Source of the DNA: Phytohabitans rumicis
Lineage (GTDB): Bacteria; Actinomycetota; Actinomycetes; Mycobacteriales; Micromonosporaceae
Length of the DNA: 64,000 bases
NCBI RefSeq assembly: GCF_011764445.1
Contig: NZ_BLPG01000001.1
Span: forward strand, 1,674,001 to 1,738,000
Reading direction: 5' to 3'
Shown here piece by piece: positions 1 to 64,000 of this stretch. The notes below the pieces were generated by a model. The model saw only the letters and a program-made list of their open reading frames with translations. It searched no databases and was not told the DNA's origin. Positions within the stretch are counted from its first letter, which is position 1; each line of letters starts with the position of its first letter. Both the position numbers and the translations under genes were made by a program.

Positions 1-148
1 CCCGCTCGGCCAGACCTCGCTCCGCATTGGCGGCGATCACCATCACCCGGCAGGCCCCCAGCTCCCGGATCTCCTCGGCCAGCTGGGTGGCGGCCTCGCC
101 GGTGGCGAACCGGACCCGCTGCGGCAGTGTGTCATGAACGAACCGCAT
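1..148 (-). CDS. Maleylacetate reductase, N-terminal fragment
   Basis: Partial gene running off the left edge. The 49 visible residues begin MRFVHDTLPQRVRF and continue into a beta-alpha segment ending VMVIAA, which matches the amino terminus of iron-containing alcohol dehydrogenase-like maleylacetate reductases. That family reduces maleylacetate to 3-oxoadipate, the last step of hydroxyquinol and resorcinol ring degradation. Its ATG lies 17 bases inside the end of the ROK regulator gene, so it appears to be the fifth gene of the leftward operon. A ring-cleavage enzyme behind deglycosylation genes suggests that the aglycone is aromatic. Only the N terminus is visible, so the assignment rests on motif resemblance. 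Confidence 0.6.
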   Translation of the reverse strand, partial: MRFVHDTLPQRVRFATGEAATQLAEEIRELGACRVMVIAANAERGLAER

Positions 149-1295
149 CAGCGCACCCCCATACCACGTCAACGTTCCAGGGCACGGACCGGCCGGAAGG
201 CGTCGGTCGTTGCATGACCATGGGGGCGCCGAAGGCCACCTCGCTTGCCAGCACGGCGGCGCCCACGACCCCAGCGCGTGGGCCGAGCTGGGACAGCACG
301 ACCGGCAGGTTGCCGGTGGCCAGCGGCGACGACCGGCGGTACACGGCGCCGCGGATCTCGGCGAGCATCAGGGTGCCCAGGCCGGCGACGCCGCCGCCGA
401 TCACGATCATCGACGGGTTGAGGAAGTTGACCAGCATCGCAAGTACGGTGCCCAGCCGGCGGGCGCCTTCCCGGATCAGGTTGATGGACGTCAGGTCGCC
501 CTCGGCCGCGCCGCGGGCGATGTCTTTGGCGGTAAGGGAGCTGAGCACCGCCGCCAGGCAACCGGTGTTGCCGCAGGAGCAGACCGGACCGTGCGGGTCG
601 ACCTGGATATGGCCGATGTCGCCGGCCCGGCCGTCCGGACCGCGGTACACCTCGCCGCCGACGTGGATGCCGCAGCCGATGTCGGTGTCGATCTTCACGA
701 AGAGCTGGTTGTCGACCGGGCCTTCGACTCCGGCGTGCCGCTCGCCGATCGCCATTACCCTGACGCCCTCGTCGACCGCGACCGGACAGCCGTGCTGGCG
801 GCCCAGGGATTCGCACAGCGGATAGCGGTCCCAAACTGGAAGGCTCGGCGAGATCGGGAGGCCACCGTGCACCCTCACCCGCGCCGGCATCCCGATGCCG
901 ATCGCGGAGAGCCGTTCGTACACACCGTCTGTCTTGAACGAGGCGAGGATCTCGTCGACGCGCGTCAGCATCGGCCTGGGCCCGCGCGCGGCGTCGGCCG
1001 GCTCGGAGTATGACGCCACCGGCCGCAGCGAGCCGTCGGTGATCTCGACGTCGATCGAGGTCAGGCCGAGGTCGATCGCGGCGAACCGGATGTGTGGATC
1101 CAGCTCGATCAGGGCTGGTCGTCGCCCGCCGTGCGACGGTGCCGGACCGGTCTGACGGACCTTCCCGGCCGCGGTCATGCGACCGATCTCGACGCCCAGC
1201 CGCGGTCGCGACAGGTCCAACCGATCCGCCAGCTCGGTACGCGACATCGGCCCTTCGTCGCGCAGCAGGGACAGGACTTGGTACATGAGGGTCAC
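132..1295 (-). CDS. ROK-family transcriptional regulator
   Basis: About 387 residues. An N-terminal winged helix (around MSRTELADRLDLSRPRLG) precedes a ROK fold starting FAAIDLGLTSIDVEI. The ROK signature GDIGHIQVDPHG is followed by the CSCGNTGC cysteine cluster that binds zinc in this family. Proteins with both parts are usually sugar-responsive repressors like NagC or XylR. The GTG start overlaps the oxidase stop codon (GTGA); an ATG three codons later (1286) is the alternative. Being inside the operon, it probably controls the deglycosidase and oxidase genes and responds to a sugar or glycoside. The ligand cannot be told from sequence. Confidence 0.85.
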   Translation of the reverse strand: MTLMYQVLSLLRDEGPMSRTELADRLDLSRPRLGVEIGRMTAAGKVRQTGPAPSHGGRRPALIELDPHIRFAAIDLGLTSIDVEITDGSLRPVASYSEPADAARGPRPMLTRVDEILASFKTDGVYERLSAIGIGMPARVRVHGGLPISPSLPVWDRYPLCESLGRQHGCPVAVDEGVRVMAIGERHAGVEGPVDNQLFVKIDTDIGCGIHVGGEVYRGPDGRAGDIGHIQVDPHGPVCSCGNTGCLAAVLSSLTAKDIARGAAEGDLTSINLIREGARRLGTVLAMLVNFLNPSMIVIGGGVAGLGTLMLAEIRGAVYRRSSPLATGNLPVVLSQLGPRAGVVGAAVLASEVAFGAPMVMQRPTPSGRSVPWNVDVVWGCADAVRS

Positions 1296-2791
1296 CGTTC
1301 GAGCTTTGCGGTCAGGTGTCCGGCGGCGATGACGGCCAACGCCACGGCCGTGGCCGTCGGGTTGCACGCTGTCGCGGTCGGGATGACGCCGTTGCCTCCG
1401 ATGTAGAGGTTGTGGAACCCCCACACGCGGCTGTGCGGGTCGCAGACGGATGCGCCGTCGTGGCTCTGTCCCATCCGTACGGTGCCTTGGTAGTGCAGCG
1501 AGCTGCCCGCCGGCAGCAGGCGTGGCTGGCTGCCGGGGAAGAAGTCGCCGACGGCTTCGGCCTGCGCGACCATGTCTCGCTTGGCCCGGGTGATGGTGGC
1601 CCGGTCACGCTCGGTCAGTCCATAGTGGATCGACATCCTGGGCATGCCGAAGTCGTCGAGGTCGGTGTCCGAGAACTCGACTCGGTCCTCAGGTCGGATC
1701 TCCTTGGTGGTGAACCGGCCCCAGGTCACGACCGGCCGGTCGAGAACAGCGGCACCCGGTACGTCGATTGGCGTGGTGCCGACCTGCATGACCTGGGTGT
1801 GGAAGGGGAAGTCCGGCTCGTGGAAAGGGATCCAGAGTACGCCGGTCAGCAGGTCCCGGCGGTCGGCCGTTTCGCGCGCCGGGCCGGGCGGCGTGGTGAC
1901 GCCGTTCTCGCGGAGCGCGAGGGCGCTGACGATCTGCGGTTGGTCGTTGAGGTGTTTCCCGAGGGCCGGTGGCCGGATGCCGGAGGCCCACAACAGCTGG
2001 GGTGTCCGAAGCGCATCGGCGGCGACCGCCACGGCCCGCACCTGGACCGTGTGTGTCTCGCCTGTGTGTCGACCGGCGAGCAGTGCGGCGTACACTAGGC
2101 CGTCGCGGTGCAGGAGGCGGCGGCAGACGGTGTCGGGGACGATAGTGAGCCGCTGCTGCTGGCCCAGGATGGTGTCCACACCGGACCAGTGCGGCAGCGA
2201 CTGTCCGGTCGGCGTGCAGGCGAGTGGCATCGGCTGGACTCGCCGGTCGGGTGGCCGTCCGCGGTCGAACACGGTCGACAGCTTCTGGAGCAGGCGTTGG
2301 CTGGCCTCCGTCGCCGGAAAGGCCGCGTTGGTGACGTTGAGCAGGTCGATCGCACGGTCGAATGCCTTGTCGAACGCCGCGCCGAGGAAGGCGATCCGCT
2401 CTGAGCCGCCGGGTCTAGGGCATGCGCAGGTCCAGTGGGCGGCCATCCCGCCGACGTTGGCGGACATGGCCGCCGCGGGCATGCCGGTCTGGTCGTCGCC
2501 GCTAACGTCCGCTGTCCGTACCAGGAACGTGCCTGGTCGGCTGGCGAGGTGGCCGTCGGCGCGGCCGGTGTCCGATGTGGTCTGTCCCGTCCATGCGGTC
2601 GCCCGTCGCTGAACGCAGCGCCGGTCCTCCAGGTCGAGGTTGCGGACGTTGGCACCCACGCCATCGGTGAGCCGGGGCCCCGCCTCGACCATCAGGATGG
2701 TCAGGTGCGGGGCCGCCTCGTGGAGCTCCCGGGCGAAGGTGGCGCCGACCGGCCCGCTGCCGACCACGAGCACATCGACGTCAGTGTCCAT
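1292..2791 (-). CDS. GMC-family FAD oxidase, candidate C-glycoside 3-oxidase
   Basis: 499 residues. The N terminus has the Rossmann motif DVLVVGSGPVGATFAREL for FAD, with an acidic residue closing the second strand (MVEAG). Near the C terminus are SSLHYQGTVRMG, with the usual GMC active-site His, and CNPTATAVALA, with the Asn partner. The layout is that of the pyranose-oxidase-like branch that includes CarA, which oxidises the sugar of C-glycosides to the 3-keto form before C-C cleavage. The start overlaps the preceding alpha-subunit gene by 11 bases. Co-transcription with both deglycosidase subunits is the main reason to prefer C-glycoside 3-oxidase over a general sugar oxidase. Substrate is inferred. 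Confidence 0.75.
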   Translation of the reverse strand: MDTDVDVLVVGSGPVGATFARELHEAAPHLTILMVEAGPRLTDGVGANVRNLDLEDRRCVQRRATAWTGQTTSDTGRADGHLASRPGTFLVRTADVSGDDQTGMPAAAMSANVGGMAAHWTCACPRPGGSERIAFLGAAFDKAFDRAIDLLNVTNAAFPATEASQRLLQKLSTVFDRGRPPDRRVQPMPLACTPTGQSLPHWSGVDTILGQQQRLTIVPDTVCRRLLHRDGLVYAALLAGRHTGETHTVQVRAVAVAADALRTPQLLWASGIRPPALGKHLNDQPQIVSALALRENGVTTPPGPARETADRRDLLTGVLWIPFHEPDFPFHTQVMQVGTTPIDVPGAAVLDRPVVTWGRFTTKEIRPEDRVEFSDTDLDDFGMPRMSIHYGLTERDRATITRAKRDMVAQAEAVGDFFPGSQPRLLPAGSSLHYQGTVRMGQSHDGASVCDPHSRVWGFHNLYIGGNGVIPTATACNPTATAVALAVIAAGHLTAKLER

Positions 2792-3836
2792 CCTCGATCG
2801 CCTCGCTCGGGCCGGCCTGCCCTTCCGCCCGCAGGGCAGCGATGGTGCGCCGTTGCAGCTGGTGGTGCCGGCTGATCATGTCCCACGGGTCGTCGTTGAG
2901 GTTCCAGTGCCAGCCTTCCCACTCGCTGGAGATGTAGCCGGTGTAGCCGGACCGGAGGAACACGCGCAGGATGTCCCGCACCGGCACCGCGGGTTCGTCC
3001 CCTGAGGCGTCGATGTCGTAGAACTTCCCGTGCATGTGTACGGTCCACGGCGCCACCATCTCCCAGTCGGTAGGGCTCGCGTGGCCGAACAGTCCGATCG
3101 AGTTGCGTGCGATGGATTGACCGTCCGGCCCGACCCCCTCCTCCTCGAGGATCTGGTACACGGCGCGGTACATGTCCGGCAGCGTCGAGTCGTCGAGGAT
3201 CGGCCCCCGCTCGTGCTGCGCCAGCCAGCTCTGCTCGATGCGGCGCAGATATCCGTCGGGAAGGCCGCGGCGCCGGGCGGCTTCGAGCAGGCTGGGTGGC
3301 ATCCGGCGCATGGTGCTTCCCCAGTCGGGGATGAATCCCAGGCGTGGTGAGTCGAGCTTCTCGTACCGTTCTCGCAGCGCGACCATGATCGGATGGTGGG
3401 GCGAGTGGTGGGCGTGAATTTCCAAGCCCAGCTTGACGTCTTCGCGTTCCGCGATGGGTAGCAGGCGTTCCATGTCGTCCGGGGTGACCGAGAACTGCAC
3501 CCGCACCACCGGAAAGCCCAGCTGCCGTGCCGCGACGATCTGCGCTTCCATGTATGGGACGAGCTCCTGCGGCGTCAGCAGCCGATCCCGCCGGATTCCG
3601 GCGTCCGCGTTCGCACCCATGCACGCCGGGACGAGGCCGGTTTCGTCGATCAGCGAACGGAACGCGTGGATCTGCTCGTTCGACAGGTGCGGCCATCCCC
3701 GAAAGCTCTGGAAGCCGACGACCTCCAGACCCGGCCCCAACCCGAGCTCGCTGACCCGTCGCACCGCCTCCTCGAACGAGATGCGCCGGCCGTGGAAGTC
3801 GCGGGTGATGCTGTAGAGCGTGGTGCCGAGCTTCAT
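2781..3836 (-). CDS. C-glycoside deglycosidase alpha subunit (TIM barrel)
   Basis: 351 residues with the xylose-isomerase-like TIM-barrel fold of sugar phosphate isomerases/epimerases. Candidate metal ligands lie in order: Glu in LGLEIHAHH, Asp in FIPDWGS, His in HMHGKFYDID and Glu in SSEWEGWHW. In the CarB/DgpB families this subunit pairs with a small beta subunit to break the C-C bond of 3-keto C-glycosides. The ATG overlaps the beta-subunit stop (ATGA), which implies translational coupling and matched amounts. Read alone it could be called a sugar phosphate isomerase/epimerase; the adjacent beta subunit makes deglycosidase the better call. Confidence 0.78.
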   Translation of the reverse strand: MKLGTTLYSITRDFHGRRISFEEAVRRVSELGLGPGLEVVGFQSFRGWPHLSNEQIHAFRSLIDETGLVPACMGANADAGIRRDRLLTPQELVPYMEAQIVAARQLGFPVVRVQFSVTPDDMERLLPIAEREDVKLGLEIHAHHSPHHPIMVALRERYEKLDSPRLGFIPDWGSTMRRMPPSLLEAARRRGLPDGYLRRIEQSWLAQHERGPILDDSTLPDMYRAVYQILEEEGVGPDGQSIARNSIGLFGHASPTDWEMVAPWTVHMHGKFYDIDASGDEPAVPVRDILRVFLRSGYTGYISSEWEGWHWNLNDDPWDMISRHHQLQRRTIAALRAEGQAGPSEAIEDGH

Positions 3837-4228
3837 GCCGCCACCTCCAGTTGTTTGGCGCAGGTGTCGAGGTTAACCAGCGGCTTTCCGCCCACCGGCA
3901 GGTACGGGATGTGCAGTCCCATCACGACGCTGATTTCGTGGACGCCGGGCTCGCCCGCCGCCGCGCTTTCCACGCTCAGCAGCGCCGAGTCGAGCACGTA
4001 CCACCAGGTGTCGGTCAGCGGAGCCAGTGCGGCCACGGGCAGCGGGCCGACCGGGCCGAGGCTGAAGCGGACCGCGTCCTGCTCGACCTGCTGCCCGTCG
4101 ATGGTCACGGTGATGCGTTCGATGCAGGACAGCGGCAGCGCGCGGTACCAGGTCAACCGGAGTGCGGCGGTGAAGCCACCGGGCACCGGGCGCAAGCTCT
4201 CCGCCTCAAGCAGGCGTTCTGGGAACAA
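3833..4228 (-). CDS. C-glycoside deglycosidase beta subunit (DUF6379)
   Basis: 131 residues, a small beta-sandwich protein of the DUF6379 family, known as the CarC/DgpC beta subunit. The core LTWYRALPLSCIERITV followed by DGQQVE is its hallmark. A homologous segment, RLPWFRALPVSCIERAAV, forms the first domain of the fused gene at 7483. The start is TTG: a GAGG ribosome site lies six bases upstream and no better codon is in frame. It is the first gene of the leftward operon. The subunit has no independent catalysis that I can infer; it shapes the active site of the alpha barrel. Confidence 0.75.
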   Translation of the reverse strand: MFPERLLEAESLRPVPGGFTAALRLTWYRALPLSCIERITVTIDGQQVEQDAVRFSLGPVGPLPVAALAPLTDTWWYVLDSALLSVESAAAGEPGVHEISVVMGLHIPYLPVGGKPLVNLDTCAKQLEVAA

Positions 4229-4437
4229 ACTGAACCTCGTCTCACTGGGTCACATCGGTGGAGCCGACCGTAGGCCATAGAGTCGACACTTGACAACCGC
4301 CAGGCGTAAAATGCCAGGAGAAATGATCCGGACCAGCGCAAGGTGTGGACAGAAGGCCACGCGGCTCGTACAGTCAGCCTTCCCACGACCCGCCCCGGGA
4401 CAGCCGGGGCAGCTCCCGAGCGGAGGCCCACGCCGAC
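4229..4437. promoter_or_regulatory. Divergent promoter region of the catabolic locus
   Basis: 209 bases separate the leftward deglycosidase operon from the rightward transporter operon. On the minus strand TTGTCA (4291-4296) lies 18 bases from TACGGT (4267-4272), a plausible -35/-10 pair. Just beyond it the hexamer GCCAGG occurs twice in direct orientation (from 4299 and 4313), a possible operator half-site for the ROK or GntR regulator. The binding protein has a GGAGG ribosome site near 4421. Promoter and operator are inferred from pattern only. Confidence 0.4.
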
Positions 4438-5706
4438 ATGATCGAGAAGAAGGGAGCCCGCCTCGCGCTGGCGGCCGTTACGGTCGCCGGTCTGCTGGCC
4501 GGCTGCTCGTCCGGCTCCTCGGATAGCTCCACCACCGTCACCTTCGCCGGCCAGACGCAGGAGAAGGACATTTGGGATGCGCAGTTCAAAGCCTTCGAGC
4601 AGGCGCATCCGGACATCAAGGTCGATGCCCAGTACACGCCCAATGACTCGTACCCCCAGCTGATGCAGACGCAGCTGCAGGCGGGCAACGCCGCGGACGT
4701 CATACAGACCACACCTGGTACCGGCGGCGGCCTGCCCGCCCTGACACTGGCCGCCGGCGGCCGCCTGGCCGACCTGACCAACATGTCCTGGGTCGGCTCG
4801 ATGCCGGCCAGCAGCAAGCCTCTGGTCACATTGGACGGAAAGGTCTACGCGTACCCGACCGACGTGGCTCCCCTGTTCGTGGCCTACAACCCTCAGCTGT
4901 TCAGCGACGCGGGGCTCTCGGCACCGACCACGTTCGCCCAACTGACCGACGCGTGCACCAAGCTCAGCGCGGCCGGCGTCACGCCGATCAGCCTCGCCGG
5001 GGCGTCGTACCAGAACACGAGCATCCTGGTGCAGGCCATCGCCGCCAACAACGTGTTCGGCCCGGATCCGGACTGGAACACCGAGCGGAAGGCCAACAGC
5101 ACCACGTTCGCCTCGGCCGCCGGCTGGCAGAAGACGGTGTCGGACGTCAAGAAGCTGATCGACGCGAAGTGCTTCGCATCCGACGTGGCCGCCGTCAAGG
5201 CGCCGGTACACATGCAGCGGTTCGCGGCCAGCAAGGCGGCGATGTACGTGATGCCCGCACAGGCGATCAACTCGGTGCGCAACGCGGCGCCGGACCTCAC
5301 GTTCTCCTCTTTCGCGTTTCCCGCCGACACCGCCGCGCAGACCCGGGTGTCCGCCGCGAGCGGCATCGCCCTTGTGGTCAACGGCAAGGCCCGTAACAGC
5401 GACGCGGCCCGCAAGCTCATCGACTTTCTGAGCACACCCGCCCAGCGCGCCGCATACGCCAACACGGCCGGAACCATCGCCCCGGGAGCCGGCCCCGACG
5501 GCAGCGATGTCTACACCGACATCCTGACCCCGCTCAAGCCCTACATGGCAACGGACAAGGTGCTGACCCTCAACTACCTCTCATGGCCGAACGCGAACGT
5601 CGCACAGCAGCTGGCCACCAGCGTCCAGGGACTGTTCACCGGCCAGAAGACGGCCGAACAGGTACTGGCCGACACGGACCAGGCATGGAACACCGCGAAC
5701 AAGTGA
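4438..5706 (+). CDS. ABC sugar importer, substrate-binding lipoprotein
   Basis: 422 residues. The N terminus is a lipoprotein signal: basic residues, a hydrophobic stretch, then the lipobox LLAGC and a Ser-rich linker. The mature part is a family 1 extracellular solute-binding protein (opening TVTFAGQTQEKDIWDAQFKA), the class that delivers oligosaccharides and glycosides to CUT1 importers. The ATG at 4438 is chosen because the lipobox then falls at a normal distance. Its stop codon overlaps the next gene's start (TGATG). Context suggests the ligand is a glycoside such as a C-glycosyl aromatic compound, which is inference. Confidence 0.88.
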   Translation: MIEKKGARLALAAVTVAGLLAGCSSGSSDSSTTVTFAGQTQEKDIWDAQFKAFEQAHPDIKVDAQYTPNDSYPQLMQTQLQAGNAADVIQTTPGTGGGLPALTLAAGGRLADLTNMSWVGSMPASSKPLVTLDGKVYAYPTDVAPLFVAYNPQLFSDAGLSAPTTFAQLTDACTKLSAAGVTPISLAGASYQNTSILVQAIAANNVFGPDPDWNTERKANSTTFASAAGWQKTVSDVKKLIDAKCFASDVAAVKAPVHMQRFAASKAAMYVMPAQAINSVRNAAPDLTFSSFAFPADTAAQTRVSAASGIALVVNGKARNSDAARKLIDFLSTPAQRAAYANTAGTIAPGAGPDGSDVYTDILTPLKPYMATDKVLTLNYLSWPNANVAQQLATSVQGLFTGQKTAEQVLADTDQAWNTANK

Positions 5707-6641
5707 TGACGCGCGAGAGCCGTGTCGGCGTGGACTCAGCTCCCGCCGGCACGGGCGGCGCCGTCCAAGCGACCCGCCGCACGATTCCGGGCCTGCGACT
5801 GTCGAGGCTCTGGGCGCTGCCGGCCCTGATACCGGTGTTCCTCCTGCGCTACCTGGCCGTCGGCGTCGGCGCATACTACGCATTCACCAGCTGGAACGGC
5901 GTCAGCGTCCAAGCCGACTTCGTCGGCTTGGCCAACTTCCGCCGGCTCTTCTCCGACGAGGTGGCCCGGCAGGCCGTTTGGAACACGCTCCTGCTGTCGA
6001 GCACGGCCGTCATCCTCTCGAACGTCTTCGGGATGCTGCTCGCGCTCAGCCTCAACCGTCTACTCAGGACACGCCAGCTGCTCCGGTCGATGTTCTTCGC
6101 ACCGTTCGCCATGACGCCGCTGGCCGTCTCGTACGTGTGGGCCTACATCCTCGACTACGACGGGCTGCTCAACCGGACCCTCGGCTGGGTCGGGCTCTCC
6201 AGTTGGCGCCACGCGTGGATCGGCGATCCGGACACCGCCATCTGGACCATCCTGGTCGTGCTCGTCTGGCAGCTCTCCGGCCTGTGCATGATCATCTACC
6301 TCTCCGGCCTCCAGGGAGTTCCCGAAGAGGTGATCGAGGCGAGCGAGCTCGACGGGGCGGGACAGTTCGCGACGTTCCGCCACGTGCTGCTGCCGCTGCT
6401 CAACCCGGCGATCGTCGTGGCGGTGGCGCTACCGACGATCATGACGCTGCGGGTCTTCGACCAGGTGATCGGCCTGACCAACGGCGGCCCGGCGCAGGCC
6501 ACGGAAACCCTTGCCACGCAGGTGTACCGGCAGTCGTTCGTCAGCGGCGACTACGGGTACGGCGCGGCGATCGCGCTCATGCTGACCGTCGTGATCGCGG
6601 TCGTCTCCCTGGCGCAGATCTTCATCCTGAGGCGGCGGTAA
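5706..6641 (+). CDS. ABC sugar importer permease, MalF type
   Basis: 311 residues with six predicted membrane helices. The cytoplasmic EAA loop (EVIEASELDGAGQFATFRHV) is where the ATPase docks. Length and loop match the first permease of CUT1 systems. The start overlaps the binding-protein stop by one base. As in many actinomycete CUT1 operons there is no ATP-binding subunit here, so a shared ATPase of the MsiK type encoded elsewhere is expected. Confidence 0.9.
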   Translation: MTRESRVGVDSAPAGTGGAVQATRRTIPGLRLSRLWALPALIPVFLLRYLAVGVGAYYAFTSWNGVSVQADFVGLANFRRLFSDEVARQAVWNTLLLSSTAVILSNVFGMLLALSLNRLLRTRQLLRSMFFAPFAMTPLAVSYVWAYILDYDGLLNRTLGWVGLSSWRHAWIGDPDTAIWTILVVLVWQLSGLCMIIYLSGLQGVPEEVIEASELDGAGQFATFRHVLLPLLNPAIVVAVALPTIMTLRVFDQVIGLTNGGPAQATETLATQVYRQSFVSGDYGYGAAIALMLTVVIAVVSLAQIFILRRR

Positions 6642-6646
6642 CCCAC

Positions 6647-7486
6647 ATGAGCCGACTGAAGTACCGCAAGCGCACGTTCGCCAGAGAAGCGCTCATGCTG
6701 CTGGCCGCCGCCCTGTGGTGGGTGCCCTTCTATCTCGTCGTGGCACTGTCCTTGCAGGACAACGAAGCGGTGACCGAGCGCTCGCTCGCACTGCCCATCA
6801 CGCACCCGGAGCTGGAGAACTTCAAGGAAGCGTGGAGCGGCGCCGGCGCCAACCTGGGCCGAGGGCTACTTTCCAGCGTCATCATCACGCTCAGCAGCGT
6901 GTTCGTGGTCGTCGTCCTCGGCTCGCTCGCCGCCTACACGATCGCCCGCCACGCTTCCCGCCTCAACAACGTCCTCTACGTGACGTTCGTGCTCGGCATC
7001 GTGATGCCGTACCAGCTCGGGCTGATACCCGCCTTCATAGCCCTGCGCGAGCTGGGCCTCGTGGGCAGCTACGCCGGCATGGTGCTCCTCTACACCGGGC
7101 TCGAGCTGCCGACGGCGATCTTCCTCTACGCGGGTTTCATCCGCGCGTTTCCCAGGGAGTACGAGGAAGCCGCGCTCGTCGACGGTGCCGCGCCGTTCCG
7201 GGTCTACTGGCGCATCGTCTTTCCCCTCATCTCGCCCATCACCGCGACCGTCGCGGTGGTCACCGCGCTGTTCGTGTGGAACGACTTCTTCAACCAGCTC
7301 GTGTTTCTCGCCGGCACGGACAACCAGACCCTTCCCGTGGCCATCTACGGTTTCGTCGGCGAGTTCGCCACCCAGTGGAACTACGTCTTCGCCGGGGTCG
7401 TCATCTCGATCCTGCCCGTGCTCGTGTTCTTCATCGTCACGCAGAAGCAGCTCGTCCGGGGCTTCACCGGCGGTATCAAGTCATGA
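6647..7486 (+). CDS. ABC sugar importer permease, MalG type
   Basis: 279 residues, six membrane helices and the EAA loop EYEEAALVDGAAPFRVYWRI. It is the second half of the transmembrane channel and starts six bases after the first permease. Its stop overlaps the start of the fused deglycosidase (ATGA), which links uptake to cleavage in one transcript. Confidence 0.9.
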   Translation: MSRLKYRKRTFAREALMLLAAALWWVPFYLVVALSLQDNEAVTERSLALPITHPELENFKEAWSGAGANLGRGLLSSVIITLSSVFVVVVLGSLAAYTIARHASRLNNVLYVTFVLGIVMPYQLGLIPAFIALRELGLVGSYAGMVLLYTGLELPTAIFLYAGFIRAFPREYEEAALVDGAAPFRVYWRIVFPLISPITATVAVVTALFVWNDFFNQLVFLAGTDNQTLPVAIYGFVGEFATQWNYVFAGVVISILPVLVFFIVTQKQLVRGFTGGIKS

Positions 7487-8826
7487 TCGACGCGTACACC
7501 CTCGACGCCTCCGCGACGCGGCATGACGACCACGGCCTAATCGCCTGGTCGATCCGCCTTCGCCTGCCCTGGTTCCGGGCCTTGCCGGTGTCCTGCATCG
7601 AGCGGGCGGCGGTCCTCGTGGACGGGCAGGCGGTCGCCGACCGGGATTTGTTGTTCCGCCTCGACGGCCAGCACCGGCCCTTGTCCGATCTGCACGCGAT
7701 GCCGACCCGCTACTGGTCGGTCGACGAGACGTTGCAGATCGGCGTCCGCGGCGAAAGCCTCGTGCCGCGCGCGGAAGCAGCCGTCACGGTCGAGCTGACC
7801 CTGCGGCTGCCGGACAGCGGCGGCAACGGAGGCGACTGGTCGAGGCGGGTCGCCTGCGGCGCCGTGCGGGTGTCCGACCCCGGCCACGCGCCGTGGCCGC
7901 TCGGTGTGTGCACCTTCAGCCTCGGCGCCGAGCTGCGACGGGGCCGGTCGCTGCGATCCTGCCTCCAGCGGATCGCGGCCATCGGCGGCTACACGGGGCT
8001 CGAGCTCCTGGGCGCCCAGGTGGTCGAAGGCTACCCGGCGCCGGAGCGGCGATGGCTCGACCGGTTCGCCCGTGAGCTGCACGCGACCGGCCTGGAGCCG
8101 GTCTGCTACGACGCGTTCCTCGACCCCGGCCGCACCACGGTCGCCGCCCGCGACGACGCCGCCATCATGGCCCTGGCGGAGGCGGAACTCGACATCGCCG
8201 CGGCGCTCGGCTGCTCCCACGTCCGCCTCAACGTGCCACCCCGCCGGCCGCTGCTCGACCACCTCGCGGTGGCCGCCGAGCAGCGCGATCTGACCGTCCT
8301 CAGTGAACTGCACGCGCAGACGTCCGCCGACCCTGGCGTGGAAGCCCTGCTCGAACACCTGAACGCCATGCGATCCCCGCACCTGGGCCTGATCCTCGAC
8401 CTCTCCTGCGTGATGCGGGCGCTGCCACCCGGATTCGTACGCCACATGATGGCCGCCGGCTTGCCCGCCGACGCGGTGCGTCACATCGCCGAGAGCTGGT
8501 CCGCCGGTCTGCCGCCGCCAGCGCTGCCGAGCGCGACCGCCACCGCCTTCGCGCAACGCGCCTATCGACTGTTTCACCGGTCTGACACCGGCTGGCTGCC
8601 AGACGTCCTGCCGTTCACCCGGATCGTCCACGGAAAGTTCTTCGACATGGACGGCGGCCGGGAGCCGTCCATCCCCTACGGACAGGTGCTCACGATGCTC
8701 AAGCGAACGCGGTTCGACGGCTACCTGATGAGCGAGTACGAGGGCCATCTCTGGGACGGCTCGCCCGACACCTTCGCGCAACTGCGGGGGCACCAACGCA
8801 TGATCTCGGAACTGTCGAATGTCTGA
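7483..8826 (+). CDS. Single-chain C-glycoside deglycosidase: beta-alpha fusion
   Basis: 447 residues. Residues 1 to about 132 align with the separate DUF6379 beta subunit at 3833-4228 (shared core FRALPVSCIER, then VDGQAV). Residues from about 140 (WPLGVCTFSLG) form a TIM barrel like the alpha subunit at 2781-3836. The putative metal ligands are kept: Glu in SELHAQ, Asp in ILDLSC, His in IVHGKFFDMD and Glu in MSEYEGH. The alpha motif HAHH is HAQT here, so specificity may differ. No stop occurs in any frame near the joint, so a merger by base error is unlikely. The gene is coupled to the importer upstream and overlaps the dehydrogenase downstream by 8 bases. Confidence 0.72.
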   Translation: MIDAYTLDASATRHDDHGLIAWSIRLRLPWFRALPVSCIERAAVLVDGQAVADRDLLFRLDGQHRPLSDLHAMPTRYWSVDETLQIGVRGESLVPRAEAAVTVELTLRLPDSGGNGGDWSRRVACGAVRVSDPGHAPWPLGVCTFSLGAELRRGRSLRSCLQRIAAIGGYTGLELLGAQVVEGYPAPERRWLDRFARELHATGLEPVCYDAFLDPGRTTVAARDDAAIMALAEAELDIAAALGCSHVRLNVPPRRPLLDHLAVAAEQRDLTVLSELHAQTSADPGVEALLEHLNAMRSPHLGLILDLSCVMRALPPGFVRHMMAAGLPADAVRHIAESWSAGLPPPALPSATATAFAQRAYRLFHRSDTGWLPDVLPFTRIVHGKFFDMDGGREPSIPYGQVLTMLKRTRFDGYLMSEYEGHLWDGSPDTFAQLRGHQRMISELSNV

Positions 8827-9846
8827 GCACCCGCTGCCCGTCGCGCTGATCGGCTTCGGCGGAGCCGGAGCCGGCCTGCACGCCCCACTGGTCGGCGCCC
8901 ATTCAGCATTCGCGTTGAGCGTCGTCGTGACCAGGAACCAGGAGCGTCAGCGAGCCGCGAAGGCGCGGTTTCCGGCGGCCCAGGTCGGCAGCGACCTGAC
9001 CGCGGCGAAGGGCTGCGCCGTCGCCGTCGTGGCGGTCCCTCCCGCCTCTCGGGCGCGGATCGTCGACCAGCTCCACGATCTCGGCACCCACGTGGTGGTC
9101 GACAAGCCGATGGCCACCGACCTACGCGAAGCCGAGCAGCTCCTGGGCCACGCGCCACTCGCGATATTCCACAACCGCCGATGGGACAGCGACTTCCTGA
9201 CCCTCAGGAGGCTGCAAGGCGAAGGGGCATGGGCCGGCCCGGCACGCCTTGAGTCGCGACTACAGTGGTGGCAGCCCACCGTCCGGGACAGCTGGCGAAA
9301 CCATCCGACCGGCGGTGGGATCCTGCTGGAGGTCGGTCCACACCTCATCGACCAGGCCATCACCCTGCTCGGCCCGGTCGTCGATGTGTACGCCGAACTC
9401 GACGCCCGCCGGCCCGGCGCGATCGCCGAAGACGACGTATTCCTCGCGTTGCGACACGCGGACGGCAGCCTGTCCCACCTGTCGATGGGACCCGTCGGCG
9501 ACGCCCACTCCCCCCGCTTCGAGCTCACCGCCGGTGGCACCCGGATCACCCTGGGAACCCCCGACCGCCAACAGGAACAGCTCGCCGAAGGACTCGCACC
9601 CGGCGACGACACGTGGGGATGCCGGACGCCCACGACTGGGTCATCCGAACCGGACCGCAGCCACCCGCCCCTGTCCACGCCGAGCGCGGGCGGTGGCAAG
9701 CCTTCTACGATGCCGTCGTCCCCTGGATCAGCCAGGACGCCGCGCCACCGGTGTCGGCACAGGAGGGCCTGGCCACGATGCGAGTCATCGACGCCGCCCG
9801 GCGCTCGAACGCTGAAAGGCACCTTGTCCCACTCATGGAAAGATGA
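8819..9846 (+). CDS. Gfo/Idh/MocA-family NAD(P)-dependent dehydrogenase (frame break)
   Basis: About 342 residues once one base is restored. The N terminus is a Rossmann fold (VALIGFGGAGAGLHAPLV) and VVDKPMATD carries the family EKP-like lysine. GGGILLEVGPHLIDQA holds the usual catalytic-region Asp and His. After GDDTWG the frame is lost at the GGGG run 9615-9618; one more G continues it as MPDAHDWVIRTGPQ to the stop at 9846. In puerarin degradation a Gfo/Idh enzyme (DgpA) makes the 3-keto C-glycoside, so this may be the oxidase partner of the fused deglycosidase. An inositol or other sugar dehydrogenase is the alternative. Confidence 0.78.
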
Positions 9847-9852
9847 CAGACG

Positions 9853-10560
9853 ATGGACGAGAGCACGCCGTCGACAGAAGCGGCCAACGAGCTGATCCAA
9901 CTGCTGGAGCTGTCGGACCGACGCGAGCCAGCAGTCGTGGAGATCGCTGTCTGGGTCGCCCTCGGCATCATCGAGGGCCGGCTCCGTCCCGGTCAGGACC
10001 TCAACAGCGTCGACCTGGCCAACCGGTTCCAGTCCAGCAGAACCCCGGTCCGAGAAGCACTGGCCCTGCTGGAGTCGGAAGGGCTCGTCGAAATGCGGGC
10101 CCGCCGCCGCCCCCGGGTGGCATCGTTCAGCCCGCAACAGGTTCGCGAAGTATTCATCGTTCGGGCCCACCTACTGTCCATGGCCGGGCAACTGGCCGCC
10201 ACGCAAGCATCGGACGACGACCTCGCCACCCTCAGCTCGATAGTCGACACGCTGAAAAAACACGCCGCCAACAATGACGACGCCAACTACCGCTGGACAC
10301 ACTTCAAGTTCTTCGACGTCATCGCCGACATCGCCGGCAACATCACCATGAAGGGAATCCTGAACTCCCTGTTCGTCCGCACCCTGTCGGTGCGGCGCAC
10401 CCTCTCACAACCGGAACGGCTCACGGAAAGCCTCCACTACGCCGAACTCACCCTGGAAGCACTCCAGCAACGGGACAGCGAACTCGTCGCGCTCCTGATG
10501 CGCCGCTCCGTCCTGGCCGCCCTCGCCGCCATAGAGCGCAGCGGATACGGGCGCACGTAA
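9853..10560 (+). CDS. GntR-family regulator, FCD subfamily
   Basis: 235 residues. The N-terminal winged helix includes GIIEGRLRPGQDLNSVDLA and SSRTPVREALALLESEGLV, the classic GntR recognition element. The C-terminal half is an all-helical FCD ligand domain. It ends the rightward operon, seven bases after the dehydrogenase. FCD regulators usually sense small organic or sugar acids, so it probably represses one or both divergent operons. Its operator may lie in 4229-4437. Confidence 0.88.
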   Translation: MDESTPSTEAANELIQLLELSDRREPAVVEIAVWVALGIIEGRLRPGQDLNSVDLANRFQSSRTPVREALALLESEGLVEMRARRRPRVASFSPQQVREVFIVRAHLLSMAGQLAATQASDDDLATLSSIVDTLKKHAANNDDANYRWTHFKFFDVIADIAGNITMKGILNSLFVRTLSVRRTLSQPERLTESLHYAELTLEALQQRDSELVALLMRRSVLAALAAIERSGYGRT

Positions 10561-11036
10561 GCCGTAGCTGGCTGGCGTCCTATGACACAGGCGTGAGCAC
10601 CAGCTGCACCGCAAGCTAACCGCTGATCGACCGCGAACAGTGGCTCGACGATACTCACGGCGGCTCGCAGAGGCATTGATCTGCAGCGCCGGCAGGGCGA
10701 TCAGCATGGCGTGCTCGTGCCGGGCTCCCGAACAGGTCGACGACGTACACGCTGCGCAGGCGGGGACGCGGCCGAAGTCCACAAAGGACCCGCTGGTGCG
10801 AAGCCGCGTACGTCATTGCCGCCGTTCCAGGCCGGCACGACCCAGGGCAGGAACGTCCACAGTGTTCCATGGACCGCCCCGACAGGTGTCGCGGTGGGTT
10901 CAACGCCATGATCCTCGATCAGGTACAAGAACCGACGCCCCCTTGACACGCAATAGAGGGGTCTGTCCTCGAGCCGGCAGTCACCCACTCTTCTGGGGCA
11001 TTGGTGTCGAATCTGGGTCAGCGTGACGATTGGGGC
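10561..11036. other. Intergenic stretch without a recognisable gene
   Basis: 476 bases between the GntR gene and the serine recombinase. Open frames exist on both strands, but none has a family motif or a convincing ribosome site. It may contain the left boundary of the old element that brought the recombinase. Confidence 0.5.
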
Positions 11037-12559
11037 ATGCCTTCGAAGTCCGCCGCCGCGAGGGCCGGTGCGCGCTCGACGGCGGACGGGCCGGTTCCGG
11101 ACTTGCTCGGCTGGTATATCCAGCGGGATCGGGGTCGGCACGCCCGCCGCCGTCTGTCCACTGCGGCCGTGGATGGCGGTATCCGGTTTGCGTTCTACGG
11201 TCGGATCTCCACCGAGGATTGGCAGGATCCTGGGTCGTCGGGGCGGTGGCAGCGGGATTTCGCTGAGGAGTTGATCGCCGGGCGGGGGGTGATTGTGGCG
11301 GAGTTCTTCGATGTCGGGTATAGCCGTTCCCGGGATTGGGGACGCCGGCCGTGGGCGGCTGCGCAGCTGGCTGACCCGCAGCGCGGTTGGGAAGCGGTCG
11401 TGGTCGGTGAGTTCGAGCGGGCGTTCTACGGCGATCAGTTCGAGCAGATGGCGCCGGTCTTCGCCGCGCACGGGGTGCAGATGTGGCTGCCCGAGCTGGA
11501 CGGCCCTGCCGATCTCTCTAACGCTTTGCATGTGTCGTTGTTGCGGATGTTGGGGGTGCACTCGCGGCGGGAGGTGCAGCGGGCCCGGTTCCGGGCGAAG
11601 GCGGCGATGCGGGCGCAGGTCGAGGGTCAGGGCCGCAACCTGGGTGGCCGCCCGCCGTACGGGTATCGGTTGGTGGACGCCGGTCCGCATCCGAACAGGG
11701 CGCATGCCCGGTGGGGGCGGCGGGCGCTGCGGCTGGATCCGGATCCGGCGACCGCGCCGCACGTTGCGTGGATGTTTGCACAGCGGTTGGCCGGGCGCAG
11801 TATCACCGCGATCGCCCGGGATCTGAATGAGCGCGGTGTGCCGTGCCCCTCCCAGGTGGACGCCGAACGGAACCGGCATCGCAGTGGGCGGGCGTGGATC
11901 TGGCAGACGGTGGCTGCGATCCTGGCCAATCCGCGGTATACCGGGCGGCAGACATGGAACCGGCAGCGCACCGACTCCGGCCCCTCGACACCGCCGACGA
12001 CATCTTGGGCCGGGCGGAGGCTCGGCGGCGGAACAGCCTGCAGGACTGGGTGATCTCCGAGCAGCTCGCTCACCCGCCGCTGGTCAGCGAGGAGGATTTC
12101 GTCGCGGTGCAGGCGATCTACTGCACGCCGCAGCCCGCCGACGGCACCAGCCGCGAGTTCGCGCTGTCCGGGTTGCTGTTGTGCCAGATCTGCGGGCGGC
12201 GGTTGACCGCGCACTGGGTACACGGCCGTGCCGGCTACCGCTGCCGCCACGGGCACACCAGCGCCCAGGTCCGGCGGCAGGACCGTCGGCGCAACGTGTA
12301 TGTCCGCCAGGACCAGGTGCTGATGTTCCTGGCTGCGCACGTTCCGCAGCTACGGCATCTCGACCCTGAACACGACGCGGACACGACCGCCATGGACGTC
12401 TTGGCGGCGTTCCAGCGGGGGCATGAGCTGGCGGTGGTCTGCACCAACTACACCTGGCGCCTCGACGTGGACGACGTAACCGTCTTCGACGGCTGGCCAT
12501 CGCGCCTGCCCCGCCGCGAGATCCCCCGTCAGGCGAGGGGGAGCCACATGCCCACGTGA
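11037..12559 (+). CDS. Large serine recombinase (frame break)
   Basis: About 507 residues if one base is restored. The catalytic domain starts FAFYGRISTEDW, with the nucleophilic Ser in YGRIS. The Recombinase domain contains GGRPPYGYRLVD. After the break comes a zinc ribbon (LLCQICGRRL, then YRCRHGH). The frame is lost at the CCCC run 11981-11984; adding one C joins RTDSGP to LDTADDILG. ATG at 11037 is preferred over an upstream GTG at 11001. Such enzymes integrate phages and mobile elements, but I see no matching att pair here. The window-wide pattern favours a sequence error over inactivation. Confidence 0.8.
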
Positions 12560-13537
12560 GATCGAACGACGCGGATACGGTTGGTGGGCAATTGCTGTGT
12601 CCGAGTCCAGCGTGGTCAACCGAATCGTCGTGAACTCGCCCACCGCCTCGGGATCATCCACGCCGTACCGCTCGGCCTGCTCGTCGGCTTCCTCAAGCTT
12701 GTCGCGCAGTTCATCGATGTCGGGCGCTTCACCCTCGGCGACCGCCATGGCATCGCGGATCAGGCTCGTTACCGCGTCCGTCGGCGACAGACCGATCTCC
12801 ATCAGTTCCAGCACCGCGGCGGGCGTCGCGTACGGCAGCGCCTCGATGTCGTCGGCCTCAATTAGCACGCCGGTCGCGGCACCGCTGGATGCCCGCGCCG
12901 CGACGTCGGCGGCCGCCTGCAGCCAGTGCGCCGCCGCCACGCACGCCGAAGTCGGATCGAGATCGAGAAACAGCTCGTCGGCGCCGAGTGGGTCGTCGGT
13001 CAGGATCCGGTCGGCGGCGGCGACCTGGACCGGCGAGGCGTCCTGCCGGGTGAGTTGCACGGCCTGCGCCGAGCGACCCGACAGGTCCCCCAGTTCGGCA
13101 CCTTCTACGGCCGCGATCTCGGCCTCCACATCGGCGATCACCGCAGCGGTCAGATCCCCGTCCGCGGCCGCGTGCAGGCACCGGCCTACCCGGTGGGCGC
13201 GCTCCTCCACGGGGTCGTAGGACACCATCAGCATGCCGTCGCTGTCGGGCAAGCTCGGCTTGCCGATGTTCGCCGTCACCGACGCGAACTCGTTCCTGGT
13301 CTGTTCCCGCCGCCACCCTTCCGTGTTGATCTCCAGGCTGTCCGCGGCGCTCGCCGGGTGCGTGTAGCAGCGCCACAGCGCCTCGGACAGGCCCGACATC
13401 TCGGCCGCCAGGGCCAGCCGCTGTCGCGGCTCGAGGCTGGCCGCCAGCGGTGCCACTCGGATCGCGACCGCACCCCAGCCGGTCTCCCACGTCGCTAACA
13501 GCTCGCCGCGGCTCTCGTCGATCGCGTACCGGGTCAT
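12350..13537 (-). CDS. Uncharacterised acidic protein, convergent with the recombinase
   Basis: 395 residues in the open frame; not recognised. The start is well supported (GAGGAGGGG before ATG at 13537). The middle is rich in Ala, Asp and Glu with helical segments, and a likely coiled part reads LRDKLEEADEQAERYG. The last 70 or so residues are antisense to the recombinase zinc ribbon and look non-native, so the true end is probably near 12600, lost by a frame error or a missing stop. It sits among integration remnants and is probably cargo of the same old element. Confidence 0.5.
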   Translation of the reverse strand: MTRYAIDESRGELLATWETGWGAVAIRVAPLAASLEPRQRLALAAEMSGLSEALWRCYTHPASAADSLEINTEGWRREQTRNEFASVTANIGKPSLPDSDGMLMVSYDPVEERAHRVGRCLHAAADGDLTAAVIADVEAEIAAVEGAELGDLSGRSAQAVQLTRQDASPVQVAAADRILTDDPLGADELFLDLDPTSACVAAAHWLQAAADVAARASSGAATGVLIEADDIEALPYATPAAVLELMEIGLSPTDAVTSLIRDAMAVAEGEAPDIDELRDKLEEADEQAERYGVDDPEAVGEFTTIRLTTLDSDTAIAHQPYPRRSISRGHVAPPRLTGDLAAGQARWPAVEDGYVVHVEAPGVVGADHRQLMPPLERRQDVHGGRVRVVFRVEMP

Positions 13538-13619
13538 CGTGCCCCTCCTCGCCAAGCCCGACGGCCTACCGATAACGACGCAACCACACCCGGCCCACTG
13601 TGTCGATCAGCCACCCGAG

Positions 13620-14041
13620 CTACACACGCTCACCGATGCCCAGCCGCGCCTGCGTCGCCTGCGCCCGCTCAGCGGCCGCGCTGGCCCCGTAGTGCCGGGG
13701 CATGTCGTCCGAGGCCCAGCCCAGCAGCAGCATCAGGTCGCCGGTGTCGCCGCCGGCTTGTTCAACGCGGTGGACGCCGACCGGGTCTCGATCATCCACG
13801 CCTGGAACGACTCCACATGCGCCCGGGACACCGCACACGGATCGGCGGCCGCGGTGTCCGCGTCCGGGTCGGGTGACTGCTCGGCCAGGTACCTGCCCAA
13901 CTGGGCCGCGGCGAGCAGGTAGTTGCAGCGGGTAGTGGCCGGGTAGTTGCCGGCGCGCAGGGTGCGGTCCCAGTCCCCCAGGAACCCGGCCCAGACCGGG
14001 GACAGATCGACGGTGAGCTTACTCAGGTCCAGCTTCGACAT
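13620..14041 (-). pseudogene. Tyrosine recombinase remnant with internal deletion
   Basis: The first part (SKLTVDLSPVWAGFLGDWD to SRAHVESFQAWMIETRS) is the SAM-like N-terminal domain of XerC-type integrases. After STALNK it jumps, in another frame, to GDLMLLLGWASDDMPRHYG, the C-terminal end with the nucleophile Tyr. The catalytic core with its Arg and His residues is missing, so this is a real deletion of a few hundred codons, not a base error. It lies directly downstream of the tRNA-Pro att site and is probably the fossil integrase of an earlier element at the same tRNA. Confidence 0.72.
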
Positions 14042-14114
14042 GACAGAAACCTCGGCGAGTCAAGTGGTCCAACAGCGGCGTGCTAGACCGGGCATTCATG
14101 CCGAGCAATGAAAA

Positions 14115-14152
14115 GAGGGCTCCCGCAAGGCTCTGACCTGCGGAAACCCTCT
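14115..14152. terminator. Imperfect hairpin beside the left att site
   Basis: GAGGG and CCGCA pair with TGCGG and CCCTC around an 11-base loop, with small internal bulges. It lies just outside the left att copy, where the original chromosome downstream of tRNA-Pro would be, so it may be the native tRNA terminator. Confidence 0.4.
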
Positions 14153-14156
14153 CGCT

Positions 14157-14199
14157 GTCGGGACGGCCGGATTTGAACCGACGACCCCTTGACCCCCAG
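14157..14199. repeat. att copy 1 (left end of element 1)
   Basis: 43 bases identical to 29191-29233 and 50136-50178. The sequence is the 3' half of tRNA-Pro read on the minus strand, from the anticodon loop to the discriminator base. It marks the left junction of the tandem array. Confidence 0.93.
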
Positions 14200-14298
14200 G
14201 CAACGATCATGGTCCTACGGACCTGCCCGGCAATGGTCTTGAGCTGGGCAGACGTGTCCACCTGCGTCCATGGGAGTCCAGCCAGGTACTCCCCCGTC

Positions 14299-14315
14299 GT
14301 CACCCAGTTAGTCAC
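14299..14315. repeat. Candidate integrase arm site, left end of element 1
   Basis: GTCACCCAGTTAGTCAC, repeated exactly at 29122-29138. It lies 100 bases inside the left att core. Paired short repeats inside both ends of a tyrosine-integrase element are typical arm-type binding sites. Confidence 0.55.
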
Positions 14316-14653
14316 TCAACGCCGTACTCAAAGGAGTGTCGGCCTGGGTGACCTTGGTACAACAGACATAGGTCGTGTTCGCCGAGTTGGTCGACCTCGT
14401 CGCTCTCCGCTGGACACATGGTTGTCTCGACGATCTCTGAGGCGGAAAGGGTCCATCGGACCCACCATGCGATCTTGTAGCCCTGTTGGCCCATGGTCGC
14501 ATGCGGGCCAGGATGACCCATCTCAAGTTCGCAGTACAAATCGTCCTCGACCACGTGTGCGGCGAGCGGGCGTGTCGACAGCCAGCCGACTTCGTCATCA
14601 CCCAGGCGGATCCGCGCCAGACATCGATCACCGCGCACGGTCATGCCGGTCAC
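14312..14653 (-). CDS. Hypothetical protein with two GHPGxH motifs
   Basis: 113 residues from GTG at 14653, or 110 from ATG at 14644; family not recognised. Two similar segments, CELEMGHPGPHATMG and CLLYQGHPGRHSFEY, each place a Cys before a Gly-His-Pro-Gly-x-His core, suggesting a duplicated metal-binding or structural unit. It is the leftmost gene of element 1 and points toward the att site; its last bases overlap the arm repeat at 14299. The pattern argues for a real protein, but its role is unknown. Confidence 0.55.
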   Translation of the reverse strand: MTGMTVRGDRCLARIRLGDDEVGWLSTRPLAAHVVEDDLYCELEMGHPGPHATMGQQGYKIAWWVRWTLSASEIVETTMCPAESDEVDQLGEHDLCLLYQGHPGRHSFEYGVE

Positions 14654-14963
14654 GGTACCCCGGACAGGACCAACTGCTTAGAAGACGTCTTGATCATCAC
14701 GGAGCGTCGTCCGGAGGGAGATGCGACCTCGGCGACGTCACGGACGGCGGTGACGGGCTGTCCGATGTCGACCCCTGCTGACCGCTGGATCGGGCACGCA
14801 ACGGGCACGGCTCCTATGCAGTGCCAAGCGCTCGCGTCCTCCCGTGCGTGCTGCTACCACCTGTCGCGCAACTGCTACCTGCCGGCTAAGGCGTGAGCGC
14901 TACCATGAGAGCACAGAACGGGCAAGGGGTCGTCACTAGTCGACAAGAGATCAGGATGGTTGC
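14654..14963. promoter_or_regulatory. Divergent intergenic region with AAGACGTCTT palindrome
   Basis: 310 bases with no convincing gene between the leftward gene at 14312 and the rightward four-gene cassette. It holds the palindrome AAGACGTCTT at 14682-14691. The same ten bases occur twice upstream of the GntR gene of element 2 (34087 and 34132), so this may be an operator for a GntR-type repressor. A promoter for the cassette is expected near 14900, but I cannot place it. Confidence 0.45.
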
Positions 14964-15365
14964 GTGGTCGAGGTTCCTGAGGGGGAGCTGTTGATCGTGC
15001 GATTTTCTCCCATGAGCTTCGACCGCCTGAAGGCGCAAGCAGAGGAGGAGGCGGACGACTGCGCTGCACGTGGGGAATCTCTCGTGTACTCGATCTCAAC
15101 ATTTGGGCTCGTACGCTCAAATGTTGAGACAGGTATCGATGATCTCGTGATCCAAATCTGCAAGGAAGCCCCGGTAAGCGGCAAGAACATCTGGCTAACG
15201 ACCGAGCGGGATCTTTCGTCAGCTGGCCTAGCTGTGCGACGCTCGGAGCCCCCTCCACACCACTACGACGTCATCCTAGGCAGCGAATCGGTCGAAGCCG
15301 ACATATGGAAGCTTGTTCGGTTGTTCGAGCCCAACAAGAGGAGGAACCCCGCATGGAGGAGTTGA
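14964..15365 (+). CDS. Hypothetical protein, first gene of AT-richer cassette
   Basis: 133 residues from GTG; not recognised. It looks soluble and mixed alpha/beta (LLIVRFSPMSFDRLKAQAEE, then KNIWLTTERDLSSAGLAV). Base composition is clearly more A+T-rich than the AICE backbone. Its end overlaps the next gene, whose ribosome site GAGGAGG lies inside this gene. The four-gene run it opens has no known transfer or replication role, so it is likely cargo. Confidence 0.5.
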   Translation: MVEVPEGELLIVRFSPMSFDRLKAQAEEEADDCAARGESLVYSISTFGLVRSNVETGIDDLVIQICKEAPVSGKNIWLTTERDLSSAGLAVRRSEPPPHHYDVILGSESVEADIWKLVRLFEPNKRRNPAWRS

Positions 15366-15703
15366 GCTTGCGAGGACAACCTCGGGCACGAATCGAGATC
15401 GACCTGAACAGTCGCGGAAGGGACGGCTACGTCCGCGCGCGGCTGCGCAAAGCGGATCGGCCGGTTGTGGCTGGCGACGAAGTCACCGTCTTCGAGCCAG
15501 ATGATCAAGTGGCGGCAGTCGCAACAGTCGTAAGGGTGGACGAAGAGCGTGGCTTCTTGTCCCTCGATGTCGACTGGTCGACGCTTGTTGATGACTATCA
15601 TGTCATTCTGCTGTCAGCGCCAAACGCTGCCAAAAACTCTTTGACTGTAGATCCTCTCGTGTTTGTCTACCCCCGACGCGTCCAGTCGAGGTTCCAACAG
15701 TGA
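15353..15703 (+). CDS. Hypothetical protein, second gene of cassette
   Basis: 116 residues; ATG at 15353 preceded by a strong GAGGAGG site. Predicted mostly beta strand (ARIEIDLNSRGRDGYVRARL, then DEVTVFEPDDQVAAVATVV), which could form a small barrel. It overlaps the first gene by 13 bases and the third by 4. Family not recognised. Confidence 0.5.
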   Translation: MEELSLRGQPRARIEIDLNSRGRDGYVRARLRKADRPVVAGDEVTVFEPDDQVAAVATVVRVDEERGFLSLDVDWSTLVDDYHVILLSAPNAAKNSLTVDPLVFVYPRRVQSRFQQ

Positions 15704-15939
15704 AGAACAGCGTGCTCGCTAGGCTTCGCAGAATCAAGTGGGCAAAGAGACGGCGCACGATCCCGAGTGAGAGAATACGTCTTCTCAGGCGTCCTACTTA
15801 CATTCGATCGGGCGCTGGCTCGCGTTCCTCGACGAGAGTCGTGGATGTATTAAAGGTCAAAGCGGACTGGACTGGCTATACAGACGGCACGGCGTCCGCA
15901 TACATTCCAGTTCGTCTTCAGGAAGTCATTAAGCGGTGA
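15700..15939 (+). CDS. Small basic hypothetical protein, third gene of cassette
   Basis: 79 residues from GTG overlapping the previous stop. The N-terminal half is very basic (LARLRRIKWAKRRR, then IRLLRRPTYIRSG), so it may bind nucleic acid or a membrane surface. The C-terminal part is uncharged and strand-like. Family not recognised. Tight overlaps on both sides show it belongs to the cassette. Confidence 0.45.
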   Translation: MKNSVLARLRRIKWAKRRRTIPSERIRLLRRPTYIRSGAGSRSSTRVVDVLKVKADWTGYTDGTASAYIPVRLQEVIKR

Positions 15940-16379
15940 AGCTCTCGATTTCGACCATTTGTGACAGGGCGACGGTCCGTGAGGGATTGCTGCACATTCT
16001 CGGTGCCGGTGTAACTACCGTCACGCAGAATCTTCCCTCCCCGCTGATGCTGGATGTTGCTATCCTGCTCACTATTGAGGCGGAAGACGTCGGCGAGCAT
16101 TGGTTGTCGGTCGTGTTGCGGCATGAGGATACGGACGATCGCCTTGGAGAGATTCGCGCTCAATTTGAGGTCCCGGAGGATCAAGTAAGAAAAGTGGACG
16201 CCCCTTTGGGGAACGTCCCTGTGTCGATCCCTCTTAGGACGTTCCGTATTACTAAAGAGGGCTTCTATGTAGTGGACGTGATTGTCGACAATAACTTGAT
16301 GGGCGCACTTCGGATTGTGGTGCACGCGCCTGAACAACCTGAGTCCGAGCAAAACGGTTCAGTTCAAGACGTGGTGTAA
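15936..16379 (+). CDS. DUF6941-like protein, fourth gene of cassette
   Basis: 147 residues from GTG. The opening SISTICDRATVREGLLHILG and the later FRITKEGFYVVDVIVDN resemble DUF6941-type proteins, all-beta domains of unknown function that begin with a CDxA motif and a GGG-like turn. It closes the four-gene overlapping run, and a large nested inverted repeat begins 20 bases after its stop. The family match is by eye. A surface-recognition or sensor role is a guess. Confidence 0.5.
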   Translation: MKLSISTICDRATVREGLLHILGAGVTTVTQNLPSPLMLDVAILLTIEAEDVGEHWLSVVLRHEDTDDRLGEIRAQFEVPEDQVRKVDAPLGNVPVSIPLRTFRITKEGFYVVDVIVDNNLMGALRIVVHAPEQPESEQNGSVQDVV

Positions 16380-16399
16380 CTCCGTCTCAGTGCATCGCC

Positions 16400-16548
16400 G
16401 CTATCCCGTCTGCCGTCGACCCGCGCCGTTGGTGGAGCGGGCCGCCGCCCGGGGCGCCACGTCAAGCGGACCTTGACAGTCGGGCGGCGGCTGGCGCCCC
16501 GGGCGGCGGTCTGCTCGGCTTGCCCGGGTCGACGGCAGACGGGATAGC
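16400..16548. repeat. Large nested inverted repeat (149 bases)
   Basis: Three arm pairs share one centre. The outer arms are perfect over 23 bases (16400-16422 with 16526-16548). Middle arms are perfect over 18 bases (16442-16459 with 16492-16509). An inner pair, GTCAAG and CTTGAC, lies at 16461-16466 and 16472-16477. Such a structure can extrude as a cruciform or fold as single-stranded DNA. In a rolling-circle AICE, candidates are a single-strand origin, a transfer locus or a strong bidirectional terminator between the converging flanking genes. Confidence 0.85.
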
Positions 16549-16938
16549 TGAGCGACCACCCACGGACCGTGACCCGCCGACGATCTTCCGGCATCCCGGA
16601 GTCGGAGCGCCCCCGCCGGAGGCGCAGTAGGCCCAACCGCGACGGCGTGCGACCTCGCCGATGACGCCCGCGCGGCGACCACGCCGCGCGCCCAGCTCGC
16701 CGGCCGGCTGCCGGCCAATCAACATCACGAAACCTCGGATCTGTCGATCTTCGGCGGTCCCGAGGGTCTTTGCAATTCGCGCCAGCCGACGGGCGTTTGG
16801 CGTGCCCGCCCCGACCGGCCGAGGGAGGGCGGGCACGCGCCCAGTCGGCGGCGCGAGCGGCCCGTTTCGGGCCGCCTTGAAGACGTACAGAAAGTTCTCA
16901 CAACATCGCCGGCAGCCGGCCGGCCCAAGTTCCCGGCA
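16549..16938. other. Structured non-coding stretch
   Basis: No credible gene if the metallopeptidase gene ends at 16939. It holds two more hairpins: 12-base arms at 16800-16811 and 16827-16838, and GCGGCCC paired with GGGCCGC at 16857-16875. With the 149-base repeat next to it, some 500 bases of element 1 look dedicated to DNA or RNA structure. Confidence 0.55.
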
Positions 16939-18113
16939 TCAGCGCGTCCCCGGCCCTCCAATTGTTGGGCCGCTCGGCCATAGTGCCGCGAGATCGCTTG
17001 GTGTGAGGGCTTCCGGTATGCGGCACGAAGCACCTCGTTGGTGCTGGGACCGCCTTCCTCCGCGAGGGACACGAACCAATCGATCCCTGCCGGATAGGAC
17101 CAAAGGTAGGACCGCAACTGTGGGCTAACGCTTCGGTCGGTTAGGGTGTCAGCGATGTCCTCATTGGACCAGAACGGCACTCGTGACCGGGCCAGGTCGG
17201 CACAGTCCTCGATGGTGGCGCCCAGGTTGACGGCAAGGTGTAGCTCTGCACGTACGAGCTGGGTAAAGTGTGCCAGCCGTATCCGGGCAACCACCTGCTC
17301 ATCGTCGGGTATGACGAACAGTGGTAGCGCCTGGGCGAGTCCTTCTAAGAGCACCTGCTGAGGGGCATGGACGGAAAGCACCCGTACCCAGGGCACGTCC
17401 TCGGCCGTGCACCGTTCGGCGTAGCTGGCGCCTTTTAGAGCATGGCCGAGGACCTCATGTAGCGCGAAGACTCGCGCCTGCACCTGAGTGAACTGAGCAT
17501 GTCGAAGGTTGAGGCGCAGTCTGGCATTCGTGCCGCTGCCGTCTAGCCAGTAGGCCCAGTAGGCGTCGATGTTTGCGGCCTCAATGCTGAGGTTGAACGG
17601 GGCGTCGGTGTCCACCATCTTCCGCACGATCGGCTCCAACTCGACCGCCGCACGTCGGATGGCGTCGGGTGCCTCGTCCGGGGCTAGTCGCCCCTCGCGT
17701 TCCGCAAGGTGGTCAAGCGTGTCGGCGCCCCACGCCACGCCGAGCCGCTCCACGCTGGCCCGGGCGTCGGCTTCTCTTCTGGCGACGTACTCCTGGGGCC
17801 AACCCGCGCTTCCGCATCCCTGCGTCTGGCCTATGTACTCCGCAAGCGGTACTCGTTCGCCCAGGAGCGCCCGGAGGTAGGCAATGTCGGCGCGGAGCCG
17901 AGGTCCTATCGGATCGTCGGCCTGGTCCCCCCTGGCGTGGTAGAGCCGCTGAAGGGTGGTGAGGACGTGCAGGCGACTTGCTGCTGGTTCCGCCGGATCG
18001 GCGGCCGGGTGACAGTCGTAATCGATGATGGGCGTTGTGCCACGCTCGCGCTCGTAGGCATCCCAGGAACGCAGGGTGGCCTCTACCTCGTCACGCAGTC
18101 GCACGGTCGACAT
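16939..18113 (-). CDS. HExxxH zinc metallopeptidase-like protein (frame break near end)
   Basis: About 391 residues after restoring one base. FALHEVLGHALKGASYA gives HExxxH, spaced as in DPP III and DUF1704/MATCAP-type enzymes rather than the common HExxH. LLEGLAQALP follows some 35 residues later and can supply the third metal ligand, like the QEGLA motif of DUF1704. The frame breaks at 17007-17009; one extra base continues RKP as LTPSDLAALWPSGP to a stop at 16939, while the uncorrected frame runs on to 16725 in non-native sequence. ATG at 18113 lies inside the end of the HTH gene, so the two are coupled. The peptidase role is motif-based. Confidence 0.62.
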
Positions 18114-19203
18114 CCCATCGCAAGGTGACGCTCTGGTTGGGGCGTAGGTAGTCACGGGTCACAGTCATCACAATGTCATTGCCCTCGTAGTCCCACAACA
18201 GATCTTCCGATGCGAAGCTCTCTGATCCGTCCGGGCGTTCCTCCACTGCTGAGCATTGGCCCAGCACGCCGGCTTCCCGATGGCGAACACGGACTGTGAG
18301 GTGACGTGTGTACCTCTGGATCGACTGCCGCCAGTACAACTGTTCCAGGAACTGGCCTCCCTCGCACTCGTAACCAAGCACGGCCGAATCGCCCGACTGG
18401 ATAGCCGGGGATATCTGGCACGCGAACTTCACTATCGTCGGCGTCTCGTGAACGCGCTGAATGGCGACACGCCGACCACCGCTGTCTACCGGTGCGATCG
18501 ATAGGTGGCCCTTCGTGTACCGGAACCAAAGCTCACGCGGAATTCGTGTGATTGGTCTGGTCGTCAGGTTCAGTACCTCGTGCTGGTAGGCCACACGCGC
18601 TGATCCGTCGGCATTGATGTCGATATGCACGCGCATCGACATCTCAACCACGCTGCCAGCAAGGCCAGCGAGGAGGTGTGTTTCCTCCTCCGATAGGCGC
18701 ATGATCTTCTGGAGTTGAAGAAGCTTCTGACCTAGCTCGCGGCTGGCTGGCGTGACCTCGCTGTCCGGCGTGGCCATCCGCACCGGTATCGCTGCGACCC
18801 CGCCATTGCCCACCACGTTGGCCTCAGGCCGCCTCCAGCCCCACTCCACGTCCTGCTCAGGCGGTTTGTCGAGCCCTTCCGCGACTGCCTCGAAGATGTC
18901 GGCCGGTTCGGACGCGGTGTGCCCCCCGGCTCCCTGGCCCCCTGACATGCCGAACAGTTGCTGAGCAGAATGGCCGGGGAGCATTGTCTCAAGAATGCGG
19001 CAGTGATCGGGGTAAGGAAGCCCCTTCAAGCTCCCCGACAACCAGCGATGAAGTTGTGCCCGACTCGGCCACGTGCCTACTAGGTGTGGGTCGATCTTTC
19101 GCGCGGCTTTGTCGTACTCGACACAGAACGTTCGGTACGTCTGCCAGTGTCGTTCTTGCAATAGCGACTTGAGCAGGATCGAACCCGGCACGCGATTCTC
19201 CAT
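18091..19203 (-). CDS. HTH regulator of element 1
   Basis: 370 residues. The N-terminal 80 form a helix-turn-helix domain of a type common in Streptomyces elements (SRAQLHRWLSGSLKGLPYPD). A linker and a large C-terminal beta-rich domain follow, which may sense a ligand. It faces the Pra-like activator across 189 bases and overlaps the metallopeptidase gene behind it by 23 bases. The layout suggests a repressor of the Pra/transfer operon whose state could be changed by the peptidase, much as ImmR is by ImmA in ICEBs1. That comparison is inference. Confidence 0.65.
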   Translation of the reverse strand: MENRVPGSILLKSLLQERHWQTYRTFCVEYDKAARKIDPHLVGTWPSRAQLHRWLSGSLKGLPYPDHCRILETMLPGHSAQQLFGMSGGQGAGGHTASEPADIFEAVAEGLDKPPEQDVEWGWRRPEANVVGNGGVAAIPVRMATPDSEVTPASRELGQKLLQLQKIMRLSEEETHLLAGLAGSVVEMSMRVHIDINADGSARVAYQHEVLNLTTRPITRIPRELWFRYTKGHLSIAPVDSGGRRVAIQRVHETPTIVKFACQISPAIQSGDSAVLGYECEGGQFLEQLYWRQSIQRYTRHLTVRVRHREAGVLGQCSAVEERPDGSESFASEDLLWDYEGNDIVMTVTRDYLRPNQSVTLRWDVDRATA

Positions 19204-19392
19204 CCCTCGGCCACGCGATCAAGATAGTCAATGTTAGCACAGACGAGACACAGACGAGACAGTCAGATACATCGAAGTTTAGGACACGACATAGGCGGCG
19301 TGGAGAGGAAACATCAGCCGCGCGCACGATGGCTTCAACGGTTCAGAGCAGTCGTCCAACGGGGACGCGCTCAACCCAAGGAGGGGTACATC
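19204..19392. promoter_or_regulatory. Divergent control region with tandem 11-base repeat
   Basis: ACAGACGAGAC occurs twice head to tail (19239-19249 and 19250-19260) between the HTH gene and the Pra-like gene. A direct repeat at this place is a plausible operator for the HTH protein. The ribosome site of the activator is AAGGAGGGG, directly before its GTG. Confidence 0.45.
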
Positions 19393-19710
19393 GTGAAGTT
19401 GTACGTGGATGGCAAGGGCAAGCAGGTGACGGTGTCGATGGACCCGACGCCGAAGAACGACCAGAACGGCAATCAGCGGTCGGAGAAGGGTACGGGCCGG
19501 CTCATGTGGTCGACTCAGGTCTTCGTGCTGGACGAGACCGGCGGCGAGGTCATCACCATCACTACGGCGGGAGAGAAGCCGAACGTGACGGTGGGGCAGC
19601 TCGTGAGCCCGATCCAGTGGGAGGCGATCCCGTGGGCGACCAACGGGCGTTCCGGCATCGCGTACCGCGCGACCGAGTTGAAGACCGTGGCTGGGGCTTC
19701 GGCCAAGTAA
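19393..19710 (+). CDS. Pra-like activator of replication, integration and excision
   Basis: 105 residues from GTG with an excellent ribosome site. The pattern GTGRLMWSTQVFVLD, then VSPIQWEAIPWATNG and IAYRATELK, matches the small beta-rich SCO3933/Pra family of AICEs. In pSAM2, Pra switches on replication and excision and is itself held down by a repressor. It opens the rightward transfer/replication half of element 1, right where the master activator is expected. Family match by eye. Confidence 0.62.
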   Translation: MKLYVDGKGKQVTVSMDPTPKNDQNGNQRSEKGTGRLMWSTQVFVLDETGGEVITITTAGEKPNVTVGQLVSPIQWEAIPWATNGRSGIAYRATELKTVAGASAK

Positions 19711-19808
19711 GTCTCTCGCACATCGTGCTGTGTTCGCTATCGCTGTCCGTGGCATGCACCGCACACGCAGCGGCCTGACGGTCCGCTGACCATCAAATCC
19801 AGACGGCT

Positions 19809-19838
19809 CGGGAACGGATCTGGCTTCCGACGTTCCCG
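19809..19838 (+). terminator. Hairpin after Pra-like gene
   Basis: CGGGAACG pairs with CGTTCCCG around a 14-base loop, 99 bases after the activator gene. No T run follows, as is usual for actinomycetes. A weak palindrome (CGATCAC with GTGATCG) follows at about 19845-19865 and could be an operator. Confidence 0.5.
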
Positions 19839-19957
19839 GTCCACCGATCACACCAGCGGTGATCGCGCAGTTTTCTGTCAGACGTGGCGAGGGGCCGGCA
19901 CTGGCTTGCAAACCTGCCGACCCCACGCCCATCCATCCCAGTCCAAGGGAGGACTCA

Positions 19958-20899
19958 ATGCTGTCCAAGTCTAACCCTGGTCGCCTGTTCGGCGGCAGAG
20001 GCAAAGGCGCAACGGTGACGGTCATCGAAGACCGGGTGCATCGTTCGTCGGTCCGGAACGCCAAGCTGGCGTTCATCCTCACGGCTGTGATCGTGGCCGT
20101 CCTGGCCATCACGGTCGCCTCCTCGTACATGCACCCCGTTCTGGGCCTGCTGTTGGGTCTGTTCCTCGGCGCCGCTGTCGGCGCCTTGGTAGGTGCGGTC
20201 GTGCTGATCTGGCCGGTGCTGCGAGTGATCTGGTGGTGGACCACCGAAATCAGTCTCGCGATCGGCGTCGTGTACGGGTGGGTCGCCCTGGCGACACACA
20301 CCAGCCTGGTCGTGCGCCTGGCCGTGGTCGCCGTCCTGCTGGGCGTCCCGGCAGCTGTCGGCCCGATCCGCCGCCGCATCGTCGCGGTCGCGTGGTGCGT
20401 CATCGTCCGCCATCGGCTGCGGGTGTGCTTCGCACAGTTCATCATCGCCAACCGTTCCGGTTCCCTCCCGCTGATCCTCTGGGCGCGTCCGACGCCCGTG
20501 GGGGAACGGGTGTGGATCTACCTACGCCCCGGGCTGTCCGCCAAGGACCTGGAAGCCCGGCTCGACAAGATGGCCGTCGCCTGCTGGGCGTCCACGGTCA
20601 CCGTCGAACGCGCCTCTACCACCAACGCCGCCTATCTGCGGGTCGACATCAAACGCCGTCAGGTGCTGACCGCCACGGTCGGCTCTCCGCTGGTCGACAT
20701 GGTCGACCCGGACGACCTCGGCATCCCCCGCACCCGTAGGCCAGCAACGACCGCCACCGTCGGCGGTCTGGACCTGCCCGACGTGCCAGCCGACACCCCC
20801 ACCGCATCGGCGCCCCGGCCCTCACCCCGGCCGCACCCCGCACCGGCCGCTGCTGCGGCCACCCGCGCCGATGGTGAGGACATCAGCGACTGGATCTGA
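19958..20899 (+). CDS. Transfer-associated membrane protein
   Basis: 313 residues; ATG with GGGAGGA upstream. Residues about 30-130 contain four hydrophobic helices (FILTAVIVAVLAITVASS, LGLLLGLFLGAAVGALVGAV and others). The cytoplasmic C terminus has a folded part (VWIYLRPGLSAKDLEARL) and a Pro/Ala-rich tail. It looks like the membrane half of an FtsK/TraSA-type DNA pump, with the motor encoded by the next gene. Splitting the two functions is common in small AICEs. Confidence 0.65.
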   Translation: MLSKSNPGRLFGGRGKGATVTVIEDRVHRSSVRNAKLAFILTAVIVAVLAITVASSYMHPVLGLLLGLFLGAAVGALVGAVVLIWPVLRVIWWWTTEISLAIGVVYGWVALATHTSLVVRLAVVAVLLGVPAAVGPIRRRIVAVAWCVIVRHRLRVCFAQFIIANRSGSLPLILWARPTPVGERVWIYLRPGLSAKDLEARLDKMAVACWASTVTVERASTTNAAYLRVDIKRRQVLTATVGSPLVDMVDPDDLGIPRTRRPATTATVGGLDLPDVPADTPTASAPRPSPRPHPAPAAAAATRADGEDISDWI

Positions 20900-20942
20900 C
20901 GACAGGTCACGTCACCCTCTATCTGTCCATTCTCGACCGGGC

Positions 20943-20974
20943 GCGAGAAACCCTGTGTTGTTGGGGTTTCTCGC
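20943..20974 (+). terminator. Strong hairpin between membrane and motor genes
   Basis: GCGAGAAACCC pairs perfectly with GGGTTTCTCGC around a 10-base loop. It lies between the membrane protein and the FtsK gene and may attenuate the motor gene rather than end the operon. Confidence 0.65.
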
Positions 20975-21010
20975 ACCCCCGGCTCGCCTCTACGAGGGAG
21001 CACCAACGCC

Positions 21011-21880
21011 ATGATCACCGCCGATCCCCTTGGCAGGGACCGGGTACCGGTTGGGCCGTCACTGTCCATGTTCGATCCCATGTTCGCGGGCATCGATGAA
21101 TTCGGCGAACCGGTCTACCTCGACATCGTCTACCACAACCTGCTCGCCGGCGGAGAGTCCGGCGGCGGCAAGTCCGGCCTGCTCAACAACGTGGCCTGCA
21201 CCGCCACCCTCGCCACCAACACCCGCATGGCCCTGTTCGACGGCAAGCTCGTCGAGCTCGGCGCCTACCGCGACCTCGCCGACGCGTTCGTCGGTCCAGA
21301 CATCGACCACGGCTTGTCCGTCCTGCGTCGACTGCTCACCGTCGCCAACAACCGCTACACCTGGCTACTCGGTCAACGGCGCCGCAAGGTCCTACCCACC
21401 GATGACCTGTCCGTCATCCTCACCATCATCGACGAACTCGCCGTGTACTGCACCCTGCTGGGCACCAAGGCCCAACAGGAAGAGTTCGCCACCCTACTGA
21501 GGGGTCTGGTCTTCCTCGGCCGCGCCTGCGCCATGCCGGTCGTCGCCGCCACCCAACGCCCGTCGTGGGACATCATCCCGGCCAGCCTGCGCGACCAGTT
21601 CGGCTACCGCGCCGCATACCGGTGCACCAGCCGCAACAGCTCCGACATTGTCCTGGGCCAGGACTGGGCCGACCGGGGCTACAACGCCGTCGACATCCCA
21701 CCCACCAACCCGGGCGCCGCACTGCTGCTCGCCGAAGGCGGCCTACCCCGCCTCATCAAGACGGCCTACCTGACCGACGAACAGATCTACAACATCGTCG
21801 ACTACGCCGAATGGATCCGCCGCCCCACCGCACTCACCGAACCGATCGGTATTCGCGGCGACTGGGACAAGGCCGCATAG
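21011..21880 (+). CDS. FtsK/SpoIIIE-type DNA transfer ATPase
   Basis: 289 residues. Walker A is AGGESGGGKSGLLNN, Walker B is LTIIDELAVYC, and VVAATQRPSWD is a sensor segment typical of FtsK motors. It lacks its own membrane helices, so the preceding gene probably anchors it. In AICEs this single hexameric motor moves double-stranded DNA between hyphae. It is shorter than stand-alone TraSA because the N-terminal part is a separate gene. Confidence 0.88.
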   Translation: MITADPLGRDRVPVGPSLSMFDPMFAGIDEFGEPVYLDIVYHNLLAGGESGGGKSGLLNNVACTATLATNTRMALFDGKLVELGAYRDLADAFVGPDIDHGLSVLRRLLTVANNRYTWLLGQRRRKVLPTDDLSVILTIIDELAVYCTLLGTKAQQEEFATLLRGLVFLGRACAMPVVAATQRPSWDIIPASLRDQFGYRAAYRCTSRNSSDIVLGQDWADRGYNAVDIPPTNPGAALLLAEGGLPRLIKTAYLTDEQIYNIVDYAEWIRRPTALTEPIGIRGDWDKAA

Positions 21881-21990
21881 CCGGCCCACTCACTGCCCGA
21901 AAGCAAGCCGGCCGACAGCACCGGACCAAGCCCTAGCAAGCAAACCCGGCGCTGTCGACCTCCACCGCATCCCGAAAGGACGTGGCTGCC

Positions 21991-22532
21991 ATGAAGCCTA
22001 CGCAAAAACAGTCCACCAACGTCAACGGACCCCGCCCGCCCCGCCTGGCCGGCCTTCTCGGCATCACGGTCGAACATATCTCGGCCACAGCCGACGTCAC
22101 CGAGGCGACGCCGGCCGTCATCCTGCGCGGCGCCGCTCTTTACCTCCAGCGGCACGGCTGGCACCAGGGCTCCCTCTACGCCGACGACCGGACCAACCCG
22201 ACCCCGGCGGCGTGCATCCAAGGCGGGATCGGAATGGCCGCGTTCGGCCAGCGCATCCCGGCCGACGCTATGGAGCACAACCACCGCGCCGAGTGGCGCG
22301 ACTACCAGCGTGCGTCGAACTTCTTCTCCGACTACCTCACCATGACCGGCGCCAAGCCCGGACCCACCGACGACCAGGAGGACTGGGAAGGCCCCACGGT
22401 CGGCGACTGGAACGACGAACCCGGCCGCCCCTACCCCAAGTCCACGCCGCGCTCCTCGGCGCTGCCGACGAATACGAGCGCACCCACGCACCGCTCCCGG
22501 TCCTAACCCTGCCGGGCGGTGAGAACGCATGA
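21991..22532 (+). CDS. DUF6197-like protein (frame break)
   Basis: About 180 residues with one base restored. The N-terminal half carries VILRGAALYLQRHGWHQGSL and AACIQGGIGMAAFG, typical of DUF6197. The frame is lost at the CCCC run 22434-22437; one C restores VHAALLGAADEYERTHAP, the usual family ending, and the stop then overlaps the next ATG (ATGA). That overlap supports the correction. Function unknown, common in actinomycete elements. Confidence 0.6.
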
Positions 22533-22831
22533 ACACCGTCAAGCCCACCTTGACCGCCCGGACGTCCGGGCCGCGTCGGCGGATGGTCGTGGAAAACGAC
22601 GAATTCGCCGCCTTCGCCAAGCGCATCATCAAGGCTCACGGCCGCCGCGTCGCCGCCGGCGACGTCGAAGCACTCACCGACCTCGTAGCCCTGTCCACCC
22701 TCCTCGACACCACCATCACCAACGCCGTCAACGGCCTACGCCAACACGGCTACTCCTGGACAGAAATCGGCGCCCGACTCGGCATCACCCGCCAAGCCGC
22801 CCAACAGCGCTGGGGCGGTGACAAACCATGA
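22529..22831 (+). CDS. Small HTH protein
   Basis: 100 residues. The C-terminal part LRQHGYSWTEIGARLGITRQ is a helix-turn-helix like sigma region 4 or MarR-type motifs. It overlaps its neighbours by four bases on each side. It probably regulates the small-gene operon; no target is visible. Confidence 0.65.
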   Translation: MNTVKPTLTARTSGPRRRMVVENDEFAAFAKRIIKAHGRRVAAGDVEALTDLVALSTLLDTTITNAVNGLRQHGYSWTEIGARLGITRQAAQQRWGGDKP

Positions 22832-23052
22832 CCCACGACGCTCACGCCGGCCTCTATGACGCGACGTTCGAGCGGGCCTGCAACTACGCCCGCCTCATCG
22901 GCAGCATCCGAGGCTGGCTCGACCTGACCCAGGTTGACCCCTGCTTCCCCAACCTGCCGCCCATCAGCGCAGTGAAGGCACTGACCGAGATCCGGCGTCT
23001 GGTCGACCAGTTCGACACCCAGCCGGCGACACCGGGCGGTGACCGCCCATGA
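22828..23052 (+). CDS. Small hypothetical AICE protein
   Basis: 74 residues, mostly helical (TFERACNYARLIGSIRGWLD, then AVKALTEIRRLVDQFD). Not recognised. Four-base overlaps with both neighbours show that it is translated with them. Confidence 0.55.
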   Translation: MTHDAHAGLYDATFERACNYARLIGSIRGWLDLTQVDPCFPNLPPISAVKALTEIRRLVDQFDTQPATPGGDRP

Positions 23053-23471
23053 CCGTCATGGCCGGCGTGATGCTGCGGAACCGGGACCTGGACTTCCTGG
23101 TCGACTACAAGGGTTTCTTCCTGGAGTTCTACGACCCGGACGGCAAACGGTTCGGGTTCCCCACCTTCCCCTACCACTGCGCACCCGACGGCCTGGTCAC
23201 CCGCCGCCAGCTTCGCGCCGCCGGCCTACGCCCTGCTGGTCAGCCGGTCATCGCGCAAATCCTGTGGCGGCACAAGAAAAACACCCGCCACGCCTACCTC
23301 TACCGGCGGGACCTGGCCAAGCCCAAGCGCGTCGCCACCCCGGCACAGCTCGCCGCCGTCGCCAAAGCGCTAATCGCCCGGCGTACCTGTCCCACCTGCG
23401 AACAGGTGAAGGGCTACTACATCCCCCGCCGTTCCGGTGAATGCCTCGACTGCAACCCGGAGGTCAACTGA
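23049..23471 (+). CDS. RRQRL-motif zinc-binding protein
   Basis: 140 residues. VTRRQLRAAGLRPAGQPV corresponds to the RRQRL signature of a zinc-binding family common in actinomycete plasmids. The C terminus carries CPTCEQVKGYYIP and ECLDCN, two CxxC pairs for one zinc. Role in the element unknown; single-strand DNA or protein binding is possible. Confidence 0.68.
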   Translation: MTVMAGVMLRNRDLDFLVDYKGFFLEFYDPDGKRFGFPTFPYHCAPDGLVTRRQLRAAGLRPAGQPVIAQILWRHKKNTRHAYLYRRDLAKPKRVATPAQLAAVAKALIARRTCPTCEQVKGYYIPRRSGECLDCNPEVN

Positions 23472-23766
23472 TGACCACCCCCGACATGCCCAACTGCCAC
23501 TGGTGCTTCGAGGGCAACACCCCCGCCGGCATCCACCCCTCCTCGGCCCCGTCTACATCCCCTGCCCCTACTGCTTCGCACAGTGCAACGGCTGCCGGGG
23601 CTACGGCCTGTTCCCCGCCGACTACGCCTGCCTGGGCTGCCTGGTCGAAAACCTCATCCGCCAACACCTGGCCCCGGTCTTCTGCCCCACCTGCTCCGGC
23701 GTGGTCGACCTCATCAACATGCACACCCCACCGGAGGTGAACCTCCATGTCCTCCACCACCACTAA
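23471..23766 (+). CDS. Cys-rich zinc-finger protein (frame break)
   Basis: About 98 residues with one C added in the run 23536-23539. The N terminus is MTTPDMPNCHWCFEG and the restored part reads IPCPYCFAQCNGCRGYG, ACLGCLVENLI and VFCPTCSGVVDLI. Four or more CxxC pairs indicate one or two zinc sites. The start overlaps the previous stop and the end overlaps the next gene by 20 bases. Function unknown. Confidence 0.55.
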
Positions 23767-24508
23767 CCACCCCGGCCGCGCGCAGCGGTTCGAGGGCGTG
23801 GTCCTGGTCCTCATCGTCATCGCCGTCGGCACCGCCGCCGGAGCGGCCTCGTTCACCCACGTCAAAGACTGGACCCTCGACAACTCACCAACCGGTACTG
23901 GCGCCTGGTTCGGCTGGGCCAACGCCGTCATCTCCGAACTCGTCCCCATCGCCGCCCTGCTCACCATCCGGCGCCGCAAGCGAACCGGCGGACCGATCCT
24001 CTACCCCATGGCGTTGCTGGTCCTCGCTGCCGGCCTGTCCCTCGCCGCGCAACTCGGCGTCGCGGTCGGCGAAGTCGGCCCCTCCGGCTGGCTGCTGTCC
24101 GCCGTACCCGCCCTGGCCTTCATGGCCCTCGTCAAACTCGTCCTCGCCCCGGTCAAGACCTCCACATCGGACGCCACGACTGTCCACGAGGCCAACTCCA
24201 CTGAGGACGCTCCGCACGCCAGCACGGTCGCTACTGAACCGGAACCGGCACTCGTACCGGCTGCTACCCCAGTGTCGGCGTTCACGCCGGACGTCCCGAT
24301 GCATCTGCTGCCGACCGCCCGGTACGCGATGGTCAACCATCGGCAGACCACCGGCCAGCCCATCACGGCCGCCGAGCTCGGCGCCCGACTGAGCATCAGT
24401 CCGGACATCGCCGGCCAGCTCCTCACCGAGCTTGGCGAACCCGCCACCCCGAACATGCCGGCGCTGCCGGCCCGGGTCAACGGCGCCCGTCTCCCGGCCG
24501 ATCACTAA
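23747..24508 (+). CDS. DUF2637-type membrane protein, spread-like
   Basis: 253 residues. Four hydrophobic helices fill residues 15-135 (GVVLVLIVIAVGTAAGAASF and others), the DUF2637 arrangement. A Thr/Ala-rich linker leads to a C-terminal winged-helix-like part (ITAAELGARLSISPDIAGQL). Proteins of this kind accompany plasmid spread genes (spdB) and are thought to help distribute the element along the mycelium. Confidence 0.7.
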   Translation: MSSTTTNHPGRAQRFEGVVLVLIVIAVGTAAGAASFTHVKDWTLDNSPTGTGAWFGWANAVISELVPIAALLTIRRRKRTGGPILYPMALLVLAAGLSLAAQLGVAVGEVGPSGWLLSAVPALAFMALVKLVLAPVKTSTSDATTVHEANSTEDAPHASTVATEPEPALVPAATPVSAFTPDVPMHLLPTARYAMVNHRQTTGQPITAAELGARLSISPDIAGQLLTELGEPATPNMPALPARVNGARLPADH

Positions 24509-24525
24509 CACCTATACGCGAGTAC

Positions 24526-24557
24526 GGGAAGCCCACCCACACCGGTGTGGGCTTCCC
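24526..24557 (+). terminator. Hairpin terminator of small-gene operon
   Basis: GGGAAGCCCAC pairs perfectly with GTGGGCTTCCC around a 10-base loop, 18 bases after the DUF2637 gene. It separates the spread-type operon from the radical-SAM/RepSA operon. Confidence 0.75.
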
Positions 24558-24591
24558 ACCCCGCACCCCATCCATCCCCAGGAGGACACCC

Positions 24592-25593
24592 ATGACCAAC
24601 ACCAGCACCGGCATCGAGTGGACCGACACCACCTGGAACCCGGTCACCGGCTGCACCCCCGTGTCCGCCGGCTGCGACCACTGCTACGCCGACGCCATCG
24701 CCACCCGGTTCGCCGGCACCCCCGCCTTCCCCAACGGCTTCACGCTCACCCTGCGCCCAGAACGCCTACGCGACCCGCTTCGCTGGCGCCGGCCCCGACG
24801 CGTGTTCGTCAACTCCATGAGCGACCTGTTCCACGAACGCGTACCGGACCACTTCATCGCCGAGGTCTTCGCCGCCATGGCCCTGGCACGGCAGCACACC
24901 TACCAACTGTTGACCAAACGGCACGGCCGCATGCGCTCACTACTGTCCCGCCCCGACTTCCTCAACCAGGTCGCCGAGGCCGCCTCCGAAATGATCGGGT
25001 CCGGCGTTCGCACCAAAGGCATGGGCGACGGCTGGACCGCCACACCAAGCCCGCACGGCAACATCTGGACGCCGCCATGGCCGCTACCCCACGTCTGGCT
25101 CGGCGTCTCCGTCGAGGACCAGAAACGCGCCGACCTACGCGTGCCCGCCCTGCTCGACACCCCGGCCGCCGTCCGCTGGCTGTCCTGCGAACCACTACTC
25201 GGCCCGGTCGACCTCAACCGAACCGACAAGGACGCATACGTCGACGGCGGCATCGACTGGGTGGTTGTCGGCGGCGAGTCCGGTCCGGCCGCCCGACCTA
25301 TGCATCCCGCCTGGGCCATCAACCTGCGCAACCAATGCGTCGGCGCCCGGATTCCGTTCTTCTTCAAGCAATGGGGCACCTGGGCACCCGTCGCACCCGA
25401 CCGCGGCATCCCCGGACGCGGCACCGGCCGCGCCGTACTCGCCCCGGACGGCACCCGCCACCAGATAACCCCCGACCAGCCGGCACCCCCTGGTGCCGTC
25501 TACATGGCCCGCTACGGCAAAACCCGCGCCGGCCGCACCCTCCTGGGCGAAACCTGGAACCAGTACCCGCCCATCGGCGGTGATCGGTCATGA
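24592..25593 (+). CDS. DUF5131 / phage Gp37-Gp68-type three-Cys protein
   Basis: 333 residues; ATG with CAGGAGGACACCC upstream. The N terminus IEWTDTTWNPVTGC continues to a Cx6CxxC cluster, CTPVSAGCDHC, which in this family binds an iron-sulphur cluster as in radical-SAM enzymes. Later motifs WLGVSVEDQ, LSCEPLLGPV and WVVVGGESGP are conserved in DUF5131. The family is frequent on phages and AICEs and its reaction is not known. It is coupled to the next two genes, including repSA, by four-base overlaps. Confidence 0.82.
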   Translation: MTNTSTGIEWTDTTWNPVTGCTPVSAGCDHCYADAIATRFAGTPAFPNGFTLTLRPERLRDPLRWRRPRRVFVNSMSDLFHERVPDHFIAEVFAAMALARQHTYQLLTKRHGRMRSLLSRPDFLNQVAEAASEMIGSGVRTKGMGDGWTATPSPHGNIWTPPWPLPHVWLGVSVEDQKRADLRVPALLDTPAAVRWLSCEPLLGPVDLNRTDKDAYVDGGIDWVVVGGESGPAARPMHPAWAINLRNQCVGARIPFFFKQWGTWAPVAPDRGIPGRGTGRAVLAPDGTRHQITPDQPAPPGAVYMARYGKTRAGRTLLGETWNQYPPIGGDRS

Positions 25594-25859
25594 CCATCCA
25601 CGTCATCGCCGTCCACCACACCACCCACACCTGCCCAGCCGACCCCGACCCGCACGTCATCGACACCCGCCGCACCGTGCTGGCCATCCTCGACGGCGGC
25701 CCCTGCCGCACACCAGTCACCATCCGCTGCGGCAACACCACCGTGCAGATCCCTTGCGGACGCCACGAACCGCGCCAGCGGCAATGCGGCGCCTGCCGGA
25801 TCATCGTCACCGAACACACCGTCACCAGCACCCACCTCCACACCGAGGTCGCTGCGTGA
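25590..25859 (+). CDS. Small Cys-containing hypothetical protein
   Basis: 89 residues, beta-rich, with a CxxC near the end (QRQCGACRIIVTE) and several scattered Cys and His. It overlaps the DUF5131 gene (ATGA) and the repSA start (GTGA). Not recognised; position suggests a replication accessory. Confidence 0.55.
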   Translation: MTIHVIAVHHTTHTCPADPDPHVIDTRRTVLAILDGGPCRTPVTIRCGNTTVQIPCGRHEPRQRQCGACRIIVTEHTVTSTHLHTEVAA

Positions 25860-27720
25860 CCGCTTCGACGCTGACCCCCGCACCCCGACCCCACCCGGGC
25901 CGGGGTGCGACGGCCTACGACGAAACGGCACCCATCCACACCTACACCGCCGCCGGCTCCGCCCTGCAACGCGCCGGCACCACCGACTACCCCGCCTGGC
26001 TCACTCATGTCCGGGCGGCTGCCGGCTGCACCCGACCCATCCGCTTGGTCGGTGCCATCGACACCATCGACGGCGCAACGGGTGAGCGGCTGTCCCGGGC
26101 GCACACCGTTGGTATGCCCGACGCCGCGATCTACAAGGCATGCGGCAACCGCCGTGCCCGCGTCTGCCCAGGCTGCGCCGGCACCTACCAGGCCGACGCC
26201 TACCAACTCCTGCGGGCCGGTCTGGTCGGTGGCAAAGGCGTCCCGGACACCGTCTCCCGGCACCCGGCCGTGTTCGCCACCCTCACCGCGCCCGGCTTCG
26301 GCACCGTGCACGCCCGCACCGTCCGCAAGCACACGTGCACCAACCGGCGACGCTGCGACTGCCGGCCCGAACCCTGCCACGCCCGCCGCGACACCGGCCT
26401 CTGCGAACACCACCGGCCGGCCGTGTGTTGGGCCCGCCACGAACCCACCGACGCCGTCCTTGGACAGCCGCTGTGCCTCGACTGCTACCAGTACGACCAC
26501 CAGGTCGTCTGGAACCTCATGGCGGGCGAGCTGTGGCGACGCACCAAGCAAGCCGCGGAAAGGTTCCTCGCCCGGCTCGCCAAAACGCGCGGCATCCGCA
26601 CCGTTCCGATCGTCACCAGCACCGGCAAGATTCGCCGTCTCCCACCGGTCCGCATCTCACACGGCAAGGCCGCCGAATTCCAGGCACGCGGCGCCGTCCA
26701 CTTCCACGCCCTGCTACGCCTCGACGGCGTCAACCCGGCCGACCCCACCGCCGTCGTACCCCCACCGGCCGGAATCACCACAGTGGACCTCGAAGACGCC
26801 ATCCGGCACGCCGTGGAACAGGTCGCGTTCCACACACCCGAGCACCCCGACATGCCCGGCGGTTGGCCCATCACCTGGGGCGAACAGGTCGACGTGCGGC
26901 ACATCAGCCTCACCGGACGCGGAGAGGTCACCGACGGCATGGTCGCCGGCTACCTCGCCAAGTACGCCACCAAATCCACCGAGGCCACCGGCCACACCTC
27001 CACCCGCCTCGACGCCGACACCGTCGGCCACCACGCCGACCCCGACGGCGACCACACCGCCCGCCTCATCGACGCCTGCTGGCGCCTCGGTGGACCCACC
27101 AGCACCCGCGAGGCGGATGACGACAACGATAGCGACGACGGCCAGACAGACGAGCAGGAGCACCACGAGGACCACACCGCCGACGTCATCCGCCTCGCCG
27201 ACCGGCCCCCACTACAGCGACCCAAGCCCGGCTTCTACGCCCCTGGACCTGCCGCGTCTGCGGCACCCACACCCGATATGCCGCCTGCCCACACTGCGCC
27301 GCCGAGCGTCAAGCCAGCCTTGACACCAAAACCCCGAACACCCAGGGCCGTACCATCTGGGTAGGGCTACGCCGATGGGCACACATGCTCGGCTTCGGCG
27401 GCCACTTCCTCACCAAGGCACGCCGCTACTCGGTCACCTTCCAACTCCTGCGCGACACACGCATCACCTTCCGCCGCGAACAGGAACACCACGAGGACCA
27501 GGCCGACGGCGTCATCCGCCTCGCCGACCATCTCAGCGAGGAAACCACGCTGACCGTCGGCATGCTCACCTACGCCGGATCCGGCTGGCACACCACCGGC
27601 GACGCCCTCCTGGCCAACACCTCCGCCGCCATGGCACGCGCCCGACACCAAGCCGCCCGCGAAGAACTCGCCCACGAAATCGGCTCCACCATCGCCGGCG
27701 CCCTGCTGGCGGTCGCCTGA
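25856..27720 (+). CDS. repSA: Rolling-circle replication initiator RepSA (frame break)
   Basis: About 621 residues with one C restored in the run 27240-27243. The HUH motif is in AVHFHALLRLDG and the catalytic Tyr segment is VAGYLAKYATKSTE, as in RepSA/Rep_1 initiators. After the correction the sequence continues WTCRVCGTHTRYAACPHC, a zinc finger, and LRRWAHMLGFGGHFLTKARR, the conserved RepSA ending. Such proteins nick one strand at a double-strand origin and drive replication of the excised circle. GTG at 25856 overlaps the preceding stop. The acidic Asp/His-rich insert near 27100-27190 is unusual. Confidence 0.85.
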
Positions 27721-27748
27721 TCCTCGACCCGAAAGGAGGCTCCACGTT

Positions 27749-27979
27749 ATGCCCGCACCGTCCACACAGGAGGTGATCACGCTCACCCACACCAAGGCTC
27801 TCTACCGCATTCCGGAAGCCATGCGGCTGCTCAGCCTGTCCCGATCGGTGATCTACCAAGAGATCCGGGCCGGTCGGCTCCGCACCGTCACACGCGGACG
27901 CACCCGACTCGTACCCGCCACCGCCATCACCGAGTACGTCACCCTGCTCGAAACCGAAACCCTGGAAGGAGCTGCCTGA
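27749..27979 (+). CDS. xis: Excisionase, MerR-like HTH
   Basis: 76 residues. YRIPEAMRLLSLSRSVIYQE is the winged-helix motif of AICE excisionases and is followed by a basic wing (GRLRTVTRGRTRLVP). The stop overlaps the integrase start. It bends att DNA to direct the integrase to excision. A GAAAGGAGG site precedes the ATG. Confidence 0.85.
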   Translation: MPAPSTQEVITLTHTKALYRIPEAMRLLSLSRSVIYQEIRAGRLRTVTRGRTRLVPATAITEYVTLLETETLEGAA

Positions 27980-29122
27980 TGACCAAACGCCGCAGCCGGG
28001 GAGACGGCGGCCTGCACTGGGACGAGCAGCGGCAACGCTGGATCGCCTCAGTCACCGTCGGCTACAGCCCGGCCGGCAAGCGCATCGTTCGCAAGGCGAG
28101 CGGCAAGACCAAGACCGAAGCTCACAACAAGCTCCGACAGAAGATCCGGGAGTACGAAGACGGACTCCTGATCGCCCACAGTGGATATACCGTCGCCGAC
28201 GCCGTCACCGACTGGCTGACATACGGGCTCAGCGGCAAGTCCACGGGCACCATCGACAACTACACCAACCTCGCCGAGGGGCACATCATCCCGCGCTCGG
28301 CGCCCGGAAGCTTCGCGACCTAACCGCTACCGACGTCGACAAGTGGCTTGCCGCCAAGAAGAAGTCGCTCAGCACGCGAACACTGCGCCTGCTGCACTCG
28401 ATCCTCAACCGCGCGATCACCCGCGCCATGGCCCGCGACAAGGTCAAGCGAAACGTCGTCGCGCTATGCGAGATCCCCCAAGGCATCGCCGGCCGGGAGT
28501 CGAAGTCCCTCAACCTGGACCAAGCCAAGGCGCTCCTCGTCGCGGCCGAGAACGAGACCGGCATGATGCGTGCCTATGTCGTCGTCTCGCTCCTGACCGG
28601 AGCACGCACCGAGGAGCTCCGCGCGCTTCGCTGGGCACACGTCGACCTGGACGGCAAACCGGACGACGATCCGCCCGTACCGCCATCGATCATGGTGTGG
28701 CGCTCGGTCCGCGAGCACGGCGACACCAAGACCAGGAAGTCACGTCGCACCCTCGCGCTCCCCTGCGGTGCGTCGTCGCACTCAAGGATCACCACAAGCG
28801 TCACCGCGAACCGGTCGGCGACCAACTCGTGTTCGCCACCTCGAAAGGCACCGAGCTTGACCGGCACAACGTCTTACGCGCCTTCCGCCGCGTCGCCAAG
28901 GCGGCCGGCCTCAACGCCCGGGAATGGACCCCGCGTGAGCTGCGGCACAGCTTCGTCTCGCTCCTGTCGGACAACGGCGTCAAGATTGAAGACATTGCCG
29001 ATCTCTGCGGCCACAGCGGCACGACCGTCACTGAGCGCGTGTACCGCCACCAGCTCCGTCCGGTGCTCCTGACCGGCGCCGTCGCCATGGATGACATCTT
29101 CGGGGCTGGGGAGAATGCTTAG
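27979..29122 (+). CDS. int: Tyrosine integrase of element 1 (two frame breaks)
   Basis: About 381 residues when one C is added at 28290-28292 and one at 28760-28763. The pieces are an N-terminal AP2-like arm-binding domain (WIASVTVGYSPAGKRIVRKA), a core-binding domain (restored HIIPALGARKLRDLTATDVD) and a catalytic domain. LTGARTEELRALRW carries the first Arg; RELRHSFVSLL, LCGHSG and RVYRHQ supply the later Arg and His residues and the Tyr. It ends 69 bases from the att core, as expected for pSAM2-type Int. Two one-base errors in one integrase fit the general pattern, so I call it intact. Confidence 0.85.
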
Positions 29123-29138
29123 TCACCCAGTTAGTCAC
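29122..29138. repeat. Candidate integrase arm site, right end of element 1
   Basis: GTCACCCAGTTAGTCAC, identical to 14299-14315. The octamer TTAGTCAC occurs twice here, 12 bases apart (first from 29119). It overlaps the end of the integrase gene and lies 53 bases from the att core. Confidence 0.55.
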
Positions 29139-29150
29139 ACAGGAACAACA

Positions 29151-29183
29151 AGAGGGCATATCCATCAATGGATTATGCCCTCT
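29151..29183. terminator. Bidirectional hairpin after integrase 1
   Basis: A 15-base stem with one bulged T closes a CA loop; the outer arms are AGAGGGCATA and TATGCCCTCT. It ends eight bases before the middle att core, so it insulates the integrase from the neighbouring element. Confidence 0.8.
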
Positions 29184-29190
29184 GAGCTGC

Positions 29191-29233
29191 GTCGGGACGG
29201 CCGGATTTGAACCGACGACCCCTTGACCCCCAG
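29191..29233. repeat. att copy 2 (junction of the two elements)
   Basis: 43 bases identical to the copies at 14157 and 50136. It is the right end of element 1 and the left end of element 2. Confidence 0.93.
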
Positions 29234-29543
29234 GACGTTGGGTTAGTCGTTTTCGCAGCTCAAGTAGCGTTCATGAGCATTCCTCACGTATAGTCGAACG
29301 CTCGACGTTCAGCATCGCGCACAGCGTGTGGTCCCCCGTGGTCCCCGCGGGCGCAGCTCGGCATGTCCCAGGTACCCGCAGCTGGCTACAGGTCCGTACG
29401 AGCGCGGTTTCCCGCGCCGTTCAGTCGGCGTCGACAGGATTCGTTCGTGAACTCGAAAGTCCTCGCCGCTCCCCCGATACCGTCTCGGCGCATCTTGCAC
29501 AGATGCGGCACGCCAACCATCAAATGGGCATCTGACTACGCTA
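29234..29543. other. Left end of element 2, no gene
   Basis: 310 bases with no credible reading frame. GTGGTCCCC occurs twice, ten bases apart (29328-29336 and 29338-29346), and again once exactly and once imperfectly near the right end (50063-50071 and about 50052-50060). These are candidate arm sites for the integrase of element 2. Confidence 0.5.
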
Positions 29544-30443
29544 CTAAATGCCGGAATGAGCCGACAAGTATCCGGCCAATGCCTCCCCTATGGCATCTTC
29601 GATGGCGTCGCACATCTTCACCAGCATTTGGACGTTAGCCACGTGCATTTCAGCCGCACCGCAACAGCGACCCACTTGCTCGAAGTGGCCCTCGATCTCG
29701 CGCAGAACCTCCCATGCGTGGGGGTCTATTTCAAGAACACGGCTTTCCTTTACTCCCTTGAAGTAGCTACTGATGTTCCCCTCACCCTGAAGCTCTACCA
29801 GCCAAGCGAAATCACCGATAGTGATGGTATTTAGCAATGCATCCATATCGGCGACGGTCTTCGCTGGTAGCCAGGGCAAATCCAATTCGGCAAGACGGTA
29901 TCGAATATCGCTGACCAAAAAGTCCCAGGTACGTTGAAGCTCGTGCACCGAGACGGTCAGGTCTCCCTTCTCGGGAAAGCAGGTCACGATCCTCATCATC
30001 GCCTGCTCCAGCGTGCGGATATCAGCGATTCCCTTGTACCTAAGCGGCTCGATTATTGAAATTGATCGTAACTCGGACAACGCTGTTTTTATGTGCCCCG
30101 CACCTTCCGATTCACCGTTGGGCAACAACCGCCGCGAGGATCGGCACATGTTCTTGACTGTTCGTAAAGCGAGGCGCGCCGTGCTTCGCATCTCAAGCCT
30201 CTCTGCATGGGCAGCAGACAGGGCCTGAAGGACCAACAACGCGATTGGGATTCCGAAGCATGCTCCAGTTATTGACGAGACGAGATTTGTGAGGAAGGGC
30301 TGTTCCGTCCACCACTCCCGCCGGTCGCCAACAACACCCGACGCCGCCAAGAGTGTGCCGCTCGCCCACAGCGCCAAGGCGACCCTCCTTAACAGGAGAC
30401 TAAAGGACATCCACCATCCGACAAGTCGCTTGAATGGCCGCAC
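29544..30443 (-). CDS. Membrane protein of unknown function, left-end cargo
   Basis: 299 residues from GTG at 30443, chosen for its GGGAGG site. Two hydrophobic helices follow (SLLLRRVALALWASGTLLAA and a second around ITGACFGIPIALLVLQAL), then a long soluble helical domain of about 210 residues. The gene is visibly more A+T-rich than the transfer genes and points toward the att site. No family recognised. An anchored soluble domain in element cargo is compatible with a defence or exclusion role, but nothing proves it. Confidence 0.55.
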   Translation of the reverse strand: MRPFKRLVGWWMSFSLLLRRVALALWASGTLLAASGVVGDRREWWTEQPFLTNLVSSITGACFGIPIALLVLQALSAAHAERLEMRSTARLALRTVKNMCRSSRRLLPNGESEGAGHIKTALSELRSISIIEPLRYKGIADIRTLEQAMMRIVTCFPEKGDLTVSVHELQRTWDFLVSDIRYRLAELDLPWLPAKTVADMDALLNTITIGDFAWLVELQGEGNISSYFKGVKESRVLEIDPHAWEVLREIEGHFEQVGRCCGAAEMHVANVQMLVKMCDAIEDAIGEALAGYLSAHSGI

Positions 30444-31197
30444 AGGCACCCTCCCGCTGCCGGGCTCAGATGGCTTGAGATCGTGTACCGCGCCACGGCT
30501 TTTTACGGTGGGCCGGGCGAATCCGGACGCCCCTCCTGCTGCAATTCCTGACCACGGCGGGCCGTGCGCGCCCCCACCAGAATTCCCACCACACCAAACG
30601 CTGGCTCCTGCCAACGCGCCAACGACAGTCGCCGCCGGAGACAGCCACTCCCCAAGCCACGGAGGTCATGCTGCCTAACCGCATTCAGGCGTGTCTCGGG
30701 TAACGACGCGTATCCGACAGTCGTTGGTAGGCGGACTTACAGCCCAACCGTGTACCCGCCCCTGACCTGCGGGCGCCGCGCCCGAGGTGGGCCGTTTCCC
30801 ACGCTCATTCAAAGTACGGCTGTTGATCTTGCGCAAGGATCCGGGCCGGTCATATGCAGGCTGAAACATAGAGTGCGCGGGTTCGGCCCCTCCTGTTTCA
30901 GCTTCGCCCTGGGGCGTTTCCGCAGATCAGGGCGTATCGGGGACACCTGCGATGAAGGTGCCCCCGGATTGATCAAGCGTCTGCGCAGATCAAGGCATGT
31001 TCAGGGACACCAGGGACACATCTTGCGGGGGATGTGTGCCCATCCCACCCGCCCCCTTTCGTCTCACGGTTTCCGCTGGTCAGAGGTCAGCGTGTGTCGC
31101 TACCTGCTCGCGGCACACGTCGAACATATGATCGGGTGTTGGTCGTCTGTGCCAAAGGACAGACGGTCACATCCCTCCCCAAATCGTCAGGAGACCA
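30444..31197. other. Intergenic stretch with repeat copy A
   Basis: 754 bases without a convincing gene; open frames here lack motifs and ribosome sites. The main feature is a block (30917-31020) repeated at 31860-31963. A promoter for the gene at 31198 is expected in the last 150 bases. Confidence 0.5.
30917..31020. repeat. Direct repeat copy A flanking the 31198 gene
   Basis: About 104 bases, imperfectly repeated at 31860-31963 in the same orientation. The best conserved core is AAGGTGCCCCCGGATTGATC, preceded by GGGGACACC in both. Gene 31198-31836 lies exactly between the copies. Confidence 0.75.
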
Positions 31198-31836
31198 ATG
31201 GACATCAATGCCAAGCGCAAGCTCCGGACCGCTTTCATGAACTGGCTGTTCGAGACCACGGGAGGTAGCCAGGATGAGCTGGGGCGTCCCGCCGGATTCA
31301 AGGTGCCGGATGGATGGGCCGGAGAGCCGCCGACTGAGGCCGACATCAGGGACGTGGTCAGGTACTTGGAGGGCGAATACCTGATCAAGGCTCACTGGAC
31401 CATGGGCGGGTTGCCGTCAGTCCAGCTGACCCACGAGGGTATCCGCGAGATGGAGCAGGCCCACTCCGCGCCCACCGAACGGACCGAGCACTTCGTGCCC
31501 CTCGTCAACATCACTAACATCCAGGGCTCTGTGATCGGTTCGCAGTTGCAACAGGGCAGTCCTGGCTCAAGCCAGACGGGACACTTCGAGATCAACCAGC
31601 GAGAGAGCGCCGAGGCGTTCGTCGCAGCCGCCCGGAAGCTCCTTGTCCACGAGGCCATGGATCAGGACACGCGATCTGAAGCTGAGGCGGACCTGGCCAT
31701 GATGAGCCACGAGCTGGAGAAGCCGGCGCCTCGGTGGCCCATTCTGAAGACCATCGGCGCGACAGTGCGCGACAGTCTCGCGAAGGCCGCTGGCACTGCC
31801 GCTGCGGTTGAGCTTCTTCAGATCCCCTGGCCCTAG
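31198..31836 (+). CDS. Hypothetical protein between direct repeats
   Basis: 212 residues. The first 90 residues look like a winged helix (RTAFMNWLFETTGG, then DIRDVVRYLEGEYLIKA and LTHEGIREMEQ). The middle has ITNIQGSVIGSQLQQGS, a Gly/Gln-rich segment seen in several bacterial proteins of unknown or defence-linked function. The C-terminal third is helical, with a weak hydrophobic end (AAGTAAAVELLQIPWP). Possible cargo protein; no function assigned. Confidence 0.55.
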   Translation: MDINAKRKLRTAFMNWLFETTGGSQDELGRPAGFKVPDGWAGEPPTEADIRDVVRYLEGEYLIKAHWTMGGLPSVQLTHEGIREMEQAHSAPTERTEHFVPLVNITNIQGSVIGSQLQQGSPGSSQTGHFEINQRESAEAFVAAARKLLVHEAMDQDTRSEAEADLAMMSHELEKPAPRWPILKTIGATVRDSLAKAAGTAAAVELLQIPWP

Positions 31837-31859
31837 ATCGCGGGCCGCCGCCCTTGACG

Positions 31860-31963
31860 TTTCGCAGGTCAGGACCCATCCGGGGACACCCCGTGATCAA
31901 GGTGCCCCCGGATTGATCTAGCGTTTGCGCAAGTCAGGGCATGTCCGGCGGCACCGGGGACAG
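31860..31963. repeat. Direct repeat copy B flanking the 31198 gene
   Basis: Second copy of the 104-base block at 30917-31020. It overlaps the last 30 bases of the NUDIX gene, so the NUDIX end may have supplied the original sequence. Confidence 0.75.
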
Positions 31964-32395
31964 GTCCTCTGTCAGTAGCCGGACGCCATCGTGAAGCCTT
32001 ACGGCAACCTCGGCCGCATCCAACGCGTCGAGCACGCGTGCCGCGAAGGTCTCTCCCATGCGCGTGGTTACCTCGTCAGCGGTCCACCATCCGACAGCGG
32101 CGCTCTCCTCGGTTGGCCCTGCCGCTCCCCCGATCACGTGAGCGCGGAAGACGAGCGCCACGACGCCAAGGCGAAGGTTCTTGTACACACCGGTTAGCCG
32201 TTGCTGCTCCACTAGCAGGCCGGTTTCCTCTTGGACCTCGCGCCGCAGGCCAGCATGGATCGACTCGTGGAGTTCGAGCACGCCGCCCGGGATCTGCCAC
32301 TCGCCGTTGTCGCGGCGTTGCACGACCAGCACGCGGCCCTCGTCGTCGGTGACCACGGCTGCGACGCTGACTGAGTGCCGGGTGTTCTGGTTCAT
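31934..32395 (-). CDS. NUDIX hydrolase, candidate conjugal immunity factor (Pif-like)
   Basis: 153 residues; ATG with GGGAGGTCCA upstream. The NUDIX box reads GVLELHESIHAGLRREVQEE followed by TGLL and fits Gx5Ex7REUxEExGU. It is last in a GntR-PP2C-NUDIX operon with four-base overlap to the PP2C gene. In pSAM2 the immunity factor Pif, which blocks redundant transfer between carriers, also has a NUDIX motif, so the same role is plausible here. Ordinary nucleotide sanitation is the alternative. Confidence 0.78.
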   Translation of the reverse strand: MNQNTRHSVSVAAVVTDDEGRVLVVQRRDNGEWQIPGGVLELHESIHAGLRREVQEETGLLVEQQRLTGVYKNLRLGVVALVFRAHVIGGAAGPTEESAAVGWWTADEVTTRMGETFAARVLDALDAAEVAVRLHDGVRLLTEDLSPVPPDMP

Positions 32396-33219
32396 TGGAC
32401 CTCCCAGTCGAAGATGCAGATTGCGGCCGTCGCGTCGTCGTGGCGTTTGTACCGAGGCTGTGCCGCACCGTCGAGATCGGCAAACTCGGCCGCCCGCACC
32501 CGCCGGATCAACTCCGCAGGGCCGCGCTGTGTGAGCACGTCCAGTGCGCCCGGCCAGTCGAAGAGACCGAACGGTTCGACAGCGCACCAGGCGCCGTCCG
32601 TTAGGAGGGCCGCCCGGCGAACAACTGCGTTTCCGGTGACGGCTTCGAGCGCGGCCTGCGGGTCGGCCGCAGCGATCCAGTACCCGCCTGGCTGGTTGGT
32701 GTGCCGCCACTTCTGTTCGATCGACCACCGGGTACGCGCAGCGTGGTCGTCGGTGCCGATCGCGCCGGGCACGAGTGCCGCTCGGCGGACTTGTGCGATG
32801 GTCTGCTCAAACCGCCCATCGGCGACCACGTCCAACGCACCGTCACGATCGAGCACAACGACGGTGTCCGAGAGCAGCAGGTACTCGACGCGGTCGCCGG
32901 CATCGCGTAGCACCGCGACGCTCGCCGCGGGTGTGCCGGGATGGCTGAGATCGCAACCGCCGCCGTGATCGGCCCGAACCGACTCGATCGCGCTAGCGAG
33001 CAAGTGCGGCAGCGACTCGACGGGCCGCGCTAGGTACGCCTCGACCAGTCGCGCGGCAAGGCGCTGCACGTACCACGCCGGGCCGTGCGGGCAGCCGGTG
33101 TCGAGCCCGTCTGGTTGGGTGACGCCATCGAACACCGCCACAAGCGAGCCGACCGCAAGGGCAGCGTCTTCGTTGACCGGCCGCCCCGGCGCCGCTTCGG
33201 TGGCGAAGCGAACCTCCAT
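32392..33219 (-). CDS. PP2C-like protein
   Basis: 275 residues. VNEDAALAVGSLVAVFDGVT matches the first metal-binding strands of PP2C phosphatases (Asp of the DG motif). Later segments YLLLSDTVVVLDRDG and AALLTDGAWCAVEPFG correspond to the central SD and TDG motifs, and HDDATAAICIFDW to the final D-D motif. Its start overlaps the GntR stop by one base. It may remove phosphate from a transfer or regulatory protein; target unknown. Confidence 0.7.
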   Translation of the reverse strand: MEVRFATEAAPGRPVNEDAALAVGSLVAVFDGVTQPDGLDTGCPHGPAWYVQRLAARLVEAYLARPVESLPHLLASAIESVRADHGGGCDLSHPGTPAASVAVLRDAGDRVEYLLLSDTVVVLDRDGALDVVADGRFEQTIAQVRRAALVPGAIGTDDHAARTRWSIEQKWRHTNQPGGYWIAAADPQAALEAVTGNAVVRRAALLTDGAWCAVEPFGLFDWPGALDVLTQRGPAELIRRVRAAEFADLDGAAQPRYKRHDDATAAICIFDWEVQ

Positions 33220-33997
33220 CACGGTCCGTCCTGCGCCGAGACGTCGTCCCAGTCGTACTTGAGCGTCCAGAGATGGCCAGGCATCACGTGTATGCATACT
33301 TCCACCGGTACGTCGTCGGCCGCGTACGCGACGTGCCAGATCTCGAAAACAGGCTGCGTGGCTTCGAGTTCGAGGGCTCGCTGCTCGGCATCGTCAGGCA
33401 CGCGCACGGTGACGTCCTCGGTGAAGCGGACCGGACCGTACCCAAGTTCGGCGAGGCGTGAGTACGAGCCGCCCTTGCCCACCTCCGGACGCATGAGCGC
33501 CTTGTCGCCCCTGACGATTGACCACGGGTAGTACGAGTCCGCGATCTGCGTCGGCTCGCCGTTGGCGTAGAGCACGCGACGCCGCACGAGCGCGTCTTCG
33601 CCCTTGCGCAGCCGGAGCGCCTTAGCGACCCCGCCCCGGCAAGCACGGGCACCCGCGCGATCTCGCGGTATGTCGTCGTGGACTCAAGGCTTAGCTTGCG
33701 TGCTTCGACCTCACCCGCGCCCGTGCCCTCTTGCCTGGCCGCGTAGCGCCGCTTGGCGTCACGTGGGATGCGCGGCAGGCTCCGTACGCGGGTGTCCGCC
33801 CCGCGTCGCACCTTGACGTCGCCGGACGCCCGCAGCAGCGTGATCGCCTTATTGATCGTGACGCGAGAGACGCCGAACTCGTCGGCCAAGCGAGCTTCGC
33901 TCGGCAACGGGCTTCCCGGCGCGTAGGTCTCGCCATCGATGCGTGCTCGCAGCTCATCCGCGATTTGAGCGTACTGCGACTTCGGTGTCTCAACCAT
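33219..33997 (-). CDS. GntR/HutC-type repressor, KorSA-like (frame break)
   Basis: About 259 residues with one base restored. The N-terminal winged helix (LRARIDGETYAPGSPLPSEA, FGVSRVTINKAITLL) is canonical GntR. A UTRA ligand domain follows and, after the break at 33629-33632, runs VAKALRLRKGEDALVRRRVL to YDWDDVSAQDGP. In pSAM2 the GntR-family repressor KorSA controls pra and its own gene, and this is the likely counterpart. The cluster of AAGACGTCTT palindromes just upstream is the obvious operator. The ATG at 33997 is preferred over a TTG two codons earlier. Confidence 0.8.
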
Positions 33998-34023
33998 GGC
34001 CAACTCAGGCCACTTCCCTCCTG

Positions 34024-34153
34024 GTACGACGTCTTACGAGTCACCCTACGCGTCCGACAACATGATCACCTCACAAGGAAACACGTAAGACGTCTTGCGT
34101 GTTCCCTGCGTGCCCGCTACCGTCTATCGACAAGACGTCTTACGTCTTACGTG
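34024..34153. promoter_or_regulatory. Operator cluster upstream of the GntR gene
   Basis: The perfect palindrome AAGACGTCTT occurs at 34087-34096 and 34132-34141, and a one-mismatch copy lies at 34026-34035. The site at 34087 extends to a 20-base near-palindrome (34082-34101) with arms CACGTAAGAC and GTCTTGCGTG. ACGTCTTACGTG follows directly at 34142-34153. The distribution fits a repressor binding several sites in its own promoter. Confidence 0.7.
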
Positions 34154-34460
34154 ATCAAGTGGATCTCCGGGAAGGCGGCTCTGCTGCGCCTACGGCTGCC
34201 GGATCACGTGAAAACTCCATAGTGGACCGGGACACAGGGAGATCCGTCTCCCCGATTGGTCCCGATGCGTGCGATCTAGGGGTGGCGCGCGGGTGTCGGC
34301 TGTTTGACCTGTCCGGCCGCAAGACTTGTCCGCCCGCCCCGCCCAACCGAGGGTCGCGAGATGTCTGCCCTGTTCACGGGCCGTTTTGCTGCTTTGCGGG
34401 GACACGGCGCCTTGCGCGTCGTGCCCCGCGCTCCCTTCGATGTTTAGGCGGTGCATCGCC
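34154..34460. other. Leader region before the small-gene operon
   Basis: About 300 bases with no gene. A small hairpin (GGAGATCCGTCTCC, about 34229-34242) lies here. It probably carries the rightward promoter of the element 2 backbone operon, under the operators at its left edge. Confidence 0.4.
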
Positions 34461-34631
34461 ATGGCTGCTTTCGCTGAGTTGCTTCGAGTTTCCGCACGTC
34501 AGGGCGCCTGCTGGCGCGAGTGCACCGGTTGTACCGGCCTTGCTGCGCTGGCGCCGGATGAGACCCATTGCCCGGCCTGCCGACCCGGATCGCGGCGCGT
34601 CACGCGCCGCCGGTCGGCTCGGGCCGCCTGA
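34461..34631 (+). CDS. Small zinc-ribbon protein
   Basis: 56 residues from ATG. Two CxxC pairs, ECTGCTG and HCPACRPG, are separated by 15 residues, enough for one zinc ribbon, followed by a basic tail. First gene of the rightward operon. Ribosome site weak; function unknown. Confidence 0.5.
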   Translation: MAAFAELLRVSARQGACWRECTGCTGLAALAPDETHCPACRPGSRRVTRRRSARAA

Positions 34632-34652
34632 TCCGGAAGGACTTCCCGACCG

Positions 34653-34895
34653 ATGTTGATCGACTTTGACGACGCCGAACCCTCGCCCGGCGACCTGGCT
34701 GCGATTGAGGTCGAGTGGCCGCAGATCGAGGCCGAGTTGGCCGAGTTGGACGCGGAGATCCGCGCGCTGTCCGCCGCGGACGGTGGCGGCCCGACCGAGC
34801 TGGATTGGCGCCGTACGCGCCGCAGTGCTGCCCGGTTGACCCGTACCGCGACCCGAGCGACCCGACCGGCAGCCGACCTGCGCCCGGCCGCCTGA
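34653..34895 (+). CDS. DUF6284-like small protein
   Basis: 80 residues. PSPGDLAAIEVEWPQIEAEL followed by a conserved LDAEI and a WRRxRR segment matches DUF6284, a small helical family common in Streptomyces plasmids and AICEs. Its stop overlaps the next ATG. Function unknown. Confidence 0.68.
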   Translation: MLIDFDDAEPSPGDLAAIEVEWPQIEAELAELDAEIRALSAADGGGPTELDWRRTRRSAARLTRTATRATRPAADLRPAA

Positions 34896-35161
34896 TGAGC
34901 CTCTACGCGGACAACGATGGGCGGTTCCCCGACGAGGCCGCCGTGCTGGTCCGATTCCCGTTGCCGAGCACGCCGGACGGCACTGCCCGCGGTGACTGGC
35001 CTTGGGTGGCCGGTCACGTGTTGGGGCAGTGCGGGCCGGATGAGTGGCACCTCGTCGTGGATGGCCTGCCCGAGCTGGCCGAGCCGGACCCGGACGACCC
35101 GGACGGCGAACCGCTATTCCCGGCCTGTTTCCGGGACGCCAGTGAACTGCGGCTGTCATGA
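34895..35161 (+). CDS. Hypothetical acidic protein
   Basis: 88 residues, starting in the previous stop (TGATG) and overlapping the MazG gene. Beta-rich N terminus (AAVLVRFPLPST, WPWVAGHVLGQCGPDEWHLV) and an acidic Asp/Glu/Pro patch. Not recognised. Confidence 0.55.
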   Translation: MSLYADNDGRFPDEAAVLVRFPLPSTPDGTARGDWPWVAGHVLGQCGPDEWHLVVDGLPELAEPDPDDPDGEPLFPACFRDASELRLS

Positions 35162-35493
35162 CCGCCGACGTCTACGCGGCGGTGCACGCCGCGGCGAATT
35201 GGCTGGATGAGCACAACGGCGGCGGCGACGCCGAACTCATGGCCCAAATTCTCAAGGTCACCGAGGAAGCGGGCGAGGTCGCCGCCGCGTGGATCGGCGC
35301 GACGGGGCGAAACCCTCGCAAGGGCGTCACCCACACCTACGGCGACGTGGCCAAAGAGCTGGCCGACGTCGCATTCGCCGCTCTCGTAGCGATCGATTCC
35401 CTCGGCTGTGACCCGGCCGACGTCATGGCCACCTGCGCGGCAAAGGTGACCAGCCGGCTCGATGTCCCGGCAGTGACTGGAGGTAGTACCTGA
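35158..35493 (+). CDS. MazG-like nucleotide pyrophosphohydrolase
   Basis: 111 residues. ILKVTEEAGEVAAAWIGATG has the ExxE metal-binding pair, and GDVAKELADVAFAALVAID the second ExxD pair of the all-alpha NTP pyrophosphatase fold. Short single-domain members are common on phages and AICEs and may clean or shift the nucleotide pool during replication. It follows the previous gene with a four-base overlap. Confidence 0.8.
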   Translation: MTADVYAAVHAAANWLDEHNGGGDAELMAQILKVTEEAGEVAAAWIGATGRNPRKGVTHTYGDVAKELADVAFAALVAIDSLGCDPADVMATCAAKVTSRLDVPAVTGGST

Positions 35494-35494
35494 G

Positions 35495-36919
35495 ATGACC
35501 CGTAACCCGTACGCGGCCGGTGTCGACGCGGACCTGACCCGCGCGGCCCGGCATACATCCGTTGTCCGGCAAGTCTTCTACGTCGTGGTGCTGCTGGTGG
35601 CGCTGACCGGTCAGGTGTTGGGCGCACACGAGGCGCTCGGCATCCCGATCGGGTTCGCGATCCCCGCGGTCGCCGCGTTGGAGTTGGGCGGCATCGTCGT
35701 GTTGTCCAACGCGGACGTACGTCGCCGGCTCGGCGAACGTGCTACCGCTTCCCGGCTGCTGTCAGCGCTCATCGCGGCCGGCGCGGTCGCGTTCAACCTG
35801 GTCAGCCACAGCAACCCGTTGATGGCCGCATTCTTCGCCGGCATGTCCGCGCTGGGTTACCTGGTGTGGCTGATGCACACCGAGAACCAGCGCCGGGACC
35901 GGCTCCGCGCGACCGGCGACCTGCCACCGACCACACCCGCGTACGAGCTGCTCGGCCACTGGCTGCGGCACCCGGCGCTGACCCTGCGGGCCAAGAGCCT
36001 TGCCAAGTCCAACCCCGACCTCGGCCTGTACGCGTCGCTTGACGCGGCCCGTACGCAGGTCCGGGCGGAGCGGCGGCAGGCCGCGATCGCCAAGGTGCTG
36101 CATCGCAAGATCCGCGCCGTGGTCGACCCGCTGACCGCGGACATCGCGTGCGCGACCTACAGCATGGACGAGGTCGCCGCCCGCCTCGCGGCGAGCGCGG
36201 ACTACGACGCCCTGACGTTGCTCATCGGGACCGATTTGCACCCGACCCGGCTGGTCAACACCGACGCCGACCTCATCGCACAGATCGAGCAGGCGCGCGA
36301 GGCCGAGGCCGCCGCGCGAGCCGCCACACACACAGCCAGGGCGGAAGCCGACCGGCTGTCGGCCGAGGTCGCTACCGCGGTTGAGGCGCTGAACGCCGAG
36401 CACGACCGCCGCGCCGCGGCGGAGGCCGAGACCGCTACGGCGTTGGCGCGGGCCGACGCGGAGGGGCAACGCCGCGCCGCCGCCGACGCCCGCCTGAACG
36501 ACCTCGCCGCGCAGGTCGCGAACCTTCGGCAGGGCCGCCAGGCGGCGGAGGCGGAGACGGCACGGGCGGTTGAATCATCGGCTGCGCTGGTACGGGAGAA
36601 CGAGGAACTGCGTGCCCGGCTCGGCGAGGCCGAAGCTCAGGCCGCGCGGCTGATTGAGCAGGCCGCGGAAGCGGTCAAGCCGGCTCGGGCCACAGGGAAG
36701 CGTCAGCCGAGTGCGGCTGATCGGGTCGCGAAAGCGATCGCGCGTAGCCCGAGGGCCAGTGACGCCACGATCGCCGCGCGGCTCGGTCTGTCGGAGGCGA
36801 CGGTCAGGCGGCACCGTCGACAGGCTGTCGACAGCGTGTCGACCGCCGTCGAGTCTGACAAGACCCGGGCGGGCCGCGTGGTGGAGCTGTCTGAGCGGCG
36901 TGACGCGGCGGTCGCGTGA
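35495..36919 (+). CDS. Membrane coiled-coil protein with C-terminal HTH (DUF2637-like)
   Basis: 474 residues; ribosome site GGAGG. Four hydrophobic helices lie in residues 25-130 (VFYVVVLLVALTGQVLG and others). A soluble region and a long Ala/Glu/Arg coiled coil follow, about residues 265-395 (REAEAAARAATHTARAEADR). The C-terminal HTH is ASDATIAARLGLSEATVRRH. This is the large form of the AICE spread/DUF2637 proteins. It could link element DNA, through the HTH, to the membrane transfer apparatus. Confidence 0.7.
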   Translation: MTRNPYAAGVDADLTRAARHTSVVRQVFYVVVLLVALTGQVLGAHEALGIPIGFAIPAVAALELGGIVVLSNADVRRRLGERATASRLLSALIAAGAVAFNLVSHSNPLMAAFFAGMSALGYLVWLMHTENQRRDRLRATGDLPPTTPAYELLGHWLRHPALTLRAKSLAKSNPDLGLYASLDAARTQVRAERRQAAIAKVLHRKIRAVVDPLTADIACATYSMDEVAARLAASADYDALTLLIGTDLHPTRLVNTDADLIAQIEQAREAEAAARAATHTARAEADRLSAEVATAVEALNAEHDRRAAAEAETATALARADAEGQRRAAADARLNDLAAQVANLRQGRQAAEAETARAVESSAALVRENEELRARLGEAEAQAARLIEQAAEAVKPARATGKRQPSAADRVAKAIARSPRASDATIAARLGLSEATVRRHRRQAVDSVSTAVESDKTRAGRVVELSERRDAAVA

Positions 36920-37184
36920 TGGCCCGCCGCCGATCGCGTACCCGCCGCGCCCGCCGCAGCGGGGCCGTCTGGTCTGGCGGTTCCTGCTTGGCCAGCCGAT
37001 GGACGGGCGCCGCTACTCGGACGCGACGTTCTGGCGCCGCGGTGCCAGGATCCGCCGCCGTCCCTGGGTGTTCACCTGGGGTTGGTGGACCCTCGCCGCT
37101 GGTTGGCAGCGCGCTGGGATCCGCCTTGCCGCCGTCGCTGTCTTGCTCGCCGCCGCGCTCGCCGCCCTGGCGGTCGCCGCATAA
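36919..37184 (+). CDS. Small membrane protein (frame break)
   Basis: About 88 residues with one G restored in the run 36961-36964. The very basic start MARRRSRTRRARRSG joins to GRLVWRFLLGQPMDGRRYSD, and one helix ends the protein (IRLAAVAVLLAAALAALAVA). The ATG overlaps the preceding stop. Likely part of the spread apparatus; family not recognised. Confidence 0.55.
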
Positions 37185-37201
37185 CCCCGAAGGAGGCCCG
37201 T

Positions 37202-37411
37202 ATGTCTGACGGCACCGCTGCAACCCCTGTCCTGGTCGCGCCGATGTATCCCGCCCAGCCCGGTCGCTGCGCTGTCTGTGGTGACCCGCTGGCATGGGTC
37301 AGCGAGACCGGCCCCGATCGGATCCACGCATGGTCCGGTCGCCTCGGTCTGCCCGAGCGGCCGTACGACCACGCCGCCGCGGTACGCAACGTGCCCGGCA
37401 GCAACGAGTAG
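37202..37411 (+). CDS. Small hypothetical protein with CxxC
   Basis: 69 residues; strong site GAAGGAGG. CAVCGDPLAWVSETGPDRIH is a half zinc-ribbon. Not recognised. Confidence 0.55.
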   Translation: MSDGTAATPVLVAPMYPAQPGRCAVCGDPLAWVSETGPDRIHAWSGRLGLPERPYDHAAAVRNVPGSNE

Positions 37412-37497
37412 CCCTGCCCGGTGGCGCGGCCCATGGCCTGAGAAACCGTGCCGCGCCGCCGGTCCACCATCACGAACCCGAAAGGGGATTCGATCCG

Positions 37498-37659
37498 ATG
37501 GCCAACCGTACCCCGGCGCAGACCTGTACCTGCGGTAACACCGCCCGCTGCGGCTCGTGTGTCCGCGTCATCGCCGCCGCGGTAGCGCGGGAGGGACGCC
37601 CACCGGCGCAACGTACCGGTATCGGCGCCGTCGCCCGCGTGTCCACAAGGGACGCCTAG
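37498..37659 (+). CDS. Very small Cys-rich protein
   Basis: 53 residues; GAAAGGGGA upstream of [20 protein letters not shown] could bind one metal ion. Not recognised. Confidence 0.45.
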
Positions 37660-37747
37660 TCAGTCGATTCTGTTCCGCCCGTGTGCGGGCGTGGCTGCCG
37701 GCTGCGCCCGCACCTGTTCCGACCCCTTGAAAGGGGGATTGTCCACA

Positions 37748-38233
37748 GTGGCTAACGAACCTGTGATGACGGTCGTGGGGAACCTGACCGACGACCCCGA
37801 GCTGCGTTTCACCCCGTCCGGTGCCGCGGTCGCCAAGTTCCGGGTGGCCTCGACCCCGCGCACCTTCGACAAGCAGTCGAGTGAATGGCGCGATGGGGAA
37901 CCGCTGTTCCTGACCTGCAACGTCTGGCGCGACGCGGCCGAGCACGTGGCCGAGTCGCTCAAGCGCGGTACTCGCGTGATCGTGCAGGGTCGGTTGCGGC
38001 AGCGCTCGTACGAGACCCGCGAGGGCGAAAAGCGCACCGTGTTCGAGCTGGAGGTCGACGAGATCGGCCCGTCGCTGCGCTACGCGACCGTGGCGGTGAA
38101 GCGGATGACCCGCGGCACTGGCGCCAACAACGCCGCCGCTTCGCCGGCCGGGCAGGGTGACGACCCGTGGTCGACGCCGGCCGCCTCGGCCGCCACCGGT
38201 GGCGGCTCGTTCGGCGACGAGCCGCCGTTCTGA
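37748..38233 (+). CDS. ssb: Single-stranded DNA-binding protein
   Basis: 161 residues from GTG. The OB fold begins [20 protein letters not shown] and continues AKFRVAST and [16 protein letters not shown]. The flexible tail ends GDEPPF, the partner-binding tip. An element-encoded SSB fits replication through long single-stranded intermediates and the PrimPol system downstream. A GAAAGGGGG site lies 11 bases before the GTG. Confidence 0.93.
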
Positions 38234-38267
38234 TGAGTGACGCGTCGAGTGGGCGGCGGGTGGTGCG

Positions 38268-39224
38268 GTGACCGCGTTGATCGGTGCGCCGGGCGGGCCG
38301 CACGTCGGCCAGTGCCAGAACTTCTTTCCGGGTGGCCGGGACGGGCGGGATGCGCGGTACTGCCTGGCCCCGGTGCTCGCCCTCGGCGGGGACCTGCCGG
38401 CCGATCGGGACATCTGCCAAACCTGCCGCCAGAGGACGCACGCGTTCGGTGAGCGGTTCATCGCGGGCTACGTCCGAGGGCTTATCGAGGTCGACGTGGC
38501 CGAGGAGTGGATGTCCACAACGCGTGGTCTCATCGCCGATTCGTGGGCCTGGTACGACCGGCGGGCCGCCGCCCGCGCACCGGTGGCCGAACTGCACAAG
38601 ATCCGGCAAGACATTCACCTTCGGGAACGCCTGCTGTCGGCCGTTCGGACGGCCGTGACCGAACGCGCTATTGAATCGATCGGAGAGCGCAGCCTGATGA
38701 AGACGTTGGAGCCTGAGCAGTGGCGCATTCTGGGACGCCTGATCTCCCTGTGCGGCGCCCGAGCGCGACTGAACCACATGTTGAAGTCGCAGGACGCCAG
38801 CCCCGAAGCGGTCAGCGACCTGGCCGAGCGTGGCCTGATCCACGCCAGGCTCAACGGTGAAGAGATCGACCTCACCCCGGGGTTGATCAAGACGCACCGC
38901 CGGAACATGTACCTGCATCTGTCCAAGGCCGGCGAGAGCTACTACGCGAACGACCCGCACCGCGTGCTGCGCGCGCTCGGCCAGACCAGTCACGGCCTGA
39001 CCCTGACCTACCTACTCGGCATGATCCTGTTCGAGGATCTGGCCGAGCTGCACCGCGAGGGCACGCTCTACGCCCTGACCGACGACGACACCGTTGACCT
39101 CGGCAACGCCCGCCAGTCGTGGACCGGTAGCGCCAAGCTGATACTGCCCGGCGACGCCGAAGTGTGGATCAACGCGGTCATCGTCCGGACCACCAAGACC
39201 GGGCAGCTCTACTGCGAACGCTGA
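38268..39224 (+). CDS. Hypothetical protein of AICE backbone
   Basis: 318 residues from GTG. The N terminus has a possible Cys site (QCQNFFPGG, RYCLAP, ICQTCRQRTHAFG); the rest is helical with a winged-helix-like patch (LISLCGARARLNHML). Not recognised. It sits between ssb and the transfer genes and is followed by two strong hairpins. Confidence 0.55.
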   Translation: MTALIGAPGGPHVGQCQNFFPGGRDGRDARYCLAPVLALGGDLPADRDICQTCRQRTHAFGERFIAGYVRGLIEVDVAEEWMSTTRGLIADSWAWYDRRAAARAPVAELHKIRQDIHLRERLLSAVRTAVTERAIESIGERSLMKTLEPEQWRILGRLISLCGARARLNHMLKSQDASPEAVSDLAERGLIHARLNGEEIDLTPGLIKTHRRNMYLHLSKAGESYYANDPHRVLRALGQTSHGLTLTYLLGMILFEDLAELHREGTLYALTDDDTVDLGNARQSWTGSAKLILPGDAEVWINAVIVRTTKTGQLYCER

Positions 39225-39233
39225 CACCCCTAC

Positions 39234-39328
39234 GCGGGGACCCGTCGCGCTGTGGCCGGCGTGTCCCCGCGAAACATCCCCGCCCGATTCCCTGCTCAAC
39301 GCGCCGGATCCAACCCTGGATCCGGCGC
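39234..39328 (+). terminator. Double hairpin before the transfer genes
   Basis: Hairpin 1: GCGGGGAC (39234-39241) with GTCCCCGC (39263-39270). Hairpin 2: GCGCCGGATCCA (39301-39312) with TGGATCCGGCGC (39317-39328), a perfect 12-base stem on a four-base loop. Together they should end upstream transcription or attenuate tra. Confidence 0.7.
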
Positions 39329-39355
39329 CCATGGGCTGACTTCGAGAGGACATTG

Positions 39356-39720
39356 ATGGCTCGCCGTCTGATCCCTGACGCTGACATCCGTAACGACGAA
39401 GACCTGCTGAACCTGCTAGAGGGCATCCGTGCCGTTGGGCTCGCCGGACACGACGAGATCGACGAGTTGGCCGGGCTGATCCGGGTAAAGATCGAGCGGT
39501 ACGGCCGCCGCAACGGCCTGTCCCGGATCCGGGCAAAGTTCTGGGGCCGCCAGGTCGCCCGCCCCTCGTGCGCGCCGCCGACGAGATGTTGGCGGTCGCC
39601 GCGTACGCGCGGGTGTGCCGCAACCGGTTCGAGGCGTTCCTGATCGCGCTGGACGACGAGAAGCCCGGCGCCGGGGAGTTCACCGTCCGCTCCCGCGACA
39701 GCGGTCGGAGGGCTGCCTGA
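39356..39720 (+). CDS. Small helical protein coupled to tra (frame break)
   Basis: About 121 residues with one C restored at 39562-39565. The N-terminal part reads DLLNLLEGIRAVGLAGHDEI; the restored part reads VRAADEMLAVAAYARVCRNR and FEAFLIALDDEKPG. The corrected stop overlaps the tra ATG, which supports the repair. Not recognised; probably a transfer accessory. Confidence 0.6.
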
Positions 39721-41723
39721 TGCCCCGGCAAAGCCGCGGTATCCGCGGCGGCGACGTGGCCCGAGGCGCCTACCGCGAAGTGGCGCACAGCCCGTGGCCG
39801 TACGTGATCCCACCGATCGCCGCCGTGACCAATCTGATCCTGTCCGGGGTGCTGTCGCTGATGTGGGGCGCCTACGCCGACCCCACCGTGTGGGAGGTCG
39901 CGTGGCGGGCCGCGCTCGTGCTCGGCTGCTCCGCGGCGATCGTGTGGACCACCTGGGGTGTCGGCCGCGCCCGCAAGATGGAACTGCGGGTGGCGTCGCT
40001 GTTGATGGCCACCGGCTCCTGTGTGGGCTTGTTTGTGCTCACCTTCCGCGGCTGGTCCCGCGATTCGGTGCTGGTCTACCTGCTGGTGATGGTCACCGCA
40101 TCGATCCTGCTCGCCACCACCAAGCTCCTACGTGGGGACGGCGCCGACGCCCGCGCGAACGTGTTCGGCGAGCTCGGCGAACGGGTCAAGGAGTTGCAGG
40201 ACATCGGCCAGACCGGCCGGCCGAAGGTCGTCGACGGGCGGATCGTGACGCACACGGAGATGGTGCCCGGCGCCGACTTCAACAACCTGGCCAAAGCCGA
40301 AGTTCGCACCGCGATCGCCTCGGCGCTGGACGTGCCGCCGGGTGGGGTGCGGATGGTCCGTAACCGGAACACGCCCCGGGTGGGGCGGATGGAGGTGTCC
40401 CCGGTGGACATGCTCGAACACCCGCCGGCCTGGCCCGGCCTGTCCGCCCCCGGCGGCACGATCGGCCTACCGATCCGGCTGGCGGTCTACCAGACCGGCT
40501 CACCGATCCCGCTGCTGCTGCCCGGTAACCCGGCCGCCGGCCAGAACCCGATCGGGGTAATGCTGCTGCTCGGGCAGTCCGGGTCCGGTAAGACCGAGCT
40601 GCAACTCATGCTCGCCGCCGAGGCCCGTTCCCGCGCGGACGCGGAGGTCGTCTACATCGACGGCCGCAAGGGGCTGCAACTACCCGCGGCGTTCCGGGAC
40701 TCGATGCACGTGTTCATCCACCGCGCCGACGAGGGCGAACGCTACCTCGACGGCCTGATCCCGGACGTGGCCATACGGGCCGGGCAGATCGGCGGGCACG
40801 GGCATGAGCAGTGGACCGCCGGGTGCCGCCGGTGCCCGCCGTTCCGGGTCGTGATCGTGGACGAGGCCAGCAAGTTCGTCGAGTCCGAAGACACCCTCGT
40901 CGAGTTGGCCGAGTCGGTGCGCTCGGTCGGCGAGTTCGTCCTGCTGGGCATCCAGCGCGCGACCGGCGACCGGATGCCGACCAGTGTGCGGACCACGGTC
41001 GGCGGTGTGATCTGCATGGGCGTACGCGACGTGGGCGAGGGCGCCCGCGTGCTCTCGGAGGAGACCATCGAGGCCGGTGCCGACCCGGGGTGGAAGAACC
41101 GCAAGCCCGGCGCCCTGTACGCCGAGCTGCCCGGCACCGACCCGGACGACTGGTCCCTACCCGGCCGCACCTACCGCCCCGACCGCGAAGCGGTCATCAC
41201 CGAGTTGGTCGCTCACCTGGCCCGTGCCGGCCAGACCATCCCGGTCGCGGCGCCGGCTGCCCCGATGCCCCGCGCGGCGATGCCGCAGCGGACGGACGAT
41301 GACGAGGCGGACGACCCGGACGTCGACAAGGACCCCGAGTTGGCGCCGCCGCCGGTCGACCCGGACTGCCTGCCCGACGCGGACCCGTACGAGCCCATCA
41401 CCGTCCCCGCGCGGGAGCGGATCCCGCTCGGCCTCGACCCGGAGGACGGCCGGCAGTACAGCCCTGTGGAGATCCGGCGGCTGGTCCGCACCGCGATCCT
41501 GTCCGCCTACGACCAGGGTGTGCGGCAGGTGCGGCCGTCCAACTTCGCCCCGATCGTGGACAAGGTCGGCGACGAAGGACTCAAGCCGCCCACCCTGACG
41601 AAGATCCTCGGCGAGTTCTGCCAAGGACCGCAGCCATTGCTGCGCCGGTCCGACGATCGCGGCGTCTACGAGATCCTCCCGAGCGAGGGTAGCCCGAGCC
41701 CAGCGCTCGCCCCGGCCGCCTAA
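39720..41723 (+). CDS. FtsK-like conjugal transfer protein Tra
   Basis: 667 residues. Four N-terminal helices (VIPPIAAVTNLILSGVLSLM and following) anchor it. The motor has Walker A LLLGQSGSGKTEL, Walker B VVIVDEASKFV and an RATGDRMPTSVRTTV sensor region. An acidic linker (DDDEADDPDVDKDPELAPPP) leads to a C-terminal winged-helix-like part (LVRTAILSAYDQGVRQVRPS). In TraB-type proteins that part reads short repeats at clt, and a repeat cluster lies 300 bases downstream. This is the complete one-gene counterpart of the split motor in element 1. Confidence 0.9.
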   Translation: MPRQSRGIRGGDVARGAYREVAHSPWPYVIPPIAAVTNLILSGVLSLMWGAYADPTVWEVAWRAALVLGCSAAIVWTTWGVGRARKMELRVASLLMATGSCVGLFVLTFRGWSRDSVLVYLLVMVTASILLATTKLLRGDGADARANVFGELGERVKELQDIGQTGRPKVVDGRIVTHTEMVPGADFNNLAKAEVRTAIASALDVPPGGVRMVRNRNTPRVGRMEVSPVDMLEHPPAWPGLSAPGGTIGLPIRLAVYQTGSPIPLLLPGNPAAGQNPIGVMLLLGQSGSGKTELQLMLAAEARSRADAEVVYIDGRKGLQLPAAFRDSMHVFIHRADEGERYLDGLIPDVAIRAGQIGGHGHEQWTAGCRRCPPFRVVIVDEASKFVESEDTLVELAESVRSVGEFVLLGIQRATGDRMPTSVRTTVGGVICMGVRDVGEGARVLSEETIEAGADPGWKNRKPGALYAELPGTDPDDWSLPGRTYRPDREAVITELVAHLARAGQTIPVAAPAAPMPRAAMPQRTDDDEADDPDVDKDPELAPPPVDPDCLPDADPYEPITVPARERIPLGLDPEDGRQYSPVEIRRLVRTAILSAYDQGVRQVRPSNFAPIVDKVGDEGLKPPTLTKILGEFCQGPQPLLRRSDDRGVYEILPSEGSPSPALAPAA

Positions 41724-41779
41724 GCTCGCGCGCCGCTCACACCTTCCGAAACCCTGTGGCCCGAAAGGAGGGCTGCCGC

Positions 41780-41953
41780 ATGCGCACGCCCACCATCACC
41801 AGCCGGGTCCGCCGGGTCGCCGCGTGGCGGCCCGGCGCCCGGCCCGGCGCCCGCATCGTCAAGATGCTCTGCCCGCACTGCCACCACTGGCGCTCGCCGC
41901 GGTACTTCCACCGGTACGGCGGCGGCTGCCGCAAGTGCATCGGCAACGGCTAA
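41780..41953 (+). CDS. Small zinc-finger protein
   Basis: 57 residues; AAAGGAGGG before ATG. Two pairs, LCPHCHHW and GCRKCIGNG, suit one zinc. The basic N terminus may contact DNA. It lies between tra and the repeat cluster. Confidence 0.55.
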   Translation: MRTPTITSRVRRVAAWRPGARPGARIVKMLCPHCHHWRSPRYFHRYGGGCRKCIGNG

Positions 41954-42017
41954 CCCACACCCGCACCCACCCGCACCCGTCACGCACCGTCACGCGTGCG
42001 GGCGTGTGTTGCATGCG

Positions 42018-42121
42018 CTTCACGCGCTTCACGGACTTCACGCGAGCGCCCGGAACCCGCGGCTACGCGTGCGCGTGCGCGCGCGCAAGCCTCCGTGAAG
42101 TCCGTGAAGTGAAGTCCGTGA
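42018..42121. repeat. GTGAAG repeat cluster, candidate clt/oriT
   Basis: CTTCAC occurs at 42018, 42027 and 42036, exactly nine bases apart. Its complement GTGAAG occurs at 42093, 42102, 42107 and 42116. The two sets form a perfect 16-base inverted pair (42027-42042 with 42092-42107). Location 300 bases after tra fits the clt loci of Streptomyces plasmids, where TraB binds short repeats near its own gene. Confidence 0.7.
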
Positions 42122-42158
42122 AGCCACCCGGACCATCTACAGAAAGTGACACCCGATC

Positions 42159-42509
42159 ATGGATTGGTTCCGCCTCGCCCGACGCGGCGCCGCCTACGAA
42201 TTCGGCCGCCGGCTCTGGGCCTGGTTCGCCGCGTACGAGCTGATCCGCTGGCTGATCCGGCGGGTGCTGCCCACCCTGCTGATCCTCGCCGCACTCGCGG
42301 TCGCCGGCTGGGTCGCCGTCCGCACCGCGGCGTGGTGGCTGCCCCGGCTCACCATGCTCGCGGTCCTCGCCGGCACCCTCGCCGCCGCGGTGTGGCTGGC
42401 CCGCCGCTACCGGTGGGAACTATCCGCCGGCCTGCCCCGCGCCGCCGTCGCCGGCCTCGTCGTCGCTCTGGCCGGCGTCCTCGGTACCGCCGTCTACCAC
42501 CTGCGCTGA
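42159..42509 (+). CDS. Small membrane protein, spread-like
   Basis: 116 residues with three hydrophobic segments (VLPTLLILAALAVAGWVAV, LTMLAVLAGTLAAAVWLA, AAVAGLVVALAGVLGTAVYH). Resembles SpdB-type proteins in size and position after tra. No soluble domain. Confidence 0.6.
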   Translation: MDWFRLARRGAAYEFGRRLWAWFAAYELIRWLIRRVLPTLLILAALAVAGWVAVRTAAWWLPRLTMLAVLAGTLAAAVWLARRYRWELSAGLPRAAVAGLVVALAGVLGTAVYHLR

Positions 42510-42527
42510 GAAGGGCGGTGAAACCTC

Positions 42528-42845
42528 GTGAACACGTTCGAGACCCTGCCGCTGTTCGGTGAGCCCGACCGGCCAGCGGTCCCGTCGCCGCCCGTGGTCA
42601 AAGTCCAGTGGTACAGCTACCGCTCCGTCGGGCGTGTGCAGTGCATGCACTGCGTTGCCGTGGTTCACGCCCGCCGTGGCGGCGGCCCCATCGACATCCG
42701 CACCGCACGGCGGCGACGGATCGGACCCGATGGCGAGCTACTGCTGTGCACCGACCACGGCGAAGACAAGTACGCCGCTGACGTCGCCGCCGGTCTCGTG
42801 CCGCCGCCGAAGGGCCAGCACAGCCGGCCGCGTCGCGCGGCGTAA
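42528..42845 (+). CDS. Hypothetical protein with CxxC
   Basis: 105 residues from GTG. VQWYSYRSVGRVQCMHCVAV followed by a basic patch and LLLCTDHGEDKY provides three Cys and a His for a zinc site. Not recognised; common position in AICE operons. Confidence 0.55.
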   Translation: MNTFETLPLFGEPDRPAVPSPPVVKVQWYSYRSVGRVQCMHCVAVVHARRGGGPIDIRTARRRRIGPDGELLLCTDHGEDKYAADVAAGLVPPPKGQHSRPRRAA

Positions 42846-42886
42846 CCACCCCCGTTCTTGATCACGTCTGACTGGAGCGAGGCGAC

Positions 42887-43759
42887 ATGACCCGACTCAA
42901 CGCCGCTACCGTCAAAGACCTGCTCAGCGCCCTGGCCGCCGACCAGCACCAGGGCGCCGTCCGCACCGCGCTCGGTCGGCAGGCCGCCCTGTCCGCCCTG
43001 GCTACCGCGGTCACCGGGGTCGCCGAGGCGATCCCGGCGCTGGATAACGCGATCTGCCCGCGCGAGCACGAACGGGACCGCACCCGACGCGACCGCCGGT
43101 GGAACACGTTCCTCAGTGACATGGACAAGGCCGCCCGCGATGCCGAGTACCTCGCCGCCGCCATGGATGGCGCGGCCCGCAGTTGCCGCCACATGATCGC
43201 CGAGTTTGAGCCAGTCACCTACCACGGCAGCCTGTCCACCCACCACGGCGCCTACTGGCTGTACGGCAACTGCCCCTGCGAAGACGAACGCGACCACAGC
43301 GGCGAATACGACTGCTGTGCGGGGCTCGCGCTGGCCCGCCGAGGTGTCGGGATCGTGCTCACCTGCGTCAATCCGCACAGCATCAGCCCGGCCGAATACA
43401 CCGACACCGGTCTCAATACCGCCCGCAGCATCAAGCCCGCGCTGCTACGAGCGGTAGAGGCGCTGAGCCAGCCCGTGGACGCCGACCACGGCGCCGCGCT
43501 GGTCCGCGCCCTGGCCGGCATCACCGGCCACCTCGGCGACGTCATAGCCTCGTGGGCCGAGCCGATCCGGCAACGGGTCATGGTGACCTGGCTACTCAAC
43601 CCCGAGGATGGACGCTCCGCCTACCGCCAGCGGCAACGCGTCATCCGCACACTCGACACCGCGGGCGGGGCCGCCGAGGCCATCCGCAGCACGCTGCGGC
43701 ACGCGGCCGGGACGCTGGCCACCATCGCCGATGACCAGCAAAGCAGGGCGGCGGCATGA
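42887..43759 (+). CDS. Hypothetical helical protein
   Basis: 290 residues; GGAGCGAGG upstream. Mostly helical, with a Cys cluster in the middle (NCPCEDERDHSGEYDCC). Not recognised. Its stop overlaps the SLOG-PrimPol start, so it may be a replication accessory. Confidence 0.55.
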   Translation: MTRLNAATVKDLLSALAADQHQGAVRTALGRQAALSALATAVTGVAEAIPALDNAICPREHERDRTRRDRRWNTFLSDMDKAARDAEYLAAAMDGAARSCRHMIAEFEPVTYHGSLSTHHGAYWLYGNCPCEDERDHSGEYDCCAGLALARRGVGIVLTCVNPHSISPAEYTDTGLNTARSIKPALLRAVEALSQPVDADHGAALVRALAGITGHLGDVIASWAEPIRQRVMVTWLLNPEDGRSAYRQRQRVIRTLDTAGGAAEAIRSTLRHAAGTLATIADDQQSRAAA

Positions 43760-45186
43760 ACCCGCCCACCTCCGCCGCCGACCCGGACGTCTCGCGTTCG
43801 TACCGGGTTCTGGTCACCGGTTCCCGCACCTGGCCACGACCGAACGACATCACGACGGCGCTCGACGAGCTTCACGACCAGCACGGCGGGCGGTTGACCA
43901 TCGTGCACGGCGCCTGCCCGCGCGGCGCCGACGCCATGGCGGATGCCTGGTGCCGTCGCCGCGGGGTTCGGGTCGAGCGGTGGCCGGCTGACTGGTCGAT
44001 CGGCCGGCACGCTGGCCACGTCCGCAACGCCGTAATGGTGGCCACCGCGCCGGAACTGTGCCTGGCGTTCATCCATGACCGGTCACCCGGTGCCACCGGC
44101 TGCGCGAGGCTGGCCAAAGAGGCCAAGATCCCTACGATTCGGCACCGGCATGACCAACGGTCAACCGAGGTCGCCGCCGCGGTTCGGGCGCTACGGCCCG
44201 GCTGGCAGATGTGTACACGCGGCTGCGGCTGGCCCGTCGACCCCGCCATCGGCTGCGATACCCACCCGACGTGCCTTAGGCCCAACCAGGGCGCCAGCGG
44301 GCACGATGCAGGGGCAGAGCTGCTACCAGCCGCGCTCGCAATGGCCCGCGAGGGCATGCCGGTGTTCTGGCTCGGTCGCACCAAACGTCCGGTCGCCAAC
44401 TGCCCCGCCTGCCCGAAGGTCGAAGACGACCCGGCCCACGACCCCGAGGCATGCCAGTGTCTGACCTGTCACGGGTTCTACGCCGCAACCACGGACCCGG
44501 ACCGCATCGGCGCTATGCATGCCGCAGTCCCGGGCGGCATGCTCGCCATCCGCACCGGCACCACATCCGGGCGGGTTGTGATCGACATCGACCCGCGCAA
44601 CGGCGGCACGGTGCTGCCCGAGCTGATGCCGCCCACCCGGTGCGCGCGGACCGGGTCCGGCGGCTGGCACCTGCACTACCAGCACCCCGGCGGCAGGCTC
44701 GCCGGCAAGGTGCACGGGCATCCGGGGATCGACATCAAGGCTGACGGTGGGTACGTCGTCGCGCCGCCGTCGATCCACCCGGCCACCGGGCAGCCGTACC
44801 GGTGGGTGGGGGACCGGCCAGTGATTGAGATGCCCCCGCCGCTGATCGACGCCTGCCGCCCCGCCGAGGCGCCGCCAGCCGTCGCCCCGCCCGCCGGGCC
44901 GACCCCGACGACGGGCGGGCGGGGCATCTCATCCCCCGACGCACTACTGGCCGCCCACCTCGACGCGCTTACCCGAGCACCCGAGGGACGGCGCCGCACC
45001 ACGCTCTACGGCGTCGCCCGCGGCGTCGCCCGGATGGTCGCCGCGCACGCGATCACCCCGGCAGACGCCTACATCGTGCTCTACCAAGCCGGCCGGGCCG
45101 CCGGGCAGAGCGACCGGGATACCCGCGCCGCGATCGCGGACGGCTTCCGCCACGAATCCGTTGCTACCGAAGGGATCGCCGCATGA
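43756..45186 (+). CDS. SLOG (DUF2493)-PrimPol fusion, replication primase
   Basis: 476 residues. Residues 15-140 are a DUF2493/YspA-type SLOG domain: RVLVTGSRTW, then VHGACPRGADAMADAW and HVRNAVMV. A Cys-rich linker (MCTRGCGWPVDPAIGCDTHP) follows. From about residue 195 comes a bifunctional primase-polymerase domain: PAALAMAREGMPVFWLG, the metal pair in VVIDIDPRNG, and WHLHYQHPGG. PrimPol proteins start replication in one class of AICEs. SLOG domains bind nucleotide-derived ligands, so priming might be coupled to a nucleotide signal. A hidden base error merging two genes is possible but leaves no trace. Confidence 0.75.
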   Translation: MNPPTSAADPDVSRSYRVLVTGSRTWPRPNDITTALDELHDQHGGRLTIVHGACPRGADAMADAWCRRRGVRVERWPADWSIGRHAGHVRNAVMVATAPELCLAFIHDRSPGATGCARLAKEAKIPTIRHRHDQRSTEVAAAVRALRPGWQMCTRGCGWPVDPAIGCDTHPTCLRPNQGASGHDAGAELLPAALAMAREGMPVFWLGRTKRPVANCPACPKVEDDPAHDPEACQCLTCHGFYAATTDPDRIGAMHAAVPGGMLAIRTGTTSGRVVIDIDPRNGGTVLPELMPPTRCARTGSGGWHLHYQHPGGRLAGKVHGHPGIDIKADGGYVVAPPSIHPATGQPYRWVGDRPVIEMPPPLIDACRPAEAPPAVAPPAGPTPTTGGRGISSPDALLAAHLDALTRAPEGRRRTTLYGVARGVARMVAAHAITPADAYIVLYQAGRAAGQSDRDTRAAIADGFRHESVATEGIAA

Positions 45187-46396
45187 CCGACCCACCGACC
45201 GGAGAGGGGCGGCGATCCTCAACCGCCTACACACGATCATCGCCCGGTACGTGATCCTGCCCAGCCCCGAAGCCCTCGACGCCGTGGTCCTGTGGACCGC
45301 CGCCACCCATGGGCAACCGGCATGGGCGCACGCCCCACGCCTGGTCATCCGCGCACCGGAGAAGCGGTGCGGCAAATCCCGCCTGCTCGACGTCATCGAG
45401 GGCACCTGCTACAGCCCACTGATCACCGTCAATTGCAGTACCGCCGCGATATACCGGTCTATCGGCGGCGACGACCCACCCACCATCCTGCTCGACGAAG
45501 CAGACACCATCTTCGGCGGCAAACAGGCCGAAGCCAACGAAGACCTCCGCGGCCTGCTCAACGCCGGCCACCAACGCAACCGGCCCACCACCCGATGGAA
45601 CCAGCAAAAACAGCAGGTCGAACGGATCGCCACGTTCGCCATGGCCGCCCTCGCCGGCATCGGCCAAATGCCCGACACCATCGAGGACCGCGCCGTCGTG
45701 GTCAAGATGCGCCGCCGCACCCGGGCCGAAAAGGTCGCACCCTACCGGCACCGCCGCGACGGCCCGGCCCTGCGGCAGATCGCCTCCGACCTGACCACCT
45801 GGATCCGCGCAAACATCGTCGAGCTGGAACAGGCCGAACCGACCATGCCCCTAGAAGACCGAGCCGCCGACACCTGGGAACCGCTCATCGCACTCGCCGA
45901 CCTGGCCGGCAGCAACTGGCCCGAACGAGCCCGACGCACGGCCCAAGCGCTCAACGCCGCGCGGGAAGGGGACACCGAGTTCTCCGACCGGCTGCGACTG
46001 CTGATCGACTGCCGCACCGTCTTCGGCAGCTTCGACGCCATGCCCTCCACCGTGCTACTCGACCGGCTCAAGGCGTTGCCCGAGGCGCCGTGGGCCGACT
46101 ACAACAGCGGCGCCGGCCTCACCGCGATGAAACTCGGCGTGCTCCTCAAGGAATACGAGATCAACTCAAGAACGATCCGCTTTCCCGCACCGGTCGGTCA
46201 GGTCAAGGGCTTCCACCGCGGCGCCTTCGCCGACGCGTGGGAACGCTACTGCCCACCGGAAGACGAACCCGCTGCCGAGCCGTACCAGCCGTACCAAGAC
46301 GACCTTCCCGCAGGTCAACCCCCGGTACGGCTTTTACGGCCGGTACGGCTTGAGCCGTACCACGACCACGACGACGACCACGCTGGTACGGCTTAA
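45183..46396 (+). CDS. DUF3631 ATPase, replicative helicase partner (frame break)
   Basis: About 404 residues with one G restored at 45206-45209, joining MTDPPTGEG to AAILNRLHTIIARYVILP. Walker A is APEKRCGKSRLLD and Walker B is TILLDEADTIF. LLNAGHQRNRPTTRW and MPDTIEDRAVVVKMRRR are typical of DUF3631, which accompanies PrimPol in actinomycete elements. Its ATG overlaps the PrimPol stop. Its last codons form part of the iteron cluster (repeated EPYQPYQ), so the origin may begin inside the gene. Confidence 0.8.
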
Positions 46397-46501
46397 GCCG
46401 TACCAGCCCCCACAAGCCGTACCACCCCTGACCTGCACAAACAGGCCACTGGTACGGCTGGTACGGCTTGACCCCCACACCAGCACCCCACAAGCCGTAC
46501 C
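46278..46501. repeat. Eleven-copy 9-base iteron cluster, candidate oriV
   Basis: AGCCGTACC starts at 46278, 46287, 46353, 46396, 46415 and 46493; its complement GGTACGGCT starts at 46324, 46342, 46385, 46451 and 46460. Several pairs are face to face, for example the perfect palindrome 46385-46404. Dense short repeats beside replication genes are typical of iteron origins. Confidence 0.8.
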
Positions 46502-46530
46502 CGATCAAACCACGGCCGCCGCAGAAACAG

Positions 46531-46614
46531 CCCGCTGAGAGCCACGCAGACGAGTCCACATATGTCCTGACATCAGGACAAGGCAGATCTTGGCTCTACG
46601 ACGCTCTCAGCGGG
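46531..46614. repeat. Nested hairpin right of the iterons
   Basis: Outer arms CCCGCTGAGAGC (46531-46542) and GCTCTCAGCGGG (46603-46614); inside lies the palindrome TGTCCTGACATCAGGACA (46563-46580). It may be part of the origin, an operator for the xis-int operon or a terminator. Confidence 0.65.
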
Positions 46615-46689
46615 CCGCCCTACGTCCCGCTATCGGATCGACACCCGTACCCACCCCGAACCCCTCCGCCCGCCGGAAAGGCGCCCACA

Positions 46690-46863
46690 ATGCGTCTCAG
46701 GCTCCACGGCACCCCAGCAGAGAACCGCGCCATGCTCGCGACCCTCGCCGACGTGCTAGACATCCGAACCACAAGCCGGCCCTACCCCGACCGGCCACCG
46801 TCCACCTTGGAACGGATCGACCTCGACGCTGAATCCCGTCAAACCCGAGAGGAGTCCGAGTGA
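46690..46863 (+). CDS. Small AICE protein preceding xis
   Basis: 57 residues: MRLRLHGTPAENRAMLATLA followed by a DPYP-like segment (TTSRPYPDRPPS). Small proteins of this pattern often precede xis in actinomycete elements. Stop overlaps the xis start (GTGA). Confidence 0.55.
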   Translation: MRLRLHGTPAENRAMLATLADVLDIRTTSRPYPDRPPSTLERIDLDAESRQTREESE

Positions 46864-47066
46864 GCACCCTGACCGACGCTCTACTCACCACGGAGGAAGT
46901 GGCGAAGCTGCTCCGCGTTGACCCCTCGACCGTCCGCCGGTGGCGTACGTCGCGGCCCGTTCAGGGACCGCCGTTCATCCAAATGTCGGAACGGCTGACG
47001 CTCTACGCACCCGAGGACGTACGGCTGTGGCTATCCCGTCGCCGCGTCGACCCGATGGCGGCCTGA
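46860..47066 (+). CDS. xis: Excisionase of element 2
   Basis: 68 residues from GTG. LLTTEEVAKLLRVDPSTVRR is a MerR-type winged helix and a wing with WLSRRR closes it. Its stop overlaps the integrase ATG (TGATG). Different in sequence from the xis of element 1. Confidence 0.85.
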   Translation: MSTLTDALLTTEEVAKLLRVDPSTVRRWRTSRPVQGPPFIQMSERLTLYAPEDVRLWLSRRRVDPMAA

Positions 47067-48269
47067 TGGGCAACCGCGTCATGCCACCTATCGGCGTCTC
47101 GCTCTCGTCTGATGTGGAGATTCGGGAGGGACGACCCAAGCCGTACCGGGCACGCGTCCGATGGATCGACCCGGCAACCGGTCAGCGTCGATCAAAGTCG
47201 GAGTCTCACGAGACACCGGAGGCGGCTCAAGACTGGCTCGACGCCATGGAGCGTGCTGCGCGAGGCGGGGTCGACCCGCACGCGGCCACAATGCGACTCC
47301 GGGCGTACGGCGAATCCGTGATGACGCTGGCCACCCGAGGACTGGAGCGCAAGACCCTCGATCCGTACCTCGCCGGGTGGAAAAAACGCGTCGTTCCGAC
47401 GCTCGGGCACTTGCCAATCCGGATGATCACGAACGGTGCGGTAGACCGCGCCGTGCACGGCTGGATCGCCGACGAACACAGCCGATCGACCGTCAAGAAC
47501 AGCCTTGCCATCCTGGTCAGGGTCATGGAACAGGCAGTCAGAGACGGCATCATCGACCGCAACCCGGCCAGGGTCACCGGGTGGCAACGCGAGTACCAGC
47601 AAGCGGAAGACGAGCTAGACGACCCGCGCGCTCTCGCTCTGCCGGACTGGGACACCTTGTGCGCGCTGGCCGATGGACTGGTCAAGCGATCGCACGGGGA
47701 GTTCCCCGGATGGGGTGACGTGGTGAGGTACGGCGCATGCACCGCCGCGCGGATCGGCGAGGTGTCCGGCGTACGGAAGGAGGACATCGACCGGGAAACG
47801 TGGATGTGGACGGTCCGGCGGCAGACGACCCCGGGCCTGGTGGCCTGATCGACAAGGGCACCAAGGGCAAGCGCGCCCGCACCGTGCCGATCATTGAAGA
47901 GATTCGCCCGATGGTGGCCGCGCGGCTCGACGCGCTCACCGACCCGCAGGGCCGGCTGTTCACCGGTCCCCGGGCGGACGGATCAGCACGGCGGTACTGC
48001 GAGACGCGACCCACTGGGACGACGTGGTGAGCGACCTTGGGTATGAGTGGCTACGGCGGCACGACCTACGCCACACCGGACTGACCTGGCTGGCTGACGC
48101 GGGCGTATTGCCCCACGTCCTACAGAAAATTGCCGGGCACGGGCAGATCACTACGACGCAGCGATATCTACACCCCAACCGTCGCGCTATCAGCGACGCT
48201 GGGGCCGCCCTCAGTGCTCATTTGTCCGCTGGACGTTCGCTGGACGTTCCGAGAGTTCAGGCCGTTTAA
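47066..48269 (+). CDS. int: Tyrosine integrase of element 2 (two frame breaks)
   Basis: About 401 residues with one C added at 47829-47832 and one base at 47968-47974. Core-binding domain: YLAGWKKRVVPTLGHLPIRM. Catalytic residues: Arg in CTAARIGEVSGV, His/Arg in RRHDLRHTGLTWL, GH in IAGHGQ and Tyr in TTQRYLHPN. Restored middle parts read PGGLIDKGTKGKRARTVPI and GGRISTAVLRDATHWDDVV. The length becomes a whole number of codons only after both repairs. Unlike element 1, a 1.6-kb nuclease gene separates it from att. Confidence 0.85.
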
Positions 48270-48361
48270 CCTGACGGGTAGGGTATGGCCGCCAATCGGT
48301 ACGCTCAGCGAGCGGCCATACCCCGTTACCCTTCGACGCCCCGCGTCGAGTACGGCCGAGG

Positions 48362-49996
48362 TCAGCGCAGCTCGTAGCTTCGAATGAGATACGGGCGCTC
48401 GCTCAGTAGGAACTCCAGTCGTGCGTCATTCCACACCTCGATACTCGGCCTGTCTCCACGAGCGTTGTGGCGCTCAATCCACGCAACAGCATCGGACGTG
48501 AAGCGTCCACTCGTAGCAATTACGAGTACGTCAAACGGCGGGTCCTGCCAATGGCTGAGGCTCACGATCGCGGAACTCACGTCGACGTCTCGGACAGCGC
48601 GGCTTAACCAATGCTTGCACTGGATTGCCACTCTTTGTGAACTGTGACCGCTAAGCGGATCTTTCCGGAGCCGCACGGCACTTACATCTCGACCGTGATC
48701 GGGTGCATTTGTGTGCATCAGCCAATCGACGTTTTCGTAACCCTCGGTCTCTGCAACCAACTGGAAGAGGAGTCGCTCGAAGGCCGATGAGTCGATCTTT
48801 TTCCACGCCAGCTCTAGCCCAGGCCGCCTAAGCGGCAGGTCAATGGGCGAGTAGGCCATCGGATCATCGAGCTTAAGCGCCCGAGTAGTGAGGATGTGAG
48901 ATAGGGTCGAGGGCGGAAGCTGCGCATCTCGGTGATAAACGCTCACCTGCCAACCCTGCGCATATGCACGGTCGACGTCTGCCGATATCCTAGTCACCGC
49001 ACTGTTTGCCGCCTGTTTGGCAGGGACCTTTTCTCGGGCAAGATAGGCCGCACTATCCCTTGCGGCCCGCCATATAAAATAGTACATCTGGCCGACTGAG
49101 TACCACTTGAGTGCGCGGCGAAACACATCGTCTGTTTTCTGCCCCGGCGTAAAGTCGAGACCGTGGCGAGCAAGCATGTGAACCAAACGCGCCTTGCATT
49201 CCTCCACAGCCAGATCAAGCCAGAATTCAGAGAACTGACCTACCCACCGGTCCGGCCAGTTCTCGCGCGGGACCACCTGGGCAAAGCTTTCAAGGTATTC
49301 TCTTACGCGATCACCTAGCGCGCCACTGCCACGCACATAGTAAGACACCAGCACGGGGTAATATGAGTCGCTCAACGTGTTGTCGTCGTTCCACACCAAA
49401 GATTCCGGCGACGACGAAGGATGAAGCCGCAGCAGTTCTGAATCCGCAACCAGGCTCACGAGCTTGAAGTCGTAGTCCGACGTTGGGGAAAGACTATCGG
49501 TCCGGTTTACCACCGGGACGGTTGTCCCAGGTGAAATCTCTTCCGCGTCCTCAAGCAGAGCCGCTAGCGCAAACGCCACTGGCATGTCGAGATGCTCGGC
49601 ACGAGGTATGGGCTGGTCGACCACGATCGGGAGGCGATCAATGATCGTTGCTCTCCGAGCGGCCTCAGCCTGCTCACGTTGTTCCTTCTGTCGACGTTGT
49701 TCCGCGTTGATACAGGTTCGACACCGCCCCGGCGGATAGCGAAGACCTGACGTCCAATCGTTCCGTGAGCGGTAAATGTACCGTTTGTCACACTCGGCGC
49801 AACGTCGACTGGCAGAGCAAGCAAAGCATGCCTCGCCGACTACCTTGCTGATCTTATGTGAGGGTTCGCCGAATAGATCCGCCAGCGCCTTCACGGTGTG
49901 CGTAAAGGAACCGTCCTCATTCGTGGCCCAGTACATGGAGCACAGCTCAGCGACGTGTTCATAGCCTTCGCTGACCACGACCTCGAACTCCGGCAC
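48362..49996 (-). CDS. Mrr-like restriction endonuclease domain protein
   Basis: 544 residues from GTG with GGGAGGG upstream. The C-terminal domain has the PD-(D/E)xK layout of Mrr-type nucleases: [20 protein letters not shown], Asp in [12 protein letters not shown] and RVAIQCKHW with the catalytic Qx[21 protein letters not shown] is also typical. The N terminus has Cys pairs ([20 protein letters not shown], then CRTC), probably zinc-binding. Base composition is more A+T-rich than the backbone. It faces the integrase and lies between it and att, a common place for acquired cargo. Modified-DNA restriction is the likely role, but the target is unknown. Confidence 0.75.
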
Positions 49997-50052
49997 AAGC
50001 CCTCCCGGCCACGCAGCGGACTTCCGTTCGGGGCCACCATGCGATCACCCTC

Positions 50053-50071
50053 GGGTCCCCATGTGGTCCCC
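50053..50071. repeat. Candidate arm sites, right end of element 2
   Basis: GTGGTCCCC at 50063-50071 and a weaker copy ending at 50060 match the pair at 29328-29346 near the left end. They lie 65-85 bases from att copy 3. Confidence 0.45.
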
Positions 50072-50135
50072 AATACGGGTACAGGGCGGGCTCCCCGACA
50101 ACCGAGAACCCGCCGCTGACCTGCGGTGATGCACT

Positions 50136-50210
<75 letters not shown>

Positions 50211-50289
50211 TTGCCGCCGGCGGAAACCCACCCGCGACAGCCGGTACAGCGTAGCGCAACGGGTGTACCGCTGCGCATGCGCCCCACCG

Positions 50290-51670
50290 TTACCCGTGCG
50301 GCTTGCCTCGCCCTCCTGGACCCTGGCGCTTGCGGGGCCGCACCGACACTTCGACGGGGCTGCCCTCGTACCCGAACTCCTCGCGGAGCTTGCGCTCGAC
50401 GAAGCGCTGGTAGCCGGCGTCCAGCGGTGCGGTGGTGAAGAGCACGAACCGTGGCGGGCTGATGCCGGCCTGGGTGGCGAAGAGGATGCGTGGCGCGCGG
50501 CCGCCGCGGATGGGGTGGGGGTGGCTTGGACGAGCGCGGTGAGCCACTGGTTGAGCTGGCCGGTCGGGATGCGGGTTTCCCAGCTGGCCAGGGCCTTGCG
50601 TAGGCCGGGGGCGAGCTTGTCGACGGCGCGGCCGGTTTTGGCGGAGATGTTGACGCGCAGTGCCCAGGGGATGCGCCGCAGTTCGCGGTCCATCTCCTTG
50701 TCCAGCAGGTAGCGGCGGTCTTCGTCGACGAGGTCCCATTTGTTGAAGGCGATGACCAGGGCGCGGCCGGCTTCCACGACCATGCCGAGGATGCGCTGGT
50801 CCTGTTCGCTGATGGGTTCGCTGGCGTCGAGGAGCACGACGGCGACCTCGGCGGCTTCGATGGCGCCGGCGGTGCGCAGGCTGGCGTAGTACTCGGTGCC
50901 GCTGGCCCGGCCGGCGCGTTTGCGCAGGCCGGCGGTGTCGACGAGCTGCCAGGTTTCGCCGCCGATGTCGACCAGGCTGTCGACCGGGTCGACGGTGGTG
51001 CCGGCGACCGAGTCGACCACCGCCCGCTCTTCGCGGGCGAGCCGGTTGAGCAGGCTGGACTTGCCGACGTTGGGACGGCCCACGAGAGCTACGCGCCGCG
51101 GGCCGCGCGGGCCGGGCTCACCCACCGGGGGCGGGTCGGGCAGCGCTTCGAGTACGGCGTCGAGCAGGTCGCCGGAGCCGCGCCCGTGCAAAGCGGAGAC
51201 GGCGTACGGCTGGCCGAGGCCGAGCGACCACAGTCCGGACGATTCGAGTTCGATGTTCTGGTTGTCGGCCTTGTTGGCGACCAGCAGCACGGGTTTGGCG
51301 CTGCGCCGCAGCATTTTGACGGCGGCCTCGTCGACGTCGGTGGCGCCGACGGTGGAGTCGACGACGAACAGGACGACGTCGGCGGTGGCGACGGCGATTT
51401 CGGCCTGGGCGGCGATGGCGGCGGCCCGGTCTTTGGCGTCCGGTTCCCAGCCGCCGGTGTCCACGACGGTGAACTGCCGACCGGACCACTGCGCGTCGTA
51501 CGGCACGCGGTCGCGGGTGACGCCGGGGTGTCCTCGACGACGGCTTGGCGGCGGCCGATGATGCGGTTGACGAGCGTGGACTTGCCGACGTTGGGGCGGC
51601 CGACAACGGCGACCACCGGCACCGGGCCGGTGATCTCGGGCGCGACCAGCTCGAGCTCTTCGTAGGTCAC
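50290..51670 (-). CDS. der: Ribosome-assembly GTPase Der/EngA (two frame breaks in the sequence)
   Basis: About 460 residues once two bases are restored. First G domain: [18 protein letters not shown] and, after the break, [11 protein letters not shown]. Second G domain: [31 protein letters not shown] and FNKWDLVDE. The restored KH-like tail reads [17 protein letters not shown] and [20 protein letters not shown]. Breaks lie in the G runs 51525-51528 and 50517-50521. Der is essential for 50S assembly in bacteria, so both breaks must be base-calling errors. The GTG start overlaps the cmk stop. Confidence 0.93.
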
Positions 51671-52349
51671 GCCCCACCCGCCAGTCGAGGAGCGCGAGCA
51701 GCCGGGACACGACCTCGTCGATGCCCAGTTCGGTGGTGTCCAGCACGACGGCGTCGTCGGCCTGCTGCAGCGGGTCGGCGGCGCGGGTGGAGTCGAGCTT
51801 GTCGCGGCGGTGCAGGTCGGCGGCGGTGGCGGCGACGTCGGCGAGGGTTTCGGCGCTGCGCCGGCGGGCCCGGGCGTCGGCCGACGCGGTCAGGTAGACC
51901 TTGAGGTCGGCGTCGGGGGCGACGACGGTGCCGATGTCGCGGCCCTCCACGACGACCCGCGGGGCGGCGGCGATGAGCTTGCGCTGCTCGGCCACGAGCA
52001 GCTGCCGTACCCAGGGCACGGCGGCCACCGCGGACACCGCGCCGGTGACTTCCGGGCCGCGGATCGAACGGTCGACGGGGGTGCCGTTCACCTGGATGTG
52101 CGGGGCCTGCGGGTCCGTGCCGACGGCCAGTTCGATGTCGCCGGCGACCTTGATGACCGCGTCGGCGTCGTGCGGGTCGACGCCGGACTGCAGCACCGCC
52201 CAGGTGACCGCCCGGTACATCGCCCCGGTGTCCAGGTAGCTCGCGTCGAGCGCGGCCGCGAGCCGTCGGGAAACGGTGGATTTACCCGAACCGGACGGGC
52301 CGTCCACGGCGACCACACAACGCCCGGATCCCACCATTTCCGTCACCAC
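51667..52349 (-). CDS. cmk: Cytidylate kinase (terminal frame break)
   Basis: About 227 residues. P-loop [19 protein letters not shown], substrate region [16 protein letters not shown], and [20 protein letters not shown] typical of CMP kinases. The expected stop is lost by one missing base in the run 51672-51675; with it the protein ends LDWRVGA and its TGA overlaps the der GTG. As written, cmk reads on into der, which is an artefact. It phosphorylates CMP and dCMP. Confidence 0.92.
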
Positions 52350-52473
52350 GCCTTCCTCACGGCACTACCCTTCCATGGTCCATCATGCCCGGTCGGGTGG
52401 GGTCGTCCGCCAGCGACACCGGTCACCCGCCGTAGGCTGCATTCAAACTGATGCCCCTGGGGAGGGTCGCCCG

Positions 52474-53544
52474 ATGCGACAGGCCGCCGCGTCCGCCATG
52501 GCGCTGTTCGTGCGTTCGCGGCAGCGGCAGATCATCTGGGCCGCGCTGCTGGGCCTGTCCGGCATCGCGCTGCTGGTCGCGGGCAAGGGCGTTGCCGGGT
52601 ACGGCCAGGACATCATGGTCAACCTGGGCGCCAGCCTGGTGATGGTGGCGCTGTCGTTCGTGGTGTTCGACCCGATCTTCGAGGACATGCGCCGCAACGC
52701 GGTCGAGCAGCACCGCACCCTCAACCACGACCAGTTGGTGGCGCACATCGCGGCGGCGCGTACCGAGGTGGACATCCTGGAGACCTGGACCGGGCTGCTG
52801 GAAGACAGCCACCGCGAGCGGTTCCTTTCCGCCCTCGGCGTCGCCCTGGCCCGGGGCGTGGAGGTACGGATCCTGCTGCTGGATCCGGAGTCGGCGGCCG
52901 CCGAGCAGCGCGCCGAGGAGCTGCACCACACCCAGGTGCCGGTGCTGATCATGGACAACCTGCGCCACCTGTACCACCTGCACCGCACCCTGGACCCGCT
53001 CACCGCCCGGCAGTTGCGGGTCCGGGTGTACGACGCGTCGCCGTCGATCCAGCTGTACCGCTGGGACGACAAGGCGTACATCTCGTTCTTCCCGGTGGGC
53101 GTACGCGCGTACGACGCGCGGCAGATCGAGGCGTTCATGAGCAGCCCGCTCGGGGAGTTCGTGGCCAGCCGCTTCGAGGAGCTGTGGAGCGACCGCACCA
53201 CCCGGCGGATGGACGAGTTCATGACGCTGTCGGTGACGGTACGCCTCGACGCGGCCGACCTGGCCACCAGCGAGACGCACTTCGTCCGCCTCGGCGAGGA
53301 CTGGTTCGTGGACGGTTCGGTGCTGCTGGACCACCTGACCGACCACGGCGCCCGCCGGCTGAGCCTGGCGGTCGACGGGGGTCGCGGCTCGGTGTACGAC
53401 ATGGTCCGCCTGGACCCGCACGACCAGTCCCGGCGGGCCACGGTGATCGCGCTGTTCGACGCCAAGTACGGCACCAGCCACGCGCACACCGTGATCCTGC
53501 GGCTCGTGCCGCGCGGCGGCGCTGGTCCCGCGCTGGCACACTGA
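52474..53544 (+). CDS. Membrane-anchored PLD-like protein of unknown function
   Basis: 356 residues; GGAGGG before ATG at 52474. Two helices (IIWAALLGLSGIALLVAG and MVNLGASLVMVALSFVVF) precede a cytosolic domain. DILETWTGLLEDSHRERF, VEVRILLLDPES and SIQLYRWDDKAYISFFPVG resemble degenerate phospholipase-D-fold repeats, but I see no HxK motif, so catalysis is doubtful. Diverges from cmk. Confidence 0.6.
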   Translation: MRQAAASAMALFVRSRQRQIIWAALLGLSGIALLVAGKGVAGYGQDIMVNLGASLVMVALSFVVFDPIFEDMRRNAVEQHRTLNHDQLVAHIAAARTEVDILETWTGLLEDSHRERFLSALGVALARGVEVRILLLDPESAAAEQRAEELHHTQVPVLIMDNLRHLYHLHRTLDPLTARQLRVRVYDASPSIQLYRWDDKAYISFFPVGVRAYDARQIEAFMSSPLGEFVASRFEELWSDRTTRRMDEFMTLSVTVRLDAADLATSETHFVRLGEDWFVDGSVLLDHLTDHGARRLSLAVDGGRGSVYDMVRLDPHDQSRRATVIALFDAKYGTSHAHTVILRLVPRGGAGPALAH

Positions 53545-53548
53545 CAGC

Positions 53549-53889
53549 GTGGACGAGCTGATCGAGTACGCCGACTTCGCGAAGGTGCAGATGCGGGCCG
53601 GCCGCATCGTGAAGGTCGAGGAGTTTCCCCGGGCCCGCACGCCCAGTTACAAGGTGCTCGTCGACTTCGGCCCGGAGGTGGGCGAGCGCTGGTCCAGCAT
53701 GCAGGCGGCCCGCGACTACCGCCCGGAGGACCTGCTCGACACGCTCGTCGTCGGCGTGGTCAACATGCCGGAGAAGAACATCGCCGGGTTCAAGTCGCAG
53801 GCGCTGATCCTCGGCGTACCGGCCGACGACGGCGGCCTGTCCCTGCTGCGCCCGGACCGCGGGGGCAGCCCGGTGGCCGTGTCTACTGA
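53549..53889 (+). CDS. csaA: CsaA-type tRNA-binding chaperone (terminal frame break)
   Basis: About 113 residues from GTG. The EMAP/OB fold shows FAKVQMRAGRIVKVEEFP, ARTPSYKVLVDFG and VNMPEKNIAGFKSQALILG, all typical of CsaA. One extra G at 53861-53865 gives the family ending PGGRVY and a stop at 53889. As written, the frame fuses with the methyltransferase, which I regard as an artefact. It may bind tRNA or unfolded export substrates. Confidence 0.82.
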
Positions 53890-54526
53890 TCAGAGGGTCG
53901 CCAGCTTCTTCGACACCGCGTGGCGGCGGATCATCGCGACGCAGCCGGCCAGCGTCCGCGTCCACCTGGCCGCCGAGCGCCGGCTGACCGAGTCGGTGCT
54001 GCCGGCTTACCGGGCGATGGTCGAGGTGGGGTGCGCGGACGGCAGCCTGCTGCTGCCGGTGGCCCGCCGGTGCGCCCTGGACTACCTCGGCCTGGACCTG
54101 GCCGCGGGCGCGGTGGCGGCGACCCGCGCGGCGGGCGCGGACGCGGTCCGCGCCGACGTGCTGGAGCTGACCGGGCTGGCGTTGCCGGCCGGGCCGCTGC
54201 TGGTGGCGTTCCCGTTCAACGTCTTCGGCAACCTGCCCGAGCCCGAGCGCGCCCTGGGCGCGGTCGCGGCCAGCGGCGCCGACGCGCTGGTGCTGACGTA
54301 CGACACGAGCGCCGGGGCGGCGGCGGTGCGGTCGGAGTACTACCGGGCGTGCGGCCTGGCCGGCGAGTTGGTGGCCGACGGGACGGGGGTGCACTTCACC
54401 GCCGCACCGTTCACCTCGTCGGTGTACCACCGGGCCGTGCTGACCGGCTGGCTGGCGGGGCACGGCTACCGGGTGACGGTCCACGAGTACGGCGCGGTGG
54501 GCCAGGCCTACCATGCCACCCGTTAA
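53879..54526 (+). CDS. SAM-dependent methyltransferase
   Basis: 215 residues from GTG at 53879. YRAMVEVGCADGSLLLPVAR is motif I of class I methyltransferases; LDYLGLDLAAGAVAATRAAG and DAVRADVLELTGLALPAGPL give motifs II and III. Substrate unknown. It starts inside the end of csaA and converges on the ACT gene, sharing a TTAA stop region. Confidence 0.72.
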   Translation: MSTDQRVASFFDTAWRRIIATQPASVRVHLAAERRLTESVLPAYRAMVEVGCADGSLLLPVARRCALDYLGLDLAAGAVAATRAAGADAVRADVLELTGLALPAGPLLVAFPFNVFGNLPEPERALGAVAASGADALVLTYDTSAGAAAVRSEYYRACGLAGELVADGTGVHFTAAPFTSSVYHRAVLTGWLAGHGYRVTVHEYGAVGQAYHATR

Positions 54527-54912
54527 TCGATCACCAGGTCGCCGAGGACCCGGCGCGCGTCGTCCATCTTGTCGAACGCGGCCGCGAACACGGCCTCGCC
54601 CTGGCAGATGGACACGGGCACCAGGCCCTCGATGTTGATGCCGGCGTCGGCCAGCAGGCGGCCGATCCGGCCCAGTTCGCCGGGCCGGTCGGCGCACTTG
54701 ATCTGCAGCGCGGGGTGCTCGGTGTACGGCAGGCTCGCCTCCATCAGCGCGGCCCGGGCGGCGTCCTCGTCGCTGGCGGTGAGGCTCACCAGGCCGTGGT
54801 CGCCGAGGGTGACGGCGCCCAGCTCGACGTTGATGTCGCGCTGTCCGAGACTCTCGCCCACGTAGGCCAGTTCGCCGGGCTCGTTCTTCAGATCGAGAGT
54901 GAACAGGAACAT
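54523..54912 (-). CDS. Tandem ACT-domain protein
   Basis: 129 residues: first ACT domain FTLDLKNEPGELAYVGESLG, second IKCADRPGELGRIGRLLADA then GINIEGLVP. Stand-alone double ACT proteins bind amino acids and may regulate metabolism. Overlaps the convergent methyltransferase by four bases. Confidence 0.85.
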   Translation of the reverse strand: MFLFTLDLKNEPGELAYVGESLGQRDINVELGAVTLGDHGLVSLTASDEDAARAALMEASLPYTEHPALQIKCADRPGELGRIGRLLADAGINIEGLVPVSICQGEAVFAAAFDKMDDARRVLGDLVID

Positions 54913-54934
54913 GATTCTGACGCTACGCCGCTGA

Positions 54935-56919
54935 TCACCACGGCGCGGGCGGCGGCGGTGGGAGCACCGGGGGACGATCGTCGCAGGTGATGGTGTTCGG
55001 CAGCATCCAGGGCGCGAGCCAGCCGTCGTTGCCGCCGCGGTCGGTCAGGACGAACTCCGACCCGGCCGGTGTGAAGTGGAACGACCCGCAGTTGTTCACG
55101 CCGACCGCGCCGACGTTGCGCGCGTCGACGTTCTCGAAGGAGGCCGAGCCTTCGGTGCGGGCGCTGAGCACCGAGGTGCCGGTGCCGTCGACCCGGATGT
55201 CCGTGAACTGCACGCCGGTGATCGAGTACAGGTCCTTCACCGGCCACTCGCTCACCAGCATGATCGCGTTGTAGGTGCTGTCCAGGTAGTGGTCGCCGGT
55301 CACCTGGATGTCCGCGTCGATCGAGGAGTCCAGCGCGTAGAACCAGATGGCGCCGAGGCCGATGTTCCAGTTCAGGTCGTAGGTGCCGGCGCGCACGGTG
55401 GTGTTGTTGGTGATCCGCAGGTGCCCGGTGAACGCCTCGGCGCCGAAGCGGGAGCCGGCGTGGATGCCGCTGCCCTCGCGGATGGGGTCGGCGACGAGGT
55501 TGTTGGAGACGGTGTTGTCGGTGCCGCCGTAGATCGCGATGCCGTTGGCGAGCGTCGGCGTCTGCACCGTGTTGTGGTCGAACGTGTTGCCGCTGTTCGC
55601 GGTGTTCTCCGACCACATGGCCAGGCCGTCGTCGCCGGTGTTGCGCACGAAGTTGCCCGCGACCACGGAGTTGGTGACGCCGGTGTGGAAGTTGAGGGCG
55701 TCGGCGATCTGGTCGACGATGATGTTGTTGGTGACGCGCAGGTTGGTCATCGGCCCGTCGAACCACAGGCCGACCTTGGTGTGCCGGATGTAGAGGCCGT
55801 CGATGATCGAGTCGCTCATCGCCCCGCCGACGCCGTTGACCTGGTCTTTGTCGATGCGCTCGCGCACGTCGCCCTCGATCGTGAAGCCGGACAGGCGCAC
55901 GTTTTTGCTGCCGCCGGCCGCGGCGTCCTTGCCGTAGAAGCCGACGCCGGTGTGCACCGACCCGTCGGGCGCCGGCTCCGCCAGCGCGACCTGCCGGCCC
56001 TTGATGATCGTGTGCCAGTTGCCGGCGCCCTCGATCGTCACGTTGTCGACGATGATGTGGCGGTTGACCTGGTAGGTGCCCGGCGGCACGTACACGGTGA
56101 GCTTGGCCCGCTTGGCGAACGCGATCGCCCGGTCGAACGCGCCGGCCGAGTCGCGGCGGCCGGACGGGTCGGCGCCGAAGGCCAGCACGTTCGCGGCGGC
56201 GAGCCGGATCCGCGGCGGCGCGACGACCTCCGCGTCGAGCAGGTCGATGACCGTCCACGCGGCGGGGCTGCCGGCCGGCATGGTAAGCCGTACCTGGTCG
56301 CCGGCGCGGTAGGTCTTGCCGAGCAGCAGGCGCTGCTCGTCGTAGAAGTGCATCGGGCGGAACGGCTTGCTGATCGTGGGCGGCGGTGTGGTGGCCGCGG
56401 GCACGCACGAGCACTCGGTGATCCACCAGTCGGGGTGCAGCAGCCCGGCGTCCGGGTCGTTGGTGAACGGGTACTGGTTGTACAGCCACGCGTATTGCGA
56501 GGTGAGCGTCATGGTCTTGGGGTTCTTGCCGTTGACCGTGACCCGCAGCGGCGCGGTGATCCCGCCGCCGGTGGGCGCGTCCGGGATGCTGTAGCGCACG
56601 GTGATCGCGTTGGCGGGGCGGGTCAGGGTGAAGGTGACGTGTTCGCCGGGGGCGTCGAGGCGTACCGCCCGGCGGCCGGACGCCTCGGCGGGCAGCGTGT
56701 ACGCGCGCCGGTCCGGGCCGATGATCTCGCCGGTGGTGGCCGCGTTCTCCGCCTCCTGCTCGACGAACGGCACGGCGGCGCCGCGTCCGGCGGTCAGCTG
56801 CGGCGGCAGCGCGGCGACGGTTTCGACGCCGGGGGTGCGGGGCTGGGCCTGCGCGGGGCGGCCACGGTGACGACGATCGCGACTGCCACCAGCCCGACCG
56901 CGATGCGCTCCAGAGACAT
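54935..56919 (-). CDS. Secreted GH87-like beta-helix enzyme (frame break in signal peptide)
   Basis: About 661 residues with one base added at 56855-56858. The start MSLERIAVGLVAVAIVVTVA is a signal peptide that, once repaired, continues AAPAQAQPRTPG with an AQA cleavage site. A carbohydrate-binding-like module (VPFVEQEAENAATTG) leads to a right-handed parallel beta helix opening VLAFGADPSGRRDSAGAFDR. NTGDDGLAMWSE carries the Asp pair expected in GH87 alpha-1,3-glucanases (mycodextranase). The C-terminal Pro run may be a linker or end. It probably attacks fungal or bacterial alpha-glucan. Uncharacterised pectate-lyase-like folds are the alternative. Confidence 0.75.
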
Positions 56920-56964
56920 GGACAGACGCTACTACGAAATAACACGACGCAGATAGTGCAAGAA

Positions 56965-57918
56965 CTAGACACCCGATGCGCGACGCCACTCGCGTGGGGT
57001 GACGCCGTACTTGGCCCGGAACCGGCGGGCGAAGTGGGTCGGGTCGGCGAACCCCCACCGCTGGGCGATCATCGCGATGGTCCGGCCCTGGCCATCCGGC
57101 CGGATGAGCTCCTCGCGGGCGCCCTGGAGCCGTTCCCCGATGATCCACTGTTCGAGGCTGAAGTCGGCCTGGGCACAGACCTTGTACAGGTAGCGCAGCG
57201 AGACGTTGTGCGCGGCCGCGATCGTGGCCGGGCGCAGGTCGGGGTCGGCCAGGTGCTGGCGCACGTACGCGCGTACCCGGGTCAGCAGCGCCTCGTGCAG
57301 CACGGCCCGTGCGCGCCGGCCCGAGTGCGCGGCCGAGGTCAGCAGCGCCCGGGCCAGCTCCACGGTGGCGGCGCCCAGCGAGGCCGCGCCCGCATCGGCG
57401 CTGAGCCGGTCCGGGTCCCGGGTCAGGTGCGTGACGTGCTCGGTGAACAGCTCGTACAGCGGGCTGGCGCGCAGGTTGCCGGCGGCCCGGCGGATCAGGT
57501 CGACCGGCAGGCCGAGCTGCTCGAACGGGATCTGCACGCACCCGGCCGCACCGGTGCCGGACCAGGAGAAGTCGTACGGCGCGGACAGGTCGACCGCCAT
57601 CAGCTGCCCGGGGACGACCACCTGACGTACGGCCAGCTGCTCGTGCTGGCCCTCGGCCTGCTGCTGCACGGACAGCGCGACCACCGGGGCGACGTCCTGC
57701 CGGGCCTGCTTGGCGGTGCGCAGCAGCCGGATCCCCGAGGACCGGTTGGTGAAGATGGTGGCGCTGCCCAGGTCCCACACGCCCATCCGGGCGTGCACGT
57801 CCCCGTCCAGGTCCTCGTGGATCACGTAGCAGGGCGCCGAGGCCGCCATCATGGCCGCGAAGATCGCCTCGAACCGGTCGCGGGCCGGAATTTCCACTGT
57901 GTCCAGTACGAACCCCAT
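56965..57918 (-). CDS. AraC-family regulator
   Basis: 317 residues; CGGAGG before ATG at 57918. The N-terminal ligand-binding domain is of the AraC_binding_2 type (RFEAIFAAMMAASAPCYVIH). The C-terminal double HTH reads LRPATIAAAHNVSLRYLYKV and MIAQRWGFADPTHFARRF, ending YGVTPREWR. It is just upstream of the GH87-like gene and may control it. Confidence 0.9.
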   Translation of the reverse strand: MGFVLDTVEIPARDRFEAIFAAMMAASAPCYVIHEDLDGDVHARMGVWDLGSATIFTNRSSGIRLLRTAKQARQDVAPVVALSVQQQAEGQHEQLAVRQVVVPGQLMAVDLSAPYDFSWSGTGAAGCVQIPFEQLGLPVDLIRRAAGNLRASPLYELFTEHVTHLTRDPDRLSADAGAASLGAATVELARALLTSAAHSGRRARAVLHEALLTRVRAYVRQHLADPDLRPATIAAAHNVSLRYLYKVCAQADFSLEQWIIGERLQGAREELIRPDGQGRTIAMIAQRWGFADPTHFARRFRAKYGVTPREWRRASGV

Positions 57919-58054
57919 CGGGCACCTCCGTGGTCGCGCTCCCATGGTGCACCGTCAGCCGACAACAATGCACGCACAGCCCGTTCCGCAAATCTGTCTC
58001 GCTTCTAACGTTGAGCTAGACAAATGACGTCACGGTTACGTGGGGGTTTTTCAC
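57919..58054. promoter_or_regulatory. Divergent promoter region araC/luxR
   Basis: 136 bases between two divergently transcribed regulators. The A+T-rich spot around 57990-58025 (TCTAACGTTGAGCTAGACAA) is the likeliest promoter core. No clear operator seen. Confidence 0.35.
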
Positions 58055-60799
58055 GTGTCGGTCGTTTTTATCCATGGGCGACATCCGGAACGCGAGCGGC
58101 TCAACCACCTCGTCGGGGCGCTCCGCGAGGGCCTCAGCGGCGTACTCGTCCTGCAGGGCGACGCCGGCATCGGCAAGACCGCGCTGCTGGACCACGCCGC
58201 CGCGCAGGCCGCCGGACTGCGCGTCATCCGGGTCGGTGGGGTCGAGGCGGAGGCCGGCTTCCCGTTCGCCGCGCTGCACCGGCTGCTGATCCCCTTCCTG
58301 AGCGCCCCACGAAGCCTACCGCCGGCGCAGCACCGGGCGCTGCGGGTGGCGTGCGGGCTGGCCGACGGGCCGCCCGCCGACCGGTTCCTGGTCGGCCTTG
58401 CCACGCTGACGCTGCTGGCCGAGGTCGCCGCGGCCGGCCCGGTGCTGTGCACAGTGGACGACGCGCAGTGGCTGGACGAGGAGTCGCTGGGCGTGCTGGC
58501 GTTCGTCGGCCGCCGGCTGCACGCCGAGGGCCTCGGCCTGCTGTTCGCCGCGCGCGGCGGCGCCGACGGGCTGGCCGGCCTGCCGCGGGCCGAGATCACC
58601 GGGCTGGCCGAGCCGGACGCGGTCGCCCTGCTGCGCGCGGTGGTGACCGCGCCGCTGGACAGCCGGGTCGGCGCGCGGATCGTGGCCGCGACCGGCGGCA
58701 ACCCGCTCGCGCTGACCGACCTGGGCCAGGAGCTGTCCGCGGACCAGCTGACCGGCACGCAGGCCCTGCCCGACCCGCTGCCGCTGGGCGGCCAGCTCGA
58801 AGAGCACTACCTGCGCCGGGTACGCGCGCTGCCCGCGGCCACCCAGACCTGGCTGCTGCTGGCCGCGGCCGAACCCGGCGGCGACATCGGCTACATCGGT
58901 GCCGCCGCCGCGCGGCTGGGCATCGGGCTGGACGCCACCGGACCCGCCGAGGCCGCCCGCCTGCTGGCGCTGCGGGCCACCGCCGAGTTCCGCCACCCGC
59001 TGGTCCGCTCCGCCGTCTACGGCGGCGCCACCAGCGTGCAACGCCAGCGCGTACACACCGCATTGGCCGCGGCGACCACCCGCCCGGCCGACGCGGACCG
59101 GCGGGCCTGGCACCTGGCCGCCGCCTGCGTCGGCCCCGACGACGCCGTCGCCGCCGAACTGGAACGCGCCGCCGACCGGGCCGGCGGGCGCGGCGGCTAC
59201 GCGGCCCGGGCCACGTTCCTGACCCGCGCCGCCGAGCTGACCCCCGAGGGCTCCCCGCGCGCCGACCGGATGCTCGCCGCCGCCGAGGCCGCCCTGACCG
59301 CCGGCGCACCGCTACAGGCCCACAAGCTCATCGACGGCGTCGCCACCGACGAGATCGACGACGTCAGCCGCGGCCGGGCCCTGGTCGTCCGCGCCAGCAC
59401 CCTGGTCGCGATGGGCGGCGAGGGCGGGTACGCGCAGGGCACCGCGCTGTGCCTCGACGCCGCCGCGGCCTTCGGCGAACGCGCACCTCGGCTGGCCCGC
59501 GAGGCCATCCTGGAGGCCATCGAGCACACCATCCGCGGCGGGCACCTCATCCGCGACACCTCCACCGCGCACATCGCCCGCGCGATCGACGAGGTCACCG
59601 GCTCCACCCTGAACGACCTGCTGCTGCGCGCGTTCGCCGTGCTCATCGACGACGGCTGCGAGCGGGCGCTGCCGCACATCCGGGTGGCCGCCGAGTCGCT
59701 GCTGGCCCCGGCGACCCCCGAAGAGCAGGTGCTGCGCCGGCACCTGACCGGCACCACGCTGAGCATCCTGCTGTGGGACGAGCAGCTGCACCGGGCGGTC
59801 TGGCGCCGCGCGGCCGACGCCGCCCGGGACGGCGGCGCCCTGTGGCGGCTGGTCACCGCCCTGTACTGCTTGGCGACGGTCGAGACGTACCTCGGCGACC
59901 TGGCCGCGGCCGACGACCTGGTGGTCCAGTGCAACCAGGTCCGCGCGGCGATCGGCGCCACCGACGAGCTGTGGGCCATCCACCGCCAGCCGGAGTTGCT
60001 CGGCTGGCGCGCCGCGGACGACGCCGAGGCCCTGCTGCACGAATCGCTGGAGGCGGCGGCCTGGCTCGGCGGCGGATCCGTCCAGGCCCTGATCCGCATC
60101 GGCCTGGCGGTCCTGTACCTCGGCCGCGGCGACTACGCCCGGGCCCGCACGGTCGCCCACCAGGTGGTCGAGTCCGACGTGATCGGGGTGCACTCGCGCG
60201 TCCTGCCCGACCTGGTCGAGGCGGCCGTGCGCTGCGGCGACCGGATCCAGGCCAGCGCCGCGCTCGCCACGCTCACACCCCGGGCCACGGCCGCCGGCAC
60301 CGGCTGGGCGCTGGGCGTCCTGGCCCGCACGCAGGCCCTGCTCGCCCCCGCCGGCGGCGCCGAACCGCTCTACCAGCGGGCGGTCACGCTGCTGTCCGGC
60401 ACCGGCGCCCGCGCCGACCTGGCCCGCGCCCACCTGCTGTACGGCGAGTGGCTGCGCCGCCAGAAACGCCGCCGCGACGCCCGCGACCAGTTGCGGACCG
60501 CGCTGGCGATGTTCGAGCGGATGGGTGCGGCCGGGTTCGCCGCCCGCGCCGCGCAGGAGCTGGCCGCCACCGGCGAAAGCGCCCGCCGCCGATCCATCGA
60601 GACCGCCACCGACCTGACCCCGCAGGAGCTCACGATCGCCCACCTGGCCGCCGCCGGCGCCACCAACGCCGAGATCGCCGCCCAACTGTTCATCAGCGCC
60701 ACCACCGTCGACTACCACCTGCGCAAGGTCTTCCGGAAGCTCGGCGTGACCTCGCGCCGCCAGTTGCGACTACGCGCTTCGCGGGATTCGAGCCCCTGA
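58055..60799 (+). CDS. LAL-type LuxR-family regulator
   Basis: 914 residues from GTG at 58055; a GTG at 58040 is also possible. N-terminal AAA domain: Walker [19 protein letters not shown], Walker [17 protein letters not shown] long helical TPR/MalT-like middle follows. C-terminal Lux[24 protein letters not shown] and [20 protein letters not shown]. Large ATP-binding activators of this type often switch on secondary metabolism or sugar use. It is followed within 25 bases by hydrolase genes that it may control. Confidence 0.92.
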
Positions 60800-60821
60800 C
60801 GCCGCGCCGAAGGATCTACCC

Positions 60822-61652
60822 ATGACCTACGTAACCGCCGCCGACGGCGCGCAGATCTACTACAAGGACTGGGGCGAGGGCCGCCCGGTCGTCCTCTGCC
60901 ACGGCTGGCCGCTGAGCTCCGACAGCTGGGAGGCGCAGCAGCTGTTCCTGGCCCAGAACGGCTACCGCGCGATCGCCCACGACCGGCGCGGGCACGGCCG
61001 TTCCACGCAGACCTGGCACGGCAACGAGATGGACACGTACGCCGACGACCTGGCCACCCTGATCGACGCGCTCGACCTGCGCGACGTCACCCTGGTCGGC
61101 TTCTCCACCGGCGGCGGCGAGGTGGCCCGCTACATCGGCCGGCACGGCACCGCCCGCCTCGCCCAGGCCGTGCTCGTCTCCGCCGTACCACCGCTCATGC
61201 TGCAGACCGACGACAACCCCGGCGGCGTACCGATCGACGTGTTCGACGGCATCCGCGCCGGCTCCCTCGCGGACCGCTCCCAGCTGTACCGCGACCTGGC
61301 CGACGGACCCTTCTTCGGCAACAACCGCCCCGGCGCCGACGTGTCCCAGGGCATCCGCGACGCGTTCTGGCGGCAGGGCCTGCAGTCCGGGCACCGCAAC
61401 GCGTACGAGTGCGTCGCCGCCTTCTCGGCCACCGACTTCCGCTCCGACCTGGACGCGTTCGACGTACCCACGCTGGTCATCCACGGCGACGACGACCAGG
61501 TCGTGCCGTTCGAGGTCGGCGGAAAAGCGTCCGCCGCCCGCATCAAGGGTGCGACCCTCACCGTGTACGCGGGCGCGCCGCACGGCATCACCGACACGCA
61601 CAAGCAGCAGTTGTCCGACGACCTACTCGCGTTCGTAAGGAGCGTGCCATGA
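60822..61652 (+). CDS. Alpha/beta hydrolase, non-haem chloroperoxidase type
   Basis: 276 residues. The nucleophile elbow is [16 protein letters not shown], acid in [13 protein letters not shown] and His in [24 protein letters not shown] forms the oxyanion loop. The S-T-G-G-G elbow and the overall pattern match the cofactor-free haloperoxidase/esterase group. Its stop overlaps the next gene. Confidence 0.88.
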
Positions 61653-62455
61653 CCGCACCCGACACCATCGTGCTCGTCCACGGCTTCTGGGTCACCCCAC
61701 GCAGCTGGGAGCACTGGATCAGCCACTACGAGCGGCGCGGCTTCCGCGTCATCGCCCCGGCGTACCCCGGCTTCGACGTCGAGGTGGAGGCGCTCAACGC
61801 CGACCCCACGCCGATCGTCAACGTGACCGTCCCGCAGATCATCGAACGCTACACCGCGGCGATCAAGGAGCTGCCGTCCAAGCCGATCATCATCGGCCAC
61901 TCGGCCGGCGGCGCGTTCACCCAGATCCTGCTCGACCACGGCCTCGGCGCCGCCGGCGTGGCGCTCAACTCGGCACCCACCGAGGGCGTGCGCGTCGTGC
62001 CGCTGTCCCAGATCAAGTCCACGTTCCCGGTGCTCAAGAGCCCGGCCAACCGGCACAAGGCGGTCGGCCTGACCGCCGAGCAGTGGCAGTACGCGTTCAC
62101 CAACACCTTCACCGAGGAGGAGGGCCGCGCCCTCTACGAGCGCTACCACATCCCGGCCTCCGGCGCGATCCTGTGGGGCGGCGTGCTGGCCAACTTCCAG
62201 CCCGGTCACCAGGACACCTGGGTCGACTACCACAACGACAACCGGGCACCGCTGCTGTTCGTCTCCGGCTCCGAGGACCACATCATGCCGCCGGCCATCC
62301 AGCAGTCAAACGCCAAGCACTACAAGTCCAACACCATCACCGAGATCAAGGAGTACGAGGGGTACGCGCACCTGCTGCCAGCCCAGAAGGGCTGGGAGGA
62401 GATCGCCGACCACGTGCTCGACTGGGCCCTCACGCACGCCAGTGCGCGCGCGTAG
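61649..62455 (+). CDS. Alpha/beta hydrolase
   Basis: 268 residues. [16 protein letters not shown], nucleophile [16 protein letters not shown], acid in [11 protein letters not shown] and His in [11 protein letters not shown]. Substrate unknown. Coupled to the preceding hydrolase by ATGA. Confidence 0.88.
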
Positions 62456-62572
62456 CGGCGCGGCGGCGCTTTCTTTCCGGCGTCGCGAACCCCGACCCCG
62501 TACTGACATCGCCGCCGGGAAGAAGGCGTCGCCTTCGGGCGCCGCTACGCGCGCGCACCAGGAGACTCTGCC

Positions 62573-63355
62573 ATGAGCGCGGTCCGCCTCACCCACATCG
62601 GCGGGCCGACCACGCTCATCGAGGCCGGCGGGTGGCGGATCCTGACGGACCCGACGTTCGACCCGCCCGGCCGCCGGTACGCGTTCGGCTGGGGCGCCTT
62701 CTCGCGCAAGCTCGCCGGGCCGGCACTGGACGCCGGCGCGGTGGGCCCGATCGACGCGGTCCTGCTCACCCACGAGCACCACGGCGACAACCTCGACGAC
62801 GCCGGCCGGGCCCTGCTGCCGTCCGCCGGCACGGTCATCACCACCACCTCGGGGGCGGCGCGGCTCGGCGGCAACGCCGTCGGGCTCGCGCCGTGGTCAT
62901 CCACCACATTGGAACGCCCCGGCATGCCGGCCATCGAGGTGACCGCCACCCCGTGCCGGCACGGACCGCCGCTGAGCCACCCGATCACCGGCGACGTCAT
63001 CGGGTTCGCGCTGACCTGGGACGGCCAGCGGCACGGCGCCCTGTGGGTCTCCGGCGACACCGTCCTGTACGGCGGCGTCCGCCAGGTCGCCCACCGGGTC
63101 AACGTCGGCCTCGCCCTCGTCCACCTCGGCGGCGTCCGCTTCCCGGTGACCGGACCGCTGCGGTACACGATGACCGCCCGCAAGGCCGTCGACCTGTGCC
63201 GCGCCGTCCGCCCGCACACCGCCGTACCCGTCCACTACGAAGGCTGGAAGCACTTCCAGCAGCCGCTTTCGCAGGCCCAGCGCGAGTTCGCGCGGGCACC
63301 GGACGTACCCGTCCGCTGGGTGCCGATCGGCTCCCCTACCGACTTGGAGACTTGA
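62573..63355 (+). CDS. MBL-fold metallo-hydrolase, UlaG-like
   Basis: 260 residues; GGAG before ATG. LLTHEHHGDNLDDAG corresponds to the HxHxDH motif with Asn in place of the last His, and WVSGDTVLYG and VPVHYEGWKHF give the later Asp and His ligands. The layout resembles UlaG/lactonase-like cytosolic members. The His-to-Asn change is seen in some subgroups, so activity is not excluded. Its stop overlaps the next start (TGATG). Confidence 0.82.
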   Translation: MSAVRLTHIGGPTTLIEAGGWRILTDPTFDPPGRRYAFGWGAFSRKLAGPALDAGAVGPIDAVLLTHEHHGDNLDDAGRALLPSAGTVITTTSGAARLGGNAVGLAPWSSTTLERPGMPAIEVTATPCRHGPPLSHPITGDVIGFALTWDGQRHGALWVSGDTVLYGGVRQVAHRVNVGLALVHLGGVRFPVTGPLRYTMTARKAVDLCRAVRPHTAVPVHYEGWKHFQQPLSQAQREFARAPDVPVRWVPIGSPTDLET

Positions 63356-64000
63356 TGCCTCTCCGGCGCCTTTTCCTTGCCGTCGCCCTGCTGCTCACGG
63401 CGACCGGCCTGCTGGCCTCCCCCGCCGCGTCCGCGTCTGGCGGCTCGCATGGCCCCAAGCCCACCATCGTGCTCGTGCACGGCGCCTTCGCCGACGCCTC
63501 CGGCTGGAACGACGTGGCCCGCAAGCTCCTGCACGACGGCTACCCCGTGATCGCGCCGGCCAACCCGCTGCGCGGCGTCCCGTCCGACTCCGCGTACCTG
63601 GCCGACACCCTCAAGAACATCAACGGCCCCATCGTGCTGGTCGCCCACTCGTACGGCGGCATTGTCATCACCAACGCCGCCACCGGCAACCCCAACGTCA
63701 AGGCCCTGGTGTACGTCGCCGCGTTCGCCCCCGATGCGGGCGAAACGCTGGAGGGCCTGCAAACCAAGTACCCCGGCAGCAAGCTGGGCGCGGCGGCACT
63801 GGACATCTACCCGTACACGATGCCCGACGGCACCGGCAGCGCGGACGGCTACATCAAGGCGAGCGTGTTCCGGGACATCTTCGCCGCCGACCTGCCGGCC
63901 AGCGTCACCGCCGTCATGCACGCCACCCAACGCCCCGGCGACCTGCACACCCTGCAGCAGCCCTCCGGCGCACCGGCCTGGAAGACCATCCCGTCCTGGT
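63355..64000 (+). CDS. Secreted alpha/beta hydrolase, partial at window edge
   Basis: 215 residues visible, open at the right edge. Signal peptide MPLRRLFLAVALLLTATGLL ending ASPAASA. The mature part starts TIVLVHGAFADASGWNDVAR, with nucleophile VLVAHSYGGIVITNAA. The rest of the triad lies outside or near the edge. An esterase-like enzyme, exported, coupled to the MBL gene. Confidence 0.85.
   Translation, partial: MPLRRLFLAVALLLTATGLLASPAASASGGSHGPKPTIVLVHGAFADASGWNDVARKLLHDGYPVIAPANPLRGVPSDSAYLADTLKNINGPIVLVAHSYGGIVITNAATGNPNVKALVYVAAFAPDAGETLEGLQTKYPGSKLGAAALDIYPYTMPDGTGSADGYIKASVFRDIFAADLPASVTAVMHATQRPGDLHTLQQPSGAPAWKTIPSW

Follow-up and report, generated by a model that had tools for sequence, protein, structure and literature searches.

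A natural single-chain beta-alpha protein of the C-glycoside deglycosidase sequence family with phenylalanine at the Tyr39-beta position

Within a 64,000-nucleotide stretch of Phytohabitans rumicis DNA (hereafter the window), one uninterrupted ATG...TGA frame at 7483–8826 on the forward strand encodes a protein of 447 aa in which the beta and alpha parts of the C-glycoside deglycosidase (CGD; 3-keto-glycoside lyase) sequence family are naturally fused. Judging from its sequence, we favour a lyase that prefers 3-keto-O-glycosides and perhaps also hydrates the glycal (probability about 0.45) over a true C-glycoside lyase or an enzyme acting mainly as a hydratase. The features of the locus are collected in Table 1.

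Table 1. Genes, domains and active-site residues of the locus, in window coordinates
Feature	Positions	Strand	Evidence
GMC oxidase; closest solved chains 8qve, 7dve, 7qf8	1292..2791	-	Pfam, structure-chain search
Separate alpha subunit, PF01261 37.3 bits, 7/7 checked metal and catalytic residues present	2781..3836	-	Pfam, alignment
Separate beta subunit, CGDB 61.5 bits, Tyr kept (LTWYRALPLSCIER)	3833..4228	-	Pfam, alignment
ABC transporter extracellular solute-binding protein (PF01547)	4438..5706	+	Pfam
ABC permease 1 (PF00528)	5706..6641	+	Pfam
ABC permease 2 (PF00528), 78% identical to L078 counterpart	6647..7486	+	Pfam, alignment
Beta-alpha CGD-family protein, single chain	7483..8826	+	ORF, 447 aa, Pfam
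Beta domain, CGDB PF19906, aa 18-109	7534..7809	+	Pfam
Phe31 codon TTC, at PuCGE Tyr39-beta place	7573..7575	+	phmmer alignment to 7bvr_B
Linker, about aa 110-139, free of stops; ortholog likewise in frame	7810..7899	+	Sequence and ortholog alignment
Alpha domain, xylose-isomerase-like barrel, about aa 140-447	7900..8823	+	Pfam, phmmer, Foldseek
E275-L-H277, Glu as metal ligand and His as catalytic residue (AgCGD2 E147, H149)	8305..8313	+	Alignment, PMC8563793 (excerpts)
D306, metal ligand (AgCGD2 D179)	8398..8400	+	Alignment, PMC8563793 (excerpts)
H383-G-K385, metal ligands (AgCGD2 H269, K271)	8629..8637	+	Alignment, PMC8563793 (excerpts)
E418-Y-E420 (AgCGD2 E305 metal ligand, E307)	8734..8742	+	Alignment, PMC8563793 (excerpts)
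Gfo/Idh/MocA oxidoreductase	8819..9895	+	Pfam
GntR/FCD regulator	9853..10560	+	Pfam

A sequence-only reading of this DNA had described a beta domain followed by an alpha domain in one chain, at a locus also encoding the two subunits separately, and both points held. In the single frame, the two Pfam domains scored above their cut-offs: CGDB (PF19906, DUF6379) at aa 18–109 (E 2.5e-11, 43.9 bits against 27.6) and AP_endonuc_2 (PF01261) at aa 163–423 (E 3.1e-12, 47.2 bits against 31.1). The protein thus possesses the CGDB (DUF6379) beta domain of the CGD/CGE family, and its barrel was nearest to CGD alpha subunits: the closest solved chains were such subunits and the fused M. testaceum CGD, the best being 8qvc from the Deinococcus aerius CGD (phmmer, E 3.6e-24). 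Deinococcus aerius is reportedly the subject of a 2024 paper in J Mol Biol. Pfam identified both separate subunits, with which the fused protein shares 31% identity in the beta part and 29% in the alpha part (BLASTP). Across the entire genome, PF19906 hit two beta domains only, the fused one and the separate one. NCBIfam had no model for the fused protein, nor for the separate beta or alpha subunit.

There is next to no chance that faulty sequencing or annotation created the join across a stop and a restart. An independent genome, that of Amycolatopsis bartoniae DSM 45807, carries the same fusion at the identical place (L078:6001–7341; 267 identities over 457 alignment columns, 59%), and the codon pattern is unbroken across the join, third-position GC staying high (0.96) through aa 105–150. 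Together these two observations rule out an artefact at the join. What speaks for an accident lies in the next gene downstream: the alignment of MocA (8819–9895, forward strand) to its L078 ortholog follows one frame until about 9673 and a second one from about 9616, so that the window copy appears frameshifted and the assembly here may not be flawless. Between the fused protein and its L078 ortholog, dN and dS were 0.28 and 0.85 overall, 0.33 and 0.79 for beta, 0.45 and 0.78 for the 27 linker codons and 0.25 and 0.88 for alpha; the full beta domain is retained under purifying selection in the fused protein.

The single chain had also been taken for a new architecture, and this part of the earlier reading has to be given up. 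The 'Microbacterium testaceum C-glucosyl deglycosidase' (8QRZ/8UN2, released 2025-04-23) was solved as one natural beta-alpha chain, so the one-chain design is not new. Both entries were the top Foldseek matches for the model of the fused protein, which phmmer matched to 8qrz_A over 20–310 in one stretch across both domains; a Pseudarthrobacter fused protein matched 8qrz over residues 1–429 of 430. The check proposed for this claim, a search for C-terminal barrels on DUF6379 (PF19906) proteins, found them repeatedly: in two PF19906 searches performed without selection for fusion, 6 of the 25 distinct listed places were fused to this barrel (L002, L009, L010, L015, L017 and L024) and 2 of the 25 to a URO-D-type barrel. 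The CGDs described in the excerpts of the literature examined are two-chain, which would fit a genuinely new architecture, but against the solved structures and the many fused relatives this idea is extremely improbable. In the open-licence literature we identified no paper describing the fused M. testaceum enzyme, although one may exist.

The fused protein and the M. testaceum enzyme are alike in having one chain, beta then alpha, with the same two domains, but share 22–23% identity (Foldseek alignment). 8QRZ keeps Tyr in the beta domain (MPSYRG) where the fused protein has Phe, and has Gln at the AgCGD2 His269 position (IQAKF) where the fused protein has His. The two agree in beta-alpha order but are of different lineages: in a quick alpha tree the fused protein pairs with L078 (100*), forming its own starred pair, whereas the closest relatives of 8QRZ are found elsewhere, the 8QRZ-like row L039 (4550) lying in another part of the tree.

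Fused barrels were also numerous in a broader sample, again arguing against novelty. Three fused proteins were aligned and used to scan genome contigs, which yielded 301 related loci; the best 80 of these 301, combined with earlier loci, provided 173 distinct barrels (profiles built from seven seeds). In this sample, which leans to fused forms because the query was fused, 108 barrels were fused beta-alpha, 47 were separate in the order beta then alpha, 14 were separate in the order alpha then beta and 4 were without a nearby beta. Each separate barrel was assigned the closest beta lying no more than 400 bases away, which made one beta serve two barrels (L013); the 169 beta assignments (166 distinct beta domains) exclude the 4 of 173 barrels without a beta within reach. 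Fused and separate forms occurred together in 14 of 93 loci, and 43 of 93 held two or more fused forms.

Close relatives of the fused protein were few. A family search of 354 genomes, the source genome included, scored no more than 4 candidates in each genome and may therefore have passed over weak relatives; six genomes had a match, the full-length match came from the source genome alone, and one more fused protein was added (L113). All candidates were scored in a 61-genome search. A pattern-based single-protein scan of genome contigs gave 78 pattern matches and no relative, which reflects a limit of the patterns since the alignment scan later found the L078 ortholog. This Amycolatopsis bartoniae protein is the one syntenic ortholog found, and the clade has two known members.

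In the quick alpha tree (51 representatives, 10 fused) the fused or separate state changes 7 times, and starred branches force every one of these changes. The number falls to 6 without L082 (7885), a metagenome row that is 'separate' inside a fused clade, as would apply if this state is an assembly frameshift. The two-chain L036 stood next to the fused protein and L078, weakly (84, long branch). The beta tree also scattered the fused rows, with 7 changes, 6 of them forced, and weaker support. Other arrangements were encountered as well. L046:4608–7419 and other Microbacteriaceae loci carry two different fused CGD-family genes in tandem: one resembles 8QRZ and has Gln in place of the metal His, and the other has an AgCGD2-like barrel. 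In L027:1414–2985 and in L028 a CGDB-like N-terminal domain is joined to a uroporphyrinogen-decarboxylase-type barrel; the CGDB match of L027 is below cut-off (22.6 bits), and PF25653 fits its N-terminal part better (Pfam, L027 alone). For Pseudarthrobacter siccitolerans 4J27, excerpts of PMC10646112 describe two C and two B proteins, four CGD proteins in all, near the oxidase gene. In the stretch from this strain (L096) two fused genes are seen.

The AlphaFold2 model of the fused protein was confident within domains (pLDDT 90.2, pTM 0.76). By target length in Foldseek, the barrel alone matched 8qvc with a TM of 0.87 and the beta part matched known beta chains with TM values of 0.66–0.76. The whole chain deviated from 8un2 by 14.5 Å rmsd over 460 columns, the model being built on an alignment in which one close relative reached 61% identity and no other sequence exceeded 32%. 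A control, the fused protein of M. testaceum NBRC 12675 (L081) modelled from its own sequence and the same 52 others, reached a pTM of 0.90 and lay 1.4–1.5 Å from 8qrz/8un2 at 97% identity; it is not an equal test, because its alignment is rich in close relatives (many at 68–85% identity) and that of the fused protein has one. In the model of the fused protein, either beta is placed differently from 8un2 or the model is insufficient to fix its placement; on the refuting condition of the earlier reading, an N domain that does not contact the barrel as beta does, the model thus speaks neither way.

With the two-chain DgpBC/PuCGE (7bvr, 7exz), the fused protein shares the alpha fold (TM 0.86 by target length), the metal ligands and the catalytic His; the difference is two chains with Tyr39-beta against one chain with Phe31. 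The closest solved relative is AgCarB2-C2/AgCGD2 (7dnm, E 4.6e-63) for the separate alpha subunit and the Deinococcus aerius CGD (8qvc) for the fused alpha, and both of these are likewise two-chain enzymes with Tyr at the aligned place (LPWYRSL and LPYYRGL).

Excerpts of PMC8563793 give the AgCGD2 metal ligands as E147, D179, H269, K271 and E305 and the catalytic residues as H149 and E307. All seven aligned with the same residues in the fused protein (E275, D306, H383, K385, E418, H277 and E420). The earlier remark that the alpha motif HAHH is HAQT here is literally correct, yet it does not single out a key motif. This stretch begins at the catalytic His, differs after it and varies across the 173 barrels: HAHH is found in 2 of 173 alpha domains (the separate alpha of the window and its L078 counterpart) and HAQT also in 2 of 173 (the fused protein and its L078 counterpart). 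With the catalytic E-x-H core intact and HAHH this rare, we rejected a functional change from HAHH to HAQT. Gln at the metal-His position was common (55 of 173 barrels). PuCGE Tyr303 had no obvious equivalent even in the two-chain alpha of the window (SEWEGWHW versus SEYEGHLW, the position being taken by reading of the alignment), indicating that the pocket varies widely.

The beta domain differs at one position. Phe31 aligned with residue 39, a Tyr, of the DgpB chain 7bvr_B (phmmer), the chain numbering being assumed to equal that of PMC10628242. Excerpts of that paper report PuCGE beta Tyr39 as conserved in known CGEs, and the Y39F mutant as losing 2.4-fold on 3-keto-phlorizin, an O-glucoside, and about 12,000-fold on 3-keto-C-glucosides. 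Tyr occupied this position in 161 of the 166 distinct beta domains (164 of the 169 assignments). The other five carry Phe (the fused protein, L078 and the two-chain L036) or Ile (L024 and L041), and among them the full residue set EHDHKEE was present only in the fused protein and L078. L036 reads EHDQKEE, where Gln replaces the metal His, and its E-H motif contains a gap; L024 and L041 read EQDHKEG, the catalytic His and the second Glu being lost. The latter two (L024:388–1833, reverse strand, fused; L041:3128–4703, reverse strand, two-chain, from Salinibacterium sedimenticola) represent a divergent lineage with His to Gln, Glu to Gly and Ile at Tyr39, whose members are perhaps no longer lyases. 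The separate beta adjoining the fused gene keeps Tyr both in the window and in L078.

The fused protein thus lacks the Tyr39-beta equivalent of CGD/CGE enzymes and, because this residue is Phe31, we file it in the CGD sequence family and not as a CGD by activity. Accordingly, 'C-glycoside deglycosidase', as it had first been called, is right for the sequence family and doubtful as a name by activity, since Phe replaces the Tyr on which C-C cleavage by PuCGE depends.

The gene is closely packed with its neighbours: its start overlaps the stop of permease 2 by 4 bases (ATGA), and the MocA start overlaps its stop by 8 bases. The same order, comprising the two-chain pair, GMC, solute-binding protein, both permeases, fused gene, MocA and GntR, is found in L078 at 59–81% identity per gene (tblastn), with the GMC gene there truncated by the end of the stretch compared. 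The ROK regulator of the window (132–1424) had no match in the L078 stretch, which stops inside the GMC gene before its expected place. Just downstream of the locus, two overlapping frames at 11001–12559 (forward strand) together make up a large serine recombinase, with Pfam matches to Recombinase (PF07508) and to a zinc ribbon (PF13408). The three closest solved chains of the GMC oxidase, 8qve, 7dve and 7qf8, bear the table titles pyranose oxidase, 6'''-hydroxyparomomycin C oxidase and GMC oxidoreductase, and we take them to be oxidases of C-glycoside pathways.

The presumed nature of these oxidases would suit a fused enzyme that is a true C-glycoside lyase, as would the family and catalytic set it shares with CGDs and the title C-glucosyl deglycosidase of the fused M. 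testaceum homologue. The role of Tyr would then come from another residue or from the acidic phenol of the substrate, and the choice of aglycone would be the sole difference from the two-chain pair. However, Phe stands where nearly all beta domains have the Tyr that PuCGE needs for C-C cleavage (PMC10628242, excerpts) and is retained in both known clade members, and we regard a true C-lyase as rather unlikely.

The published pathway scheme, as given in excerpts of PMC10628242 and PMC13273386, runs from oxidation through elimination and hydration to reduction. The locus could supply the GMC oxidase for oxidation, two lyases for elimination and hydration, and MocA for reduction. The glycoside would be imported and then oxidised at C3 by the GMC oxidase, the resulting 3-keto-glycoside would be cleaved by metal- and His277-assisted beta-elimination, and MocA, whose window gene has the apparent frameshift, would then reduce the 3-keto sugar.

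A different assignment of these steps would make the fused enzyme mainly a hydratase: the two-chain lyase would release a 2-hydroxy-3-keto-glycal, the fused enzyme would add water and the overlapping MocA enzyme would reduce the 3-keto sugar. The 8-base gene overlap with MocA agrees with this, and hydration should need no aglycone oxyanion pocket. A pure hydratase, however, should not need the full beta domain kept under purifying selection, and AtHYD (8ro4) was just a remote fold match, at rank 48 in Foldseek; we hold this assignment to be unlikely.

For the lyase favouring 3-keto-O-glycosides, the reaction type predicted is that of AtOGE and of the 3-keto-beta-glucopyranoside-1,2-lyases (8tct, 8tcd). 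AtOGE, a 3-keto-O-glycoside beta-eliminase, is in excerpts of PMC10628242 a metal- and His-dependent barrel and differs in having no second subunit and no lid domain; 8tct and 8tcd were remote fold matches of the fused protein (TM 0.41 by query length). The two-chain pair beside the fused gene is best read as a putative C-glycoside lyase, and Tyr in the separate beta against Phe in the fused beta suggests, by analogy with one mutant of a distant enzyme, a division of labour. More tentatively, and with some doubt, bond preference may be split by this single aglycone-pocket residue, the two-chain enzyme (Tyr) acting on C-linked substrates and the fused one (Phe), as a natural counterpart of Y39F, on O-linked ones or in hydration. 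Against the O-lyase proposal stand the facts that Tyr39 was probed by mutation in a single two-chain enzyme, a distant one, that the pocket varies widely, that the clade has two known members and that the whole model does not superpose on 8un2; another residue could also supply the function.

Since the tree switches back and forth between fused and separate forms, covalent linkage of beta and alpha is a repeated outcome in this family and not a curiosity. If our reading of Phe31 is true, the locus would offer a naturally occurring experiment on how C- versus O-glycoside specificity is set by the beta domain, with two lyases of one family, in one locus and with one transporter, differing at the residue flagged by PuCGE mutagenesis. 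Annotation would be helped as well, as a CGDB domain may not always mark a C-glycoside deglycosidase.
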